This document shows positions 1 through 64,000 of a stretch of 64,000 bases of DNA, one piece after another; position 1 is the stretch's first letter, and each line of letters opens with the position of its first letter. Source of the stretch: Stieleria neptunia (lineage in GTDB: Bacteria; Planctomycetota; Planctomycetia; Pirellulales; Pirellulaceae); assembly GCF_007754155.1 (NCBI RefSeq), contig NZ_CP037423.1:3968001-4032000 (forward strand), given 5' to 3'. The position numbers and the translations under genes were made by a program. Under the pieces are notes generated by a model. The model did no database searches. It had not been told where the DNA came from and saw only the letters and a program-made list of their open reading frames with translations.

Positions 1-1309
1 ACGTCTCGGGCGAGAGTTCCGTGACGCTGGTGATTCCCGGATACGTTTGGTCGGGGATGCCGGGCAATTCGATTCGCGTGACGCGGTTTTCGGCGTCGAC
101 ATCAATCGACTGATCCATGTCGACGACGATCAGTGCGTTTCGTCCGTCGGCGATGACCAATGCCCGCTCACCGATGTCTGCAATCGTTTGTCGGTTGCGG
201 GTCGCCAGGTCAACGGATTGGAAAAGTTTCGGCTGGTCTTCGGACAGGTCGATCAGCGCGACGCTGAATCCGGCTTGGGGGCCATCGACGACGGCCGGAA
301 ACACGACGTCGTGCTGGCCAAAGACGACCGCGGTCAATCCGTCTGCGGAGATTTCCGTTTGGAGATTAAAATCAGTCGACAACTCCAACGACGCAATCCT
401 CTCAATGTCATCTCCCACGATTCGGTAACGCACCAGATGATGAGTGATCTGCGTCGGCGCGATCCACGTTGTTTCGCCCGATGACGATCGTTCGACATCG
501 GTTTCGCTGCTGCCGGTTTGCTCGACGACCAGGATGTCATCGCCGACGACCATCTCGTCCAGAACTGCATTGGGTAGCTCGCCGCTGGCAATTCGAGCAA
601 GTGAACTTCCGCTGGCGTCGAACACCGTGACGGTGTGTGTGAACGACGGCGGCGTGTCAAATTGTGGCGTGAATGGGGGCGGTTGGAAGGCGGAGACGAA
701 CAAACGATCGTCACGTCGCGCGACGGTTGAGAATTGCCCGTCGAGCCGGATGGTGTTTCGATCCGCCAAATCATTGCGGGCCATGGTCCACACGACAGTT
801 TCCGCGCCAACGGTGCCGGATGGAACGCGGCTGGTCGATGAACCGACGACGATCACCAACTGGTCGGTCAGCAACACCTCGCGGGGCGCCAGCGGCAATT
901 CAATCGAAGCGGATTCTTCCAGGCTTCCGTCGTCCTGGCGATCAAACAGGTGCAGCGTCGCCGGTGGCAGTTCGATTGAGTCATTCGAGACGCTGGCGAA
1001 CAAATTGGTGCGAACGGCGGCCACCAAACCCCCGTCTTCCTCCAGCAGATCCGCGCCGCCCGATGGAAGGATCAAGGGGGCATCGATCCCTGCGACGGGC
1101 AACAGCGGGGCGGGCAAGAACTGCGGCGGGGACGAAGGGGCGAATCCGATACCCCCGAGGGGGGCGTTTCGGAAAACCTGAACCACGTCGCCGGCGGGGG
1201 GGGGAACGTCGTCGCTGATTCGCTCGATCGGATCGTTTGCCAAACAGACGTCGCCGGCGAGCAACTGGCGGCTTTCCAGAGGTTCAACGAAGGAGCTTCG
1301 CGATTTCAT
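1..1309 (-). CDS. Secreted beta-propeller protein, 3' end beyond window (partial)
   Basis: The gene reads leftwards from ATG at 1309 and stays open to the window edge, so only about the first 436 residues are seen. Right after the start, MKSRSSFVEPLESRQLLAG carries the LEP-x-ESR-x-LLAG motif that planctomycetes place at the N-terminus of many large exported proteins. The rest alternates short beta-rich stretches with phrases typical of the secreted C-terminal beta-propeller family distantly related to WD-40 (for example RYRIVGDDIERIASLEL and TEISADGLTAVVFG). I infer an exported, probably surface or matrix, propeller protein. There is no enzymatic motif. What follows the propeller (dockerin, cadherin or other) cannot be seen. 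Confidence 0.8.
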   Translation of the reverse strand, partial: MKSRSSFVEPLESRQLLAGDVCLANDPIERISDDVPPPAGDVVQVFRNAPLGGIGFAPSSPPQFLPAPLLPVAGIDAPLILPSGGADLLEEDGGLVAAVRTNLFASVSNDSIELPPATLHLFDRQDDGSLEESASIELPLAPREVLLTDQLVIVVGSSTSRVPSGTVGAETVVWTMARNDLADRNTIRLDGQFSTVARRDDRLFVSAFQPPPFTPQFDTPPSFTHTVTVFDASGSSLARIASGELPNAVLDEMVVGDDILVVEQTGSSETDVERSSSGETTWIAPTQITHHLVRYRIVGDDIERIASLELSTDFNLQTEISADGLTAVVFGQHDVVFPAVVDGPQAGFSVALIDLSEDQPKLFQSVDLATRNRQTIADIGERALVIADGRNALIVVDMDQSIDVDAENRVTRIELPGIPDQTYPGITSVTELSPET

Positions 1310-1426
1310 GGCGGAATCCGACGGAAACGGACTTTCGAGGGGGCTGAGAGTGTTCAGATGAGAGGAAGCGGCAAATGGTTCCGCCGGAATACTCTAATCA
1401 AATGCGGCCCGATCCACCGCCGAATG

Positions 1427-4207
1427 TCACTCGCTAAGCCCCAAAATCAGCGTCGGTGGATCCAGCTGATCGCTTTCCTTGGATCCGAAGCTCAACTGTT
1501 CGTTACCCGAGGATCCGGTCACGATCAGGGTGACGGAGCGATGACCGGCCTCGGCGACGAATTTGGCCAGCAAGTCGCTGGAAATCGATAGCGACGTGTC
1601 CTCCGGGCGGATCGTTTTTTCGGCCAGCAGGGGGATCGTTTCCAGATCTTGAGATGAAAACGAATTGTTCCAGACGATCTTCATTTCCGGCCACACGTCG
1701 CTGATTTCATTGCTGAAACCGTAGACCCGAACGGTCGCGTCCGCTTTGCGTTCGGCCGAGGTCGGGCTGAGCTGTAATTCCGCAGTCACGACGGGAAGCG
1801 GCTCGGGTTCTTTGGCCTTGCCACGGTTGCGATTGACCGGCTGCCCCCCTCCCTGGTTCCCACGAAGCGACAGGATCGGGAATCTCATGTAGGTGTGTTC
1901 GACCTGGATGTTGCGTCGAGTTTCGATCGACAACACGGGTTTTTCCCCGAGTGGATCGTTGAATCCGCCGCCGCGTTTGACTGTGGCGTCGGCCCCACCC
2001 GGGTCGGAGGTTTTCAGCGTTACCGTTTGCGTTGATTTCGGGGGCGTCGGTTGAGGGGGCGGTGGTGTCGATTTGGGTGGCGGGGAGGTCGCCATCTTGG
2101 GATCGGGTTTCGGTGTCTCGCTCGGCGTCGCAGGCTTGGGGTTGGCCGCCAGATTTCCGGGCGACCGCACGGTCAGCACGACGCGGTCCAGCATGCCGCG
2201 TTTGCGAGCGGAGTTCTTGTTGGAGATTGTCAATTCGACAAATGGATGTTTGCCGGCGACGGCTGAGTCCACTTTGTATTCCAGGATCACCTTTTTTTGT
2301 TTTCCACCGGCCCACCGGTCATCGCTGGAGAACGCCATCAGTTGGTAGCGAATCGGCGGCCCCGAATCGCCTTTGAATCCCAACACGACTTGGTAATCGG
2401 TCTTCCCCGGGCCATCCCCGCCCGCGTTCAAGCTGATTCGGAAGACGTCGCCGGCTTTGGTGTTGTGTTGGATTGCATCGCTGGTCAGCACCAGCTCGCT
2501 TTTGGAACCCGCGAAGGCGAAGGTCTTGGCATCGACATTCCTGGCGTTTGGATTTCGAATCCATCCGCCTTGGTTTCCCGAACGTGTTGCCGTCCAGCCC
2601 GGCAGCCGCAGTTTCCCCGAGTTGAGGTCGCCTTGTTCGAAGGACCCGTTATTTTGCTTGTTGCCCAACAGCCATTTGAATCCTTTCCCGCCGACGCCGC
2701 CGACTTCTTTCGTGCTGACTTTGGTCAGCGGTGGAGATGGATTTGGTGAGGGGCTGCCCGATTGGCCTTGCGGCGGTTTGGATTGCGGCGGTTTTTGGGA
2801 TGGTTGCTTGGGCGGTTGTCGTGGCGCTTGGTTGGACTTGTTGGAAGAACCCGATGGGGCGGGACTTGTCTTCGGGGCGGCGCCGACATAGGCCGCTTCT
2901 TGTTGTTGCTGGCGTGCGATCGCGCTGGAATCGCTGATGTAGACGATCGTGGGGATCAGCACCAACAACAGCGCCGCAACGACACCGACGGTGATCCAAA
3001 TGATTTTTGAATGGGATGTTTCCGTCGCCGCGCCGGCCTGGGGTTTCGATTTCGGCGTCGCGGCGGCAAACGTCCCCGAGCCGTGTGGTCCTGCGGCCAG
3101 CGGACCCTGGGGGACCGTGACGGCCCGGTGGGCACCCGACGACGACACGCCGGCGGCCAGGGGCGTCGCGGCGGGGAGCACATCGGGAAGGGTTTCAAAG
3201 GGATTTGGCGGCGCCTCTTCGGACATCCCCAAATCGACGGCGTCCAGGCCGCCCTGGTTCTTCTTGTTGACCGCTTGTTCCAGACCCAGTTGAAGCTGGT
3301 TGATCGCCTGAGCCACTTCGGATTTCTTTTCGCATTCGACCTCGACTTCATCGAGTGCTTTTTCCAGGTCGGCGGCGCTGGGGTAACGATCGCGCGGCTC
3401 TTTGGCCATCAGCCGATGGATCAGGTCCGCCAGCGGCTGGGGAATTTTGTCGTTCCGTTCGATCAGTGGCTTGGGGGCGTGGGCCAGGATCGCGATCAGC
3501 TGTTCGGCGACCGATTTCGTTTTCAGCGGCAACGCACCGGTGGCCATTTCGTACAGCACGACCCCGGTGGAATACAAATCGCTGCGATCGTCCAGCGGCT
3601 CGCTGCGCGCTTGTTCGGGTGACAGGTAGCCCGGGGTGCCGACGACCGCCCCGCGGCCGGAAAGCTGATCGACCGGGGTGGAAGCGAGGGCCAGGCCGAA
3701 GTCCAGGATTTTGATTCGGTTGGTCTTGGTGTCCAACCAGATGTTGGCCGGTTTGATGTCGCGGTGGACGATGCCCTGTTTGTGGGCCGCGTCGAGTCCG
3801 CGCGCGATGTCGCGGGCATACGCGATGATCTGGTGGTAATCGGGTTCGCCGTAACGCTCTCCGAAATTCTCCAGGGTCGCCCCTTGGAGCAGCTCCATCG
3901 CCATGTACGGCGTGCCCTTGTGTTCGCCGACTTCAAAAATCGTGGCCACGTTGTCGTGGTGGACGGCGGCCATCGCCCGGGCTTCGCTGATGAAACGTTT
4001 GCGGCTGCCCGGCGTGCTGGCGATTTTTTGATTCATCACCTTCAGCGCGACCTGCCGCTTGAGCCGAATGTCTTCGGCCAAGAACACGTAACCCATGCCG
4101 CCCTTTCCGAGTTCACGGAGTACCCGATAGTGACCGAGCGAGCCGAGGTGGTCCTCCGAATCCTTCGGCGGATCCAGAAATTCGTGTTGGATGCCGGACG
4201 ACGTCAT
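1427..4207 (-). CDS. Transmembrane Ser/Thr protein kinase with DNRLRE/CBM96-like C-terminal domain
   Basis: 926 aa from ATG at 4207 (MTSSGIQHEF); the frame stays open upstream but that extension looks non-coding. The kinase domain spans about residues 27-290: glycine loop GKGGMG (35-39), VALK with Lys56, HRDIKPAN, DFG and an activation segment ending in GTPGYLSPEQ, so it should be active. A Pro/Ala/Ser-rich linker leads to one membrane helix at about 403-425. The outside part has a Pro/Lys/Ser-rich stretch, a beta-rich module, and a terminal domain with TYMRFPILSL, ATVRVYGFS and IVWNNS, the pattern of DNRLRE/CBM96-type modules. I infer a receptor kinase sensing an extracytoplasmic, perhaps carbohydrate, ligand. 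Substrates are unknown. Confidence 0.9.
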   Translation of the reverse strand: MTSSGIQHEFLDPPKDSEDHLGSLGHYRVLRELGKGGMGYVFLAEDIRLKRQVALKVMNQKIASTPGSRKRFISEARAMAAVHHDNVATIFEVGEHKGTPYMAMELLQGATLENFGERYGEPDYHQIIAYARDIARGLDAAHKQGIVHRDIKPANIWLDTKTNRIKILDFGLALASTPVDQLSGRGAVVGTPGYLSPEQARSEPLDDRSDLYSTGVVLYEMATGALPLKTKSVAEQLIAILAHAPKPLIERNDKIPQPLADLIHRLMAKEPRDRYPSAADLEKALDEVEVECEKKSEVAQAINQLQLGLEQAVNKKNQGGLDAVDLGMSEEAPPNPFETLPDVLPAATPLAAGVSSSGAHRAVTVPQGPLAAGPHGSGTFAAATPKSKPQAGAATETSHSKIIWITVGVVAALLLVLIPTIVYISDSSAIARQQQQEAAYVGAAPKTSPAPSGSSNKSNQAPRQPPKQPSQKPPQSKPPQGQSGSPSPNPSPPLTKVSTKEVGGVGGKGFKWLLGNKQNNGSFEQGDLNSGKLRLPGWTATRSGNQGGWIRNPNARNVDAKTFAFAGSKSELVLTSDAIQHNTKAGDVFRISLNAGGDGPGKTDYQVVLGFKGDSGPPIRYQLMAFSSDDRWAGGKQKKVILEYKVDSAVAGKHPFVELTISNKNSARKRGMLDRVVLTVRSPGNLAANPKPATPSETPKPDPKMATSPPPKSTPPPPQPTPPKSTQTVTLKTSDPGGADATVKRGGGFNDPLGEKPVLSIETRRNIQVEHTYMRFPILSLRGNQGGGQPVNRNRGKAKEPEPLPVVTAELQLSPTSAERKADATVRVYGFSNEISDVWPEMKIVWNNSFSSQDLETIPLLAEKTIRPEDTSLSISSDLLAKFVAEAGHRSVTLIVTGSSGNEQLSFGSKESDQLDPPTLILGLSE

Positions 4208-4626
4208 CGCTAGAAAAAACGACCAAGGGGTGAACGGAATCAGAAAAGGAGCGTCTAGATTGCCGGGGGCAGTCGATTGCCGGGGACAGCAGCCGACGCG
4301 GGAGTCCAAGTATATCACGTTTGCTTGCGCGGATTGAATCCGAGCCGCAAAGTGGCCGAGGCATCGATCGTCCGCTCGGGCGCGGCACCCGCGAGCGCCA
4401 CAATTCGACCAACCGAGACGCCCCAACAGACCGGATCGCCCCAAAACTACCTATTCCCCCAAAAAGGTGTCGGACACCTTTTCTGCGCGCCATTTTCCTC
4501 GTTTGCTGTCCCAGGTATGCTTCGGTGGTTCATGCGTCGAGGGTGCCACCTACGACGCCGAACGACAGGCCATCCTCTTTCGTTTTGAGGGGCCGCCGAT
4601 TTCCTGACCTCTCAGACTGAAACACA
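4208..4626. other. Intergenic spacer between divergent kinase and thrS
   Basis: About 420 bp between divergent genes, so both promoters should lie here. I see no convincing promoter, T-box or tRNA-like leader for thrS. The only clear structure is the short palindrome at 4462-4482. Confidence 0.5.
4462..4482. repeat. Perfect palindrome AAAAGGTGTC-G-GACACCTTTT
   Basis: Two 10-bp arms around a single G. From memory, this GGTGTCGGACACC word recurs in planctomycete spacers. It lies in the kinase/thrS spacer and could form a hairpin ending in a short T-run. Its role is unknown. Confidence 0.7.
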
Positions 4627-6876
4627 ATGAGCCAATCGACCCCTGGCCCCGTTTCCCCCGCATCGGTCGCTTCCGATGCCGCCCCCTTGGCCCCCGTGAC
4701 CGTGCGTTTGCCCGACGGGACGACCCACCAGCATCCCGGCCACACCACACCGATGGAAATCGCCAGCGGGATCAGCCAGGGGTTGGCGCGCGGCGTCATG
4801 GCGGCGGAGGTCGACGGCCGAATCGTCGACGCGGGCCGGCCGTTGGGTGAATTGGCGGCCGCAGGGGCTGCCGAGCAGGGTGCTGCCGAGCAGGGTGCTG
4901 CCGACGGGGCGCTGTCGCTGCGATTGTTGACCAGTCGCGACGGTGAAGCGCTCGACGTGCTGCGGCACTCGGCGGCCCACGTCATGGCCCGTGCCGTCAT
5001 GCGGCTCTACAAGGGCGTTTCGTTGGCGTTCGGGCCGACCACCGAAGGCGGTTTCTATTACGACTTTGATCTGGATGTCCCGATCAGCGAAGACGATTTT
5101 CCCAAGATCGAAGCCGAAATGAAGGCGATCATCAAGCAGAAGGAGCCGTTCGAACGGTTCGTCCTGGATCGCGACGAAGCCCGCAAGCTGTGTGACGACC
5201 TGGATCAAGATCTGAAGGTCGAGCATATCGATACCGGATTGGCCGACCAGTCCACCGTCAGTTTTTATCGTCAAGGCGAGTTCGTCGACCTCTGTCGCGG
5301 GCCCCACATTCCCGACGCGGGCAAAATTAAAGCGATCAAATTGATGAGCGTGGCCGGTTCTCACTGGAAAGGCGACACGTCCAATCGACCCCTGCAGCGG
5401 CTTTACGGGACCGCGTTCTTTGACAAGAAAGAACTGAAGGCCTATCTGGAACAAATCGAAGAAGCCAAACGCCGTGACCACCGGGTGCTGGGCAAGCAGC
5501 ATGGCTTGTTTGCGATCAACCCCGAAGTCGGCCAGGGGTTGTGCCTGTGGTTGCCCAAGGGGGCCCGCGTCCGCGTGACCTTGGAAGACTTCCTGCGACG
5601 CGAACTGCTCAGCCGTGGCTACGACCCGGTTTACAGTCCGCACATCGGACGCGTCGAACTGTACGAGACCAGCGGCCACTTTCCATACTACCGCGACAGC
5701 CAATTCGCGCCGTTGTTCGGCAGCGAAGTCGGCGCGATGCTGGACGCTTGGGCCAACCGGCTGGAAGCGGGGACCATCGATGCCGACGGCGAAGACAAGC
5801 TGATGGCGGCTGCCGAAGTGCTGGGCGTGGAACTGCCCGATTACAAGCCGTCGATGTCGGCCGAACAGAAACGTGAGGTGCTGCACCAGTGGCAATTGGT
5901 CAACGAGCGGTATTTGCTCAAGCCGATGAACTGCCCGCATCACTGCCAGATCTTCAAGGCCCAGTCGCGTTCCTATCGACAATTGCCGATGCGGTTGTTC
6001 GAATTCGGAACCGTTTATCGACACGAGCAAACCGGCGAGCTGAACGGGATGCTGCGGGTCCGCGGGTTGACCCAAGACGACGCGCACATCTTCTGCACCG
6101 AAGACCAGGTTGAAGCGGAGTTTCGGGCCACGATCGAGCTGACGAAGTTCGTGCTCAAGGCGGTCGGATTGGACGACTATCGTGTCCAGCTCTCCTTGCG
6201 TGATCCGGACAGTAGCAAGTACGTCGGCAGCGAACAGCAATGGGATGCCGCGGAAAACTCACTCCGCGGCGTCTTGGAGCACAGCGGAATGGAGTTCAAT
6301 GAAGAGCCTGGCGAGGCGGCGTTTTACGGCCCCAAAGCGGACTTCATGGTGCGTGACTGCATCGGGCGTTCCTGGCAACTGGGGACCGTTCAACTGGACT
6401 ACAATCTGCCCGAACGTTTCAAGCTGGAATACAACGGCAAGGACAATGCGGCCCATCGCCCGGTGATGATCCACCGCGCCCCGTTCGGGTCCCTGGAACG
6501 GTTCACCGGCATGTTGATCGAGCACTTTGCCGGCGCCTTCCCGATGTGGCTGTCGCCCGAACAGGTTCGCGTTCTGCCGCTCAGCGACAAGTCAATCGAC
6601 TATGCCGTGCAGGTCGCCAAGCAACTCGACGAGGCGGGGTTAAAGGTCACCGTCGACTCCTCCGGCGGCAAGGTGCAAGCCAAGATCCGCAACGCGCAAC
6701 TGGACCTGGTCAACTACATGGCCGTCGTCGGGCCCAAGGAAGCCGAAACGGGCCAGGTCGCGCTCCGCGATCGCATCGACGGCGACCTCGGATCAATGCC
6801 CGTCGCTCAGGCGATCGCCAGACTGGCCGACGAAGTCAAAAACCGAACCGTTCGCCAGGCGGTGACGGCGTCGTAG
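4627..6876 (+). CDS. thrS: Threonine--tRNA ligase
   Basis: 749 aa cytoplasmic class II aminoacyl-tRNA synthetase that charges tRNA-Thr. A TGS domain (about 18-80) is followed by the editing domain with HxxxH (His114, His118) and the later DLCRGPHIP and GSHWKGD segments. The catalytic core has MNCPHH with zinc-ligand Cys436, [15 protein letters not shown], and motif 3 [11 protein letters not shown]. The anticodon-binding domain begins at about [14 protein letters not shown]. It is roughly 100 residues longer than the usual enzyme of about 640. Part of the excess is an insertion between motifs 1 and 2 (about residues 370-425, [20 protein letters not shown]), and part is an Ala/Gly/Glu repeat after the TGS domain. 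The ATG start fits the conserved N-terminus. Confidence 0.97.
4867..4905 (+). repeat. In-frame 15-bp tandem repeat inside thrS
   Basis: The unit GCTGCCGAGCAGGGT occurs twice in tandem, followed by a partial third copy. It encodes AAEQG repeats in the linker between the TGS and editing domains, so copy-number change would keep the frame. Confidence 0.85.
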
Positions 6877-6915
6877 GGTCGTTCAAAAGATCCACGACTC
6901 GGACTGGGCGGAGCG

Positions 6916-7638
6916 TTACGGGCAACAGACATCCAGGATCCGTCGCATCTCTGCGACGGCTTCTTTCATCCCGACCATCACGGCGCGGCTGACGATGGAG
7001 TGACCGATGTTCAGTTCGATCATGCCGGGAAGCTTGGCGACCGGACGGACGTTGGTGTAATTGAGCCCGTGGCCGGCGTGCAGTCGCAGCCCCGATTCGA
7101 TCGCCACTTGGCCGGCCGTCCGCAGTCGATCGAGTTCGTCGTTGATGGCGCCGCGCTGGGCCAGCGCGTAGGGGCCGGTGTGCAGTTCGACCGCGTCGGC
7201 ACCCAGTTTGGCCGCCGCGGCGACTTGGTCGCTGTCGGGATCGACGAACAGGCTGGTCAGAATGCCTTGGTCCTTGAGCCGCCCGATCGCGGCGGCAATG
7301 CGACCGTCGTCCGCGGCGACGTTCAGCCCGCCTTCGGTGGTCACTTCCTGGCGGCTTTCGGGAACCAGCAACGCCCAGTCGGGACGGACGCGGAGGGCGA
7401 TGGCCAGCACGTCGTCGGCGCACGCCAGTTCCAAGTTGGTCTTGACCGTCACGGTCTGCATCAACACTTCGACGTCGCGGTCTTGGATGTGCCGGCGATC
7501 TTCGCGGAGGTGAAACGTGATGCCGTCGGCACCGCCTTGTTCGGCCAAGGCGGCGGCGATGGCCGGGTCGGGTTCATAGGTTCGGCGAGCTTGTCGCACC
7601 GTGGCGACGTGGTCAATGTTGACGCCAAGTTCGATCAT
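6916..7638 (-). CDS. pdxJ: Pyridoxine 5'-phosphate synthase
   Basis: 240 aa, full family length. PdxJ condenses 1-deoxy-D-xylulose 5-phosphate with 3-amino-1-hydroxyacetone phosphate to make pyridoxine 5'-phosphate (DXP-independent of Pdx1/2; vitamin B6 route). Diagnostic segments: [21 protein letters not shown] at the N-terminus, [15 protein letters not shown] with the active-site His/Arg/Glu region, [19 protein letters not shown] and [12 protein letters not shown] near the C-terminus. It is convergent with thrS and ends 39 bp from it. The ATG at 7638 gives the conserved start [10 protein letters not shown]. The FlgI-like gene upstream on the same strand ends 50 bp away, so co-transcription is possible. 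Confidence 0.97.
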
Positions 7639-7688
7639 GGATGACGTGTCGTGGTGAAGGCGAAAGGGTGGGGATTTCCAGCTTGCGT

Positions 7689-9392
7689 TCAGCTGGACTC
7701 CTCCTCACGATAATAGGTTCGCAACGCTTTGGGCAGCGGATCAATCGCCAGTTGATCTTCCAAGTACCCCTTCGATTTAGCTTCGCGAAGCACTTCCACC
7801 ACATCGGCATAATCCCCGCCGATCGAAACGATTCCGTTGACCAGTCCGCGAATCGTGGCCGGGGCGAGTGTGCGTCGGTCGTCCTGGCCGACCTGAAAGC
7901 GGCTGATTCTCAGTTTGCCGGGGTCGTTGGATTCCGGTTTGACGATCAGCGCGTTGGGGCCCAGGATCGCGCCCTGAATTCGGACCGGCGAGGGGGTGCC
8001 GAAGACCACGATCTCGGCCTCTTCTCGGGTCGAGATCACGACCGCGGGCGGCGCGAGCGAATCGATTTCGTAATAGCGCAACGCCGTGCCGAATTTTTCC
8101 GGGGTCAGGGCAAGCCCCGCGTCCGGCCTGGATCGCAACGCGGCAAACGATCCGTAGCGACTCTCGATGCTCGGTTGATTGAACAGCCTGGCCAACCCGT
8201 CGACCACTTCAGGGTGCTCGAGCCCTTTGAGGGCGGCCAAGGCCGGGTAGCGGAAGGCCGATTCGTTGGCGATCGCGTCGACCAGCGGACCGATCGCGTC
8301 CTGGCGGTCCAGGTAGGCGAGTGCTTCGGCGGCATAAAAACGCAACTCCGGATTGTCGCTCTTTAATCCCGCGGTCAGCGTCGGGATCGCGCTCTCGCCC
8401 AACGCCTCCAATTGCAATGCGGCATCGGCGGCCGTCGCCGGGTCGCTGAGCAGCGACGCGAGTTTCTTCAGCCGCGGTTGGCTGTTGCCTTGTCGCTCGT
8501 CGATCGCGATCGCACGGACCACCGCGACGTAGCGGCCCAGGGACCCTTCGTAGCGCGGGTGCAGTTCCAGTTCGATGTAGTCGTCCTCGACCGCTTTGGC
8601 CACGCCCCGTCGCGTCGTGCCGTCGAAAAAGAAGAAGCGGCGGTTGATCGCCGCGGCGATCTCGCTGGAGACTTTGACATGCTGGAATTCCGGGCGCAGG
8701 ACCAGGCCCATGTTGCGGGTCTTTTGGACCGTGCCGCCGGAGAGTACCAGGGCTTGGGTTTTCATCCGTTTGTCCGCGCTGCCCTGGAACGCCGCGCGCG
8801 TCAAAATCGGGCCCGTCCCCATCGCCAGGACGTCGCCCTTGCGAACGCGCCCCTGGATCACTTGTTGCAGACGCATGCGGGTGTCCAGCAGCCAGCCGCC
8901 GTGCAGGTCGGTCGCGTTGCTGCCGGCCGGCGAGTCGATTCGCAGGTCGATCGTGTCACCGCGTTTCGCACCCGCGGGAACCGTCGCGTACACCCGGACG
9001 ATCGAGTTGGATTCCAGTTCCAGGATTTCGTTGGGGCTTTTGACGTCGTTTCGTCGCATCTCTTCGATCAACTGATCGCGATACGGCGAAGGGTCGGCGG
9101 GCCCGCCGGTTCCGGCCAGCGAGTTGATCAGGCCGACGCCCGAAATTTCGATCGGATTCAGGCCCCGTGGGGCGGCGGCTTCGCGAATCAGCTCGGGGGG
9201 CTCGGGGGCTTCCAAAAGTTTGGCGACGCTGTTTTCTTCCGACGATGAGCCGCGGCCCAGGAACGACGTGCAACCGGTCAGGGCTCCGCCCAGGATCAGC
9301 GAGGTCGAGGCGCGCAGCAGCAGGCCGCGGCGGTGGATCGCGGCGTTGGCGGTCGCGTCATTGCGTTTCGGTTCGGGCATCCTGCCTGACAT
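7689..9392 (-). CDS. FlgI (P-ring)-like lipoprotein with HEAT-type repeats
   Basis: 567 aa from ATG at 9392 (MSGRMPEPK); ATG at 9380 is also possible. A basic stretch HRRGLLLR and a hydrophobic run end in the lipobox LTGC (Cys41), so this looks like a Tat- or Sec-exported lipoprotein. Residues about 75-310 match the flagellar P-ring family Flg[34 protein letters not shown] and [12 protein letters not shown]. From about residue 330 the chain turns into alpha-helical HEAT-like repeats ([48 protein letters not shown]), then a beta-rich tail. True FlgI is a soluble periplasmic ring protein of about 370 aa. No flagellar genes are near, so a P-ring-derived ring or scaffold with another job is equally likely. 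Confidence 0.8.
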
Positions 9393-10063
9393 GGTTGTTT
9401 CCGGTGGAGGGGGCCATTCTGTGCGGAAATGGATCGAAGATTGGCTATAGCGGAAATCGGCCCGGGGAAGCAAGGCGAGTGCGGCGGAGCACGCCTGGCA
9501 GGGCAGGGGGGGCGGTACTCAGGACTCAGGACTCAGGACTCAGGACTCAGTCGCCCCGCCTTCCCCTCTGCTTCTCTCATCCCGCGAGTGCTTTCTCAAT
9601 ACCTCTCCCGACACCCCTCGTTTGGTCGTTCGCGGTCTCCGATGCCGTTGCGGGCTCGTCGAGGCCATGGCCTGTGATGCGGTTTGCCGAGCGTCTTGTC
9701 GGCGGTCAGCCGCGGATCTTGCGCGGGCAAAACGTGGCGAAACGCGAACTCCCGCTGTGGCCGTCCAGATCACGTCGATTTGGCCTGTTTTTCCACAAAG
9801 GTACCAGGCTTGATCGGCGTGGACACTTGGGTAATGGGTGCTTCGCTGGTGCTGAAAAAGCATGCAGTCGCCGCGGGTCCGGCCGCGGCGGCCTTGCTGA
9901 AAAAGTGTGCAAGGCCGCTTTGCTGTCGTAAATCCTTTTGACAGCAACCTTTGTGACGGAGCGTTTGACCGGCGGACAGGATCGGCACAGCCACCCGCGG
10001 CGGGCGAGTACGTGTCCGTCGACCGGGTCTTGTTCTCGATCGTTCGCAAAGGAATCACGCCTG
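9393..10063. other. Long intergenic region with a short tandem repeat; no supported gene
   Basis: About 670 bp. Several open frames exist on both strands but none has a plausible start, composition or recognisable motif. It contains the ACTCAGG tandem repeat at 9517-9550. The right part should hold the promoter of the ribbon-helix-helix gene; no clear promoter boxes were found. Confidence 0.5.
9517..9550. repeat. 7-bp tandem repeat (ACTCAGG, nearly 5 copies)
   Basis: Four full units and a six-base remainder. On the other strand it reads CCTGAGT. It resembles in style, but not in sequence, the 21-copy heptamer array at 10855. Confidence 0.9.
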
Positions 10064-10789
10064 ATGAGCCAGCCCAATTCGAAGGAAATCAACCCACTGG
10101 TCGAAACGGAAGAGCGGGGCGGGCCGGGGGAGGGGCTTCGTTACGCGAGCGATCCCAGTCCGGACCAGGCCCCCGAATTCCCCACGTTGGAGCTGACCAA
10201 ACCGGACCTAGCCGAGGACTACGAAGGCCGCTGTCGGCAGGCCCTCCTTTTGGCGGAAGAGGCCTTCGCGGCGACCGGCAGTTGGGTGGTTTTCTTTCGC
10301 GAAATCCTCGGCATCGGCGGCGTGGTCAAGCAGTTGTTTTCCGATCAAGATGAGTTCAAGCGCTTCGTCGCCGGGCCTGAGTTTGCCACCCTGCATGAGA
10401 TGCTTGCGGCGATCCGCAGCCAAGATCAGTCGAAGTCGGATGCCGCCGAGCCCGAGCGGATGATCACCATCCGGATCCCACGGTCGCTGCACGAGTCGTT
10501 GCAAGAGGAGTCCAAGGCTTGTGGGTTGAGCATCAACAAGCTGTCGATCAGCAAGTTGCTGTTGCCGGCCAATCCGCGTTTTGTCCCCGAGCAGCAGGGG
10601 AGGCGACGGGGGCGTCGGCCGGGGCCGCAAGGTCGACGGTCGAAGGCGTCAGCCCCGGATGCCTCCCAGCAGGCGGACCGTTCCGACACGTCGGTGTCCC
10701 CCCTGTCCGAGCCCCGGATTTTGGAAGGACGCCGCGCCGTCCACAGTTGGGCCGACCGCTCCCCCCAGGGTTCGCTCGGCCAGCGCTGA
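10064..10789 (+). CDS. Ribbon-helix-helix (HicB/Arc-like) DNA-binding protein
   Basis: 241 aa from ATG at 10064 (MSQPNSKEI), with AAAGGA 11 nt upstream; the longer open frame begins in spacer. Residues about 50-125 are helical and acidic (YEGRCRQALLLAEEAF, FFREILGIGGVVKQLF). Residues about 131-165, MITIRIPRSLHESLQEES followed by GLSINKLSISKLLLP, fit the beta-strand/helix/helix ribbon-helix-helix fold of the Arc/MetJ/HicB group, with the strand ITIRIP as DNA reader. The last 75 residues are Arg/Gly/Pro/Ser-rich and look disordered. No toxin-like partner is adjacent, so an orphan regulator is more likely than a toxin-antitoxin pair. Confidence 0.75.
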   Translation: MSQPNSKEINPLVETEERGGPGEGLRYASDPSPDQAPEFPTLELTKPDLAEDYEGRCRQALLLAEEAFAATGSWVVFFREILGIGGVVKQLFSDQDEFKRFVAGPEFATLHEMLAAIRSQDQSKSDAAEPERMITIRIPRSLHESLQEESKACGLSINKLSISKLLLPANPRFVPEQQGRRRGRRPGPQGRRSKASAPDASQQADRSDTSVSPLSEPRILEGRRAVHSWADRSPQGSLGQR

Positions 10790-10854
10790 TGTCTCTGGCG
10801 TCGCTCCTTCCTTCCAGTCGCGGCAAACATCGCCGCGGCTTTCGGCGCCGGGAG

Positions 10855-11001
10855 CTGAAACCTGAAACCTGAAACCTGAAACCTGAAACCTGAAACCTGA
10901 AACCTGGAACCTGGAACCTGGAACCTGGAACCTGGAACCTGGAACCTGGAACCTGGAACCTGGAACCTGGAACCTGGAACCTGGAACCTGGAACCTGGAA
11001 C
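10855..11001. repeat. 21-copy heptamer tandem repeat (7 x CTGAAAC, then 14 x CTGGAAC)
   Basis: Exactly 147 bp of uninterrupted 7-bp units. The first seven copies are CTGAAAC and the next fourteen CTGGAAC, a single-base switch that stays homogeneous on each side. It gives repetitive open frames (FQVPGSR) on the minus strand that are artefacts. It is too regular to carry spacers, so it is not CRISPR. A slippage-prone minisatellite is likely. Confidence 0.97.
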
Positions 11002-11072
11002 CGCCCTGTCTGGTGCCTTGGGAGCCACACGCGGCGAGTATGTTCGCTACAATCTCGCCACTCCCCGTGCTG

Positions 11073-11205
11073 CAACGCTGTGAAGCATTTTTTAGCGGTA
11101 GGGCGCGAGCCCTCCGGTGTTTGGGCAAAGATGCGCAAGCCGGAGCGCTCGCGCCCTGCCGCTAACACCTTATGAACCACGGGGAGATAATGCTTCACAG
11201 CGTTA
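11073..11205. mobile_element. MITE-like palindromic element with 9-bp direct repeats
   Basis: A perfect 16-bp terminal inverted repeat (AACGCTGTGAAGCATT at 11074-11089 and its complement at 11189-11204) encloses a family-A palindrome (11092-11166, TTAGCGG...CCGCTAAC). The 9-bp word CCCGTGCTG lies directly outside each end (11064-11072 and 11206-11214), as expected of a target-site duplication. It has no coding capacity, so it would need a transposase supplied in trans. Confidence 0.75.
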
Positions 11206-11247
11206 CCCGTGCTGGTCCCGCTCCTCTCTTCGCTGGCAATCCGTCGT

Positions 11248-12549
11248 ATGCCGATCCGTCTGTTCTTGATCTTGGGCGCCTTTCTGGTTTCGGTTTTGAT
11301 GTGGGTGGACCGGGCGTGCATTTCGGCGGCCAAGGATGACATGGCGAGCGATCTGGGGTTTTCGGATCAGCAAATGGGGTGGGTGATGGCGGCGTTTTCG
11401 CTCGGTTACGCACTGTTCCAGGTCCCCAGCGGCAAGCTGGCCGACCGATTCGGGCCACGGGTCGTGATGACGGTCGTCTGCCTGTGTTGGTCGTGCTTCA
11501 CGGCGCTGACCGGTGTGGTCCGCGGGCTCTACGCGATGATCGGGTTGCGTTTTCTGTTCGGGCTTGGCGAGGCCGGCGGCTATCCGACGTTGGCGCGGGC
11601 GTTCACGAACTGGTTGCCGATGAATGAACGCGGGATCACCAATTCGATCAGCTTTTCCGGCGGTCGGCTGGGGGCGGCGCTGGCGATGCCCGGCGTGGTT
11701 TGGTTGATCGGGGCGCTGGGCGGTTGGCAGCAGACGTTTTGGTTTTTCGGCGCGATCGGGATCGGGTTCGCCGTCGTCTGGTTCGTGCTGTTTCGTGATC
11801 GGCCCGAACACCACTTTGCGGTTTCCCCGGTCGAGCGCGATTACATCATCGAGGCCCGCCGACCGCGGAAGTCGGAGTCCGAGGCTGTCAATGCGGTCGC
11901 CGACGTCCCGATCACCTTCGGCGATATGTTGCGATCGCCGAACATGCTGATGTTGATGGTCCAGTATGTCGCCCACAACTTTACGTTTTTCTTCACCGTG
12001 ACCTGGTTCTTTCCCTACTTGAAGGACAGTTACCAATTGACCAGCGAGCAGGCCGGTTGGTACGCGATGTCGCCGCTGTTGTGCGGCGTGTTGGGGAATT
12101 GGCTCGCCGGCTTTACCGTGGATCGTTTGTACAGCCAAGGCCGATGGCAGCTCTCCCGTCGTCTGCCCGCGGCGATCGGGTTCCTGCTGGCCGCGATCGG
12201 CATGAGTCTGTGCGTGAACATGACGACGCCGTTTTGGGCCGTCGTCTGCATGTGCATCGCGATCTTCGGCAGCGACATGATTCTCAGCCCCTCCTGGTCC
12301 ACCTGCATGGACATCGGTGGCGCCAGTGCGGGCGCGGTTTCGGGGGCGATGAACATGGTCGGCAACCTGGGGGCGTTTTTCACGGCGTTGTCGTTTCCCT
12401 ACCTGAAGGACGCACTGGGGTCGCACCAGCCGTTTTTTTATGTCGCCGCGGGATTGAATCTGTTGGCGATCTTCTTATGGTTTCGAATTCGACCGGATCG
12501 AAGCATCGCGGAAGAGCGGCTGGGGTACGAACCCGGTTCCAGTGATTGA
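11248..12549 (+). CDS. MFS transporter (anion:cation symporter-like)
   Basis: 433 aa from ATG at 11248 (MPIRLFLILGAFLVSVL). The upstream GTG in frame lies in the flanking repeat of the mobile element and is less likely. About twelve hydrophobic segments are visible. The N-terminal half carries WVDRACISAA, the MFS loop motif GKLADRFGPRVVM between helices 2 and 3, and FLFGLGEAGGYPTLAR. These are typical of the ACS subfamily that imports hexuronates, sugar acids or other organic anions with protons. It sits 297 bp upstream of a sugar-acid-like catabolic operon on the same strand, which suggests it imports that pathway's substrate (inference). Confidence 0.9.
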   Translation: MPIRLFLILGAFLVSVLMWVDRACISAAKDDMASDLGFSDQQMGWVMAAFSLGYALFQVPSGKLADRFGPRVVMTVVCLCWSCFTALTGVVRGLYAMIGLRFLFGLGEAGGYPTLARAFTNWLPMNERGITNSISFSGGRLGAALAMPGVVWLIGALGGWQQTFWFFGAIGIGFAVVWFVLFRDRPEHHFAVSPVERDYIIEARRPRKSESEAVNAVADVPITFGDMLRSPNMLMLMVQYVAHNFTFFFTVTWFFPYLKDSYQLTSEQAGWYAMSPLLCGVLGNWLAGFTVDRLYSQGRWQLSRRLPAAIGFLLAAIGMSLCVNMTTPFWAVVCMCIAIFGSDMILSPSWSTCMDIGGASAGAVSGAMNMVGNLGAFFTALSFPYLKDALGSHQPFFYVAAGLNLLAIFLWFRIRPDRSIAEERLGYEPGSSD

Positions 12550-12600
12550 TCGCGTGCCCGTCCGCTCGTGCCCAAAGCCACTCACTTTGGTTTTGAAGGT

Positions 12601-12806
12601 GTTAGCGGAACGGCGCGAGCCGTCCGGTTGCGCTTCAAAAAACACCGTGAAAGACCGGAGGGCTCGCGGGCTGTCGTTTTTGTGAGCCGCGCGCCGCGTA
12701 AGCAGCCGGGCACTGCGACGCTGCCCGAGGCCTTACGGCCAGCGGCTCACCATTGACTCAGCAGATCCCGACTCAATTGACAGCCCACTCGCGCCCTGCC
12801 GCTAAC
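12601..12806. repeat. Family-A palindromic element carrying a nested second palindrome
   Basis: The ends GTTAGCGG and CCGCTAAC are inverted. The arm carrying ACCGGAGGGCTCGCG is interrupted by a 119-bp inner palindrome (12668-12786) with ends GGGCTGTC/GACAGCCC, containing an imperfect hairpin around GTGAGCCG and CGGCTCAC. CTCGCG appears on both sides of the inner unit (12663-12668, 12788-12793), suggesting insertion of one element into another. A near-reverse-complement copy lies at 56693-56897. Confidence 0.8.
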
Positions 12807-12846
12807 AAAGAACACAGCACCACGTTTGGCAAATCGAAGGCAGCCC

Positions 12847-13893
12847 ATGAACAACGTTGACGGACCGAAATTACGAGGCGCGGTGGTCGGCGCCGGCTAC
12901 TTCAGCCAGTTTCATTTTGATTCCTGGAAGCGCATCCCCGGCGTCGAATTGGTCGCGGTTTGCGATTCCAATCCGGCGGCCGCCGAGCGGGCGGCCAAGA
13001 CGTACGGGGGCGATGCGGTGTTCACCGACCACGCGAAGATGCTGGGCGAAGTCGAGTTGGACTTCGTGGACATCGTCACGCGTCCGGACACGCACTTGAA
13101 GCTTGTCGGTGATTTTGCCGCCGCCGGTGTGGCGATCATTTGTCAAAAGCCGCTGGCGCCGACCGTCGCGGAAGCACGCAAGATTGTCGACGTGGCGTGT
13201 GCCGCCGGTATTCGATTCATGGTGCATGAAAATTTTCGATTCCAGCCCTGGTACCGTGAGATCAAAGAGCTGTTGGATAGTGGTGTGGTCGGAAAGAACG
13301 TGCACACGATCACGCAGCGCAATCGCATGGGCGACGGCTGGGGAGATGATGCTTACCTGGCACGTCAGCCGTACTTTCAGACGATGGAACAGTTTCTGAT
13401 TTTCGAAGCCGGCATTCACACGATCGACACGTTTCGCTTCCTGGCCGGCGAAATCGATCGGGTCTGGTGCATGCACCGAAAACTCAATCCGGTGATCGCC
13501 GGCGAAGACACCGCGATCGGTATCTTTCAATTTGCCCGAAGCGGTGTCGGCGTTTATGACGCCAACCGGTTCAATGAGTCGACGGCGGAGAACCCCCGCT
13601 ACACGTTCGGTGAGTTGCTGGTGGAGTGCGACGGCGGGACGATTCGATTGTACGATGACGCCCGCATCACGATCCAGCCGCTCGGACAGCCGGAGACGCC
13701 ACACCCGTATCAACCCAGTCGCCACGGGTTTGCCGGCGACTGCGTCCATCAAACGCAACTGCATTTTGTCCGCGGGTTGCGTTCCGGTGAGGCCTTCGAA
13801 ACCGATGGCCCCAGCTATTTAAAAAGCATCGCGGTCCAGGAAGCGATGTACCGCAGCGCCGAAACGATGATGTGGGAGTCACCCTCCGAATGA
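12847..13893 (+). CDS. Gfo/Idh/MocA family oxidoreductase
   Basis: 348 aa from ATG at 12847, preceded by GAAGG. The N-terminal Rossmann domain shows VVGAGYFSQFH (NAD(P) binding) and VELVAVCDSNP. CQKPLAPTV has the Lys-Pro of the family's catalytic EKP-like motif, and VHENFRFQPWYREIKELLDSG leads into the C-terminal alpha/beta sheet domain with the conserved EAGIHTIDTFRFL. It is a cytoplasmic NAD(P)-dependent dehydrogenase or epimerase of sugars or sugar acids; the exact substrate is unknown. Its stop overlaps the next start by ATGA, so the two are translationally coupled. Confidence 0.92.
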   Translation: MNNVDGPKLRGAVVGAGYFSQFHFDSWKRIPGVELVAVCDSNPAAAERAAKTYGGDAVFTDHAKMLGEVELDFVDIVTRPDTHLKLVGDFAAAGVAIICQKPLAPTVAEARKIVDVACAAGIRFMVHENFRFQPWYREIKELLDSGVVGKNVHTITQRNRMGDGWGDDAYLARQPYFQTMEQFLIFEAGIHTIDTFRFLAGEIDRVWCMHRKLNPVIAGEDTAIGIFQFARSGVGVYDANRFNESTAENPRYTFGELLVECDGGTIRLYDDARITIQPLGQPETPHPYQPSRHGFAGDCVHQTQLHFVRGLRSGEAFETDGPSYLKSIAVQEAMYRSAETMMWESPSE

Positions 13894-14531
13894 GAATCCT
13901 TGATTTGACGTTGCGATTGGAAAAAGGGATGCGCGGCGTCGACTATGAAACCAAGTACACGGTCGCCAACGACGGTTGGAACGCGCGGACGTTGCATCTG
14001 TATTCGCACTGTGGAACCCACATGGATTCGCCGTATCACTTTGAGGCGGGCGAGCAGACGATCGACCAGATACCGATCTCGGATTGCCTCGGCAAAGCGT
14101 GGGTCGTCGCACTCGACGGCTTGGCCGACCAGACACCGATCACCGTCGAGCACCTGGGGCCGCTGGCCGACCGCGTGCAGCCCGGCGACGCGTTGTTGTT
14201 GCGGACGCTGTGGAGCCGTCATGTCGCCGATCCCGACCACTACCGCGACCACTTTCCACCGATCAGCCCCGAACTGGCCCGCTGGATGGTGGCGCGTCAG
14301 GTCCGGATGGTCGGCGTCGAACCGCCGTCGGTGGCCGATGTCAACGACTTGGCCGCGGTCACCGAGATCCATCAAATCCTGCTCGGTGCCGGCATCATCA
14401 TCGTCGAAGGGTTAACGGGGCTGGACCAGTTGACCGAGCCGACCTGCATTTTCGGAGCGATGCCGTTGAAGATCGCCGGCGGCGACGGGGCACCGTGTCG
14501 TGCGTTCGCGATTTTGGGAGCAACATGGTGA
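13890..14531 (+). CDS. Cyclase family protein (kynurenine formamidase-like)
   Basis: 213 aa. The ATG at 13890 overlaps the previous stop (ATGA). The metal-binding signature HCGTHMDSPYHF (HxGTHxDxPxHF) places it in the cyclase/kynurenine formamidase-like hydrolase family, which uses divalent metal to hydrolyse amides or lactones. ADVNDLAAVTEIHQILLGAGIIIVEGL is the usual C-terminal Glu/His region. Between a dehydrogenase and a sugar-acid kinase, a lactonase or related hydrolysis of a sugar-acid intermediate is plausible; tryptophan catabolism is not supported by the neighbours. Its stop overlaps the next start by seven bases. Confidence 0.88.
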   Translation: MRILDLTLRLEKGMRGVDYETKYTVANDGWNARTLHLYSHCGTHMDSPYHFEAGEQTIDQIPISDCLGKAWVVALDGLADQTPITVEHLGPLADRVQPGDALLLRTLWSRHVADPDHYRDHFPPISPELARWMVARQVRMVGVEPPSVADVNDLAAVTEIHQILLGAGIIIVEGLTGLDQLTEPTCIFGAMPLKIAGGDGAPCRAFAILGATW

Positions 14532-15922
14532 GTGACCTTTTAAACGATCTGCCGGCCCCGCGCCGCGAAGACCTATTGCCCAAGATTCGCCAACTCGCTG
14601 AAGCATCCGGTGCCTGTGTGGTGGTGCTGGACGACGATCCGACGGGGACACAAACGGTTTATCAGACGCCGGTGCTGACCACCTGGGACGTGGAATCGCT
14701 GGCCGGCCAACTGCGCCGCGGTGACGCGATGTTCTACGTGCTGACGAACTCCCGGGCGCTGCCCGAGCGTGAAGCCGTTGAATTGGCGCGCTGTCTCGGT
14801 CGCAACCTGCGTGAAGCGGCGGCGAGCGTCTGCAGAGACGTGACGGTGATCAGCCGGAGTGATTCCACGTTGCGAGGCCATTACCCGGCCGAAGTCGATG
14901 CGGTCGCCGCGGCGCTGGGGCATCCCGATGCGGTCCACGTCATCATGCCGTTTTTTCTGCAGGGCGGACGGTTGACGATCGGTGACACGCATTATGTGGC
15001 CGAAGGCGATTCGTTGGTGCCGGCGGCGGACACTCCGTTTGCACAAGACGCGACCTTCGGATTCCGCCACTCGAACCTACGCGACTGGGTGGTCGAAAAA
15101 ACCGGGGGTGCGGTGGAGCACTCTTCATTGCATTCGGTTTCCATCGAAGAGCTGCGCGAGGGGGACCTGCGGCAGCTCGCGACGCGGATCGCCGCCTTGC
15201 CGCCGGGGAGTGTCTTGATCGTCAACGCGGTCGACATCGCCGATGCCCGTGCCTTTGCGATGGCCGCGCGTTTGGCGGAGAGGTCGGGGGCGGAATTGAT
15301 CTACCGCACCGCGGCGAGTTTTGTCCAAGCCTATGCGGGGCTGGAGGAGAAACCGTTGCTGCGCGGTGACCAGATGATCGCCTTGGCCAACTCTGCCGGC
15401 TTGATCGTCGTCGGCTCGTACGTTCCCAAAACGACGACGCAGCTCGAGCGTTTGCTGGCCAGCGAGGATGCACCGCAGGCGGTGGTGTTGGATGTCGGCC
15501 GGCTCTTGGCCGATCGGGCGGACGAGCATTTGGCCGAGGTGATCGAGGGCGTCAACACGCGACTGGCCCAAGGGGAGGATGTCGTGCTGCACACCTCGCG
15601 CGGCTTGGTCACCGGAACCGACGGCGAGTCCAGTTTGCGCATCGGTACCGCAGTTTCTAAAGCGGTCGTGGATGTGGTCCGCGCCGTTGAGGTCCCGCTG
15701 CGTTTTTTGATCGCCAAGGGGGGCATCACGTCGAGCGATGTGGCGACCAAGGGGTTGGAAGTCAAACGCGCGATGGTGCTGGGACAGATCTTGCCCGGCA
15801 TCCCGGTCTGGAGTCTAGGAGCGGAGAGCCGTCGACCGGACTTGCCCTACGTCGTCTTCCCGGGCAACGTCGGTGGCGACGAGGCGCTGGCCGAGGCGTA
15901 CAAGAAGCTGCGCGGGCAGTGA
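14525..15922 (+). CDS. Four-carbon acid sugar kinase family protein (DUF1537)
   Basis: 465 aa from ATG at 14525 (MVSDLLNDLPAPRRED), overlapping the cyclase stop; the longer upstream frame is only the shadow of that gene. The N-terminal domain has VVVLDDDPTGTQT, the substrate-binding DDDxTG signature, and ISRSDSTLRGHYPAEV. The C-terminal nucleotide-binding domain has LIAKGGITSSDVATKGL and VVFPGNVGGDEALAEAYKKL. Family members phosphorylate tetronates or similar acid sugars, usually feeding an aldolase or epimerase. No such aldolase is in this operon, so the pathway continues elsewhere. It is the last gene of the three-gene operon and is followed at once by tandem repeats. Confidence 0.9.
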   Translation: MVSDLLNDLPAPRREDLLPKIRQLAEASGACVVVLDDDPTGTQTVYQTPVLTTWDVESLAGQLRRGDAMFYVLTNSRALPEREAVELARCLGRNLREAAASVCRDVTVISRSDSTLRGHYPAEVDAVAAALGHPDAVHVIMPFFLQGGRLTIGDTHYVAEGDSLVPAADTPFAQDATFGFRHSNLRDWVVEKTGGAVEHSSLHSVSIEELREGDLRQLATRIAALPPGSVLIVNAVDIADARAFAMAARLAERSGAELIYRTAASFVQAYAGLEEKPLLRGDQMIALANSAGLIVVGSYVPKTTTQLERLLASEDAPQAVVLDVGRLLADRADEHLAEVIEGVNTRLAQGEDVVLHTSRGLVTGTDGESSLRIGTAVSKAVVDVVRAVEVPLRFLIAKGGITSSDVATKGLEVKRAMVLGQILPGIPVWSLGAESRRPDLPYVVFPGNVGGDEALAEAYKKLRGQ

Positions 15923-15950
15923 TGGGGGCAAAACAATGGGGGGGCAGAAT

Positions 15951-16174
15951 GATGGGGTGGCAGGATGATGGGGTGGCAGGATGATGGGGTGGCAGGATGA
16001 TGGGGTGGCAGAATGATGGGGTGGCAGAATGATGGGGTGGCAGAATGATGGGGTGGCAGAATGATGGGGTGGCAGAATGATGGGGTGGCAGAATGATGGG
16101 GTGGCAGAATGATGGGGTGGCAGAATGATGGGGTGGCAGGATGATGGGGTGGCAGAATGATGGGGTGGCAGAAT
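15951..16174. repeat. 16-bp minisatellite (GATGGGGTGGCAGAAT, 14 copies)
   Basis: Fourteen units of exact 16-bp period, differing only as GCAGAAT or GCAGGAT, with degenerate units at both ends (from about 15929 and to about 16185). Because 16 is not a multiple of 3, all frames cycle, creating spurious minus-strand HSATPSFCHPIILPP frames. It starts just after the sugar kinase stop at 15922. The rest of the spacer to 16310 holds only the family-B repeat. Confidence 0.95.
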
Positions 16175-16235
16175 GACGGGCACGCGGGCTAGGTTGCAAA
16201 GGATCGAGCGGTAGATGTGTCGCGGATATGTTGGA

Positions 16236-16292
16236 GTGGGATAGGCTTCCAGCCTGTCGATGCGAAATGACGAGCCTGGAAGCCTATTCCAC
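16236..16292. repeat. Family-B palindrome (ATAGGCTTCCAGCCTGTC)
   Basis: Left arm at 16236-16258 and an imperfect complementary right arm ending at 16292, followed by ACTTATTTTCCG. This matches the arms of the element that splits the M90 gene at 62315. Confidence 0.8.
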
Positions 16293-16309
16293 TTATTTTC
16301 CGCTGATTG

Positions 16310-17044
16310 CTAACCTGCCAAGTGAGCTGCCACAACGCAGGCGGCGGTTTCGACGCGGTAGATCCGTGCGGCCAAGCCGATCTGTCGGTAGCCTGAATCG
16401 ACCGCCGTCTGAACCTCTTCGTCGCTGAACCCTCCTTCGGGACCGATCAGGACCGTGGCGGAGGTTGCTGCGTCGATCTCTGCTGCGAGCGATTGGGCTG
16501 CGAGCGATTGGGCTGCGAGCGATTGGATCGGCTTTCCGTCCGGGTGCGCGATCCAGCGAACGCCGTCGCGCGGCTCGGCGAGAAACGCTTCCATCGACGT
16601 CGGGGCATCGATCGTCATCAGGACATTCCGCTCGCACTGTTTGCTCGATTCGATCACGATCCGCCGCAATTTGGTCAACAGCGAATCGGTCGGTGGGCGT
16701 TGGGTGCGTTGGCAGACGAGCGGCGTCACGCGATGGACTCCGAGTTCGGTCAAACGCTCGATCATTTCTTTACAGCGTTCGGGTTTAGGCAGGGCGATCC
16801 CCAGATGGGTTCGGCACTTCGGCTCGCGATCGATCGCCACGGCGGCGGCGGCTTGGACGACGCAATTGCGTTTGTCGATGGAGACGATGGATGATTCCGA
16901 TTCGTGTCCGCAGCCGTCAAACAAGGTGATCACGTCACCGACTTTGGCGCGCATCACGCGGGCCGCGTGACTCGCCTCCGCGTCACTCAATGGGACCAGC
17001 CCACCGCCGGGGGCAAGGTCCGGTGCGTAATATCGACGTGTCAT
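16310..17044 (-). CDS. rsmE: 16S rRNA (uracil(1498)-N(3))-methyltransferase
   Basis: 244 aa from ATG at 17044 (MTRRYYAPDL); an in-frame ATG six codons upstream is less likely. RsmE is a SPOUT-fold methyltransferase that uses S-adenosylmethionine to methylate U1498 in the small subunit decoding region. Recognisable segments: HAARVMRAKVGDVITLFDG (PUA-like N-terminal domain), LGIALPKPERCKEMIERLTELGV, ESSKQCERN, and the trefoil-knot AdoMet site VLIGPEGGFSDEEV with ARIYRVETAACVVAAHL. An in-frame SLAAQ repeat precedes the knot. The substrate rRNA genes lie about 16 kb away. Confidence 0.95.
   Translation of the reverse strand: MTRRYYAPDLAPGGGLVPLSDAEASHAARVMRAKVGDVITLFDGCGHESESSIVSIDKRNCVVQAAAAVAIDREPKCRTHLGIALPKPERCKEMIERLTELGVHRVTPLVCQRTQRPPTDSLLTKLRRIVIESSKQCERNVLMTIDAPTSMEAFLAEPRDGVRWIAHPDGKPIQSLAAQSLAAQSLAAEIDAATSATVLIGPEGGFSDEEVQTAVDSGYRQIGLAARIYRVETAACVVAAHLAG
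16483..16526 (-). repeat. In-frame 15-bp tandem repeat inside rsmE
   Basis: Three copies of CTGCGAGCGATTGGG on the plus strand (the last lacks one base) encode three SLAAQ units in RsmE, just before the AdoMet-binding knot. Unit length is a multiple of three, so length variation keeps the frame. Confidence 0.9.
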
Positions 17045-17065
17045 ACAACAAATCGGGTGCAACGT

Positions 17066-17088
17066 GTGGGAGAGGCTTCCAGCCTGTC
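17066..17088. repeat. Family-B half element
   Basis: One arm only (GTGGGAGAGGCTTCCAGCC then TGTC), upstream of rsmE on the minus strand. No complementary arm follows; the next sequence is the unrelated double hairpin at 17098. Confidence 0.7.
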
Positions 17089-17097
17089 ATCTCAGTC

Positions 17098-17145
17098 AGT
17101 AGGGCATGCTGTGCATGCCTGATGTCACGCACGGCGTGACCTACT
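17098..17145. repeat. Double-hairpin repeat bounded by AGTAGG/CCTACT
   Basis: A 48-bp unit with inverted ends and two internal perfect hairpins: GGCATGC-TGT-GCATGCC and GTCACGC-ACG-GCGTGAC. Its right end contains the TAG stop (minus strand, 17141-17143) of the propeller protein gene. It may stabilise or terminate that transcript; there is no T-run. Confidence 0.8.
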
Positions 17146-18469
17146 CTTGAAACCGATAGATCGCGTCCGCGGTGCGCATGATCAGCGAGTGATCGACGAC
17201 CGCGGGGCTGGCCATGATCTGTCCGTCCAATTGGTTTTCGGCCAGAACTTCACTGTCGCGACCGGCGCTGATCACCGTCACGGTTCCTTCGTGCGATCCC
17301 AGGTAGATGCGGTCGCCGACCAGCAACGGTGACGCGCTGTACTTGCCGCCGATCCGTTTCTTCCAAACCTCCTCACCGCTATCGGCTTCGAAACAGCTGG
17401 CGATGCCGTTGTCTTCCATCACGTAGATCAGCCCGTCATGAAGGATCGGCGAGGGTTTGGCCGGGATCCCTTTCATCACGGTCCAGGCAACGTGGGTGTC
17501 GGTGACGTCGCCGGATCCATCGACCTTGACCGCCCACAGTTGCGGTTTGCCAAAGCCGGTCGAAAAGTAAACGACTCCGTCGGCATAGACCGGGCGGGGG
17601 ACGACCGAAAAGCCTTTGCCGTGGCGGACCTTCCAGATTTCGTTTCCGGTTGCCGGTTCATAGGCGACCATCCACTGCGATCCCATGCAAATCAATTGTT
17701 CGCGTCCGAGCCGGTCGGTGATCTTGATCGGCGTGCAATACGCTTTCTTTTGGTCGCCGGTGGGGGCATCCATTTCCGGTCGATCCGTCTCCCACAGGGT
17801 TTTGCCGGTGGCCTTGTCGAGTGCGGTGACGTATTGGCGCTCGATTCCATCCTGAATCAAGATCAATCGATCGCCATCGATCAACGGAGAGCTGCCGGGA
17901 CCGACGGAATGGTCCAATGGCAAGCGGCGTTGCCAAGTGATCTGGCGGGTCGTTCGATCCACGCAAAAGGTGCCGTAGGTCCCGAAATGGCAAATGATGT
18001 TGGGGCCATCGATGACGGGGGTCGGCGATGCATAGCTGTTGAGCGAGTGGATCGGATCGGGGGTTTCAATTTCGGTCAAATCGATCCCGGCCAATGGTTC
18101 GCCGGTTTCCAAATCGAGGGCGAATAACTTCAGCCGGATCGCCTTGGCGACGGCCAGTTGTTTGAATTTTTTTTCCTCGATGCCTGCGGCGCGGAGCAAT
18201 TCCAGGCGTTCATCTTCGCTGGGGAACACTTCGATCGCCGTCGTCGCCCAAACCACGTCGTCGGCGATCACCGGCGACGACCAGGCTTTGCCGGGAAGGT
18301 CCGTTTTCCATGCCAGGTTTTCTTGTTCGCCAAAGGTCAGCGGCGCGTTTTGGTCGATGGCAATGCCGTCGCCACCGGGGCCGCGAAATTGGGGCCACGG
18401 CGAGTCGGCGTGGGAAACAGACGCAGCCAACAAGAAGCAGGCGATTTTGATGCTGATTCGGCGGTGCAT
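17141..18469 (-). CDS. Exported PQQ-type beta-propeller repeat protein
   Basis: 442 aa from ATG at 18469 (MHRRISIKIACFLLAAS); the longer frame has no signal-like start. A signal peptide with likely cleavage after SHA is followed by WPQFRGPGGDGIA, the usual opening of planctomycete outer-membrane-BamB/PQQ-like propellers. Repeated blades then appear: NLAWKTDLPGKAWSSPVI, LFALDLETGEPLAG, VTALDKATGKTLWETDRPE, MVAYEPATGNEIWKVRHGKG and CFEADSGEEVWKKRIGGKY. It acts outside the cytoplasmic membrane. No dehydrogenase active site was recognised, so a scaffold or substrate-binding role is safest. The stop lies in a palindromic repeat. Confidence 0.9.
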   Translation of the reverse strand: MHRRISIKIACFLLAASVSHADSPWPQFRGPGGDGIAIDQNAPLTFGEQENLAWKTDLPGKAWSSPVIADDVVWATTAIEVFPSEDERLELLRAAGIEEKKFKQLAVAKAIRLKLFALDLETGEPLAGIDLTEIETPDPIHSLNSYASPTPVIDGPNIICHFGTYGTFCVDRTTRQITWQRRLPLDHSVGPGSSPLIDGDRLILIQDGIERQYVTALDKATGKTLWETDRPEMDAPTGDQKKAYCTPIKITDRLGREQLICMGSQWMVAYEPATGNEIWKVRHGKGFSVVPRPVYADGVVYFSTGFGKPQLWAVKVDGSGDVTDTHVAWTVMKGIPAKPSPILHDGLIYVMEDNGIASCFEADSGEEVWKKRIGGKYSASPLLVGDRIYLGSHEGTVTVISAGRDSEVLAENQLDGQIMASPAVVDHSLIMRTADAIYRFQE

Positions 18470-18559
18470 GGCGGGGACTGTAAGAGCAGGGTGGGCGAAG
18501 TTGAGCGGCTGAAAGTATAGCCAAAACCCGCCGTCGCGTCTCTTGGGCCGGAAGTCGAA

Positions 18560-18630
18560 CCACGGATGGCATGGCGTACCCACCGATGGCAGGCGGTATG
18601 ACATCCGTGGGTACGCTTTGCCATCCGTGG
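18560..18630. repeat. Family-C palindrome (CCACGGATGGCA.../...TGCCATCCGTGG type)
   Basis: Imperfect inverted repeat between divergent genes. Both arms contain the CACGGATGGCA and GTACCCAC words. A second copy with related sequence lies at 53077-53149. Confidence 0.75.
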
Positions 18631-18754
18631 GTTTTCTTTTCTCTCGCCCCGTCTACCGCCATCCCGATTCGCCGCATGAACTCCGCGGTTGAGCTAAAAT
18701 CCGTCGCTCCGTTCCTGAATCGTCCCGCCAGATCCCTCCCTCAGGTTGTTTCTC

Positions 18755-19666
18755 GTGAATCTCAATCGTCGTACCGCCCTGGCCCTCGCCGCGTCGGCAT
18801 CGCTGTCCTTTGCCCGCGCCTCCCAAGCCGCTCCGTCGCCGTTTCAATTTCGTTATGCGCTCGCCTCGTGCATGTATGGCTACACGCCGCTGGCGGAAAT
18901 TTTGCCGGAGGCTGAGAAGATCGGGGCGTCGGGGATCGACATCTGGCCCAAGGTGCATGGCGACCAGCGCGAGCAGCTGGACGCGTTGGGCGAAGACCGC
19001 TTCGCCGCGATGCTGCGCGAACACGACGTCGAGCTTTCCTGCATCACCCAGTACAAGCTGGGCCCGTTTGGAATTGACGATGAAATTCGACTCGCCGAGC
19101 GATTGGGATGCAAGCTGATTGTGACCGGCGGTTCCGGGCCAAGAAACTTGAAGGGCGCGGCGCTGAAGGAGGCGATCGCAGCGTTTTTGAAAAAGTTGAC
19201 ACCGACGATCAAGCTCGCCCGTGATCACGGAGTGCGGATCGCAATCGAGAATCACGAGAACAACTTGATCCACGACGCTGACTCGCTGCGCTATCTGGTG
19301 GACCTGGCGCCGGCGGATGCCATCGCCGTCGCGTTTGCCCCGTATCATTTGCCGCAAGACAATGAGGTGCTGTGCCGATTGCTTCGGGACTTGGGCGATT
19401 CGGTTGCCGTGTTTTACGCTTGGCAGCACGGCATGGGGTGCAAAACGAAACTGCCCAAGGAGCAGGAGTTGTTACAGATGCCCGGACGAGGCGATTTGGA
19501 CTTTGGACCGATCGTGAAGACGCTGGCAGAGATGCAGTTCGATGGCTGGACCGAGATTTTTATGCACCCGGTTCCAAGGGGGATACCGATTTTGGCGACG
19601 ACCGACAAAGTGACCGCGGAGATCAACCGGTCACGCAAGTATTTGGAACAACACCTCATTGAGTAA
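18755..19666 (+). CDS. Exported sugar phosphate isomerase/epimerase-like protein
   Basis: 303 aa from GTG at 18755, with AGG nine bases upstream; TTG at 18746 is the alternative. The N-terminus (NLNRRTALALAASASLSFARASQA) looks like a Tat- or Sec-type signal with an Arg pair. The mature part is a xylose isomerase-like TIM barrel: YTPLAEILPEAEKIGASGIDIWP, LSCITQYKLGPFGIDDEIRLAERLGCKLIVTGGSG, GVRIAIENHENNLI (metal-binding Glu/His region), and DFGPIVKTLAEMQFDGWTEIFMHP. Planctomycetes carry many such proteins. The reaction is unknown and a secreted location is inferred from the signal. Confidence 0.85.
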   Translation: MNLNRRTALALAASASLSFARASQAAPSPFQFRYALASCMYGYTPLAEILPEAEKIGASGIDIWPKVHGDQREQLDALGEDRFAAMLREHDVELSCITQYKLGPFGIDDEIRLAERLGCKLIVTGGSGPRNLKGAALKEAIAAFLKKLTPTIKLARDHGVRIAIENHENNLIHDADSLRYLVDLAPADAIAVAFAPYHLPQDNEVLCRLLRDLGDSVAVFYAWQHGMGCKTKLPKEQELLQMPGRGDLDFGPIVKTLAEMQFDGWTEIFMHPVPRGIPILATTDKVTAEINRSRKYLEQHLIE

Positions 19667-19752
19667 TCGATTGATATCAGCCGGTTCGCGTTACCGCGAG
19701 CGGCACCTCCGCTTGTGTCGGCTTCTCAGTGCTATTGGGTGATAGGCGAGAC

Positions 19753-20403
19753 TCAACAAGCCCGTCGACGCCGGCAGACGACACTCACACCCAGAGCGGC
19801 GAAGATCGCGAGCGAGCTTGGTTCGGGCGTTGCCAATGCAGGCGGGGGTGGGGCAGCGGAAGGATCAGCCGCGGAATGAGCGAACGTGGTCAACGTCGCG
19901 GGACCTATCCGTTCCAAGCTTAGAAAAGAAAAGGGGACCAGTTGCACCAACGCTCCGCTGACGTGGATGGCACCTGCCCCCGCCGAGACGACCTCTGTCC
20001 GGAAGCTATAGGTTGGCGAGAAAATTCTCCACCCGGCGAGCGATGCGGTTAGGCCTCCGGAAGTTGTCAGTCCCCCTGTCGGAATCACGCCCGGATCCAC
20101 GAACAAGTTCGGACCCTCAGGGATGTAGATGCCAGGCCCATCGAAATTAAAATCTGTCGGATTCGCGAAGGTGTCAGACAATTGGAGGGAAGTCATCCAC
20201 AGTGACAGATTGGATGGATCAAAACCGTCCAATTTCACCGTTACGTCCAGCACTTGTCCGACCTCCAGGCTGGCTGGGTCTGCACCCCCGATATCGATCT
20301 GGGCCGTGATCACACCTGCCGAGGTGCGACTGTCATTGAACGCGAACAGGGCCAAAAGTGCGGAAAAAAACGTGAATACGGCGGGGCGAAAAGGTGTCGG
20401 CAT
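19753..20403 (-). CDS. PEP-CTERM sorting-domain protein
   Basis: 216 aa. A hydrophobic N-terminal signal (FTFFSALLALFAFND) is followed by a beta-rich, low-charge mature region (DVTVKLDGFDPSNLSLW, SFRTEVVSAGAGAIHVSG). The last 25 residues are a textbook PEP-CTERM tail: TPEPSSL, a hydrophobic helix AIFAALGVSVV, and the basic end CRRRRAC. Such proteins are exported and processed by an exosortase for surface or extracellular matrix placement. No exosortase is in the window. Body resembles cohesin-like or other small adhesive PEP-CTERM proteins, but I cannot name a family. Confidence 0.9.
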   Translation of the reverse strand: MPTPFRPAVFTFFSALLALFAFNDSRTSAGVITAQIDIGGADPASLEVGQVLDVTVKLDGFDPSNLSLWMTSLQLSDTFANPTDFNFDGPGIYIPEGPNLFVDPGVIPTGGLTTSGGLTASLAGWRIFSPTYSFRTEVVSAGAGAIHVSGALVQLVPFSFLSLERIGPATLTTFAHSAADPSAAPPPPALATPEPSSLAIFAALGVSVVCRRRRAC

Positions 20404-20635
20404 AAATCGTGCTCAAGTTGTCATGTCAAGTGTGGGCGGTCCTCGGGCAAATTCCTGAATGATCGATGATCGACCATGGGGCTCCGATTGGGACGAGGCA
20501 CACTTAAAGCACAGTCCGTGCCAATCAGCACATGACAAGGCGATCGCGAGAATGACTCGGCGGAGTACCAACGCGTCGTTGCGGCGCTGGAGTGGGGTTT
20601 CTCGCCGGTCTATAGGTGGAGTGTTTTTGGCCGGC

Positions 20636-23440
20636 CTAATGCGCTTCCAACCAGTTCTTTCCTGTTCCCATTTCGACGACGATCGGGACCGTCATCGGCA
20701 GCGCGGTTTTCATGGCGTTCTCAATGACCGGCAGCACGTCATCCTGTTCCGCTTTCCATAAATCAAACACCAACTCGTCATGCACCGTCAGCAGCATCTT
20801 GGTTTGGAAGCCGCCCTCGCGTAGCGCCCGGTGGACTTTGACCATCGCCAGTTTCAGCATATCGGCCGCGGTGCCTTGGATCGGGCTGTTCATCGCCAGG
20901 CGTTCGGCTGCCGATGCGCTGCCACGTGACTTGCTGGTGATGTCTCGGACGTAACGTCTGCGTCCGGTCTTGGTCACCACATAGCCGTGTTCTTTTGCAA
21001 ACGCGATCGTCTCGTCGATGTAACGCTGGACGCCGGGGTATTTTTCAAAGTAGTTTTTGATCAACTCGCCCGCTTCGGCGCGGGGGATGTTCAGTCGTTG
21101 TTGCAGCCCGAATGCGCTGATGCCGTAGATGATGCCGAAGTTCACAGTTTTGGCTTTGGCACGCATTTCCCGCGTCACGTCATCGAGTTCAACCTTGTAA
21201 ACCTTGGATGCCGTCACGGTGTGAATGTCTTCACCGCCCACGAACGCGGCGATCATCGATTCGTCGCCGCTCAATTCCGCCATGATCCTCAGTTCGATTT
21301 GTGAGTAGTCGGCCGACAGGATCAAATGGTTGTCGTCGCGGGGGACGAATGCCGCACGGATTTCTCGTCCGCGTTCCTTCCGCACCGGAATCGTTTGCAG
21401 GTTGGGGTCGTTGGACTGCATCCGGCCGGTTGCCGTCCACGTCTGGCTGTAGTGGGTGTGCAGCCGTCCGGTTTCCGGGTGGACCGCCGCGGGCAACTGG
21501 TCCACGTACGTCGATTTCAATTTACGTGCGTTGCGATAGTCCAACACGTCGCGGATGATGGCGTGTTTACCGGACAGCCGTTCCAATTCGGCTTCGCGGG
21601 TCGAGTATTGCCCGGTCGCGGTCTTCTTGGGTTTTTCTTCCAGTTCCAGCTCTTCGAACAAGACGACGCCCAGTTGTTTGGGGGAGTCGACGTTGAATTC
21701 GTGGCCGGCCGCGGAAAAAATCCTCGCCTGCAAGTCATCGATTTCGGCTTGCAGGACTTCGGAGTATTTCGCCAGTGAGTCGGTGTCCAGCGTGATGCCG
21801 TTGTATTCCATGTCGACCAAAACGGGCACCAATGGGCATTCGACTTCGTCGCAGACTTGCTGCACGCCGCGCTGGATCGCCATCGGCTGCAAAATCTTGG
21901 CGATTTGCAGGGTGACGTCGGCGTCTTCGCAGGCGTATTCGGCCAGTTTTTCCAGCGGGACGTCCGCCATGTTTTTCTGCTCGTCGCCTTTGGGGCCGAT
22001 CAGCTCCGACGTCGGAATCGGCTTGTAATTCAAGTACAACTCCGACAGCGAATCCAGCCCGTGTCGCATCTCCGGTTCGGTCATCGTGTGGACCAGCATC
22101 GTGTCCACCAACGGCGCGCGGACTTCGATGCCGTTCCACTTCAGCAGCGAGATGTCGTACTTCAGATTGTGTCCGATTTTCGTGACCGATTCGTCGGCAA
22201 ATAAATCGGCGAACTCCGCCAGCATCACCGACCGTTCGTCCGCGTCCTCGGGGCAGACGACGTAGTACGCTTCATGCGGTTTGATGCTGATCGCGATGCC
22301 CAGCGGGACGGCCGTGCGGGGATCCAGTCCGGTGGTTTCGGTATCGAAGCAGAATGTTTTCGCTTCGGCCAGTCGCTTGATCAGCTTGGTGCGTTCTTGC
22401 TTGGTCGTCACCGTGTGATAGGTGTGTGCGACTTCGTGGATCGATGTTTCGTCCGACGGTTCATCGAACAGCGATTGTTGGATTTGTGTTTCGCGTTTTT
22501 CGCGGGCGACGGCGGATCGGGCCGACGCGACCGAGAACGACTTGCCGAAGACTCGCTTGCCGATCGTTTCGAATTCCAACTCGGTCAACAGCTCGCGCAG
22601 TTTTTGGTCGTCACGTTTTTGGCGGGCCAAGGCATTGATGTCGATCTCGGTCGGCACATCCAACAAGATGGTGACCAAGCGTTTGGACAGCAGGGCTAGC
22701 TCGGCGTTTTCCTGGACGCGTTCCTTCTGTTTGCCCTTCAGTTTGTCGGCGTTTTCGAGCACACCTTCGATGCTGCCGTATTCGGCGATTAGCTTCTTGG
22801 CGGTCTTGGGACCGATGCCAGGGATTCCGGGGATGTTGTCACTGGAGTCGCCCATCAGCCCGAGCACGTCGATGACTTGTTCGACACGCTGGATCTCCCA
22901 TTGCTCGCAGACCTCCTTGACCCCCAGGATTTCCGACTCGCCACCCTTGCGTCCCGGCTTGTAGACGTGGATCTGGTCGGTGACCAATTGGTGATAATCT
23001 TTGTCGGGCGTGACCATCCAGGTTTCGAATCCTTGGTCGGACGCCTGGTGGGCCAGGGTGCCGATCACATCGTCCGCTTCGTAACCGGGCATGCGGATCG
23101 TTTTGATATTCAACGCATCAAACAGTTTGTCGATCCAGGGCAGTTGGCTGGCCAAGTCCTCCGGCATCGCGTCGCGCTGGGCCTTGTACTCCGGGTAATC
23201 GATGTGCCGCTGGGTGGGTTCGGAGGTGTCGAAGGCGCAGGCAATGTGCGTCGGTTCCTCCTTGGTCAGGATGTCGGTGATGGCATTGAGCATCCCGAAC
23301 ACGGCGGAGGTGCATTGGCCGCCGGAGGTGAATCGCGGGCTGCGGATGAGCGCGAAATGGGCCCGGTAGGTCAACGCCATGCCGTCCAGCAGGAACAGCT
23401 TTTTGGTCGGCGAGAAGAGGTTGGGAGTGTCGTCGGCCAT
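20636..23440 (-). CDS. polA: DNA polymerase I
   Basis: 934 aa from ATG at 23440 (MADDTPNLFSP); the upstream extension reaches into a palindromic repeat and is rejected. Three enzymatic parts are present. The 5'-3' exonuclease: LFLLDGMALTYRAHFA, AFDTSEPTQRH, GYEADDVIGTLA, MGDSSDNIPGIPGIGPKTA. The proofreading 3'-5' exonuclease keeps DTETTG and GHNLKYD, so it should be active. The polymerase: motif A DYSQIELRIMAELSGD, motif B AKTVNFGIIYGIS, motif C TVHDELVF. It fills Okazaki and repair gaps. Full length for the family. Confidence 0.98.
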   Translation of the reverse strand: MADDTPNLFSPTKKLFLLDGMALTYRAHFALIRSPRFTSGGQCTSAVFGMLNAITDILTKEEPTHIACAFDTSEPTQRHIDYPEYKAQRDAMPEDLASQLPWIDKLFDALNIKTIRMPGYEADDVIGTLAHQASDQGFETWMVTPDKDYHQLVTDQIHVYKPGRKGGESEILGVKEVCEQWEIQRVEQVIDVLGLMGDSSDNIPGIPGIGPKTAKKLIAEYGSIEGVLENADKLKGKQKERVQENAELALLSKRLVTILLDVPTEIDINALARQKRDDQKLRELLTELEFETIGKRVFGKSFSVASARSAVAREKRETQIQQSLFDEPSDETSIHEVAHTYHTVTTKQERTKLIKRLAEAKTFCFDTETTGLDPRTAVPLGIAISIKPHEAYYVVCPEDADERSVMLAEFADLFADESVTKIGHNLKYDISLLKWNGIEVRAPLVDTMLVHTMTEPEMRHGLDSLSELYLNYKPIPTSELIGPKGDEQKNMADVPLEKLAEYACEDADVTLQIAKILQPMAIQRGVQQVCDEVECPLVPVLVDMEYNGITLDTDSLAKYSEVLQAEIDDLQARIFSAAGHEFNVDSPKQLGVVLFEELELEEKPKKTATGQYSTREAELERLSGKHAIIRDVLDYRNARKLKSTYVDQLPAAVHPETGRLHTHYSQTWTATGRMQSNDPNLQTIPVRKERGREIRAAFVPRDDNHLILSADYSQIELRIMAELSGDESMIAAFVGGEDIHTVTASKVYKVELDDVTREMRAKAKTVNFGIIYGISAFGLQQRLNIPRAEAGELIKNYFEKYPGVQRYIDETIAFAKEHGYVVTKTGRRRYVRDITSKSRGSASAAERLAMNSPIQGTAADMLKLAMVKVHRALREGGFQTKMLLTVHDELVFDLWKAEQDDVLPVIENAMKTALPMTVPIVVEMGTGKNWLEAH

Positions 23441-23544
23441 GCGAGCGGTTGGTTGAGAAGAGCGTGGTAAAAGTGAGAATGTACGCTGGCGGGGCGTCCT
23501 TCGATAGATCTTGTCGACGTCGTCGAGCAACGGAGAAGTCATGG

Positions 23545-23607
23545 GGGAAATAGGACCAATGCGACAGATACGACCCATGAGTCCTATTTGTCACATTGGT
23601 CCTATTG
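23545..23607. repeat. Family-D palindrome (ATAGGACCAATG type)
   Basis: Imperfect inverted repeat (AAATAGGACCAATGCGACAG with its complement ending ATTGGTCCTATT), upstream of polA in the approximately 400-bp spacer to the SPFH gene. Four further copies flank the 16S genes (34713, 35072, 38686, 38823). The rest of this spacer shows nothing I can name. Confidence 0.8.
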
Positions 23608-23837
23608 TCGTCCACGATTTCGCCACTGTGGCAGCGTCCAGATAAACGAGCGGATCTTCTAGAAAGCTGCCAGGCCCTCGTCGGTCGACGTGCATCGCGG
23701 CGAGCTATTTGCTAGAGTAACGCCACTCGTCGGTTTCCGCGCCTGGACGGTCGCCCGTTTTGGGCCGATGTCTTGGGGCTGATTGGGCGATGTGAAAACG
23801 GATCGCCTCGACTAACTTTTCTCGACCAGGATTTGCT

Positions 23838-24950
23838 ATGGGATTGTTTGACAGGTTGCGCCACGAACTGATCGACATCATTGAGTGGATCGACGACTCC
23901 AATCATACGTTGGTTTGGCGGTTTCCCAGGTACAACAACGAAATCAAAAACGGGGCGCAGTTGATCGTGCGTCCGGGCCAGATGGCGGTTTTGGTCAGCG
24001 GCGGAGAGATCGCCGACACGTATGGTCCCGGGCACTACGAGCTCGAAACCAAAAACATGCCGATCCTGTCGACGTTGCAGGGTTGGAAATATGGGTTCGA
24101 AAGCCCCTTCAAAGCCGAAGTGTATTTCGTCAGCACCAAGCAGATCACCGATCTGAAATGGGGAACGCCAAACCCCGTGATGTTGCGTGATCCCGAATTC
24201 GGTCCGATCCGAATCCGCGCCTTCGGAACGTACGCCTTGCAAGCGGTCGAGCCGAAAGCGTTGTTGAGGGAGATTGTCGGAACCGATGACGATTTTCAAT
24301 CCGACGAAATCACCGATTTGATGCGGGCGATGATCACCTCGGCCTTCACGCAGGCACTGGCGGACCTGCAGATCCCCGCGCTCGATTTGGCCTCTCGCTA
24401 TCAGGAACTCGGCGACACCATCCGGGCTCGGGTGGTCGAACAGATCGATGACGAGTACGGGTTGGATTGCCCGCAGTTGTTCGTTGTCAATATTTCGTTG
24501 CCCGAAGCGGTCGAAAAGGCGCTCGACACGCGGACCAGCATGGGCGTGATCGGCGACATGAACAAGTTCCAGCAATACCAGATGGGCAACGCGATGACGG
24601 AGGCGGCGAAAAACTCGTCCGGCGGTGGCGCTGCCGAAGGCATGGGTTTGGGGATGGGCATGGCGATGGCCGGTCGCATGATGGGCGGCGCGATGGGAGC
24701 GGCACCCGCGGCAGGCCCCGCGGCGGCACCCCCGCCTCCACCGGCAGCTTGGCACGTCGCCGTCGCCGGGCAAACCAAAGGCCCTTTCTCCCTCGCACAA
24801 CTCTCCAGCGGGATCGCATCGGGCGAAGTCACCAAAGACACGATGGTCTGGACCGCGGGGATGGAAGCCTGGGCCGCCGCCGCGGCGGTGCCGGCGCTGG
24901 CAGGGTTGTTCGTTTCGCAAGCTCCACCGCCGCCGCCACCACCGATGTAA
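23838..24950 (+). CDS. SPFH domain protein with C-terminal GYF_2-like domain
   Basis: 370 aa. Residues about 1-245 match the SPFH (Band 7) branch often called virion core protein-like or YdjI: MGLFDRLRHELIDIIEW, LIVRPGQMAVLVSGGEIADTYGPG, RIRAFGTYALQ, LQIPALDLASRYQELG and GLDCPQLFVVNISLPEAVEKALDT. A Gly/Met/Ala/Pro-rich linker leads to WHVAVAGQTKGPFSLAQLSSG...DTMVWTAGMEAW, a GYF_2-type module that probably binds proline-rich peptides; the chain itself ends in poly-Pro. There is no transmembrane helix, so membrane contact would be peripheral. It precedes the polyamine operon after a 166-bp spacer that holds a repeat, so a separate promoter is possible. Confidence 0.9.
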   Translation: MGLFDRLRHELIDIIEWIDDSNHTLVWRFPRYNNEIKNGAQLIVRPGQMAVLVSGGEIADTYGPGHYELETKNMPILSTLQGWKYGFESPFKAEVYFVSTKQITDLKWGTPNPVMLRDPEFGPIRIRAFGTYALQAVEPKALLREIVGTDDDFQSDEITDLMRAMITSAFTQALADLQIPALDLASRYQELGDTIRARVVEQIDDEYGLDCPQLFVVNISLPEAVEKALDTRTSMGVIGDMNKFQQYQMGNAMTEAAKNSSGGGAAEGMGLGMGMAMAGRMMGGAMGAAPAAGPAAAPPPPPAAWHVAVAGQTKGPFSLAQLSSGIASGEVTKDTMVWTAGMEAWAAAAAVPALAGLFVSQAPPPPPPPM

Positions 24951-24956
24951 GTCACC

Positions 24957-25078
24957 CTCGTTCCCAGGCTCCGCCTGGGAACGGAATGGACGTGAGGCTC
25001 TGCCTCACGCGGTAAAAAGAACGTCGGAGGCGGAGCCTCCGGAACCTTGCGTCCCCAGGCGGAGCCCGGGAACGAGGA
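24957..25078. repeat. Family-E palindromic element (CTCGTTCCCAGGCTCCGCCT type)
   Basis: The outer ends CTCGTTCCCAGGC and GCCCGGGAACGAG are inverted. Inside lie GGCTCCGCCTGGGAACG, GTGAGGCTCTGCCTCAC and GGAGGCGGAGCCTCC hairpins. It sits between the SPFH gene and the polyamine operon and may uncouple their transcription. Confidence 0.8.
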
Positions 25079-25116
25079 TGTGGTGGATAATCGACCAATG
25101 AGGAAATTGAACTGAA

Positions 25117-25527
25117 GTGGACGAACCACAGCAACGTTCTGAGCCGCTCGCCGGATTCACCGGGGGGACGGAATGGATGATCGATGCCTCGGGCTGCGCG
25201 CCTGATGCGTTGCGGGATTTGCAGCGAGTCGAAACGCTCTGTCAGCGGGTGGTTGCAGACCTGGGGTTGACTCTCGTCGGCCGACCGATGTGTCATGCCT
25301 TTCCCGGCCCCGGCGGTGTGACGGCGCTGTACCTGTTGAGCGAATCCCACTTGGCCTGTCACACCTATCCCGAACACGAATTCGCCACCTTCAACTTGTA
25401 TTGCTGCCGTCGGCGACCCGCTTGGCCTTGGCGACAGGAACTGGAACGAATGTTTGAAGCCCGCGATGTCGTGGTGCGGCAGTTGAATCGTGATCTTCGA
25501 TTGACGCGGAAGGAATCGCTGCGATGA
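25117..25527 (+). CDS. speD: S-adenosylmethionine decarboxylase family protein
   Basis: 136 aa from GTG at 25117. It should make decarboxylated AdoMet, the aminopropyl donor for polyamine synthesis. The prokaryotic class-1 (SpeH) active-site block is clear: LLSESHLACHTYPEHEFATF. The Glu-Ser bond before Ser77 is where self-cleavage would create the pyruvoyl group; the His of HTYPE and the Cys of NLYCC match the conserved proton-donor positions. Size fits the short family. It is first of six overlapping or abutting genes, overlapping the DUF4178 gene by ATGA. A spermidine-synthase domain protein four genes downstream is the expected partner. Confidence 0.9.
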   Translation: MDEPQQRSEPLAGFTGGTEWMIDASGCAPDALRDLQRVETLCQRVVADLGLTLVGRPMCHAFPGPGGVTALYLLSESHLACHTYPEHEFATFNLYCCRRRPAWPWRQELERMFEARDVVVRQLNRDLRLTRKESLR

Positions 25528-27077
25528 GGCATGTGAACACGAACTGCCCGGCCTGCGGTGGCCCGGTGGAATTCATCACGGGTTCGTCGCTGGTCACGGT
25601 CTGTGAATTCTGTCACACGGCGGTCGGACGCGGCGATCGGGATGTCAAGGACTATGGCAAAGTCGCCGAGGTCGGTGATCCGGCTTCGGGGTTGGCCCGC
25701 GGGATCACCGGCAAGTGGAACAAGAAATCATTCACGATCACTGGCCGTGTCCGCTACCGCCACTCCGGCGGCGGATCTTGGGACGAATGGTACTTGGCCT
25801 TTCCCGGTGATCGTTGGGGCTGGCTGGCCGAGGCTCAGGGTAAATTTTCGTTGACGATGCAGCGAAAGTTGACCGACAAGTCTCGTTTGCCGGATTACAA
25901 CAGCATCCAGCTGGAGCAGAAGATCACACTCAAGGGTGTCGAGCTGACGGTCCGCGAAAAGGGCGTCGCGGTGGCCGAAGGGGCCGAAGGGGAATTGCCT
26001 TGGGAATTCCACCCGGGCGCCGACCATCTGTATGTGGATTTGTACGGCGCGAACAAAGCGGTCGCGACGTTTGAATACGGCGACGGCAGCGATGATGCCC
26101 AGCAGTCGGCCTACTTGGGCAGCGAAGTCACGCTCGACGAGCTCGGTATCAGGCTCGATTCGTTGGACCCCGACGCCGGCAAGGTTCGTGTGGATTCGCT
26201 GCAATTAAATTGCCCCAAGTGCGGCGGGACACTGGCGCTGCGAGCTCCCGATGAAACACTGCGGGTCGCTTGCCCGAACTGCACATCGATCTTGGACGCC
26301 AAAGACGGAAAACTGGCGTTGCTGCAAACGCTGCATCAGAAGAAAGTCAGGCCGCTGATACCGCTCGGCAGCGTCGGCGACTTCGGCGGCAAACAATACA
26401 CCGTCATCGGCTTCATGGAACGCTACGCCAAGTACGCCGGCCGAACGTATCCGTGGACCGAATACCTGTTGTACAACCGCGAAACCGGATTTCGTTGGCT
26501 GGTCTGCAACGACAACCATTGGTCCCTCGTCGCTCCGGTCGACTCGCCGCCCAGTTCGATCGCGGATTCAGCGACGTACGACGGAGAAACCTTCAAAATC
26601 TACGATCGTGGAACGGCCTACGTCCGCTACGTGTTGGGCGAGTTTTATTGGAAGGTCACCGTCGGCGAGCTGGTCTACACGTCCGACTACATCGCGCCGC
26701 CACGGATGCTTTCGTGGGAACGAAGCGGTTACGGGAAATCGCAAGAAGTCACGATTTCCGAGGGGCACTACATCACCGCCGAGGAGGTCGAACAGGCGTT
26801 TGGCGTCAAGGACTTGCCACGTCCTTGGGGCGTCGGGGTGATCCAACCGCGGCCGACACCGGGGGCGAAATTTTGGCTCGCCTGGCTGGGCTTCTTGTTC
26901 TACCTGTTTTTCGCCTATGCCGTGATCGGTCGCGGCAAGGCCGACGGATGGCTGTTGTTCTATGCCTTGGTGGGCGTCACGCTGGTCCCGGCGGTGGTGA
27001 TGGCTTATTTGCACAACTTTGAAGTGCGGCGTTGGAAAGACAGTGATTTCAGCCCTTACGCATCCTCGGATGATTAA
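25524..27077 (+). CDS. DUF4178 protein with two zinc ribbons and C-terminal membrane segments
   Basis: 517 aa; its ATG overlaps the speD stop. Layout: zinc ribbon CPACGGPVEF...CEFC (about 8-31); first DUF4178-like domain (about 50-140, FTITGRVRYRHSGGGSWDEWYLAF, DRWGWLAEAQGKF); a second zinc ribbon CPKCGGTLAL...ACPNC (about 230-258); a second DUF4178 domain (about 285-410, YTVIGFMERYAKYAGRTYPWTEYLLY, GFRWLVCNDNHWSLV); and two hydrophobic C-terminal segments (LAWLGFLFYLFFAYAVIG, WLLFYALVGVTLVPAVVM). Biochemical role unknown. From general knowledge, DUF4178 genes commonly sit beside DUF350 and polyamine genes, as here. It is probably inner-membrane anchored with the domains facing the cytoplasm. 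Confidence 0.88.
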   Translation: MRHVNTNCPACGGPVEFITGSSLVTVCEFCHTAVGRGDRDVKDYGKVAEVGDPASGLARGITGKWNKKSFTITGRVRYRHSGGGSWDEWYLAFPGDRWGWLAEAQGKFSLTMQRKLTDKSRLPDYNSIQLEQKITLKGVELTVREKGVAVAEGAEGELPWEFHPGADHLYVDLYGANKAVATFEYGDGSDDAQQSAYLGSEVTLDELGIRLDSLDPDAGKVRVDSLQLNCPKCGGTLALRAPDETLRVACPNCTSILDAKDGKLALLQTLHQKKVRPLIPLGSVGDFGGKQYTVIGFMERYAKYAGRTYPWTEYLLYNRETGFRWLVCNDNHWSLVAPVDSPPSSIADSATYDGETFKIYDRGTAYVRYVLGEFYWKVTVGELVYTSDYIAPPRMLSWERSGYGKSQEVTISEGHYITAEEVEQAFGVKDLPRPWGVGVIQPRPTPGAKFWLAWLGFLFYLFFAYAVIGRGKADGWLLFYALVGVTLVPAVVMAYLHNFEVRRWKDSDFSPYASSDD

Positions 27078-27272
27078 ATGAAAAAAACAGTGATGGTCGT
27101 GTATCTGACCATGGGGTTCGTGATTTGCGGTTGGTTCACCGCCGCTGCAGCATTCAGCTGGAGGGCGCCCAATTTCGGGATCGCCAAGGCGCTGCAAAGT
27201 AGCGGTTCTGGCGGTGGCGGTTACTACGGCGGCGGTCGTTCGTTCGGTGGTTCATGGGGAGGAGGAAAATAA
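27078..27272 (+). CDS. Small membrane protein with Gly-rich tail
   Basis: 64 aa. The ATG directly follows the preceding TAA. One hydrophobic N-terminal segment (VVYLTMGFVICGWFTAAAAF) is either a signal anchor or a cleaved signal, followed by a tail of Gly, Tyr and Ser (GGGGYYGGGRSFGGSWGGGK). No family recognised. The tight spacing on both sides (0 and 1 bp) argues that it is a genuine member of the polyamine operon. Confidence 0.8.
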   Translation: MKKTVMVVYLTMGFVICGWFTAAAAFSWRAPNFGIAKALQSSGSGGGGYYGGGRSFGGSWGGGK

Positions 27273-27273
27273 C

Positions 27274-27564
27274 ATGGAGATGACTTCGATGAAAGTTTTT
27301 CAATTAGCGATGCCGTTAGCGCAAGACGTGCAAGACATGGCGGTCAGCCCGATGCAGTTGCTGGGCGCCCATCTGATTGCCGCCGTGGTTTTCTCGCTCG
27401 TCGGGATCGTGGTGTTCGGCTTGTGTCTGTTGTTGATGGAAAAGATCACCCCGTTTTCGATCGTTCATGAGATCGGCGAAGAGCACAATCAGGCCTTGGC
27501 GACGATCGTCGCTGCGATCGTGTTGGGCATCTCGATCATCATCGCCGCTGCGATTCTGGGATGA
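27274..27564 (+). CDS. DUF350 (YjfL-like) membrane protein
   Basis: 96 aa from ATG at 27274, with GGAGGA directly upstream; an in-frame ATG at 27289 is possible. Two hydrophobic helices ([39 protein letters not shown]) flank the polar segment [19 protein letters not shown], which is the DUF350 signature. It probably sits in the inner membrane as a small multimeric component of unknown function. The stop overlaps the next start by ATGA. Confidence 0.9.
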
Positions 27565-29096
27565 TCGACCGCGCGCCGAACTACTTGCTCTATTTGAACG
27601 TGCTGGTCATCGCGACGTGCGGGTTGATCTACGAGCTGTTGGCGGGCACGTTGGCGAGTTATCTGTTGGGCGACAGCGTGACCCAGTTCTCGCTGGTGAT
27701 CGGCGTGTACTTGTCGGCGCTCGGCGTCGGTTCGTGGCTTTCCCGCTACGTCGAAAACCGAGTGGCGCGGACCTTTATCGAGATCGAAATCGCCTTGGCG
27801 CTGGTGGGCGGACTTTCGGCGCCGTTGCTGTTCGTCGCGTTCGCCCAGATCACTTGGTTCCGGATTTCCTTGTTCGGATCCGTTTTCGCCATCGGAACGC
27901 TGGTCGGGCTGGAGTTGCCGCTGTTGATGCGGATTTTGCGCGAACACTTGGACTTTCGCGAACTCGTCGCACGCGTGCTGACGTTCGATTACATCGGGGC
28001 GTTGTTGGCGTCGGTGCTGTTTCCTGTTTTGCTGGTGCCGCGTTTGGGGCTGGTCCGGACGTCGTTGCTGTTCGGGATTCTCAATGCCGTCGTCGGGGTC
28101 TGGGGGACGTATCTGTTGCGGCCGCTGCTTTCCAGTCGCGGACTCGGCGCGTTGCGGGGGCGCGGGTTCCTGGTGATCGGATTGCTGGTGGTAGCGTTCA
28201 TCAAAGCCGACACGCTGACCGACTGGACCGAAGAAGCGATTTTGGAGAACCCGATCGTCTATTCGACGCAGTCGGATTTTCAGCGAATCGTGGTGACGCA
28301 GCGGCAGGGCCATTTTCAATTGCACCTCAACGGTCACCTGCAATTCAATTCCAAGGACGAGTATCGCTATCACGAATCATTGGTGCACCCGGCGTTGACG
28401 ATCGCCGATGAAGCCGAGCATGTTTTGGTGCTCGGCGGTGGAGACGGATTGGCGGTGCGAGAGATCCTGCGCTACGACCGTGTGAAAGCCGTCACGCTGG
28501 TGGATTTAGATCCGGCGATGACCGGCTTGGCCACCGATTTTCCACCCCTGGCCGAACTGAACGAACACGCCTTGGCAGACCCGCGGGTGACCGTCGTCAA
28601 TCGAGATGCCTTTGTTTGGGCAGGCGAGGGCGAAACAAAATTTGATGTGGCGGTGATCGATTTTCCCGACCCGGGGTCTTACTCGGTTGGGAAGTTGTAC
28701 ACGACGCGGTTTTTTCAACTGCTCCGGCGTCGACTGACCGATTCGGCGATCGTCTCGATTCAGTGCACGTCGCCGTTGGTGGCGCCGAAGTCCTATTGGT
28801 GCATCTTGAACACCATGCAACAGGCCGGGTTCGATGTGCGTCCGTATCACGCCGCGGTACCATCGTTCGGCGTTTGGGGGTTCGCGCTAGCCGGGATGCA
28901 ACCGTTGACGGCTGACACCGATGGCGGGTTTCCGATTCGCCATCCGCTGCCCGCTGGCTTGCGTTTTCTGGATTCGAAAACCATGGTCGCGATGTTTCAG
29001 ATGCCCGCCGACTTGGTTCCGGCCCAGACGAGTGTCAATCGCCTGAACGATCAGGTGTTGGTTCGTTACTATGAACAAGAATGGGGGGCGATGTGA
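27561..29096 (+). CDS. Membrane-anchored spermidine synthase-like fusion protein
   Basis: 511 aa; its ATG overlaps the DUF350 stop. The first 215 residues hold about six or seven membrane helices ([59 protein letters not shown]). From about 235 the chain is a Rossmann-fold aminopropyltransferase: [29 protein letters not shown] (AdoMet/dcAdoMet site), [28 protein letters not shown] in the position of the catalytic DxxDP loop, and [13 protein letters not shown]. The catalytic loop differs from classical SpeE (DFPDPGS rather than D-S/T-D-P), as is usual in membrane-fused members, so the amine acceptor may differ from putrescine. Confidence 0.9.
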
Positions 29097-30730
29097 GTGA
29101 TGTGCATGCCCATCGCCCGGATCGGCTGACACGTCGCGAATTGTTGGCCTACCTCGCCGGCGTTCCGCTGACCGGCTTGGTGGGGTGCGGTTTCCGCGAT
29201 CGGATTTCGTTTGAGGGACAGTTACTGAGTCCCGATGTTTCGATCGGGCATCGGTTGCGAGACGGCTGGCGACCGCCCGAGCCGACCGAATCGCCACGAT
29301 CGCATCGTGTGGTGATCGTCGGCGGCGGCATCGCGGGCTTGTCGGCTGCCTGGCAATTGCAGCGTCGCGGGATCGAGGATTTCGTGGTCTTGGAGTTGGA
29401 GGGGCAGCCGGGGGGAACGTCGTTGAGCGGGGATCGGGCAGGCTTCCGATTTCCCTGGGGCGCCCATTACGTCCCGGCACCGATGAAAGAAAACGAAGCG
29501 TTGGTCGAGCTGTTTGGTGAGCTGGGGGCGATCGTCGCCGTGGCGGAGGATGGCGAGCCCGTTTTTGCCGAACACGCGCTCTGCCGAGAACCCGAGGAAC
29601 GCGTGTTCTTTCAGGGGCGGTGGATCGGTGGGTTGTATCCACATGCCGGCGCCAGCGACGAGGATTTATCGCAGTTGGAACGTTTTCGTCAGGCCATGCG
29701 AGACTGGTCGGCGCGGCGCGATCAAGCCGGGCGACGGATGTTCGCGATTCCAATGTCGCTGGGATCCGATGGTGATGTCGTCCGCAAGCTTGACACCCTT
29801 TCGATGGACCAGTGGATGCAGTCGCAGGGGTTCACCTCCCAGCGTCTGCGCTGGCTGGTCGATTATGCTTGCCGCGATGATTATGGTTTGACCAGTCGTC
29901 AGACCAGTGCCTGGGCCGGCGTGTTTTATTTCGCGTCTCGGCTGCGACCGGGCAGTGCCCAGTCGCAGCCGGTGATCACGTGGCCGGAGGGCAACGGACG
30001 CATCGTTGGATACTTGGCCGATCGATGTGGCACCCGGCTTCGGTGCGGACATGCCGTCACGGCGATCCGCGATACCGGTGCCGAGAGAATCCAGATTCGT
30101 GCGTTTGACACGCGATCGTCGACGACGGTGGAGTTTGTTGCCGAAGACGTCGTTTTTGCCGCGCCACAGTTTTTGGCCCCCCACGTCCTGGTCGATTGGA
30201 AATCCAGCGGCCGGACGTTGACGTCGTTTCGCTATGGCGGCTGGGTGGTCGCCAATGTTTTTCTGAACGCTCGGCCACAGGAATCCGGCAGCGAAATGTG
30301 CTGGGACAACGTCATCTACGACAGTCGATCGCTGGGCTACGTTACCTCAACGCATCAGACCGGCAGCGACCATGGGCCGACGGTGTTGACCTGGTACCAG
30401 CCGATGTTGGACGATGATCCACGGGTGTCGCGGGCGGAGTTGATGCGACTTGCGTGGCGCGACTGGGCCAGCGTCGTGGTTTCGGATTTGCGCAAAGCCC
30501 ACCCGGATATCGGTTCGCTGATCGAGCGAATCGACGTGATGCGTTGGGGGCACGCGATGATTCAGCCTCGCGTGGGCTTTGTCTGGGGCGACCAGCGGCA
30601 GGCGGCGGCGCACTCGCTGGGACGCGTCCATTTTGCCGGCACCGACTTGAGCGGCGTCGCGCTGATGGAGGAGGCGTTCGACCGCGGCGTGCGGGCCGCT
30701 GATCGATGCCTGGCCTCGCCCGTGGGATAG
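29093..30730 (+). CDS. Tat-type lipoprotein FAD-dependent amine oxidase-like protein
   Basis: 545 aa from GTG at 29093 (GTGA overlap with the preceding stop); ATG at 29081 adds four residues. The N-terminus has a twin-arginine motif and lipobox in one signal: [21 protein letters not shown], so it is likely exported folded and lipidated. Residues about 70-100 hold the FAD-binding [15 protein letters not shown] and [12 protein letters not shown]. The middle ([37 protein letters not shown]) and the C-terminal FAD region ([29 protein letters not shown]) fit the flavin amine oxidase/phytoene desaturase fold. As last gene in the polyamine operon, oxidation of a polyamine or polyamine adduct is plausible but unproven. 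Confidence 0.87.
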
Positions 30731-30744
30731 GCTTCCAGCCTGTC
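30722..30744. repeat. Family-B half element supplying a stop codon
   Basis: One arm of family B (GTGGGATAGGCTTCCAGCC then TGTC). Its GGATAG provides the last codon and TAG stop of the amine-oxidase-like gene, so the gene end may have been reset by the element. Confidence 0.75.
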
Positions 30745-30856
30745 GATCTTGTCGGGAGGTAGCCAGCGTCGCGTCGATTCTCGATGATAATGCCGCGGCG
30801 AAGCGAATGCTTCGGTTCGGCCGCACCATCACACGAGGCCAAACGGGCGGAAAACG

Positions 30857-31396
30857 ATGACACATCAGTTGATTTTGATGCGGCACGCAAAAAGCGATCA
30901 CGACGACCCGGCGCTGTCCGACCACGATCGCCCACTCGCCAAGCGCGGCCGCCGTGACACGCCCAGGATGGCCGATTGGCTCGACGAGCAAGGCTGCGTT
31001 CCGGACGTGATCCTCTGCTCGTCGTCGGTTCGGACGCGAGAAACGGCCGAGTTGTTGTTGGATCATTGGGACAAGAAACCCGTCGTGGTGTCCTGTGAAG
31101 ATTTGTACTTGTCCAGCCCCAACACGATGCTCGAAACCATCGGCAGCGGGCATCGTGATGCGGCCAGCGTGATGGTTTTGGCGCATAATCCAGGGACGGC
31201 GGCGCTGGCATCGATGCTGGCCAAACAGTCGCTGGAAATGGTGACGGCGGCGGTGGCGATTTTTGAAGTGGATGATTTGGCCGCGCTCGGGCAGGCGAAC
31301 GTTTCCGACCACGCACCGCTCTCGCACTTGGTGAAACATTTGGCTACACAGTGCAGTTGCAGACTCACGCACTATGCCAGCCCCAAGACCATTTGA
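30857..31396 (+). CDS. SixA-like histidine phosphatase
   Basis: 179 aa from ATG at 30857. The N-terminal MRHAKSDHDD is the RHG-type catalytic motif of the SixA branch (His10 phospho-acceptor). RPLAKRGRRDTPRMADWL, LCSSSVRTRETAELLLDHW and VLAHNPGTAALASML carry the remaining conserved Arg and His residues. It probably removes phosphate from phosphohistidine or a small phosphoester in the cytoplasm. Twelve bases separate it from the metallophosphoesterase gene, so they are probably co-transcribed. Confidence 0.88.
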   Translation: MTHQLILMRHAKSDHDDPALSDHDRPLAKRGRRDTPRMADWLDEQGCVPDVILCSSSVRTRETAELLLDHWDKKPVVVSCEDLYLSSPNTMLETIGSGHRDAASVMVLAHNPGTAALASMLAKQSLEMVTAAVAIFEVDDLAALGQANVSDHAPLSHLVKHLATQCSCRLTHYASPKTI

Positions 31397-31408
31397 CCTT
31401 GAATCTTG

Positions 31409-32572
31409 ATGTACGGATTCGCCGCCTGGCTGATTTTCGCGATGGCGCTCGTCGGTCACGGTGGGTTGCACATCGCGATCTACAATCGAGTCAATTGCCT
31501 CGGTTGGCCGCGAAAGACGATCAAGCGGATCGTGAAGTTTTTTCTGCTGACGACGCTGGCCATTCCGGCGGCGATTTTGTTTTTCCAATTCGATTCGATT
31601 GAGGCAATCCTGTTCCGTGGCGGCAGTTGGAGTCTGCTCGGCCCGGTCACGACCACGTACGGCGTCATCTGTTTGGCGACCTGGATCGTGTTCGGGGTGC
31701 CGTGGCTGTTGTGGCGCCCGATTTTTCGGCTGGAATGGGTCGAAGCGCCGCGAAAGGTCAAGGTCGTCGATGTTTCTCAGGCCGTTGAGCATCCGCTGCC
31801 GTTGACACGCAAGGCGCGTTGGGAATCCCGTCTTCCCTTCAATCAGATTTTGGATTTGGCGGTCGAAGAAGTCGACTTGCCGGTCGTCGGGTTGCCCGCT
31901 GCGCTCGATGGCTATCGGATCGCGCACTTGAGTGACATTCATCTGACCGGCGAAATCCATGCCAGCTACATTCGCTTTGCGATCGAACAGGCGACGCGGT
32001 TCCGGCCGGACTTGATCGCTCTGACCGGGGATATCATCGACACCCAGCCATGCATCGATTGGTTGGTCGAGATCTTTTCACCGGCAGAAGCCGTCGACGG
32101 TTGCTTTTTTATTCTGGGCAATCACGACACACGCGTGGTCGATTCATGGGAGACACGCAATGCGATGGACCGTGCCGGATGGATCGATCTGGGCAGTCAA
32201 ACGATGCGGCGCAACCTTCGCGGGGTGACCTGTCGCGTGATCGGCAACGAATATCCCTGGTTCGAGCGGCCGACGCTTGAGCCTTGTGACGCGCAGTTTC
32301 GATTGCTGCTCAGCCATAGTCCGGACCAGTTCACGTGGGCGCGACGCAACGGGATTGAATTGATGTTGGCCGGGCACACGCATGGCGGACAAGGGCGGCT
32401 GCCGCTTGCCGGTCCGATCCTCAGTCCCAGTTATCACGGCAGTCGTTATGCGTCTGGAGATTTCTATCGTGCGCCGACGACGTTGCACGTCACCCGAGGT
32501 CTGGGCGGGGTTCATTTGTGGCGGATCAATTGCCGCCCGGAACTCTCGCTTTTGACGTTACGATCGGTCTAA
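31409..32572 (+). CDS. Membrane metallophosphoesterase (YkuE/calcineurin-like)
   Basis: 387 aa from ATG at 31409 (TTG at 31406 is also open). Three hydrophobic N-terminal segments (MYGFAAWLIFAMALVG, FFLLTTLAIPAAILFF, VTTTYGVICLATWIVFGVPWLLW) anchor it in the membrane. The C-terminal domain has all dimetal phosphoesterase signatures in order: HLSDIHLTG, ALTGDIIDT, ILGNHDTR, LLSHSPDQF and LAGHTHGGQGRLP. Close relatives act on lipid or nucleotide phosphoesters at the membrane; the substrate here is unknown. Last protein gene before the 16S units. Confidence 0.9.
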   Translation: MYGFAAWLIFAMALVGHGGLHIAIYNRVNCLGWPRKTIKRIVKFFLLTTLAIPAAILFFQFDSIEAILFRGGSWSLLGPVTTTYGVICLATWIVFGVPWLLWRPIFRLEWVEAPRKVKVVDVSQAVEHPLPLTRKARWESRLPFNQILDLAVEEVDLPVVGLPAALDGYRIAHLSDIHLTGEIHASYIRFAIEQATRFRPDLIALTGDIIDTQPCIDWLVEIFSPAEAVDGCFFILGNHDTRVVDSWETRNAMDRAGWIDLGSQTMRRNLRGVTCRVIGNEYPWFERPTLEPCDAQFRLLLSHSPDQFTWARRNGIELMLAGHTHGGQGRLPLAGPILSPSYHGSRYASGDFYRAPTTLHVTRGLGGVHLWRINCRPELSLLTLRSV

Positions 32573-32638
32573 AACCCCAGCGATTTGAGTGTGGAAAACC
32601 TGTTTGTGTTTTTTTCCTGAGAAATGGGTGAAGGACCG

Positions 32639-32667
32639 TTGACGTGGCCGCGTCTGGCCGCCACAAT
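32639..32667 (+). promoter_or_regulatory. Putative 16S rRNA promoter, copy 1
   Basis: TTGACG at 32639-32644 and CACAAT at 32662-32667 with a 17-base spacer fit a housekeeping sigma-factor promoter. It lies at the left boundary of the homogenised repeat, about 275 bp before the mature 16S. Predicted, not measured. Confidence 0.5.
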
Positions 32668-32735
32668 CCCCGCCCACGTCAGACGCAACGCCGCTTTGAA
32701 AGGCTAGCAAAAGACGTGCAACTGATCATTGACAA

Positions 32736-32780
32736 TTTGGTGGTGAAACTTCTGTTGAGTTCAGCATTTGCGAGATCGCT
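32736..32780 (+). other. 5' strand of 16S precursor processing stem, copy 1
   Basis: TTGGTGGTGAAA, CTGTTGAGTTC and GCGAGATC in this leader are complementary, in order, to segments of 34529-34583 behind the gene. Pairing would loop out the whole 16S as in RNase III-type processing. Confidence 0.75.
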
Positions 32781-32940
32781 TTGCTGGGAAGCTGGATGCC
32801 CTTCGGGGTGTTTTTCCCGGCAGCAAAATGGCGAATCGCTGGGTCGTTAACCGAACGGCCCGGAGCAGAATCAACTTTCGGTTTAACTTTGATTTTCCCG
32901 TGTGAGCCAAACTTGTTTGGCGAGCATGTGATGCAATACA

Positions 32941-34480
<1,540 letters not shown>

Positions 34481-34528
34481 TCTTAGAAATAGGTTTTCAC
34501 TGGTGACAGTGGGAATCGAATCCGTGGA

Positions 34529-34583
34529 AGTGATCTCGCGAAGAGAACTCAACAGGGAAGCTTGCTTCCATTTCACCACCAAA
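34529..34583 (+). other. 3' strand of 16S precursor processing stem, copy 1
   Basis: Contains GATCTCGC, GAACTCAACAG and TTTCACCACCAA, the complements of the leader segments at 32736-32780, in reverse order as required for one long interrupted stem. Confidence 0.75.
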
Positions 34584-34594
34584 AAATCACGAAG

Positions 34595-34632
34595 ACCCGC
34601 TTCGGACTGTCGCCAGCCGAAGCGGGTTTTTT
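34595..34632 (+). terminator. Rho-independent terminator behind 16S copy 1
   Basis: Perfect 11-bp stem ACCCGCTTCGG / CCGAAGCGGGT with an 11-base loop followed by TTTTTT. It ends the transcription unit about 120 bp after 16S, confirming that no downstream rRNA is co-transcribed. Confidence 0.92.
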
Positions 34633-34712
34633 CGTGCGCGCTGCGGGAGTTGGGAGTTGGGAGTGGGCAGTGGGCAGTGGGCAGTGGGCCCGCGTTGGTT
34701 GCGGGGCGGGTG

Positions 34713-34777
34713 GGGAAATAGGACCAAGAGGACCTAGGGGACGCATAGGTCCTATCTGTCCCATTGGTCCTATTTCC
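34713..34777. repeat. Family-D palindrome, copy 2
   Basis: GGGAAATAGGACC...GGTCCTATTTCC with an inner AGGACCTA and TAGGTCCT pair. Lies just after the first 16S unit. Confidence 0.85.
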
Positions 34778-34786
34778 AATGCGCGG

Positions 34787-35217
34787 GGACAGACCCCGGG
34801 TGCCTGGGGACAGACCCCGGGGTGCCTGGGGACAGACCCCGGGGTGCCTGGGGACAGACCCCGGATGTCTGGGGACAGGCCCCGGGGTCGCGGGGACAGG
34901 TCCGCGTGGGGACAGACCCCGCATCGCTTGCCTGGGGACAGACCCCGAACCGCCTGGGGCAGACCCCGAACCGCCTTTTCCATTGGTCCTGTTTTTTCAA
35001 TGCCCGCCCGGGGGCAGGCCCCGGGTGTCTGTGTGCTGATTGGCGAGGCCTGCAATGATCGCGAGGTGTTGGGGAATGGGACCAAGAGGACCTAGGGGGC
35101 GCATAGGTCCTATTTGTCCCATTGGTCCTATTCTTCAGCGCCCGGGGGCAGACCCCAAATCCCCTTCAGCGCTTGCCTGGGGCAGACCCTGAACCGCCTG
35201 GGGGGACAGACCCCGGG
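34787..35217. repeat. Array of GGGGACAGACCCC-type units
   Basis: About a dozen imperfect units of roughly 21 bp built on GGGGACAGACCCC, joined by short linkers such as GGGTGCCT or GAACCGCCT, with a family-D copy embedded at 35072-35132. Short and irregular linkers rule out a CRISPR array. No gene is supported in the 34473-35361 spacer. Confidence 0.85.
35072..35132. repeat. Family-D palindrome, copy 3
   Basis: GGAATGGGACC...GGTCCTATTC, embedded in the GGGGACAGACCCC array. Confidence 0.8.
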
Positions 35218-35361
35218 GCGGCTGTTGAAGTGCGGATTGTGAAATTTAGGCAAAGGTTCTGGCGCATCACGGTGTGAAAGCAAGCAAGTCGATATATTGT
35301 GCAGGGGGGCGGCCTGCCCCTCCCCGCGAAGGTTCGCAACTTCTATTTCAACGAGGATTTC

Positions 35362-36333
35362 ATGAACACTTTGAGGAAGTTACCCGCCGCACTCGCAGCC
35401 TATTGCCTTGCGGCCGCAATTCATGCCGCCCCGGCACTTGCTCAGACTGTCCCCTTCCATGCAGAAGGTTTTGGCACCTACAGCCCAGCAGAAGGAACCT
35501 ACGACGCGCCAGGTGTGGGAACGCTGCTGGGGCGCTACGACAATTTCGGAGGCGTTGAAGTGACTCCGACGGATGACCCATTCGTTTTCAGGTTCGAATC
35601 CAGCGGGACCAATCTGGGGATTTCCGGTGGAGATGTATTGGAAACAGCATTCCAGGACGGAACGCTCACCGTGACTCCGGTTGAAGGAGAAGAGGGGCTG
35701 TTTACAGCCGTTTGGAAAGCGGACGTGGTGGTTATTGGCGGGGCGGGGGTTTACGCCGATGTTGAGTCGCACCGAAAGCCTTTGACGATCGTCGCAATCA
35801 ACGAGCCCTTCAGTTTCAGCGATGCGGAATGGAAATTCAATTGGACGTTGACTGGCAAGGTCGACCTCGGCGGACCAAACAAGCTTGTCAGTCGTCCGCT
35901 AAAGATAAAAGGTGCGGGAGGTGTTTCGGAACTGCCATCCGTTGATACACCGTGGGGAGTCCAGGGAAATGCCAGCGGGCTAGGTCGATACACCAGTCCG
36001 CCCATCGATTCTGCTGAGGCCAATCTCGTCTCAGTGGATTCCGATCCGCGGTTCTCGCCTCTCGATGGACGCGTTCCATTTAGCGGAACGTCCACTTTCA
36101 TTGCCGCAGACGGTTCAGAACTCTCCCTCGATTTCGAAGGCTTTATTTCAATTCTGCCCAACGGGGAGTTGCGCTGGGTCGCCGACTTCAGCCCGGCTGT
36201 TGAGAAGTGCAACGGGCGATTCAGTGACGTGGAAGGTGGGAGCGTCGTGATGCTTGCCTCTTCGCCGCCGCTCGCGCCGGGGGGAATCCCCTTTTCATGG
36301 TTCGGTGACGGTCACCTGGTCATTTCAAAGTGA
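35362..36333 (+). CDS. Exported hypothetical protein between the two 16S units
   Basis: 323 aa from ATG at 35362, with GAGG six bases upstream; the longer frame (35299) lacks a signal at its start. The N-terminus MNTLRKLPAALAAYCLAAAIHAAPALAQ is a clear Sec signal with cleavage after ALA. The mature part is beta-rich and acidic (HAEGFGTYSPAEGTYDAPG, GTLLGRYDNFGGVEVTPTDD, ISGGDVLETAFQDGTLTVTP, SDVEGGSVVMLAS) with no anchor or repeats. No family recognised. It lies alone between two direct 2-kb repeats, so recombination between them would delete it, and it is probably dispensable or recently placed there. Confidence 0.8.
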   Translation: MNTLRKLPAALAAYCLAAAIHAAPALAQTVPFHAEGFGTYSPAEGTYDAPGVGTLLGRYDNFGGVEVTPTDDPFVFRFESSGTNLGISGGDVLETAFQDGTLTVTPVEGEEGLFTAVWKADVVVIGGAGVYADVESHRKPLTIVAINEPFSFSDAEWKFNWTLTGKVDLGGPNKLVSRPLKIKGAGGVSELPSVDTPWGVQGNASGLGRYTSPPIDSAEANLVSVDSDPRFSPLDGRVPFSGTSTFIAADGSELSLDFEGFISILPNGELRWVADFSPAVEKCNGRFSDVEGGSVVMLASSPPLAPGGIPFSWFGDGHLVISK

Positions 36334-36615
36334 TGGTGGTCGCGCGGTGTGTCAGGTGTGTCCCCTGAGTCGCCTTGGTTCGATTTCCCCTTGCATCGGC
36401 TATGCCACTGGCATCGCCGCGGGGCTTCGCCCCGCGTGTGGTTGCCCCCTGGTGGGACCAGCCGTCAGGCTGGGTAGATTCACCGAAATGTGTGGCAGGT
36501 CATTGGTGGTTTACGCGGTTTAGGTTGACTTGGCAGGTGCTGTTCCTGCATGAAACACGGGTGTTTTCGCTGTGAAGAACGTGTTTGCTTTTTTTCTCTC
36601 AAAACGGTCCATGAG
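36334..36615. other. Spacer upstream of second 16S unit
   Basis: About 280 bp without a supported gene. The last 50 bp loosely resemble the sequence before copy 1 (GAAGAACGTGTTTGCTTTTT against GGAAAACCTGTTTGTGTTTT), probably an older, diverged upstream promoter region. Confidence 0.5.
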
Positions 36616-36618
36616 CCG

Positions 36619-36647
36619 TTGACGTGGCCGCGTCTGGCCGCCACAAT
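36619..36647 (+). promoter_or_regulatory. Putative 16S rRNA promoter, copy 2
   Basis: TTGACG, 17-base spacer, CACAAT, identical to copy 1. Confidence 0.5.
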
Positions 36648-36715
36648 CCCCGCCCACGTCAGACGCAACGCCGCTTTGAAAGGCTAGCAAAAGACGTGCA
36701 ACTGATCATTGACAA

Positions 36716-36760
36716 TTTGGTGGTGAAACTTCTGTTGAGTTCAGCATTTGCGAGATCGCT
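36716..36760 (+). other. 5' strand of 16S precursor processing stem, copy 2
   Basis: Same complementary segments as in copy 1, pairing with 38509-38563. Confidence 0.75.
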
Positions 36761-36920
36761 TTGCTGGGAAGCTGGATGCCCTTCGGGGTGTTTTTCCCGG
36801 CAGCAAAATGGCGAATCGCTGGGTCGTTAACCGAACGGCCCGGAGCAGAATCAACTTTCGGTTTAACTTTGATTTTCCCGTGTGAGCCAAACTTGTTTGG
36901 CGAGCATGTGATGCAATACA

Positions 36921-38460
<1,540 letters not shown>

Positions 38461-38508
38461 TCTTAGAAATAGGTTTTCACTGGTGACAGTGGGAACCGAA
38501 TCCGTGGA

Positions 38509-38563
38509 AGTGATCTCGCGAAGAGAACTCAACAGGGAAGCTTGCTTCCATTTCACCACCAAA
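38509..38563 (+). other. 3' strand of 16S precursor processing stem, copy 2
   Basis: Complement of 36716-36760; same arrangement as copy 1. Confidence 0.75.
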
Positions 38564-38574
38564 AAATCACGAAG

Positions 38575-38612
38575 ACCCGCTTCGGACTGTCGCCAGCCGA
38601 AGCGGGTTTTTT
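38575..38612 (+). terminator. Rho-independent terminator behind 16S copy 2
   Basis: Same 11-bp stem and T-run as in copy 1. Confidence 0.92.
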
Positions 38613-38685
38613 CGTGCGCGCTGCGGGAGTTGGGAGTTGGCAGTTGGCAGTTGGCAGTGGGCCAGCGATGGTTGCGGGGCGGGTG

Positions 38686-38750
38686 GGGAAATAGGACCAA
38701 GAGGACCTAGGGGACGCATAGGTCCTATCTGTCCCATTAGTCCTATTTCC
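38686..38750. repeat. Family-D palindrome, copy 4
   Basis: Same type and same position relative to the 16S unit as copy 2 of the family, with one mismatch in the right arm (ATTAGTCC). Confidence 0.85.
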
Positions 38751-38756
38751 AATGCG

Positions 38757-38960
38757 CGGGGACAGACCCCGAACCGCCTGGCTCAGCGATGGTTGCGGGG
38801 CCTGCGATGGTTGCGGGGCGGTGGGGAATGGGACCAAGAGGACCTAGGGGACGCATAGGTCCTATTTGTCCCATTGGTCCGATTTCCAATGCCTGGGGAC
38901 AGACCCCGGGTGCATGGGGACAGACCCTGGGTGTCGCGGGGACAGACCCCGGGGTCGCGG
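38757..38960. repeat. Second GGGGACAGACCCC array with embedded family-D copy
   Basis: Four or five units of the same word as at 34787, plus a family-D palindrome at 38823-38887. The spacer 38453-39014 holds no supported gene. Confidence 0.8.
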
Positions 38961-39014
38961 GGCTTTGGGGGTGTTGTCGGGCTGGCGATCGAGGGGCCAC
39001 TGGCGCAGAGAGCG

Positions 39015-39395
39015 TCAGTGGGATTGATCGAGCAGTTGCTGCAAGTAGTTGGCGATCGAGTTGGAGTCGTTGCCTTTTTCCAGTACCAGCGTGTTCTGCA
39101 GTCCGGCGGCTGCGTCGTGGATGCGCGGGTCGACGCGGCCGGTGTACAGGCATGCCGGGGGAGGGTCGCTGAATTGCTGAACTTCTTGAAGGAAATCGGT
39201 TCCACTCATCCCGGGCAAATTGAAGTCCACGAGCAGGCAGTCGCAGTCCGCCAATTCCTGGTAGCAAAGCGTTTTTTCGGCGGATTCGAAGGCCACACAT
39301 TGGTGGCCCAGTGCGGTTATAATCGCGCAGAGCGAATCCCGGACGTCCGGGTCATCCTCGACAATAACGACATGGGCTTGTTTATTGACGGGCAT
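39015..39395 (-). CDS. Single-domain response regulator (REC only)
   Basis: 126 aa. HVVIVEDDPDVRDSL holds the acidic pocket (Glu13, Asp14, Asp15), CLLVDFNLPGMSG the phospho-acceptor Asp57, YTGR the conserved Thr, and LVLEKG the Lys. There is no output domain, so it acts through protein contacts or phosphotransfer. It is divergent from the large histidine kinase 90 bp away, which is its likely partner, and the two probably share the regulatory spacer 39396-39485. Confidence 0.92.
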   Translation of the reverse strand: MPVNKQAHVVIVEDDPDVRDSLCAIITALGHQCVAFESAEKTLCYQELADCDCLLVDFNLPGMSGTDFLQEVQQFSDPPPACLYTGRVDPRIHDAAAGLQNTLVLEKGNDSNSIANYLQQLLDQSH

Positions 39396-39485
39396 TGCAG
39401 GTTAGGCGGGGTGGGTTCCGTTCTGTGTCGGCTTGGATCGTGAGCTGATCCGTCGAATCTTTATTGGTGACGTGGACGCCGGATA

Positions 39486-42400
39486 GTGGACTTTCTTTCC
39501 TACCGAATAGTGTACTTGCTGGCAGCGTTGTTTGTCGCCGGCATCGGCGAAGCGCAGCAAGCGGAGTCTTATCGGCCGCGTCAGCCGGATCCATTTGGGG
39601 AATCGTGGCGGATTCGGGCGTTCCCCCAGCTCAAGGGCAGGGAGCTCAGGTCGATCGGAGAGGATGCTCGCGGTGCGATCTGGTTTGGCGTGGCCGACGG
39701 GGCGGTATGTTACGACGGGCTTCGCTGGGATGAGTTTGGGGCGTCCCGCAATCTGCCGGGGGCGGCGATCGCGTTCGCTCAGGTGGGGAGCCAGTTTTTT
39801 GCCGCCACGTGGTCTTCGATTCATGTGCTTGACCAGGGCCGATTCCGGCAAGTCTTTCCCTTGGACGATGGAGATCGGTGGGTGGTGGAAGGCCTTGCCG
39901 CCGGAGCCGATGGTGTTCTCTGGGTCTGCACCGACAAGGGCGCGTTGCGGTTGCGCGGGTCGCCGTCGGGCAGGCAAGGCGATTCATGGCAAGACATGCA
40001 GCTGTTCACGACGACTGAGATCGCGGGTGTTCTGCAGGACGAGCCGATTTCCGCTGGGACCCAAGTTCAGGCGGTCGCGGCAGCCGACACGGTCAGGTGG
40101 AACACCGGGGTGGGGGTGTGTCTGTACGGTCAGGGCCTCGATGAAAATACCGTCATCGCGGTTGCCGAAAATGGGCCCGCGGCCAAGCAGGGCGTTCGCG
40201 TGGGTGACCGAATCGTGGGGGTCGATGGCGAGGCCCGCCGCACGGTGTTTCAACGGGAGCTAGAAGACGACCCCGGGTCGCGGATTCGAATCAGCGTGCT
40301 GCCCCAAGACAGTGACGACGTTCTGGATTTGGAGTTGGTGTGTGAATCGATCGAGGGTCGGTATCAGAGGTTTCGGCCGATCCAGATTGCCGACGACGGT
40401 CGCGGAACGGTTTGGTTTGCGACGCGATTGGGCAGGATCCTCTCGCTGGAACGCAATCAAGATGGCACACAGAAATGGACTCACCACACGCGTGAGCACG
40501 AGCTTCCCGTCATCGCGATGCCCAGCATCGTCGTAACGGATCGTGGCGTTGCCGGTGTGGGGCGAAACACCGCGACGGATTGCTTGCTCCGCTACGACGA
40601 TGATCGTTGGACGGTGATTGATCTGCCCCGCGGGATTGGATCGTCGATCGAGGCGAGCGATGACGGTGCGTTGTTGGTCGGTACCAACGGTGCGGTGCTG
40701 TCGGTCGCTGCGGGCGGTCGGGTGGTCGACCATGGCATGCGCGACCACGGCATTTTCGGAAACGATGTCATTGTCAAGAAGATGTCCGATGGTGCGGTGT
40801 GGATCGCGGGCAAAGGGTCGATCGCTCTGCGTCTGGAGCCACAGGGCCAGCGGTGGACGACGTATCGTGGGCTGGTCTACCAAGCTTCCGGTGAAAACGG
40901 CGACGAGTGGTTCCTCACCGATCGGTTGTCGGTGGTGCATCACCAAGGGGACCGTTGGCAGGAATTCGATGCGGGCGATGGGCTGATGACGCAGCCATTC
41001 CGCGTGATCGTGACGACCGCCGGCGACGTTTGGGCGGCCGGAAGCCATGACGGGGTTGCCGCGACGGCGCGACGGATCGGAGACCGATGGGAGCGGCGGC
41101 TGCATCCTGAACTTTCGTGGGCGGTGGATCGGCGTGCGGTGTTTGAAGATCGGGATCAGCGGTTGTGGTTCGGGGCGGCCGTCAATCAACGGGTTCAGGA
41201 GGATGACCATGGCGGTGTGATGCGGTTTGATGGGATGCAATGGAAGCACATTCGTCCCACCAATCGCTTGGATTTCGTCTACGGCATCGCCCAAACGCAA
41301 GACGGATCGGTGTGGTTTGCCGGGCCGTCGCTGGTGCAAGTCACGCCGGACGACCAATTCGGCACCCCGATTCAGCTTCCATTTGTCGCCCGCGGTTTCT
41401 CCGACGCGTTGGCGAACGATCAGGTGGGGGATCTGTGGATCGGCACGCGTGACAAGGGGATCGTGAAGTTGGGCGGCCGTCTGGCTGATGGTCCGGAGTA
41501 CCCCTGCACGGTCTATGGTGAATCGAATCGGATCTCCAACAATCGCATCAAGAGCATTTTGCCGTTGTCTGACTCGAGCGTCTTGGTCGGCACACCAGCG
41601 GGTTTTGATCGATTTGACGGCAAGACCTGGGCGACGGCGGCGCTGCCGTCTGCGTTGGCCTATCGCACGGACTACGGAGCGCTCTACCAGGGTCACTCCG
41701 GAGAGTTGTGGTTCAATGAGTCGGGGTTGGCGTACATGGCCCGTGATCTATCCAAGGGGATTCCCCTGAACGAATTGGGTTCGCTGGGAGACAAGTTCAA
41801 GACCTATCGCTATCGCCCGGACCGTCAACCGCCGGACACCGTCATCCAGCGTTCGGCATCCCAGGCCACGTTTGGCGAAGTTGTTTCGCTGGCTTGGGGC
41901 GGGATGGATCACATGGAAGCAACGCCGCGCGACCAGTTGACGTTCTCGTGGAGTGTTGACGATCAGCCGTGGAGCGAGTTTTTGCCGGCGGTCCAAGTCG
42001 ATCTGCCGGGGCTGGACGACGGGCTCCATCGTTTCCGGGTCCGCGCCCGTGACGCCGATTTCAACATCGACACGACGCCCGCGGAGATCACGTTTCGAAT
42101 TTTTCCGGCGCTTTGGCAACGCAGCTGGTTCCAGGGCTTGATGCTGCTGATGATGGTCTTGCTTGGTTTGGCCCTGATTCAAACCGGTCGCGTTTTTCGC
42201 CGGGAAGCGTCGCTGCGGACGAGCAATGAGCGGTTGTTGTCGGCCGAGCAGGATCTGCAGCGAGCCAATCAACACTTGGAAAGCCGCGTCGCCCGTCGAA
42301 CGCGTGAGCTGCGCGAAGCCAATCAGCGGTTGCACGCCAGCGAGGTGCAATACCGATCGATCGTGGAAGACCAAACCGAATACATCGTCCGTTTTGATGT

Positions 42401-43490
42401 CGATCAGAACGTGACGTTTGTGAACACCGCGTTCTTGCGTGCCAATCGCATCTCTGGCCAGACAGTCAGCGCCCTGTTGCCGGCGGATGTCGTCAGTCGA
42501 TTGCGGCAACTGGTTGCGAACGTGGAAACCGATGGGCATGCGGGAAGGTCGATCACGTCGTTCCAAGACGCGGACGGTCAGCTGCGATGGGAGCAATGGC
42601 ATTGTCGCGTTTTGACCGACCAGCTAGGAAATCCGCTGGGCTATCAGGTGGTCGGAAACGACATCACCGATCTGCGAAATGCCCAGAATCGGTTGAGCGA
42701 AAAGGAGTTAGAGCTCGCGCACTTGGCCCGCGTTTCGGCGCTCGGCGAAATGGTTGCCGGGATTTCGCACGAGATCAATCAGCCGCTGGCGACGATCGCC
42801 AACTTCTCTTCGGCGTCGTTGTTGGTGTTGGACCGTGAGCTGGGTGCCACTGAAAACGTGGAACGCAAAGAGGACGTCCGCCAGTGGATCGAACGCATCA
42901 AAGAGCAGACGGAGCGGATCAACAGGATTGTCAACAGTTTGCGGCGATTCGGTCGTCCCGGTAGCAATCTCACCGCATTTGAAATCGAGTCTGCGGTCAA
43001 TGAGTCGTTGGACCTGTGCGAGTACAGAACGCAAACGGTCGTCGATGAAATCCTCATCGACATCCCCGAAGATCTGCCCAGGGCGTACGCCGATCGGGTT
43101 CAAATCGAGCAGGTCTTGGTGAACTTGATTCGCAATGCCGTTGATGCGATGGATGACCCTGCGATCGTCAAGCGGACGTTGAAGATTGTGGCGGTTGCCG
43201 AGGAGGGGGTGTTGAAGGTGTCGGTGATCGATTCAGGGCCCGGCATCAAGAAGGATCAAGTCGAGGAGATTTTCCAGACCTTTGTGACCACCAAATCGCA
43301 GGGCATGGGGATGGGGCTGGCGATCAGTCGATCGATCATCGAGTCGCATCAGGGCAAACTGTATACAGTCGATGGTGCTGACGGCGCGTGGTTTGAATTC
43401 ACGATCCCCATCGCGACCGATGGCCAAGGGCGGCCGGTCCAGCTGGGAAGTGCCGATCACGCGCAGCGGTCGCAATCGTTCAGTGCTTAA
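39486..43490 (+). CDS. Giant sensor histidine kinase: propeller with inserted PDZ, Y_Y_Y, PAS, HisKA, HATPase
   Basis: 1,334 aa from GTG at 39486. A signal peptide or anchor (VYLLAALFVAGIGEAQ) is followed by two-component-regulator propeller repeats (SIGEDARGAIWFGVADGAVCYDG, EDRDQRLWFGAAVN, DLWIGTRDKGIVKLGG). Between early blades, residues about 205-285 form a PDZ-like domain (VIAVAENGPAAKQGVRVGDRIVGVDG). A Y_Y_Y module (about 795-870), one membrane helix (WFQGLMLLMMVLLGLALIQ), a coiled coil, a PAS domain (EVQYRSIVEDQTEYIVRFD) and the kinase core follow: GISHEINQPLATIANF (His1095), NLIRNAVDAM, DSGPGIKKDQ, GMGMGLAISRSIIE. It is a hybrid of periplasmic sensing and cytoplasmic phosphotransfer, lacking the usual AraC or REC output domain. 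Confidence 0.93.
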   Translation: MDFLSYRIVYLLAALFVAGIGEAQQAESYRPRQPDPFGESWRIRAFPQLKGRELRSIGEDARGAIWFGVADGAVCYDGLRWDEFGASRNLPGAAIAFAQVGSQFFAATWSSIHVLDQGRFRQVFPLDDGDRWVVEGLAAGADGVLWVCTDKGALRLRGSPSGRQGDSWQDMQLFTTTEIAGVLQDEPISAGTQVQAVAAADTVRWNTGVGVCLYGQGLDENTVIAVAENGPAAKQGVRVGDRIVGVDGEARRTVFQRELEDDPGSRIRISVLPQDSDDVLDLELVCESIEGRYQRFRPIQIADDGRGTVWFATRLGRILSLERNQDGTQKWTHHTREHELPVIAMPSIVVTDRGVAGVGRNTATDCLLRYDDDRWTVIDLPRGIGSSIEASDDGALLVGTNGAVLSVAAGGRVVDHGMRDHGIFGNDVIVKKMSDGAVWIAGKGSIALRLEPQGQRWTTYRGLVYQASGENGDEWFLTDRLSVVHHQGDRWQEFDAGDGLMTQPFRVIVTTAGDVWAAGSHDGVAATARRIGDRWERRLHPELSWAVDRRAVFEDRDQRLWFGAAVNQRVQEDDHGGVMRFDGMQWKHIRPTNRLDFVYGIAQTQDGSVWFAGPSLVQVTPDDQFGTPIQLPFVARGFSDALANDQVGDLWIGTRDKGIVKLGGRLADGPEYPCTVYGESNRISNNRIKSILPLSDSSVLVGTPAGFDRFDGKTWATAALPSALAYRTDYGALYQGHSGELWFNESGLAYMARDLSKGIPLNELGSLGDKFKTYRYRPDRQPPDTVIQRSASQATFGEVVSLAWGGMDHMEATPRDQLTFSWSVDDQPWSEFLPAVQVDLPGLDDGLHRFRVRARDADFNIDTTPAEITFRIFPALWQRSWFQGLMLLMMVLLGLALIQTGRVFRREASLRTSNERLLSAEQDLQRANQHLESRVARRTRELREANQRLHASEVQYRSIVEDQTEYIVRFDVDQNVTFVNTAFLRANRISGQTVSALLPADVVSRLRQLVANVETDGHAGRSITSFQDADGQLRWEQWHCRVLTDQLGNPLGYQVVGNDITDLRNAQNRLSEKELELAHLARVSALGEMVAGISHEINQPLATIANFSSASLLVLDRELGATENVERKEDVRQWIERIKEQTERINRIVNSLRRFGRPGSNLTAFEIESAVNESLDLCEYRTQTVVDEILIDIPEDLPRAYADRVQIEQVLVNLIRNAVDAMDDPAIVKRTLKIVAVAEEGVLKVSVIDSGPGIKKDQVEEIFQTFVTTKSQGMGMGLAISRSIIESHQGKLYTVDGADGAWFEFTIPIATDGQGRPVQLGSADHAQRSQSFSA

Positions 43491-43535
43491 AGGCCCGGCG
43501 GAGCAACCGTCTTGTCGCTTCCGCCGCGACCGGGA

Positions 43536-44489
43536 TCATGCCTGGAACACCGGTGGGCTCCAATCCCCGACATCCAAGCCGCTATCGGCGACAAACAGCC
43601 TGCCCGCGTTGGAACACACCGCTTGGTCCTCGGCAGACATGTTTTCGACGGCCGTCGTGATCACCAGTTTGAGTGTTCCGGCGTGTTCGACGAGGGCCGG
43701 GCAAGTGTTCTGGGGTGAAAGCGGGGTCCGCCAGACCTTGCGGCACTGCCCACTGGCCAAATCGTAGAGCCTGGTTTCTCCGAAGGCGGCCGATTGGGGC
43801 AAGAACATCGCGATGATCAGCCCGGTGCCGTCGGGCGTCAGGATCGCCCCATCGGGAACCGCCGGGTCGGAAGTCAAATCGAGCACGACGTCCGGTTCGG
43901 TCAAGGTTCCGTTATCGAGGTCCACGCCGTAGCGAACGACTTGTCGAGTCGGCGAATCGATGTCGATCAGCGAAAGTTGCCCCCCGTCGAGCAGGATTGC
44001 CTTGCCATTGCTGCAGATCTGGTCGTCACGCAGCTGAATCAATTGGCGGTCGCGTCCGCGGTACAGGTAAAGCCCCGCTTTCTTGGTCGCAAACTCCAGG
44101 TCTTTGGTTCCGAAGATCAGGTTGTCTTCGTAGGCCAGTCCATCATTGATGATCGTGTTGGTCACGTCCTGATCGACGGCTTCGCAGAACGGTTCCCACT
44201 GGCCGCTCGCGACGTCAAAGAATCCCAGGGAGCGTTCGCAGCCGACGACAAAGCGATTTGCGGTCTGGCAGGGGAAGGCAAAACCCGGCCTGCCCGGAAG
44301 ATCTTGTGAAACGTTTTTTCCGCTTTCAAAGTCGTAGCGATTCAGGCTTCCGTGGGGGGCTTCGGCCCCATGTTGAATCCCCACCCAGGAGAATGCCCCC
44401 GGCGCGATCTGATACGGGCCTTCGGGGAGAAAACGCAGCGCGTCCGAATCGGGGGTGTCCAACGGCGTTGCTTCGATGACTTCGGCCAC
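43536..44489 (-). CDS. SMP-30/gluconolactonase-like propeller protein
   Basis: 317 aa. No ATG is suitable; GTG at 44489 (VAEVIEATPLDTPDSDALRF) has GAGG seven bases upstream. The chain is a cytoplasmic six-bladed-type propeller: YQIAPGAFSWVGIQHG, DLPGRPGFAFPCQTANRFVVGCERSLGFFD, NTIINDGLAYEDNLIFGTKDLEF, DNGTLTEPDVVLDL and VPDGAILTPDGTGLIIAMF. The order matches the SMP-30/gluconolactonase/LRE family, whose metal-binding Glu, Asn and Asp residues correspond to parts of NDGLAYE and PDGAILTPDG. The likely reaction is lactone hydrolysis; substrate unknown. A convergent histidine kinase ends 46 bp away; nnrE lies upstream on the same strand. Confidence 0.8.
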   Translation of the reverse strand: MAEVIEATPLDTPDSDALRFLPEGPYQIAPGAFSWVGIQHGAEAPHGSLNRYDFESGKNVSQDLPGRPGFAFPCQTANRFVVGCERSLGFFDVASGQWEPFCEAVDQDVTNTIINDGLAYEDNLIFGTKDLEFATKKAGLYLYRGRDRQLIQLRDDQICSNGKAILLDGGQLSLIDIDSPTRQVVRYGVDLDNGTLTEPDVVLDLTSDPAVPDGAILTPDGTGLIIAMFLPQSAAFGETRLYDLASGQCRKVWRTPLSPQNTCPALVEHAGTLKLVITTAVENMSAEDQAVCSNAGRLFVADSGLDVGDWSPPVFQA

Positions 44490-44545
44490 AATAAAACCTC
44501 GGCGAATCTGAAAGGGTGGGAGAGTGATGATCGCAAGCTGGAAGC

Positions 44546-45217
44546 TTACGCCACTGCGAAGTCGTTGAGCAAGGCTTGGGGGACTCCGATGCCGACGACT
44601 CGCACGGTTCCCAGCCAGGGTTTGGCGTCGGCCTTTGTAAAGCCTTCTTTTTCGGCGACAAAGGTCACGGTCAAGTCGGCACGGAACGTGGGCTGGGAAG
44701 GGATTCCGGTGTCGCAGTCCAGTCCGGTGGGCAGGTCGATGGCGACTCTCAGTCCACGCCGCTTGTTTGCCAGTTTCACCGCATCGCCATAAAGGCCTCT
44801 CGGGGCGCCCGTCGCCCCCGTGCCGAGCAGACAGTCCACGACGGTTTCGTCGTCTGTGATCCACCGGTCCAGGTCCTCCGCGGACGTGGCGACCTGAAGG
44901 GGCAAACCTGCTTTCGCTGCGATCGACGCGTTGACGCTCGCGTCGCCGGTCAATCGTTCGAGGGGGACCAGCGATAGGATGTGGACGGAGAACCCGAGCA
45001 ATTCCAGGTGGCGGGCAATCACATACCCGTCGCCCCCGTTGTTGCCCGGGCCGCAAAGGATGCAAACCGGGTGGGCGGCACCTCCGGGAGATTCCTGGCA
45101 CAACGCGGCGATTCGCTCGGCCGCGCCACGCCCGGCATTTTCCATCAGCACCAGGCCCAACATTCCGTAGTCTTCGATCGCGATCTGATCGACGCGTCGG
45201 ACGTCATCACGTTTCAC
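44546..45217 (-). CDS. nnrE: NAD(P)H-hydrate epimerase
   Basis: 223 aa from GTG at 45217, with GAGGGG just upstream; a TTG at 45268 would add 17 poorly conserved residues. YjeF_N-type fold: VRRVDQIAIEDYGMLGLVLMENAGRGAAE, ILCGPGNNGGDGYVIARHL (nucleotide loop), VDCLLGTGATGAPRGLY, RVAIDLPTGLDCDTG and TVTFVAEKEGFTKADA. It epimerises damaged R-NAD(P)HX so that the S-form dehydratase can repair it. The dehydratase domain is not fused here, as it is in many bacteria, so that enzyme must lie elsewhere. Confidence 0.93.
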   Translation of the reverse strand: MKRDDVRRVDQIAIEDYGMLGLVLMENAGRGAAERIAALCQESPGGAAHPVCILCGPGNNGGDGYVIARHLELLGFSVHILSLVPLERLTGDASVNASIAAKAGLPLQVATSAEDLDRWITDDETVVDCLLGTGATGAPRGLYGDAVKLANKRRGLRVAIDLPTGLDCDTGIPSQPTFRADLTVTFVAEKEGFTKADAKPWLGTVRVVGIGVPQALLNDFAVA

Positions 45218-45433
45218 TTTTCCCCTCGCTTCAATTCCAGTTGCCAAACAGCTGTTGTCGATCCACAATAGAGCCGCGTTTGGCGAATCATATCGGATCA
45301 GTGATCCCAGCGGGAAGCGTGAGCGGGTGGCGCGTCAGCGAGACAATCACGCGCCGCTGGCTGAAGCACTGGCTGAAGCACCGGCTGACGCCATGTCGTG
45401 AGATGAAATTCAAGGGTGAATCGAGGCTGCATC

Positions 45434-45661
45434 ATGCCATTGTACGAATACGAATGTTCCCAATGCGACAAGTCAATCGAGCTGCTCGTCCGGTCGGCCG
45501 AGGAGCAGGTTTCGTGCCCGGAGTGCGGCAGTGACCAGCTGACGCGGTTGATGAGCGCCCCGGCGGCTCCGAACATGAAGGGTGCGAATGGTTCCTTGCC
45601 GATGGCTTCCGAAGGCCAGTCGTGCGGGGCGCCGCGATGCTGTGGCGGGATTTGCCAGTAG
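45434..45661 (+). CDS. FmdB family zinc ribbon protein
   Basis: 75 aa from ATG at 45434. MPLYEYECSQCDKSIELL followed by VSCPECGSDQLTRLMSAPAAPNMKG is the FmdB/CxxC_CXXC_SSSS signature with one four-Cys zinc site. A C-terminal CGAPRCCGGICQ adds more Cys residues, as in many members. Function poorly known; regulatory or chaperone-like roles have been suggested. Confidence 0.9.
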   Translation: MPLYEYECSQCDKSIELLVRSAEEQVSCPECGSDQLTRLMSAPAAPNMKGANGSLPMASEGQSCGAPRCCGGICQ

Positions 45662-45772
45662 CGTTTGCCCGCTTCTGTTCGCAGGCAATGAAACCGGGGC
45701 AACGGGAACGGTCAAGCGTCACGCTATGTCGCAGTGATTTCCTGCGTTTGACGCCAAGGTGGGGTGTTTGTT

Positions 45773-45850
45773 GTTAGCGGCAGGGCGCGAGTCCTCCGGT
45801 CTTTCACGGTGTTTTGAATCGCGACCGGACGGCTCGCGCCGTTCCGCTAA
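45773..45850. repeat. Family-A palindrome
   Basis: GTTAGCGGCAGGGCGCGAG with a complementary right half ending CCGTTCCGCTAA; the typical centre CTTTCACGGTGTTTTGAA is present. Lies before the zwf stop. Confidence 0.85.
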
Positions 45851-45893
45851 TAAGTGCTTCGGGGCGTTGGCGGCGAAGGCTTTCGTGACTGTC

Positions 45894-47354
45894 TCAGGGG
45901 TGGGTCAGCACGGGGCAGACGTCGAACCATTCGCGGTGGTGTTGGTTGCCCATCCACTCGTTGGCTTCTGTCGGCCCCCACAGTCCGGGCTGATATTGAA
46001 ACAACTCGGGCGCGGCGGGGCTGCGCCAGGCGGCCAGAATCGGGTCGATGATGCCCCAGGCCAATTCGACTTCGTCGCTCCGGGCGAACAGGCTGGCGTC
46101 GCCGAGGATGGCATCCAGGAGCAGTCGTTGGTAGGCGTCGGGCATGTCGCCTTTGGATGTTTGGTTGAAGTCAAAATCCAGCGTACTGGTTCGCGTTTTC
46201 ATTTCGCTTTCGGGCACCTTGGACTCGAAATGCAGCTGAATGCCTTCGGCGGGCTGGATTTGGATCACCAGCCGATTGCCGACGGGGCTACGCGTTTTCT
46301 GGCCGAATAGGATGTGCGGCACGTGGCGAAACTGGATCACGATCTGGGTGGTCCGGCACGACATGCCTTTGCCGCTACGCAGGTAGAACGGAACGTCTTT
46401 CCATCGCCAGTTGTCGCAATACAGTTTCAGCGCCGCGTAGGTTTCGGTCTGGCTGTTCGGCGGCACGCCCTCTTCGCTGAGGTAGCCGGCGTATTGTCCG
46501 CGGACGGTGTCGGATGCGAACGCGCCGCCGGTCATCTTGCGGACGCTGTGCAGCACCTTGACCTTCTCGTCACGCACCAGCGCCGCATCGTACTTCGCCG
46601 GCGGTTCCATCGCCGTGATCATCATCAATTGCAGGATATGGTTTTGAAACATATCTCGCAGGATGCCGGCGCTGTCGTAGTAGCCGGCACGACGCCCGAT
46701 GATGACTTCTTCGGCGACGGTGATTTGGACGTGATCGACATAGTTGCGATTCCAGATCGGTTCGAAGATCGAATTGGCGAATCGCAGTGCGAAGATATTT
46801 TGGACCGTTTCTTTGCCGAGGTAGTGGTCGATCCGATAGATTTGGTCTTCGCGAAAGACCTTGTGGATCGAATCATTGAGCGCGTGGGCGGTCGCCAGGT
46901 CTGTTCCGAAAGGTTTTTCAATGATCACCCTGCGGAAACCGGCATCATCATCGGCCAGTCCGGCGGCCCCGAGCTGCTTGATGGCTTCCTCGTAAAGCTG
47001 GGGCATCGTCGAGAGGTAGTACACCCGTCCGGCGTTTTCGCCCTGTTCGATTTCGTCCAGGAACTTTCCCAAGGCGTCGAAGTCGGCGGCTTCTTTGATA
47101 TCGCCCGGCTGGTAGTAGACGTGCTGACTGAATTCGTCCCAGGATTCCGCATCGAAGAGTGATCCGGCAAATTTCGCCGCCGACTCGCGGAGTGAATCAC
47201 GGAATTGCTGGTGCTCGAATCGTGATCGTGAGACGCCGACGATCCGCATCACGCTGTCCAATTTGTCTTTTTTGAACAGGCTGTAAAGCGCTGGAATCAA
47301 TTTGCGACTTGTCAGGTCGCCCGAGGCACCAAAAATGACGATCGTGTGAGCCAT
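45894..47354 (-). CDS. zwf: Glucose-6-phosphate 1-dehydrogenase
   Basis: 486 aa, normal length. It oxidises glucose 6-phosphate to 6-phosphogluconolactone with NADP+, the entry to the oxidative pentose phosphate and Entner-Doudoroff pathways. IVIFGASGDLTSRKLIPALY is the coenzyme site, RVIIEKPFGTDLATAHALN follows, and RIDHYLGKETVQNI is the signature with the catalytic His and substrate-binding Lys. The C-terminal beta/alpha domain includes GVPPNSQTETYAALKLYCDNWRW. Isolated gene, between a family-A repeat and a 49-bp tandem repeat. Confidence 0.97.
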   Translation of the reverse strand: MAHTIVIFGASGDLTSRKLIPALYSLFKKDKLDSVMRIVGVSRSRFEHQQFRDSLRESAAKFAGSLFDAESWDEFSQHVYYQPGDIKEAADFDALGKFLDEIEQGENAGRVYYLSTMPQLYEEAIKQLGAAGLADDDAGFRRVIIEKPFGTDLATAHALNDSIHKVFREDQIYRIDHYLGKETVQNIFALRFANSIFEPIWNRNYVDHVQITVAEEVIIGRRAGYYDSAGILRDMFQNHILQLMMITAMEPPAKYDAALVRDEKVKVLHSVRKMTGGAFASDTVRGQYAGYLSEEGVPPNSQTETYAALKLYCDNWRWKDVPFYLRSGKGMSCRTTQIVIQFRHVPHILFGQKTRSPVGNRLVIQIQPAEGIQLHFESKVPESEMKTRTSTLDFDFNQTSKGDMPDAYQRLLLDAILGDASLFARSDEVELAWGIIDPILAAWRSPAAPELFQYQPGLWGPTEANEWMGNQHHREWFDVCPVLTHP

Positions 47355-47527
47355 GGCTAAGGCAAATGCAGCGCGGAGAGAATGGGGTTCGCGACGCCTG
47401 AGCGTTCACCCGAAGGGTAGCCCGCGGAGAATCTCGTTGCCAGGGGACGTGTTCGAAGGCGGAAGGCACGCCCCGGTGGGTCAGGACGTGGGACGACCAC
47501 CTTTCCAGGTCGTCGAAAGGATGCTCG

Positions 47528-47662
47528 CGACGGCCCGGAAGGGCCGTCGTACTTGGGGAAACGATCAAAACGGGCGCGACCGCCCGGAAGGGCCATCGTA
47601 CTTGGGGAAACGATCAAAACGGGCGCGACGGCCCGGAAGGGCCGTCGTACTTGGGGACACCG
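47528..47662. repeat. 49-bp tandem repeat (about 2.7 copies)
   Basis: Units contain GGCCCGGAAGGGCCGTCGTA (itself palindromic) and CTTGGGGAAACGATCAAAAC. Anchors ACTTGGGGA occur at 47551, 47600 and 47649, exactly 49 bp apart. It fills part of the 361-bp spacer between zwf and bcp; no gene is seen in the rest. Confidence 0.9.
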
Positions 47663-47716
47663 GTTCGATGCGTCTTCCGTGCACCCGTCATCGCATGGAC
47701 GGCGGGTCAGGACGCC

Positions 47717-48187
47717 CTAAAGTCCCGCCAAGGCGTCGATGACCTGTTGGTCGTGACCGTCGACTTTGACCCGCTTCCAGACCTTGGCGATTTTGCCGTC
47801 GGCATCGATCAGGTACGTGCTGCGTTGGATCCCCATGGATTTCTTGCCATACATGTTCTTTTCACGCCAGGCCCCATATTTCTCCAGCATCACGTGCTTC
47901 TCGTCGACCAGCAGCGGAAATGGCAGTGAATACTTGTCACGAAATTTGGTGTGGCTTTCGGCGGAGTCGGCGCTGACGCCAAATAGTTGGGCGCCCAGCT
48001 TTTTCATCTCGTCGTATCGGTCTCGGAACGCACACGCTTCTTTCGTGCAGCCCGGCGTGTCGTCGCGGGGATAAAAGTACAGCACGACGGGGTCACCCTT
48101 CAGATCACTTAGTTTGACTTTGTTCCCTTGGTCGTCTTTGAGTGTGAATGCGGGAGCCTTTGTGCCGGGTTCGAGCCAATCAGCCAT
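47717..48187 (-). CDS. bcp: Thioredoxin-dependent thiol peroxidase (peroxiredoxin Q)
   Basis: 156 aa. Reduces hydrogen and organic peroxides using thioredoxin. [22 protein letters not shown] is the family opening, and [20 protein letters not shown] carries peroxidatic Cys47 and the resolving Cys52 of the atypical 2-Cys BCP type. [14 protein letters not shown] and LPFPLLVDE follow. Ends 361 bp from zwf, same strand, with a 49-bp tandem repeat between. Confidence 0.97.
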
Positions 48188-48387
48188 CGATGAAATCCTC
48201 CGAGGAAAAAACGCGAGTCGTCGTGTCGGTAAGTGTTCAAGGAGTGTATCGAAATGTCCAGACCGGCAGGGCGATCGTGTCGGCAGGGGGTTAGGGCGCT
48301 GTCAACGCGGGCCATTCCGGAACGGAATCAAGCAGCTAGACTGCGGGCTGGTCCGATTCGTTCCCGCTGTCGTCGAGGGTCTTTGCG

Positions 48388-50853
48388 TTGCGTGCTTCAG
48401 CCTACGTGTTTGTCGTGTTTGGATTGGGCGTGTTTGGACTGGGCGAGTGCGGCCCGTTGAAGGTGCAATGCCTGTGGGCGGCCGAGGGTGACTCGGATGT
48501 TCGCAGCCGGACAATCAACCAGCGGATCGTTCCCCAGTGGATCGATGACACACGGTTCACGTTCACGATCCAGGCCGCGGATGGATCGGTGTCGATTCGA
48601 TCGGTCGACGCCACGACGGGCGAGATCACGACGGTCGAGCCAGACAGCAACCTGGACCCGGACGACGCACTCCGCGGTGGGCCGCTGCCCCGCTCGCAGC
48701 CGTCGGCGTTGGAGACGAGTGTCGACTTTGTGAATGAATCAGACAAAACGGTGCAACTGTTTTGGATCGACACCAACGGAAAGCCTCGGCCATACGGCAA
48801 CTTGGCTCCCGGTGAATCCTATTCCCAACACACCTTCGCCGGTCACGCCTGGATGGTGAAAGCTTCCAGCGGCCAGTTCTTCGGCAGCACCATCGCCCAA
48901 TCGCCGCCGACCGTCGCGCGGATCCGAAAGGAATTCGAATCACCCCAGTCGCGGTCTACCGGGATTCCACGTTCACGCCGCGACCGGATGGACCGAGGCA
49001 TGGGGCGTCTCCCATCTCCCGACGGCCGATCGGTGTTGCAGTCTTCGCCAAGCGGAATTCGACTTCGGATCAACGACGCGGACGAGGTTCGCCGGATCGA
49101 TCTGGACTTCGGCTCCAACGCGGGACACGACATTGTCGCTCCGTCGTGGTCGCCCGACGGCGCGGTGGTCGCGGCCTGGAAAGTCGAGCGAAACGAACCG
49201 CCGGAAACCACCACGATCGAATCATCGCCCGCCGGCGGTGGGCGTGCCAAAGTCCGCGCCCGTCCTTACCGGCTGCCGGGCGAAGAGTATGACGTGTTCG
49301 AGCTGTTTCTGTTTGATGCGGAAACGGGCGAACGTCTGGAAACCGAATTGCCACGGATCGATTTTGGACGCCCGCGCATCCGCTGGTTCGGAGATCATCG
49401 CTTGGCGATCGAGAAAGTGGATCGCGGGCATCAGCGCGTTCGGTTGTTTGTGATCGATCCGATCCAACAGACGGTTCGGACCGTGGTCGATGAAACATCA
49501 AAGACGTTCATTTGGACGATGCATGGCCCCCAAGTTCCGCTGTTCACGTACTTGGACAAGACCGATGAAGTGATCTTCGCGAGTGAACGGAGCGGTTATC
49601 GGCATTTGTACTTGGTGGATTTGTGGGATGGGGTTGCGGAGGATGCTGAGCGCGGCCAGGCAAGCCAAGGGCAGCCCTCCCCTCGCGTCGCTCGAACCTC
49701 TCCGAGGGAGGCTGACCTGCGTGCGATCACGTCGGGAGATTGGTTGGTGCGTGAGATCGTGCGGATTGATGAGGATGCCCGGACGCTGGATTTAATGGTC
49801 GGTGAATTTTACGACGACCAAGATCCTTACCATCAGCACCTGGTCCGCGTCGGGTTGGATGGCGAAGGGTTGGTGGCGATCACACAGTCCAACGGTGACC
49901 ACTCCGTGCAATTTTCGCCCGAGGGGCAATTCGTGGTCGCAACGCACAGCCGCGTCGATTCGCCGCCGGTTCATGAATTGCGTCGTGCCGACGACGGAAC
50001 CTTGGTGATGGAACTGGTGCGTGCCGAGCGGGTCGGCAAGGACCCGCCAAACTGGTCCGTGCCAAAAATTTTCCACGCGGCAGGCCGTGACGGTGAGACT
50101 GCAATTTGGGGAAATCTGTATTTTCCGGCGGACTTTGACCCGAGCTTGACAGACCACTACCCGGTGATCGAAGCGATCTACGCCGGGCCGCATGATTCGC
50201 ATGTCCCCAAGCGTTACTCGCATTCGGCGCGCTACACCGAGTTGACGGAGCGGGGATTTGTGGTCGTGCAGATCGATGGGATGGGGACGGCGAACCGTTC
50301 CAAGAAGTTTCACGACATGTGCTGGCACCATTTGAAAGACGCCGGATTCCCTGATCGGATCGCCTGGATGAAGGCTGCTGCAAAAGAATTTCCCGCGATC
50401 GACTTGTCACGTGTCGGGATCTTTGGGACGTCCGCTGGCGGCCAGAACGCTTGCGGTGCGTTGCTGTTTCACGGCGACTTCTACAAGGCCGCCTATGCCT
50501 CTTGTGGCTGCCATGACAACCGCATGGACAAGGCTTCGTGGAACGAACAATGGATGGGCTATCCGGTGGGGGAACACTATGCCGCCAACAGCAATCTGGA
50601 ACATGCCGAACGCTTGCGTGGGGATTTGTTCCTGGTCGTCGGCGAACTGGACAGCAACGTGCCTCCCGAGTCGACGTATCGGCTGGTCGATGCGTTGGTC
50701 AAAGCGGATAAGGATTTTGATTTTTTGATGATCCCTGGAATGGGGCACAGCGACGGGGGCAGCTACGGGCGTCGGCGAATGCGGGCGTTTTTCGTGGAGA
50801 AGCTGAAACCGGGGAGTGATCAACAAGTGGCTGGAGGCGGGCGGGCCGATTGA
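48388..50853 (+). CDS. Exported S9 (dipeptidyl peptidase IV-like) peptidase with VHL-beta-like insert
   Basis: 821 aa from TTG at 48388; a hydrophobic signal (YVFVVFGLGVFGLGECG) supports this start. An N-terminal propeller of the DPP IV type (IRINDADEVRRIDLDFGSNAGHD, SWSPDGAVVAAWKVERNE, VIFASERSGYRHLYLVD) is followed by an alpha/beta-hydrolase domain with GTSAGGQ (nucleophile Ser682), GELDSNVPPESTYRLVDAL and GMGHSDGG (His). Residues about 110-160 (VDFVNESDKTVQLFWIDTNG, GNLAPGESYSQHTFAGHAW) fit the beta domain of von Hippel-Lindau protein, placed before the propeller. Likely a periplasmic or surface peptidase for peptides with Pro or small residues; specificity unknown. Confidence 0.92.
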   Translation: MRASAYVFVVFGLGVFGLGECGPLKVQCLWAAEGDSDVRSRTINQRIVPQWIDDTRFTFTIQAADGSVSIRSVDATTGEITTVEPDSNLDPDDALRGGPLPRSQPSALETSVDFVNESDKTVQLFWIDTNGKPRPYGNLAPGESYSQHTFAGHAWMVKASSGQFFGSTIAQSPPTVARIRKEFESPQSRSTGIPRSRRDRMDRGMGRLPSPDGRSVLQSSPSGIRLRINDADEVRRIDLDFGSNAGHDIVAPSWSPDGAVVAAWKVERNEPPETTTIESSPAGGGRAKVRARPYRLPGEEYDVFELFLFDAETGERLETELPRIDFGRPRIRWFGDHRLAIEKVDRGHQRVRLFVIDPIQQTVRTVVDETSKTFIWTMHGPQVPLFTYLDKTDEVIFASERSGYRHLYLVDLWDGVAEDAERGQASQGQPSPRVARTSPREADLRAITSGDWLVREIVRIDEDARTLDLMVGEFYDDQDPYHQHLVRVGLDGEGLVAITQSNGDHSVQFSPEGQFVVATHSRVDSPPVHELRRADDGTLVMELVRAERVGKDPPNWSVPKIFHAAGRDGETAIWGNLYFPADFDPSLTDHYPVIEAIYAGPHDSHVPKRYSHSARYTELTERGFVVVQIDGMGTANRSKKFHDMCWHHLKDAGFPDRIAWMKAAAKEFPAIDLSRVGIFGTSAGGQNACGALLFHGDFYKAAYASCGCHDNRMDKASWNEQWMGYPVGEHYAANSNLEHAERLRGDLFLVVGELDSNVPPESTYRLVDALVKADKDFDFLMIPGMGHSDGGSYGRRRMRAFFVEKLKPGSDQQVAGGGRAD

Positions 50854-51138
50854 TCGCCGCACCGAATTGTGCTAGATGCGAGCCGAGATTTCCGTTAAAC
50901 GCAACAAGATTCAAGTTTGACGTTTCGGCGGTCGATCCTAACGGGGAAACCCTGAACACCGAAGCTCCTCCCTCCATTCCTGTGCGATGCGTTGGAATCT
51001 TGCTAATCGCACACTTTTCCATGACCGCGGCAAGTTGCCTGTCGGATGTGGCGTTTTGATCTGTGCGCTTCGCTTGTTCGTCGCCGGCCCGTCTTGCCTG
51101 CGCGTCCGACGTATTGATCCCCCTACGGGATTGCAGAC
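50854..51138. other. Spacer, nothing recognised
   Basis: About 285 bp between two plus-strand genes. I see no repeat, RNA or convincing promoter; it presumably holds the promoter of the ABC/HlyD pair. Confidence 0.4.
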
Positions 51139-51915
51139 ATGACCATCATCAACGCCGACACGACCGCCAGCACGCCAACCGACGTTCCAGTCGGTGTACG
51201 GCAGGGCTATGGACTGGGTCCCGAGCAGTCGGCGTCTGCGTCGACCCCTCATGCGTTGGAGGCCAAGGGGATTGCGAAATCTTACGTGATCGGTGGCCAG
51301 TCACGCCCGGTGCTTGACGGCATCGACTTTCACGTCGATCCAGGGGAATGCGTGTTTTTGGCGGGGCCGTCGGGAAGTGGCAAGACCACGCTGCTGTCGA
51401 TCCTGGGGCTGCTGCTGACATCGGATTCCGGTCAGCTTTTGCTGAAAGACCGCCGCGTCGACGGTTTGACGGAAGTCGAACGCACCATGGTTCGGCGTGA
51501 ACGGATCGGATTCGTCTTTCAACGGTTCCAACTGATCAACGGATTGACGGCCGAAGACAACGTGTCGATTCCGCTGACGATGGACGGAATGCCGCTGCGC
51601 GACGCCCGTGATCGCGCCGCCGAATTGCTCTGCCGGATGGGGCTTGAGGATCACCGGAAAGCGCTGCCGACGTCGATGAGCCCCGGTCAGTGCCAACGCG
51701 TTGCGCTGGCACGTGCCGTCATTGGGCAACCCGAATTGATTCTGGCCGACGAGCCGACGGCGGCACTGGATGGCAAGTCGGGAAAGGCCGTCATGGAACT
51801 GTTGAACGAATTGACGAAAGAATACGCCAGCTCGACCGTCGTGGTGACGCACGATCCGCGGATCTATGAGTATGCCGATCGGATCTGCGAAATGGAAAAC
51901 GGGAGATTCAAATGA
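51139..51915 (+). CDS. ABC transporter ATP-binding protein (LolD/DevA-like)
   Basis: 258 aa. The first 35 residues are an unusual Thr/Ser-rich extension. Then: Walker A GPSGSGKTT, Q-loop FVFQRFQLINGLTAEDNV, signature MSPGQCQRVALARA (SPGQ in place of the common SGGQ), Walker B LILADEPTAALD, and the H-loop VVVTHDPRIYEYADRI. These are features of the MacB/LolD/DevA branch that powers FtsX-type permeases. Its stop overlaps the HlyD-like start (ATGA). No permease gene follows in the window. Confidence 0.93.
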   Translation: MTIINADTTASTPTDVPVGVRQGYGLGPEQSASASTPHALEAKGIAKSYVIGGQSRPVLDGIDFHVDPGECVFLAGPSGSGKTTLLSILGLLLTSDSGQLLLKDRRVDGLTEVERTMVRRERIGFVFQRFQLINGLTAEDNVSIPLTMDGMPLRDARDRAAELLCRMGLEDHRKALPTSMSPGQCQRVALARAVIGQPELILADEPTAALDGKSGKAVMELLNELTKEYASSTVVVTHDPRIYEYADRICEMENGRFK

Positions 51916-52967
51916 GACAGCTGTTTCTCGCTGGAGCATTCGCGGCGCTCGGGACCGGTCTGTTGATCATCGCCGATCAGCACCAGCAATCAAATTCCCG
52001 CCCTGCATCGCTGCCCGAACTCTCGCCACCGGTGGTGACGAAGACGTCGGTTCATGCCGCCGGACGAATCGAAGGGGCGACCGAAAACATTCTGATTCGA
52101 CCCCACTTTCCCGGTCGCATCGAATCGGTCCTGGTGTCACGGGGGACCCGCGTCGACAAGGGCCAGGTGCTGTTCCGATTCGAATCCAATCGCTATGAAG
52201 CGCAAGCGGGCTTGGCATCGGCGCGGTTGTCCGCGGCGCACGCCAAACGGATGCGGTTGATCGCCGGCGCCCGTGAGAGCGAGATCGAAGCGGCGAAGCA
52301 GGAAACCGTTGCGGCGGAGGCGCGATATGAAAGTTCGCGGACTCGATTCGATCGGGCCAGTAAACTGTTCTCCCGAAACGCACTCAGCTCGCAATCGCTG
52401 GAAGACTATCGCGCCGAACACGATGCGAACCTGGCGTTGATGTTGGCCGCTCGCGAACGTTACCGGACGATCAAAGCCGATCCTCGCGTGGCCGACTTGA
52501 TGGCTGCCGATGCCGAAATCGCTTCGGCGGAGGCTCAATTGGAGATGGCCGAAATCGATCTGCAGCGTTGTTCGATCCTGGCACCCTGCCCGGCGATTGT
52601 GTTGGCCGTGGACATCAATCCCGGCGAGTGGATCAGCCCCGAAATGCCTGAACCAGCCTTGGAATTGTCCAACACCGAACGCTTGCGCGTTGTGGCGGAC
52701 GTGGACGAGCGGGACGCGTTGATGGTGAATCTGGGACAGGCCTGTGAAGTCACGGCCGATGCAATGCCCGGACAGTTTTTCTCCGGGGTCGTCGTCGAGA
52801 TCGAACCGAGAATGGAACCGAAAAAGATCTACGGCGGTTGGGCGGGCGAACGCAACGAAACCCACACGCGACGCGTTTGGATCGATTTGAAGACCGACGT
52901 GCCCCTGCCGATCGGGCTGCCGGTCGAAGTCATGATCTCCGCCGCCTCGGCGATGTCCCCGCGGTAG
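51912..52967 (+). CDS. HlyD/DevB-like membrane fusion protein
   Basis: 351 aa; its ATG overlaps the ABC ATPase stop. One N-terminal membrane segment (LFLAGAFAALGTGLLIIA) anchors it with the rest in the periplasm. A lipoyl/barrel-sandwich half-motif (GRIEGATENILIRPHFPGRIESVLVSRGTRVDKGQVLFRFE) is followed by a long helical hairpin (about 85-215) and the second half (INPGEWISPEMPEPALELSN) with a beta-barrel. This is the DevB/HlyD adaptor architecture, linking an inner-membrane ABC exporter to the envelope. With the missing permease, the exporter is incomplete locally. Confidence 0.92.
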   Translation: MRQLFLAGAFAALGTGLLIIADQHQQSNSRPASLPELSPPVVTKTSVHAAGRIEGATENILIRPHFPGRIESVLVSRGTRVDKGQVLFRFESNRYEAQAGLASARLSAAHAKRMRLIAGARESEIEAAKQETVAAEARYESSRTRFDRASKLFSRNALSSQSLEDYRAEHDANLALMLAARERYRTIKADPRVADLMAADAEIASAEAQLEMAEIDLQRCSILAPCPAIVLAVDINPGEWISPEMPEPALELSNTERLRVVADVDERDALMVNLGQACEVTADAMPGQFFSGVVVEIEPRMEPKKIYGGWAGERNETHTRRVWIDLKTDVPLPIGLPVEVMISAASAMSPR

Positions 52968-53076
52968 TGCAGCGTCTATCGGTAGATGTCATGCGAGAGA
53001 GCCATGGACCGTCTGGCAATCGGCTTCCCTGGATCGATCGAACAGACGATCTCCGATACCACAGCAATGGATCACA

Positions 53077-53149
53077 CCCACGGATGGCAGCGCGAACCCA
53101 CGGATCCCAGGCTGCTTTTCATCCGTGGGTTCGCTCTGCCATCGGTGGG
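53077..53149. repeat. Family-C palindrome, copy 2
   Basis: CCCACGGATGGCAGCGCGAA and the complementary TTCGCTCTGCCATCGGTGGG, with a repeated CCCACGGAT in the middle. Related to 18560-18630. Confidence 0.8.
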
Positions 53150-53260
53150 TTCATTTAAATCGGGCACTCGGGGCTGTCTTCAGGCTGACGCTTCCAACGT
53201 CGCACTACAACCCGCCGGTTTGACTCCGCGATCCAATCAGACGGATGACCGGCGCATGAC

Positions 53261-53338
53261 GTTTACCGCTAGACGGTCCACTAGGTCGCGCTTCATAAAC
53301 ACCGTGAAAGACCGGAGGGCTCGCGCCCTGCCGCTAAC
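53261..53338. repeat. Family-A palindrome, degenerate left arm
   Basis: The right half ACCGGAGGGCTCGCGCCCTG ending in CCGCTAAC is well kept; the left half is eroded (GTTTACCGCTAGACGGTCC). Confidence 0.7.
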
Positions 53339-53365
53339 AACTGACACGCCGTGGGGGGGGCGCGC

Positions 53366-56300
53366 CTACGGCGCGGCCGGCAGGTCGGGCTCTTGGAACC
53401 CGAAATAGATCGCCCCGTCCTGGCGATAATTCGTCGGCGTCAGGCGGTGATAGGTTTGCGACCTCGGACGCACCGAGGACCAGCGAACCGACCATCTCGG
53501 TCGGCGTTCATCGATCCATGGCAGCGACTGAGCCGCCAATTCTTCCATCATGTAAACCGACGTGTTGCCGGCCAGATCGGAGACGGACAGCAGCGGGTCG
53601 CTCAGCGTCGGGGCGCCGACGTAGGCGTTGTCTTCGCCGCGAAGCTTCAAGTAAGGACGCTCGGTCGCAAGCGTTTCCACGCCGATGATCTCCACATGCG
53701 GTTGGCCATCTTCGACCAAGAAAACGCACTGGTTGGCTTCGCGTTCAATCGGAACCGGGAAAATTCCATCGGGGCCGAGCCGCATCCGGAGCAGTCCGCG
53801 GGGGATCTCCGCCGTGACGTTGGAAAGCGACAACTGGATCGGGCTGGCGATCGGCGTCGGACGTCGACGCGCACCCGACGTGTCAATCATGCGGCCACTA
53901 ATCGCCAGCAATCCGTTCTTCCAGACCAGCTGCAATGCGGCGGCATAGTCCATCTGGATCAGGGTGGCTTCGCCGCGAACGACGGCATTGTCTAACTGAA
54001 TCGCCACCAACGGCAGCGCATCTTCGTTCGGATTGAGGATCCGGCCGGGCAGGGTTTCCGAGTCCGGCAGGGCTTTGGGATCGGTCACGATCTGGAAAAA
54101 CGACACGCCATCATGGATCGCTTTGTTGACCAAGGTGAACGTGCAGTTTTGGAAACGGGACAGCCGATTGTCGTTGAGCACAAACATCGAGCCGCCATCG
54201 ACTTGTTCTTGGGCAAGCTCCCAATGAAAGTCCAGGTTTCGGAATTGGGTGCGGTGGTTTCCGATGTTCAACATTTCGCTGCGGCCGATTGCCAGCGTGT
54301 CGGTGGAAACCATACGAATGATCGTCCGTCCCACCGTGGACTCGAAAACCATGTTGTCTTGGGGAATCGTCAGCGGACCGGTGACCAATTCGGCAGTGGC
54401 CAGCTCCACACGTCCGACCCCGAACCGCATGGCCAGATCCACCGCGTCGGCCAGCGTCGCGACGAGGATCGCGCCGTCGGTGTCACGATCGATCTGGTCG
54501 ACTCGCATGGAAAGCGCCAACAGACTCGGCGAGACGACGCGGACGGATTGTGGGACCGGCAATTCAGCCGGCATGACGGGCCGGGTCGGCGAGACAACCG
54601 CCGCCGATCCATTCGGCTTGTTCATCCGGTTGGTCTCGGGGATTCCGGTGCCGACCGCAGATCCCGCCGCGGCCAAACCGCCGGCGGCTGACGCCGACAA
54701 GCCGGACGTCGTTGAATCGAATTCGATCTCGCCCGTTTCGTTGGGAGTCATCGCCGTGTTTTCGTCGAAAGACGCCGACGGCAGGTCGTCCTCGTTGCCC
54801 AGCGTCTCGGGCAGCGGTAAGCGCGCGCCAAAACTGGGGGGCCGCGCCGCCGCTTCGGAAACATCGTCCAGGTCCATGCCGGGTTCGACCGACGGCGAGT
54901 CGATTGTTCCCGGGCCGACTCGATCACCGGGGCCGGCCGATCCGCCGGGGAGCGACGAATCGGAACCGTTCGACATCGGATCGCTGTCGGAGAATGAACC
55001 CGAGGACGAGGGGGGAAAGCGGTCGGCTTCGGAGCCGTCGGAGATCGCGGCGCCGGAGTCCGATTCGACAACACCGGAGGGCGGCAAAGACGGTCGCGTC
55101 GCCCCCGTGCGGCTCAGCGCCGGCGGTCGGTTGATCACAAACGCATCACGGGTCGCGGTCGATTGTAATTCCAAATACCCGCCGATCATCAGAATCAACA
55201 AGGCCGCGATCATCCAAGGCAAATGCAATTGCAGCCGCTGTAAGCCTTCGTTTCCCGAAGGAAGCGTCACGACGGCGTTGGATTGAGCGCGTTTCAATTG
55301 AAAACGATACGCCAGCTCGCTGAGATCGGCCAACAGGTCACGCGCATTTTGGTACCGCGACTGTGGATCCTTGGCCATCATCCGATGCATCACCGCGATC
55401 GCTTCGTCTGGCAAATCCGCGCGCAACGCCTTCGGGTTCGGTAGCGGTGCGTTGCCGTGGCTGATCAGCTTTTGCAGCATCGTGCCGCCGGTGTAGGGCG
55501 CTTCGCCGGTCAGCATGAAGTAGAACGTACAGCCGAGAGAATAAAGGTCGCTGCGGATGTCGGCGTCGCGCGGGTCAAAGGCTTGCTCCGGCGAGATGTA
55601 GTCAAACGTGCCCAGCGTGACGCCGCTCGCCGTCATGTCTTCACTGAGGTCCAGGTTGTCGCTGCGGGCCAGCCCCATGTCGACCAGTTTGATCGAACCG
55701 TCATCGGAAACCAGGACGTTGGACGGTTTGATGTCGCGGTGTACGATGCCACGCTGTGATGCATGATCGAGTGCTTCGGCGACTTGCGAGGTGAAGACGA
55801 CGGCATCATCGAGCGAGAGTACGCCGTGGTGGTCGACCAGATCGCGGACGTTGGTCCCATTGATGTATTCAAAGACGATGTAGTGCCAATCGTCGTAGTT
55901 GCCGGCATCGAAGACGCGGGCGATTCGGGGGTGATCCAACTTCGCCGCGTTTTGCGCTTCGTTGCGAAACCGCCGTTGCAACTCGGGATCGTTTCCGACG
56001 AACGGGATCACCTTGAGCGCGACGATGCGATCGAGTTGTTGATCGTGGGCGCGAAACACGGCGCCCATGCCGCCGCCCCCGATCAAGGCTTCGAGAAAAT
56101 ATTGGTTCAGCTGCTCGCCGACCAAAACCTTGGCGATGTCCGCCGGCGTTCGACCGCTGCCCGCGCTCTTGGGTTGCCCCGAAGCGGCGGCCTGACGGAT
56201 GACCGTTTTGGCTTCTTCCAAACCCGGCGCAATGTCTTCCGCGGGCCCCACCACGGCTCCCTCGCCGTCGACTTGTTTGACCGATTTGCCTTTGGGCGAC

Positions 56301-56425
56301 CGCCGCACCGCGAACACTCCGTCCGTGGTCGGGTCGAGTTCCAGCGGTTCGCGCGGACCGTCGGCCGACTGCCCCGGCGTTCGGTGGACGGTTGAATCGC
56401 TAGCCGTTGGTTCTTGGTTTTCCAT
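53366..56425 (-). CDS. Transmembrane Ser/Thr protein kinase with extracytoplasmic beta-helix-like region
   Basis: 1,019 aa. A charged N-terminal region of about 105 residues precedes the kinase domain (about 109-370): IGGGGMGAVF, VALKVIPF, IVHRDIKPSNVLV, and VDMGLARS, where the usual DFG reads DMG while the Asp is kept. One membrane helix (MIAALLILMIGGYLEL, about 403) is followed by a 190-residue Ser/Gly/Asp/Pro-rich linker. The outer C-terminal part (about 640-1019) has repeated short strands (DGAILVATLADAVDLAMRFG, NMVFESTVGRTIIRMVST, FRNLDFHWEL, FQNCTFTLVNKAIHDG) suggesting a right-handed beta-helix. Active kinase probable; ligand unknown. Confidence 0.9.
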   Translation of the reverse strand: MENQEPTASDSTVHRTPGQSADGPREPLELDPTTDGVFAVRRSPKGKSVKQVDGEGAVVGPAEDIAPGLEEAKTVIRQAAASGQPKSAGSGRTPADIAKVLVGEQLNQYFLEALIGGGGMGAVFRAHDQQLDRIVALKVIPFVGNDPELQRRFRNEAQNAAKLDHPRIARVFDAGNYDDWHYIVFEYINGTNVRDLVDHHGVLSLDDAVVFTSQVAEALDHASQRGIVHRDIKPSNVLVSDDGSIKLVDMGLARSDNLDLSEDMTASGVTLGTFDYISPEQAFDPRDADIRSDLYSLGCTFYFMLTGEAPYTGGTMLQKLISHGNAPLPNPKALRADLPDEAIAVMHRMMAKDPQSRYQNARDLLADLSELAYRFQLKRAQSNAVVTLPSGNEGLQRLQLHLPWMIAALLILMIGGYLELQSTATRDAFVINRPPALSRTGATRPSLPPSGVVESDSGAAISDGSEADRFPPSSSGSFSDSDPMSNGSDSSLPGGSAGPGDRVGPGTIDSPSVEPGMDLDDVSEAAARPPSFGARLPLPETLGNEDDLPSASFDENTAMTPNETGEIEFDSTTSGLSASAAGGLAAAGSAVGTGIPETNRMNKPNGSAAVVSPTRPVMPAELPVPQSVRVVSPSLLALSMRVDQIDRDTDGAILVATLADAVDLAMRFGVGRVELATAELVTGPLTIPQDNMVFESTVGRTIIRMVSTDTLAIGRSEMLNIGNHRTQFRNLDFHWELAQEQVDGGSMFVLNDNRLSRFQNCTFTLVNKAIHDGVSFFQIVTDPKALPDSETLPGRILNPNEDALPLVAIQLDNAVVRGEATLIQMDYAAALQLVWKNGLLAISGRMIDTSGARRRPTPIASPIQLSLSNVTAEIPRGLLRMRLGPDGIFPVPIEREANQCVFLVEDGQPHVEIIGVETLATERPYLKLRGEDNAYVGAPTLSDPLLSVSDLAGNTSVYMMEELAAQSLPWIDERRPRWSVRWSSVRPRSQTYHRLTPTNYRQDGAIYFGFQEPDLPAAP

Positions 56426-56692
56426 CGCCAGACGTCAGAGGAGCACGCGCAAAAAAGACGCGTGGAACCGGCCCGCACCCAAGAAAATCCGTCATTCTGC
56501 TCGCACCGGCCTAGACCCGAATCCTACTCGTGCACGCCAAGCCGGTCAACGAATTCCGCCGCCGGAGTCTCCCACGAGGGGCCCGTGGGGCCGGATTTGC
56601 GGGTCCATCAGGTCGCTTGGCGGACGATTCGTCCCACCCGCGGGTGGCTCATGCTTCGATGCCACCTATTTTGACCCCAAGCGGGGGTTTTT

Positions 56693-56897
56693 GTTAGCGG
56701 TAGGGCGCGAGCCCTCCGGTCTTTTACGGTGTTTTTGAAGCGCGACCGGACGGCTCGCGGGTTGTCGATTTAGTCGGGATCTGCTGAGTCAATGGTGAGC
56801 CGCTGGCCGTAAGGCCTCGGGCAGCGTCGCAGTGCCCGGCCGCTTACGCGCCCGAGGCTCACAAAAACGACAGCCCTGCTCGCGCCGTTCCGCTAAC
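56693..56897. repeat. Family-A palindromic element with nested second palindrome, copy 2
   Basis: GTTAGCGG...CCGCTAAC, 205 bp. The inner 118-bp unit (56759-56876, GGGTTGTC...GACAGCCC) is close to the reverse complement of the inner unit at 12668-12786 and contains GTGAGCCGCTGGCCGTAAGG and GAGGCTCAC. CTCGCG flanks both sides of the inner unit, as in the other copy. The rest of the 502-bp spacer 56426-56928 shows nothing else I can name. Confidence 0.8.
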
Positions 56898-56928
56898 ACC
56901 TTGAGAGCGAAAGTAGATGGCATTGGGC

Positions 56929-57921
56929 TCACGCTTTCCGCTGGGATGGCGTCCATTCCGGATTCACCAGGTTTGGGGGACGCTCGCCGCGGCAGGCGGC
57001 CAAGCAATTCTCGATCGCCAACTCCCCCATCCGCGTGCGTGTCTCCACCGTGGCGCTGCCCAGGTGGGGAGCCAACACGACATTTTGCATCGACAACAAT
57101 TCCGGCTCCACCTTCGGTTCGTGCTCATAGACGTCCAGTCCGGCTCGCGCGATCGTTCCATCGCGGAGTGCCTGGACGAGTGCCGATTCGTCAACGACAG
57201 CCCCTCGCGCGGTGTTGATCAACGTCGCCGTCGGCTTCATCCGTTTTAACTGCGGCGTCGAGATCAGATGACGAGTCTGCTCGGAGAGGGCGACATGAAT
57301 GGACACAAAGTCCGACTCGCTCAACATCTCGTCCAGCTCGCGGTATTCCACCCCCAGCGTCTTCTCCTCGTCCGCCGACAGCCGGGTTCGATTCCAATAC
57401 AGCACGCGCATGTCAAAGGCCAGCGCCCGCTTGGCCATCGCCTTGGCGATTCGCCCCAGACCGACCAGCCCGATCGTCCCGCCGGTCACCTCGGCGCCGA
57501 GCATTTGCAGCGGTTCCCAGCCTGCCCACTGCCCTGATCGCACCAGGCGATCGCCTTCGATCACGCGCCGAGCCGACGCCATCAACAACGCCCATGCCAT
57601 GTCGGCGGTGCATTCGGTCAACACTCCCGGCGTGTTGGTGACCGCGACGTTTCGCTCCGTCGCGGCGGGAACGTCGATGTTGTTGAACCCAACGGCATAA
57701 TTCGAAACGACTTTCAAGCTCGGATTGACGTCCAACAGCTCGCCGTCGATTTGATCGGTCAACAAACAAATCAGCCCATCGACGTCACGCACGCCGTCCA
57801 TCAATTCGGCACGCGTCAGCCCACGGTCCAAGTCGCCATGACGAACGATCGCCTCCGCCTGCAATCGGTCCATCGAATCAGAAGGAAGGCGCCGCGTCAC
57901 AAAAATTTTTGGTTTCGACAT
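56929..57921 (-). CDS. D-isomer-specific 2-hydroxyacid dehydrogenase (glyoxylate/hydroxypyruvate reductase-like)
   Basis: 330 aa from ATG at 57921 (MSKPKIFVTRRLP); TTG at 57939 adds six residues. NAD(P)-binding GLVGLGRIAKAMAKRA, and the catalytic set NTARGAVVDE (Arg), DVYEHEPK (Glu) and LAPHLGSATVETR (His). VSNYAVGFNNIDVPAATERNV is the substrate-loop region typical of glyoxylate/hydroxypyruvate reductases. It reduces small 2-keto acids. Isolated gene, downstream of the halogenase pair but separated by a purine-rich repeat region. Confidence 0.93.
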   Translation of the reverse strand: MSKPKIFVTRRLPSDSMDRLQAEAIVRHGDLDRGLTRAELMDGVRDVDGLICLLTDQIDGELLDVNPSLKVVSNYAVGFNNIDVPAATERNVAVTNTPGVLTECTADMAWALLMASARRVIEGDRLVRSGQWAGWEPLQMLGAEVTGGTIGLVGLGRIAKAMAKRALAFDMRVLYWNRTRLSADEEKTLGVEYRELDEMLSESDFVSIHVALSEQTRHLISTPQLKRMKPTATLINTARGAVVDESALVQALRDGTIARAGLDVYEHEPKVEPELLSMQNVVLAPHLGSATVETRTRMGELAIENCLAACRGERPPNLVNPEWTPSQRKA

Positions 57922-57962
57922 TGAAGGTCTAAGTTTCAATTTCCAGGTTTCGGATTGCTGGA

Positions 57963-58070
57963 GTGGTTCTCAGCAACGCTATTTTCTTGTCACCCATTTT
58001 CTTGTCTTTTTCGTCTTCTCCTACCCCATTTTTCTGCCCCCCTTTTTCTGCCAACTTCCCCTGCCCCCGC
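57963..58070. repeat. Degenerate purine-rich tandem tract
   Basis: On the minus strand (sense for the genes on both sides) it reads as loose repeats of GGGGCAGAAAAATGGGG and GACAAGAAAATGGGTG. The words resemble the 16-bp minisatellite at 15951 (GGCAGAATGATGGGGT), suggesting a decayed relative. Confidence 0.6.
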
Positions 58071-58072
58071 CA

Positions 58073-59551
58073 TCACTTGGTCGCCGTGTACGCGTATCGA
58101 TTCCCATCCCCCTCGAATAATCCGGCGGTGTTCCACGGAGCGATCAAGTTTCGCAATTGATCGACCACTTCGCCGTCATCCGCATCGGAGTCGATGACAT
58201 TGGCAGACTGTTTGACCGCCGCGACAAACGCCTCGTCGTCGGCTTGCCACAACCGGCCGGGCATCTCCCCGCGTCCGATCCGTTCTTCACAGGCGATCGC
58301 GGCGGCAAAATAAACCATACAGGATGCAACGAATCGCGGAAACGAGTGCAGCGAGCTGTACTTCATGGCTCTGTACGCCATCGCGATCATTTGATCGACG
58401 TGGCATGCTTCGGCAAGAATCGACGCTCGATAGCGCCCGATCCGTTCGCCTGGATGGTTCGCCAATAGAATGTCCGCCAACCGTCCCACACCCGCCAACG
58501 CGTGGGCGATCCCGGTGCTGTGCAGCGGATCGATTGTCGCCGCCGTCGTCGGCGTCATCAGACAATTTGTCGCGACGACGGGATCGTGCAGGCGTTGAAT
58601 CCGGCCGATCGTGGCGACAGCGGAACCCGGCGCCACCAGTACACTGTCGCGAAAAACGCGATTGAGCGTCGCATCACCGCTGAATCGATCGTTCAGGGCG
58701 CGAGTCGCCCGCTGCAACGTGTCGTGATGCGTCGACGCGTCACCGGGGAGCGGCGATACGACCCCGACACTGGTGATGCCGTTGTTCATCCGCAGCATCC
58801 AGACCCAGCCATCGTCGATCAAATGGTGTTGCGCCGCCGCATCGGCATCAAACGGTTGCGATGCGCGGCGATCGCCGTGGATCGAATTAAAAAGTTCCGA
58901 GTAGGACTCGACGCCACGAAAATGCGCATAGGCGGCACAGGTCTTGGTGGTCAACCGCTCCGTGATCGGGGCTACCCCCAGCAATCGCGCCGACACCGCC
59001 GCAGCGCCGGACGCATCGACGACGAAGGCCGCGGTGATGGGATCGCCGGATGCCAGGTGAATTCGCGATTGGGCGGAATCCGACAAATCCAGCGACGTCA
59101 CGGAGACGTCTTCCCTTGCATCGACTCCCGCGTCCAACGCTTTTCGAAACAGATAGGCATCGACGTCGCTGCGATACCAGTGCGTGTCGCTGTTGGAGTC
59201 CGTCGGGCTGGCCGCGACGATCAGCGATCGTTCCCCTAACTGCGATTCGACGTTCCAGCGACGGTGGTCGAAGTAGCTGAAACCGCGTTTCATCCCACAG
59301 GCCAGTTCCGGCAACGTCTGCCGCCAGCGACCGTAGGCGGAAAGATTTTCCAAGTCGGCAAGACCGTATTGTTGGCCGAGTCGGCGGAGCAGCAGGTCGG
59401 CGATCGGTGTGGAAGATTCTCCGATCGCGAATCGGGGATGCCTGGCCGCATCGAGCAAGGCCACGCGGCGACCGCGCGATGCCAGGATTCTGGCCAGGAT
59501 CGATCCGGAAAACCCGGAGCCGATGATGGCGACGTCAAACCGCTTGTTCAT
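58073..59551 (-). CDS. FAD-dependent halogenase/geranylgeranyl reductase-like oxidoreductase
   Basis: 492 aa. VAIIGSGFSGSILARILASRG is the FAD fingerprint, FAIGESSTPIADLLLRRLG is the GES loop of tryptophan halogenase-like flavoproteins, and WYRSDVDAYLFRKALDAGVD and VVDASG follow. DDGWVWMLRMNNGITSVGVV occupies the place of the halogenase WxWxIP motif but reads W-V-W-M-L, so halogenation is uncertain; hydroxylation or reduction are alternatives. The C-terminal helical part (HVDQMIAMAYRAMKYSSLHSF) matches that subfamily. Its start overlaps the radical SAM stop (ATGA), so the two are coupled. Confidence 0.85.
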   Translation of the reverse strand: MNKRFDVAIIGSGFSGSILARILASRGRRVALLDAARHPRFAIGESSTPIADLLLRRLGQQYGLADLENLSAYGRWRQTLPELACGMKRGFSYFDHRRWNVESQLGERSLIVAASPTDSNSDTHWYRSDVDAYLFRKALDAGVDAREDVSVTSLDLSDSAQSRIHLASGDPITAAFVVDASGAAAVSARLLGVAPITERLTTKTCAAYAHFRGVESYSELFNSIHGDRRASQPFDADAAAQHHLIDDGWVWMLRMNNGITSVGVVSPLPGDASTHHDTLQRATRALNDRFSGDATLNRVFRDSVLVAPGSAVATIGRIQRLHDPVVATNCLMTPTTAATIDPLHSTGIAHALAGVGRLADILLANHPGERIGRYRASILAEACHVDQMIAMAYRAMKYSSLHSFPRFVASCMVYFAAAIACEERIGRGEMPGRLWQADDEAFVAAVKQSANVIDSDADDGEVVDQLRNLIAPWNTAGLFEGDGNRYAYTATK

Positions 59552-60414
59552 AACAGGTTCGCGTCTTGTTCAAGGATGGCGGATTCGAATCGTTCCAGCA
59601 GACGCCGCCGCGGTTCGCTCAGTGCCTCGCCCGCGATCTCCCACAGGTCCACGCTCAAGCACGCCTCGGAACGCACATCATCGAGCGAAGCGGCGTACAG
59701 ATCCACTAGGTGTTCCAGTTCAATCCGCGGCAATGAATTCGCCGTGCCGTTCCAGCCGTGGCCGGCCCGCGCCGGAATCAAACTGATGTGGCGGGCGCCG
59801 GCGTGCAGCGCGTGACGGATGGACAGTCGCGCCCATCGCATCGATTCTTTCACCGACAACTGTGGTGCACCGACGATCAAAAAGACACGCAGATCGATGC
59901 CGTCGGCATGCAACGCGTTGGCATACCGATCGAAATCATCGCGAGACATCTGTTTGCCGAGCCGCTGGAGCATCCTCGGCTGCACCGTTTCCAGTCCGAC
60001 GGCGACCTCCAGCTTTCCGGTGACGTGTTGACGAAACCGATCATGGCGGTGGCTGCCGAAACGCGGGTGGTTTTCGATGATCACCCGATCATAGCCGGCA
60101 CACAGTTGGCCGATCGTCGCGTAGTCTTGCGGAGGTATACTGGACGGATCAAAGAAATTGCCGCTGTTGTACAACTTGATCCAAGACGCTCGCTCCAGAC
60201 GCTGTTGGGCATAACGGATTTGGGTCGGAATCGCCCCCGGTTGTGATGGATGGGACAAGGTGTTGCGGTGCAAATCGCACATCGAGCAACCGATCGGGCA
60301 TCGGCTGGCGGTCAAGAAGACGGTGGCGACATCGACGATTCCCTTGGTTCCGCACCCCTGCCTGATCGGCTCGCGTTCGTTCAGGAAGGCGTAGGGGCGC
60401 TGGGGGTCGAGCAC
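59548..60414 (-). CDS. Radical SAM protein
   Basis: 288 aa from GTG at 60414; TTG at 60423 is also possible, while the longer open frame would overlap the divergent zinc-ribbon gene. VFLTASRCPIGCSMCDLH carries the Cx3Cx2C iron-sulfur motif. It continues with IKLYNSGNFFDPSSIP, RVIIENHPRFGS, LEVAVGLETVQPRMLQRLGKQM and DLRVFLIVGAPQLSVKESMRW, strands of the radical SAM barrel of the B12-free elp3/MiaB type. The reaction is unknown. It is translationally coupled to the halogenase-like gene, pointing to a joint modification pathway. Confidence 0.88.
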   Translation of the reverse strand: MLDPQRPYAFLNEREPIRQGCGTKGIVDVATVFLTASRCPIGCSMCDLHRNTLSHPSQPGAIPTQIRYAQQRLERASWIKLYNSGNFFDPSSIPPQDYATIGQLCAGYDRVIIENHPRFGSHRHDRFRQHVTGKLEVAVGLETVQPRMLQRLGKQMSRDDFDRYANALHADGIDLRVFLIVGAPQLSVKESMRWARLSIRHALHAGARHISLIPARAGHGWNGTANSLPRIELEHLVDLYAASLDDVRSEACLSVDLWEIAGEALSEPRRRLLERFESAILEQDANLL

Positions 60415-60438
60415 GGCGGACAAAACGGTTAGACGAAA

Positions 60439-60648
60439 ATGAACAATGCGATCGAGGAATGCCCGAATTGTAACGCGCGCATCCATTCCCGCGCATCGCA
60501 GTGCCCGTGGTGCGGCCAGCAACGTGACTTGCCCACGTTGCAACCCGTTCGAAGGCGTCTGTCGCTGGGGGCGTTGATCACCATCTTGACGTTGGCCGCG
60601 TTGTTGATGTGGCTGATGTCGTTGAAACCGCCCAGCGCGATGCCCTAG
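60439..60648 (+). CDS. Zinc-ribbon mini-protein with one membrane helix
   Basis: 69 aa, divergent from the radical SAM gene with only 24 bp between the starts. ECPNCNARIHSRASQCPWCGQQRDL is a compact four-Cys zinc ribbon. A basic linker (RRRLS) is followed by a membrane helix (LGALITILTLAALLMWLM). No family name; cytoplasmic ribbon with a C-terminal anchor is the simplest topology. Confidence 0.75.
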   Translation: MNNAIEECPNCNARIHSRASQCPWCGQQRDLPTLQPVRRRLSLGALITILTLAALLMWLMSLKPPSAMP

Positions 60649-60662
60649 CCCGGTCGGTATCT

Positions 60663-60741
60663 TCTAGCGGCAGGGCGCGAGGCCTCCGGTCTTTCATGGA
60701 GTTTTTGAAACGCGACAGCCCGCTCGCGCCGTTCCGCTAAC
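60663..60741. repeat. Family-A palindrome
   Basis: TCTAGCGGCAGGGCGCGAGG...GCTCGCGCCGTTCCGCTAAC. The right half holds GCGACAGCCCGC, a scar-like trace of the inner element seen at 12668 and 56759. CATGCTTCACAGCGTTC at about 60763 matches one terminal repeat of the 11073 element. Confidence 0.8.
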
Positions 60742-61117
60742 ATCGCGTCAAACACAGGAAAGACATGCTTCACAGCGTTCACCCCGAGGGCGCCGTCGGA
60801 ACTGTCATATCCGGAACTGCCGGACGAGCCGTTTCGAAGCGACCCCCGTCGCGAGCTTGATCTTTAATTCTTCAAGGAAAACAAGGGGAAGCATTGCGAG
60901 CAAGACGATAGCCACTTCTGCACGAGAGAACACGATCAACGATCCGTGGAACTCGTGAAGCAAACGCTGCAAAACCAAACGGTAGTGTCGGCGAGTGATG
61001 ATCGAACTAGCAAGACACGATCTGGCAAGTGCTCACCGGCACAGGTCACCACCACCACCGATTCAGCAGCCGAAGCGCTGGCAAGACCCTTCCAAAACTA
61101 ATTCATGGAGAATCACG
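60742..61117. other. Leader region of the CGCE protein gene
   Basis: About 375 bp. No other gene is supported. The part close to the start (GGAG seven bases before ATG) is a good ribosome-binding site. No clear promoter boxes were found. Confidence 0.4.
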
Positions 61118-61729
61118 ATGCGTCGTGTAATCGTACCTGCTTTGTTGGCCGTCGCTCTGGTCGCAAGCACCTCGTCAAACGCAAGCGCGTTTGGCCTGTT
61201 GGAAAAACTTTGTAAAAGCGGTTGTGACACCGGTTGTGCAGCTGAACCCGCTTGCGGCTGTGAAGTCGCTTGCGAACCTGCATGCGGATGTGAAGTGGCC
61301 GTTCCTTGTGGATGTGCAGCCGAGCCGATGTGCGGCTGCGAAGTTGTCGATCCCTGCGGTTGCGACAGCGGCTGCAAAAAGCATGGCGGCCTGCTCGCCA
61401 AGCTGTTCGGTCATCGTGGCGGATGCGGATGCGACGCCGGTTGCTGCGACGTCGAGCCGGCTTGCGGTTGCGAAGTTGCTGCTCCTTGCTGTGCACCCGA
61501 ACCAGCCTGTGGCTGCGAAATCGCTGCTCCGGCTTGCGGATGCGAAGTCCCGGCTTGCGATAGCTGCTGCGGACCGAAAAAGAGCCACTTCGGCTTGCTG
61601 AAGAAACTGTTCAGCAAGAAGAGCAGCTGCGGATGCGACATGGGTTGTGCCGCTGAGCCGACTTGTGGCTGCGGATTCGTCGAGCCGGCTTGCGGATGCG
61701 AAGTCGCTGCTCCTTGCGGATGCAACTGA
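61118..61729 (+). CDS. Exported Cys-rich CGCE-repeat protein
   Basis: 203 aa from ATG at 61118. A Sec signal MRRVIVPALLAVALVASTSSNASA is followed by more than a dozen short repeats of the type EPACGCEVA, VPCGC and EPACGCEIAAP, broken by two similar basic blocks (KHGGLLAKLFGHRGGCGCD, SHFGLLKKLFSKKSSCGCD) and an N-terminal FGLLEKLCKSGCD. Cys makes up roughly a fifth of the mature protein. Similar proteins are known in Rhodopirellula relatives as abundant exported proteins; cell-wall crosslinking through disulfides is plausible. A strong terminator follows, suggesting a monocistronic transcript. Confidence 0.9.
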   Translation: MRRVIVPALLAVALVASTSSNASAFGLLEKLCKSGCDTGCAAEPACGCEVACEPACGCEVAVPCGCAAEPMCGCEVVDPCGCDSGCKKHGGLLAKLFGHRGGCGCDAGCCDVEPACGCEVAAPCCAPEPACGCEIAAPACGCEVPACDSCCGPKKSHFGLLKKLFSKKSSCGCDMGCAAEPTCGCGFVEPACGCEVAAPCGCN

Positions 61730-61901
61730 GACTGAGTAAGAGATGCCGAGGATCGGGACGACATTCCTCATGGAGTTCCCGCCAAGCACCCTGTTCCAAC
61801 CGGCTGACTTAGGAGACGACTCGCATCTTCTCCCTGGTGAGTGACCCGAGTCAGCTGTGCAACGCTCCGAGCCGATTCCGATTTCGAAGCGAATATCTCG
61901 A

Positions 61902-61942
61902 AAGCCCCGATGGTTTGAAAAAACCATCGGGGCTTTTTTTTT
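61902..61942 (+). terminator. Strong Rho-independent terminator of the CGCE gene
   Basis: Perfect 15-bp stem AAGCCCCGATGGTTT / AAACCATCGGGGCTT around GAAA, followed by nine T. The region 61730-62078 holds nothing else I can name. Confidence 0.95.
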
Positions 61943-62078
61943 GCGAAGGGTACGAATTCGCCAGGACACGATTGCGCTAGGGTAATATGGCGGGTGGGGC
62001 CGTCGTCTGAATCGGCGGCGATCCTCCCGTTTTTCCGATCCAGTCTCTTCCGCACCCAACCCAGGATCAGGTCGGCTG

Positions 62079-63177
62079 ATGCTCGAAACCCCATCGTCGG
62101 TCCGTGTCAATCAACGCAACGCGATCGTGATTGCAGTGCTGTTGGGGGCCGCCGTTTTGATGTTGGCGACCGTGTCACCGGTATGGCTGATCTGTCTGCC
62201 CCTGGTGCCGCTGGCGTACTGGTGGTGGCGGCGGCGAACACTCCGCCGGCTGCGGGTGATGGCCGAGCCGTTTCCGGGTGAGCTGGAAGCCGCACTCCGG
62301 CAGCAGGTCGCTTAGGACCGTCGGAAGAATAAGTGGCGGGGATTGATTGTGGGATAGGCTTCCAGCCTGTCGTTTTCGCCATGACAGGCTGGAAGCCTAT
62401 CCCACTTATTCTTCCGACGGTCCTTACTTTCGTGCCCTCGATGATGCCGGCCGCGAGCGTTTTCGCAATCTCGTGAAAGTCTTTTTGGACGAAACTCCGA
62501 TCACCGGCATTCGCACCGACGTCGACACCACCACGCGGGCACTTGTCGCCGCCAGCGCGATCATTCCGGTGTTCGGTTTCGACGATTGGGAATACTCGGG
62601 GTTGGGTGAGGTGCTGATCTACCCCAATGCGTTCGGCGACGATTACAGCACGTCGGGTGAAAACGACAACGTCGATCGTCGGACCTTGGGCATGGTCGGC
62701 CTGGGACACCTGAGCGGAGTGATGATCCTGTCCAAACCCGATCTGATAGCGGGGTTTGAAAACCCCGAAGACAAACGCAACGTCGGGATCCACGAGTTTG
62801 CGCATCTGGTCGACAAGGCCGACGGAAGCATCGACGGCCTGCCGCCGGGCGCCGGACTCGCGACCGCGGGGCCGTGGATTCAGTGGATCGGGGAAGAGCT
62901 GAAAAACAAACCCCGGGGGCGTCACCACATCGATCAGTACGCCTACACCAACGAAGCGGAGTACTTTGCGGTGTTGTCGGAATACTTTTTCGAAGCCCCG
63001 GACGTGCTGCAGGCCAAGGCACCGAAGATCTACGAGATGTTGCAGCACATGTATCGCCAGAACACACGCAGCTTTCTATCCGGTGTCATGCGTCGGCCCA
63101 AGCGGGTGAGGCGGAATGCCAAGTGCCCTTGTGGGAGCGGGGAAAAGTTCAAACACTGCTGTCGGCGGAAACGATAG
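62079..63177 (+). pseudogene. M90 (MtfA-like) zinc metallopeptidase gene split by a palindromic element
   Basis: The 5' part (62079-62315, 78 aa) has two membrane helices (IVIAVLLGAAVLMLATV, WLICLPLVPLAYWWW) and ends at a TAG created by the insertion. The 3' part (from 62427, CTTTCGTGCCCTCGATG onward) encodes the catalytic domain: FRNLVKVFLDETPITGIRTD, AASAIIPVFGFDDWEYSGLGEVLIYP, GIHEFAHLVDKADG (HExxH) and YAYTNEAEYFAVLSEYFF, then a SEC-C zinc motif (CPCGSGEKFKHCC) at the C-terminus. Removing 62315-62423 plus one TTA joins Q-Q-V-A to Y-F-R-A-L in one frame. The 3' part could in theory be translated from TTG at 62347 inside the element; I expect loss of function. Confidence 0.88.
62315..62423. 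mobile_element. Family-B palindromic (MITE-like) element inserted in the M90 gene
   Basis: 109 bp. Outer inverted repeats GGACCGTCGGAAGAATAAG and complement; inner inverted repeats ATAGGCTTCCAGCCTGTC and complement; a 17-base asymmetry in the left arm. TTA occurs directly on both sides (62312-62314, 62424-62426), consistent with a 3-bp target duplication. Confidence 0.88.
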
Positions 63178-63213
63178 ACGCGACCCAACCCTCTTTCATG
63201 ACGATTCGACTCC

Positions 63214-64000
63214 ATGTTTTTTGCCAGTGACAATTGGGCCGGCGCGGCCGACGAAATCGCCGCGTCCCTGCAACGGCATTCGGGCGGTTTCTCTCCCGCC
63301 TACGGCGCCAGTGATCTCGACAAGCAATTGGAACAACGCTTCAACGAGTTGTTCGAGCGCGAAGTCGCGGTGTTTTTTGTCGGTACCGGAACCGCCGCCA
63401 ATTCGCTGGCGCTGTCGGCCGTCAATCGCCCCGGCGGGTTTGTGCTTTGCCATCGCGAGGCTCATTTGATCGAAGACGAATGTGGCGCGCCGGAATTCTT
63501 TACGTCCGGCGCCCGACTGGCACCGATCGATGGTTCGTTCGGGAAGATCGATCCAAACGCACTTCGTCGCGGTCTGCAACGCTTTGATCCGGAGTTCGTC
63601 CACCACGGTCAACCGATGGCGGTCAGTGTGACCCAGGCAACCGAAGTCGGGACCGTCTACACCAATCAAGAGATTGCGGGGCTCGCCGAACACACCCATG
63701 CGTTCGGGTTGCCGCTGCACATGGACGGTGCGCGCTTTGCCAACGCCATGGTGCGGTTGGGATCCACTCCGGCCGAGATGACTTGGAAAAGCGGTGTCGA
63801 TGTGCTTTCGTTTGGGGCGACGAAAAATGGTTGCTGGTGCGCCGAGGCATTGGTCTTTTTCGATCCGGCCCGGGCAAAACAGTTGCCGTTCATTCGCAAG
63901 CGCGCGGCCCAGTTGTTTTCCAAAACGCGATTCATCGCCGCCCAGTTCCACGCCTACCTGGATGATGACTTGTGGATCCGGTTGGCCACACACGCCAATG
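63214..64000 (+). CDS. Threonine aldolase-like PLP enzyme (partial, runs off window)
   Basis: At least 262 aa from ATG at 63214; the C-terminus is outside. Fold type I PLP features of the beta-eliminating lyase/low-specificity threonine aldolase family: MFFASDNWAGAADEIAASL, FVGTGTAANSLALSAV, CHREAHLIEDECGAPEFF, VSVTQATEVGTVY, HMDGARFANAMV with the PLP Asp, and SFGATKNGCWCAEALV with Schiff-base Lys204. It should cleave L-threonine or related beta-hydroxy amino acids to glycine and an aldehyde. It lies 36 bp after the disrupted peptidase gene. Confidence 0.9.
   Translation, partial: MFFASDNWAGAADEIAASLQRHSGGFSPAYGASDLDKQLEQRFNELFEREVAVFFVGTGTAANSLALSAVNRPGGFVLCHREAHLIEDECGAPEFFTSGARLAPIDGSFGKIDPNALRRGLQRFDPEFVHHGQPMAVSVTQATEVGTVYTNQEIAGLAEHTHAFGLPLHMDGARFANAMVRLGSTPAEMTWKSGVDVLSFGATKNGCWCAEALVFFDPARAKQLPFIRKRAAQLFSKTRFIAAQFHAYLDDDLWIRLATHAN

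What the first reader, a model, noticed from the sequence alone, without database searches (positions are those of the whole stretch)
23838..30730. Membrane-associated polyamine operon with SPFH, DUF4178, DUF350 and Tat-exported amine oxidase
Six genes overlap or abut (speD/DUF4178/Gly-rich mini-protein/DUF350/membrane-SpeE fusion/flavin amine oxidase), with an SPFH-GYF2 protein just before. The set has an aminopropyl donor maker, a membrane-bound aminopropyltransferase, and an exported oxidase, plus three membrane proteins of unknown role. No ornithine or arginine decarboxylase is present, so bulk spermidine synthesis is an unlikely purpose. Making or attaching polyamine-like groups at the membrane, then oxidising them outside, is a testable idea. 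DUF350/DUF4178/speD/speE neighbours are known in other bacteria; the Tat lipoprotein oxidase and the GYF2-SPFH partner add to the picture.
Basis: partly seen in the sequence, partly recalled or inferred. Interest (0 to 1): 0.85.

Follow-up and report, generated by a model that had tools for sequence, protein, structure and literature searches.

The report
Membrane polyamine operon with lysine-tailed peptide
A bacterial gene cluster that makes a polyamine building block and carries a membrane-bound enzyme to transfer it, plus an exported oxidase, also encodes a tiny protein that keeps the same last two amino acids, glycine and lysine, in its relatives, which suggests what the enzyme may be decorating.

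Summary
The operon is real and conserved. Its core (SpeD, DUF4178, DUF350, membrane-SpeE fusion) is a published kind of system with an unknown acceptor. New here: (1) The 'Gly-rich mini-protein' ends in Gly-Lys at the exact C-terminus in 120 of 120 loci located (two picks corrected by hand, one locus left out as its tail is fused to DUF4178), against 7 of 579 unrelated ORFs. Lys-ended tails also stand beside related fusions in three other settings, with misses. (2) An unnamed ten-helix membrane protein, 'c11', is a partner: next to the oxidase in many genomes, unlinked in this one; 59 of 61 c11 genomes hold the oxidase. (3) By the charge rule the SpeE domain faces outward, like the Tat-exported oxidase. 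(4) The genome has an arginine decarboxylase elsewhere, contrary to the finding, but one SpeD and one clear SpeE, both here. Best reading: the SpeE domain aminopropylates the tail protein's C-terminal lysine outside the membrane, and the oxidase then acts on it. The acceptor step is inferred; one peptide mass spectrum would test it.

The parts
23838..24950 (+). SPFH (Band_7_1) protein with C-terminal GYF_2 domain and poly-Pro end; probable cytosolic scaffold; labelled in 43 of 99 DUF4178 loci
   Evidence: Pfam PF13421 330 bits, PF14237 67.8 bits; neighbourhoods
24953..25080 (.). inverted-repeat element (54-nt arms, 81% complementary) between SPFH and speD
   Evidence: its palindromic 24-mer has 2 matches in the window at up to 2 mismatches, 0 expected
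25117..25527 (+). speD, S-adenosylmethionine decarboxylase (class 1b); the only PF02675 match in the genome
   Evidence: PF02675 86.5 bits; SESH...HTYPE...C motif with the residues named in PMC10407285
25524..27077 (+). two DUF4178 domains, Cys pairs like Zn ribbons, and two hydrophobic stretches near the C-terminus
   Evidence: PF13785 131.6 bits, two stretches; sequence
27078..27272 (+). 64-aa tail protein with one hydrophobic stretch, ending ...SWGGGK; proposed aminopropyl acceptor through the C-terminal lysine
   Evidence: 120 of 120 ORFs located at this position in relatives (this one included) end in GK
27274..27564 (+). DUF350 membrane protein (96 aa)
   Evidence: PF03994 41.8 bits
27561..29096 (+). 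7-TM + SpeE aminopropyltransferase fusion; catalytic domain predicted outside
   Evidence: NF002956 639.5 bits over cut-off 472; AF2 model and Foldseek matches to SpeE structures; K+R 9.4 vs 3.4
29081..30730 (+). FAD-dependent amine-oxidase-fold enzyme with twin-arginine signal and lipobox (FAOx)
   Evidence: PF01593 60.5 bits; the two Arg and the lipobox Cys kept in 90% or more of 14 rows

Best explanation
An extracytoplasmic protein-aminopropylation module. SpeD makes decarboxylated SAM (dcSAM) in the cytosol. The 7-TM SpeE fusion uses it, possibly passing dcSAM through its membrane part, to add an aminopropyl group to the C-terminal lysine of the small membrane-anchored tail protein (27078-27272). 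The Tat-exported lipoprotein oxidase then oxidises the added amine, and the unlinked c11 membrane protein serves the oxidation step. DUF350, DUF4178 and SPFH-GYF2 organise or sense the complex at the membrane. SHOWN: gene content, order, co-occurrence, the conserved C-terminal GK, the residue for dcSAM binding, and Tat/lipobox conservation. INFERRED: the outward face of SpeE (charge rule), dcSAM passage, lysine as acceptor, the substrate of the oxidase, and every role given to c11, DUF350, DUF4178 and SPFH.
For: Tail: 120 of 120 ORFs end in GK (110 distinct proteins, 60 distinct last-12 stretches), with both Lys codons (AAA 73, AAG 47) and all four Gly codons before it, also in loci where DUF350 begins hundreds of bases later (L011, L059, L181). 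So a Shine-Dalgarno site alone does not explain it. An aromatic residue stands at -5 in 102 of 110. Base rate: of 586 called non-module ORFs of 100 aa or more, 14 end in GK; 7 of these are by my reading tail genes themselves, leaving 7 of 579. C-terminal Lys in the other families ranges from 0 of 132 DUF350 to 9 of 130 SpeE. The tail recurs on other proteins: on DUF4178 itself (L025), and on long proteins before DUF350 in two operons with a PspA (L016, L035) and one related locus (L019); upstream of a second class of fusion in 9 of 15 loci. Six of those nine genomes have no FAOx, so the tail goes with the fusion. Topology: K+R higher on the N-terminal side in 55 of 55 fusions, 7 TM helices, so the SpeE domain is outside; a Burkholderia tail has a lipobox by eye. 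Donor: the acid of GGGDG is invariant in 55 rows; the fungal 7TM methyltransferase lacks it (PMC10349129). One SpeD and one clear SpeE in the genome. The fusion of the higher-scoring class and FAOx are in the same 66 of 241 genomes.
Against: No direct evidence of modification exists. The charge rule is undecided for the tail protein itself (1.9 vs 1.5 K+R per sequence), so its tail could be cytosolic. In 6 of 15 second-class loci I found no credible GK-ended gene in about 3 kb upstream or in the downstream stretches fetched; one 61-codon frame in L244 looks non-coding. Three of five plasmid tails end in HK or VK rather than GK. Low internal Lys in the tails (24 K to 212 R) is not special: FAOx has a similar K share. 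No dcSAM transport is shown. The oxidase has no invariant lysine in its alignment of 14, so it may not work like classical amine oxidases (that Lys is recalled).
Confidence: 0.48

Rival explanations
1. The fusion aminopropylates a lipid head group or other envelope molecule; the GK tail only binds or recruits a partner.
For: The fusion is in the membrane; bacterial relatives of such fusions are reported as not involved in spermidine or spermine synthesis (PMC12803844 passage). Tail conservation could be a docking motif with an aromatic at -5. In 13 acidobacterial loci an AMP-binding (acyl-CoA-synthetase-like) gene lies several genes downstream.
Against: A docking tag does not need a free terminal Lys in so many lineages. 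I saw no lipid gene as a constant neighbour in the planctomycete loci, but neighbours were not annotated systematically.
Confidence: 0.17
2. The fusion makes a soluble polyamine that is exported or made outside; the tail protein is a regulator and the oxidase degrades the product.
For: SpeE catalytic residues are kept; the genome has a SpeA-type decarboxylase that could feed it.
Against: The published test quoted in PMC12803844 found such fusions uninvolved in Spd/Spm synthesis; triamine could instead come from the DHS-like protein. Does not explain the GK end.
Confidence: 0.13
3. The C-terminal Lys is the substrate of the oxidase directly (lysyl-oxidase-like), with aminopropylation aimed elsewhere.
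For: FAOx is exported and is in the same 66 genomes as the higher-scoring fusion class.
Against: GK tails stand upstream of second-class fusions in six genomes without FAOx (G388, G393, G394, G397, G399, G429), so the tail follows the fusion, not the oxidase.
Confidence: 0.1
4. The 7TM-SpeE protein is a methyltransferase like the fungal NHMT, acting on a protein terminus.
For: Same layout of 7 TM plus SpeE-like domain, acting on secreted proteins (PMC10349129 passages).
Against: The acidic donor residue is invariant here, absent there, and speD is in the operon.
Confidence: 0.05
5. The GK end is a by-product of the Shine-Dalgarno site of DUF350 (GGAGGA...).
For: In the window the last codons read GGA GGA GGA AAA just before DUF350; GGA is the commonest penultimate codon, 51 of 120.
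Against: All four Gly codons and both Lys codons occur; the end is kept when DUF350 is far away, and on proteins not followed by DUF350.
Confidence: 0.04

Closest known systems
AdoMetDC with membrane-SpdSyn fusion and DUF350 clusters (Li et al. 2019, Biochem J; not held; content recalled, one result quoted in PMC12803844)
   Same: SpeD, membrane-SpeE fusion and DUF350 together; fusion not for spermidine; acceptor unknown
   Different: I could not read it, so whether it noted the tail or c11 is unknown; neither is in the passages that I saw elsewhere
PspA-CesT/Tir operon with SpeE fusion, DUF350, DUF4178 and a lipoprotein (Ravi et al. 2024, PMC11237479; passages seen)
   Same: SpeE fusion, DUF350 and DUF4178; in two PspA-bearing loci read here the long protein before DUF350 ends in GK
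   Different: No PspA among the seven proteins here; SPFH-GYF2, SpeD, FAOx and distant c11 instead. In the passages seen, AdoMetDC, polyamine oxidase and a band-7 replacement are given for variants of its ATP-grasp group
E. coli YgiB-YgiC and YjfM-YjfC (DUF1190 protein with peptide--spermidine ligase; Pederick et al. 2023, seen only in reference lists and as RefSeq gene names)
   Same: A protein with a Gly-rich end beside a polyamine-attaching enzyme; in the yjf locus also DUF350 (YjfL) and PspA-family YjfJ
   Different: Ends are GG, not GK; the enzyme is an ATP-grasp ligase, not SpeE
Fungal NHMT (PMC10349129; passages seen)
   Same: 7 TM + SpeE-like domain modifying the end of secreted proteins
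   Different: Methyl transfer to an N-terminal His; lacks the GxG(D/E)G acid

Membership tests
class 1b AdoMetDC (SpeD) | Ser, His, Cys for processing and catalysis; Pro said to separate AdoMetDC from SpeDA | tested here: met
   SESHLACHTYPE...CC; criteria from PMC10407285 section 7; which Pro is meant is my reading, the figure is not held
polyamine aminopropyltransferase NF002956 (PRK03612) | score over curated cut-off | tested here: met
   639.5 bits, cut-off 472
spermidine synthase TIGR00417 (speE) | score over curated cut-off | tested here: not met
   126.7 bits, cut-off 249.55
NHMT-type 7TM methyltransferase | no acidic residue in GxG(D/E)G | tested here: not met
   D295 of GGGDG invariant in 55 rows
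Ravi group two operon (CesT/Tir-PspA + SpeE fusion) | SpeE fusion, DUF350, DUF4178 present | tested here: met
Ravi group two operon (CesT/Tir-PspA + SpeE fusion) | PspA in the operon | tested here: not met
   no PspA_IM30 match among the seven proteins, though that model finds PspA in L016 and L035
Ravi group two operon (CesT/Tir-PspA + SpeE fusion) | CesT/Tir protein in the operon | tested here: inconclusive
   none among the seven, but the candidate CesT-type protein of L016 had no Pfam match over cut-off either
ATP-grasp peptide-spermidine ligase system (YgiC/YjfC) | ATP-grasp ligase in the operon | tested here: not met
   none among the seven proteins
flavin amine oxidase PF01593 | score over Pfam cut-off | tested here: met
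   60.5 bits, cut-off 19.8
polyamine oxidase | oxidises a polyamine | not testable with these tools
   PDB polyamine oxidases match only around the FAD-binding N-part
known fold for c11 | clear structural match in the PDB | tested here: inconclusive

The most novel reading that the evidence does not exclude
Bacteria carry a dedicated route for protein polyaminylation outside the cytoplasm: tails ending in GK are aminopropylated on the terminal lysine by 7TM-SpeE enzymes, tails ending in GG (YgiB, YjfM) are joined to spermidine by ATP-grasp ligases, and in Planctomycetota and Acidobacteriota an exported oxidase with c11 turns the added amine into an aldehyde that links the tail to the envelope, much as lysyl oxidase links collagen and elastin.
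Probability: 0.22. Interest if true: 0.92.

Novelty: new variant of a known kind. Interest (0 to 1): 0.73.

Why it matters
A conserved C-terminal lysine on the neighbouring small protein gives a concrete, cheap test. If right, it is a new post-translational modification that joins polyamine chemistry with envelope-stress proteins (SPFH, PspA) and explains why dcSAM is made in a genome without a normal spermidine synthase.

Tried and rejected
SpeD as a neofunctionalised ornithine/arginine decarboxylase: disfavoured by the HTYPE proline and the catalytic residues. In one search my strict motif pattern missed 29 of 99 SpeD rows of the relatives, which I did not inspect further. Methyltransferase reading: disfavoured by D295. 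Lys depletion in the tails as support: dropped, because FAOx has nearly the same K/(K+R). Fold of c11: high-confidence model, no usable PDB match; a profile search of PDB sequences gave one match at E 0.27. Promoter scan found none (1.7 on average in shuffles); terminator-like sites are more than in shuffles (20 vs 8.9) but lie mostly inside genes; no operon boundary is claimed. Phage and virus collections were not searched. Literature: ten searches. DUF4178 occurs in one held paper; 'lysine' and 'glycine-rich' occur 0 times in its main text. Its supplements and Li et al. 2019 were not readable, so I cannot say that the tail or c11 is unpublished, only that these searches did not show it.

Limits of the counts. 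Fisher p values ignore kinship. Genus counts are 20, 18 and 16 of 68 for DUF4178, FAOx and c11, each set inside the former by my reading of the lists. The split of fusions into a higher- and a lower-scoring class was made by me after seeing the scores. Of the 16 lower-class places there, 15 were read for tails; the 16th (G370) lies in a DUF4178 locus whose tail ends AGK. Tail ORFs were picked by richness in G, Y, W, F, S, R over the last 25 residues, not by K: 118 of 121 ended in K; L009 and L011 were wrong picks replaced by hand, and L025 was left out because its tail is fused to DUF4178. The 120 come from 82 unnamed-genome loci and 38 named ones; some are the same species twice, hence 110 distinct. 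Loci without a DUF4178-DUF350 pair were not counted. Plasmids: 10 records matched, 5 read; the Gemmatirosa and Ensifer tail ORFs were listed with a filter that favoured GK ends, the Novosphingobium one is annotated, Tritonibacter and Burkholderia were picked by eye.
Full report
WHAT IS THERE. The seven genes are as described. Six overlap or abut; SPFH-GYF2 is 166 nt upstream, with a palindromic element between. The genome is one contig of 10.98 Mb; the nearest named homologues of c11 and of the fusion are from Stieleria (the species itself was not tested).

CONSERVATION. DUF4178 is in 67 of 241 genomes of the family and 32 of 294 of the phylum sample. I read 99 loci from all 98 of these genomes. 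The usual order in Pirellulaceae is SPFH, SpeD, DUF4178, tail protein, DUF350, SpeE fusion, FAOx; counts per family are. Four phylum loci (L022, L033, L036, L038) hold DUF4178 in another setting without SpeE.

A MISSING PARTNER. Directly behind FAOx many loci carry a membrane protein of about 365 aa, here called c11; its cluster is present in 30 of the 99 loci. Two members had no Pfam match above cut-off and one had no NCBIfam match; the 120 best homologues listed, of 4620 found, are 'hypothetical' or unnamed. Four His are invariant in 80 rows (H65, H120, H250, H334); a fifth, H163, is invariant in 10 rows only. AlphaFold gives ten long helices at mean pLDDT 90 (the modelled sequence is from a Rhodopirellula record 94% identical to this genome's copy), with no significant PDB match. 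In the window's genome it lies at 7.314 Mb with no other module gene beside it. In 80 named c11 loci FAOx lies on the same strand in 58, less than 150 nt upstream in 42, and 22 show no FAOx.

CO-OCCURRENCE. In 241 genomes: DUF4178 67, FAOx 66, c11 61, SpeE fusion 79, of which 13 hold only a lower-scoring class. The other 66 are exactly the FAOx genomes. c11 and FAOx share 59; c11 without FAOx 2; FAOx without c11 7. All four are in 57 genomes, at least one in 70. In the phylum sample c11 is in 18, FAOx in 24, shared 17; DUF4178 and FAOx share 20, with 12 DUF4178 genomes lacking FAOx and 4 the reverse. In six g258 genomes (G442-G445, G447, G453) DUF4178 cluster, fusion, FAOx and c11 lie in separate places, yet all are present. 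One same-genus genome, G507, lacks all four at the thresholds used. Much of this follows descent, so p values are only indicative.

THE TAIL. The protein between DUF4178 and DUF350 diverges strongly but ends in GK in 120 of 120 loci located, of 121 examined (the remaining one carries the tail on DUF4178). Consensus: aromatic at -5 (102 of 110), G at -3 (89) and -4 (73) in most, G at -2 and K at -1 in all 110 distinct proteins. Controls: the other families show 0 to 9 terminal Lys each; called ORFs outside the module end in GK in 14 of 586, of which 7 are tail genes by my reading. A Shine-Dalgarno origin is unlikely, because codons vary and the end persists far from DUF350. In two loci with a PspA (L016, L035; Pfam) and one related locus (L019), long proteins before DUF350 end GGK, GGGK and GGK. 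Upstream of the second class of fusion, 9 of 15 loci carry a protein ending FGK or LGK; six do not. Of ten plasmid records with the fusion I read five, one per genus: each has a small ORF ending in Lys, GK in two. In E. coli K-12, YjfM and YgiB end in GG beside genes annotated peptide--spermidine ligase.

TOPOLOGY AND CHEMISTRY. The fusion has seven TM helices then a SpeE fold (pLDDT 87; Foldseek E 1e-16 to Thermus SpeE). K+R average 9.4 on the N-terminal side and 3.4 on the other, in the same sense in 55 of 55 sequences, so the catalytic domain should be outside. The tail protein's own charge pattern is undecided, but a Burkholderia version has a lipobox by eye. FAOx keeps twin arginines and a lipobox Cys in at least 90% of 14 rows. 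The donor residue D295 is invariant in 55 rows; its absence marks the fungal methyltransferase. SpeD keeps the AdoMetDC residues.

METABOLIC SETTING. The genome holds one SpeD, one clear SpeE plus one weak 24.7-bit match that is over the Pfam cut-off and was not followed, a SpeA-type arginine decarboxylase and one deoxyhypusine-synthase-like protein, the type called SpeY in PMC10407285 (passage). So no other clear aminopropyltransferase uses the dcSAM made here.

PRIOR WORK. PMC12803844 says that bacterial homologues of a fungal membrane-APT fusion were shown to be uninvolved in Spd or Spm synthesis, citing Li et al. 2019 (passage; that paper is not held). PMC11237479 (passages) describes SpeE fusion, DUF350, DUF4178 and a lipoprotein with PspA, and suggests 'aminopropylation of other substrates'. 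So the system type is known; the tail end and c11 are what this work adds, as far as the searches show.

VERDICT. A known kind of operon in a new variant, with a sequence-level clue to its unknown acceptor. The mechanism beyond the clue is inference.

Noticed in passing
window 24953-25080: Palindromic element with 54-nt arms between SPFH and speD; looks like a small repeat element and could end the SPFH transcript.
   Followed up: partly
window 20636-23578 (-) and 30857-32572 (+): Neighbours are DNA polymerase I and, downstream, a histidine phosphatase and a calcineurin-like phosphoesterase (Pfam); this downstream pair (c51, c52) follows FAOx in 6 of the 99 loci, where c11 stands in others.
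   Followed up: partly
L135, L227, L229-L232, L234-L236: Second class of 7TM-SpeE fusion, with a Ser-rich protein ending GK directly upstream; in L135 a UvrA-like gene follows (Pfam).
   Followed up: partly
L223-L226, L228, L233: Six second-class fusions with no credible GK-ended ORF in the stretches fetched; where their tail gene is, if any, is unknown.
   Followed up: partly
L022, L033, L036, L038: DUF4178 in a different conserved cluster of several genes without SpeE.
   Followed up: no
L025 1807-3408: The Gly/Ser tail ending GK is fused to the C-terminus of DUF4178 instead of being a separate protein.
   Followed up: yes
L190, L205, L213 and 15 other loci: A lipoprotein-like gene of about 200 aa (a6, no Pfam match for one member) follows c11 in 18 of the 33 mostly acidobacterial loci that I clustered.
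   Followed up: partly
L185 18093-19955 and 12 other loci: An AMP-binding (acyl-CoA-synthetase-like) gene, a11, lies some genes downstream of the module in 13 of those 33 loci.
   Followed up: no
L061 8856-9908; same cluster in L103, L105, L016, L035: An ion channel with an RCK-like domain (Pfam for the L061 copy) follows the module, as reported for related operons.
   Followed up: partly
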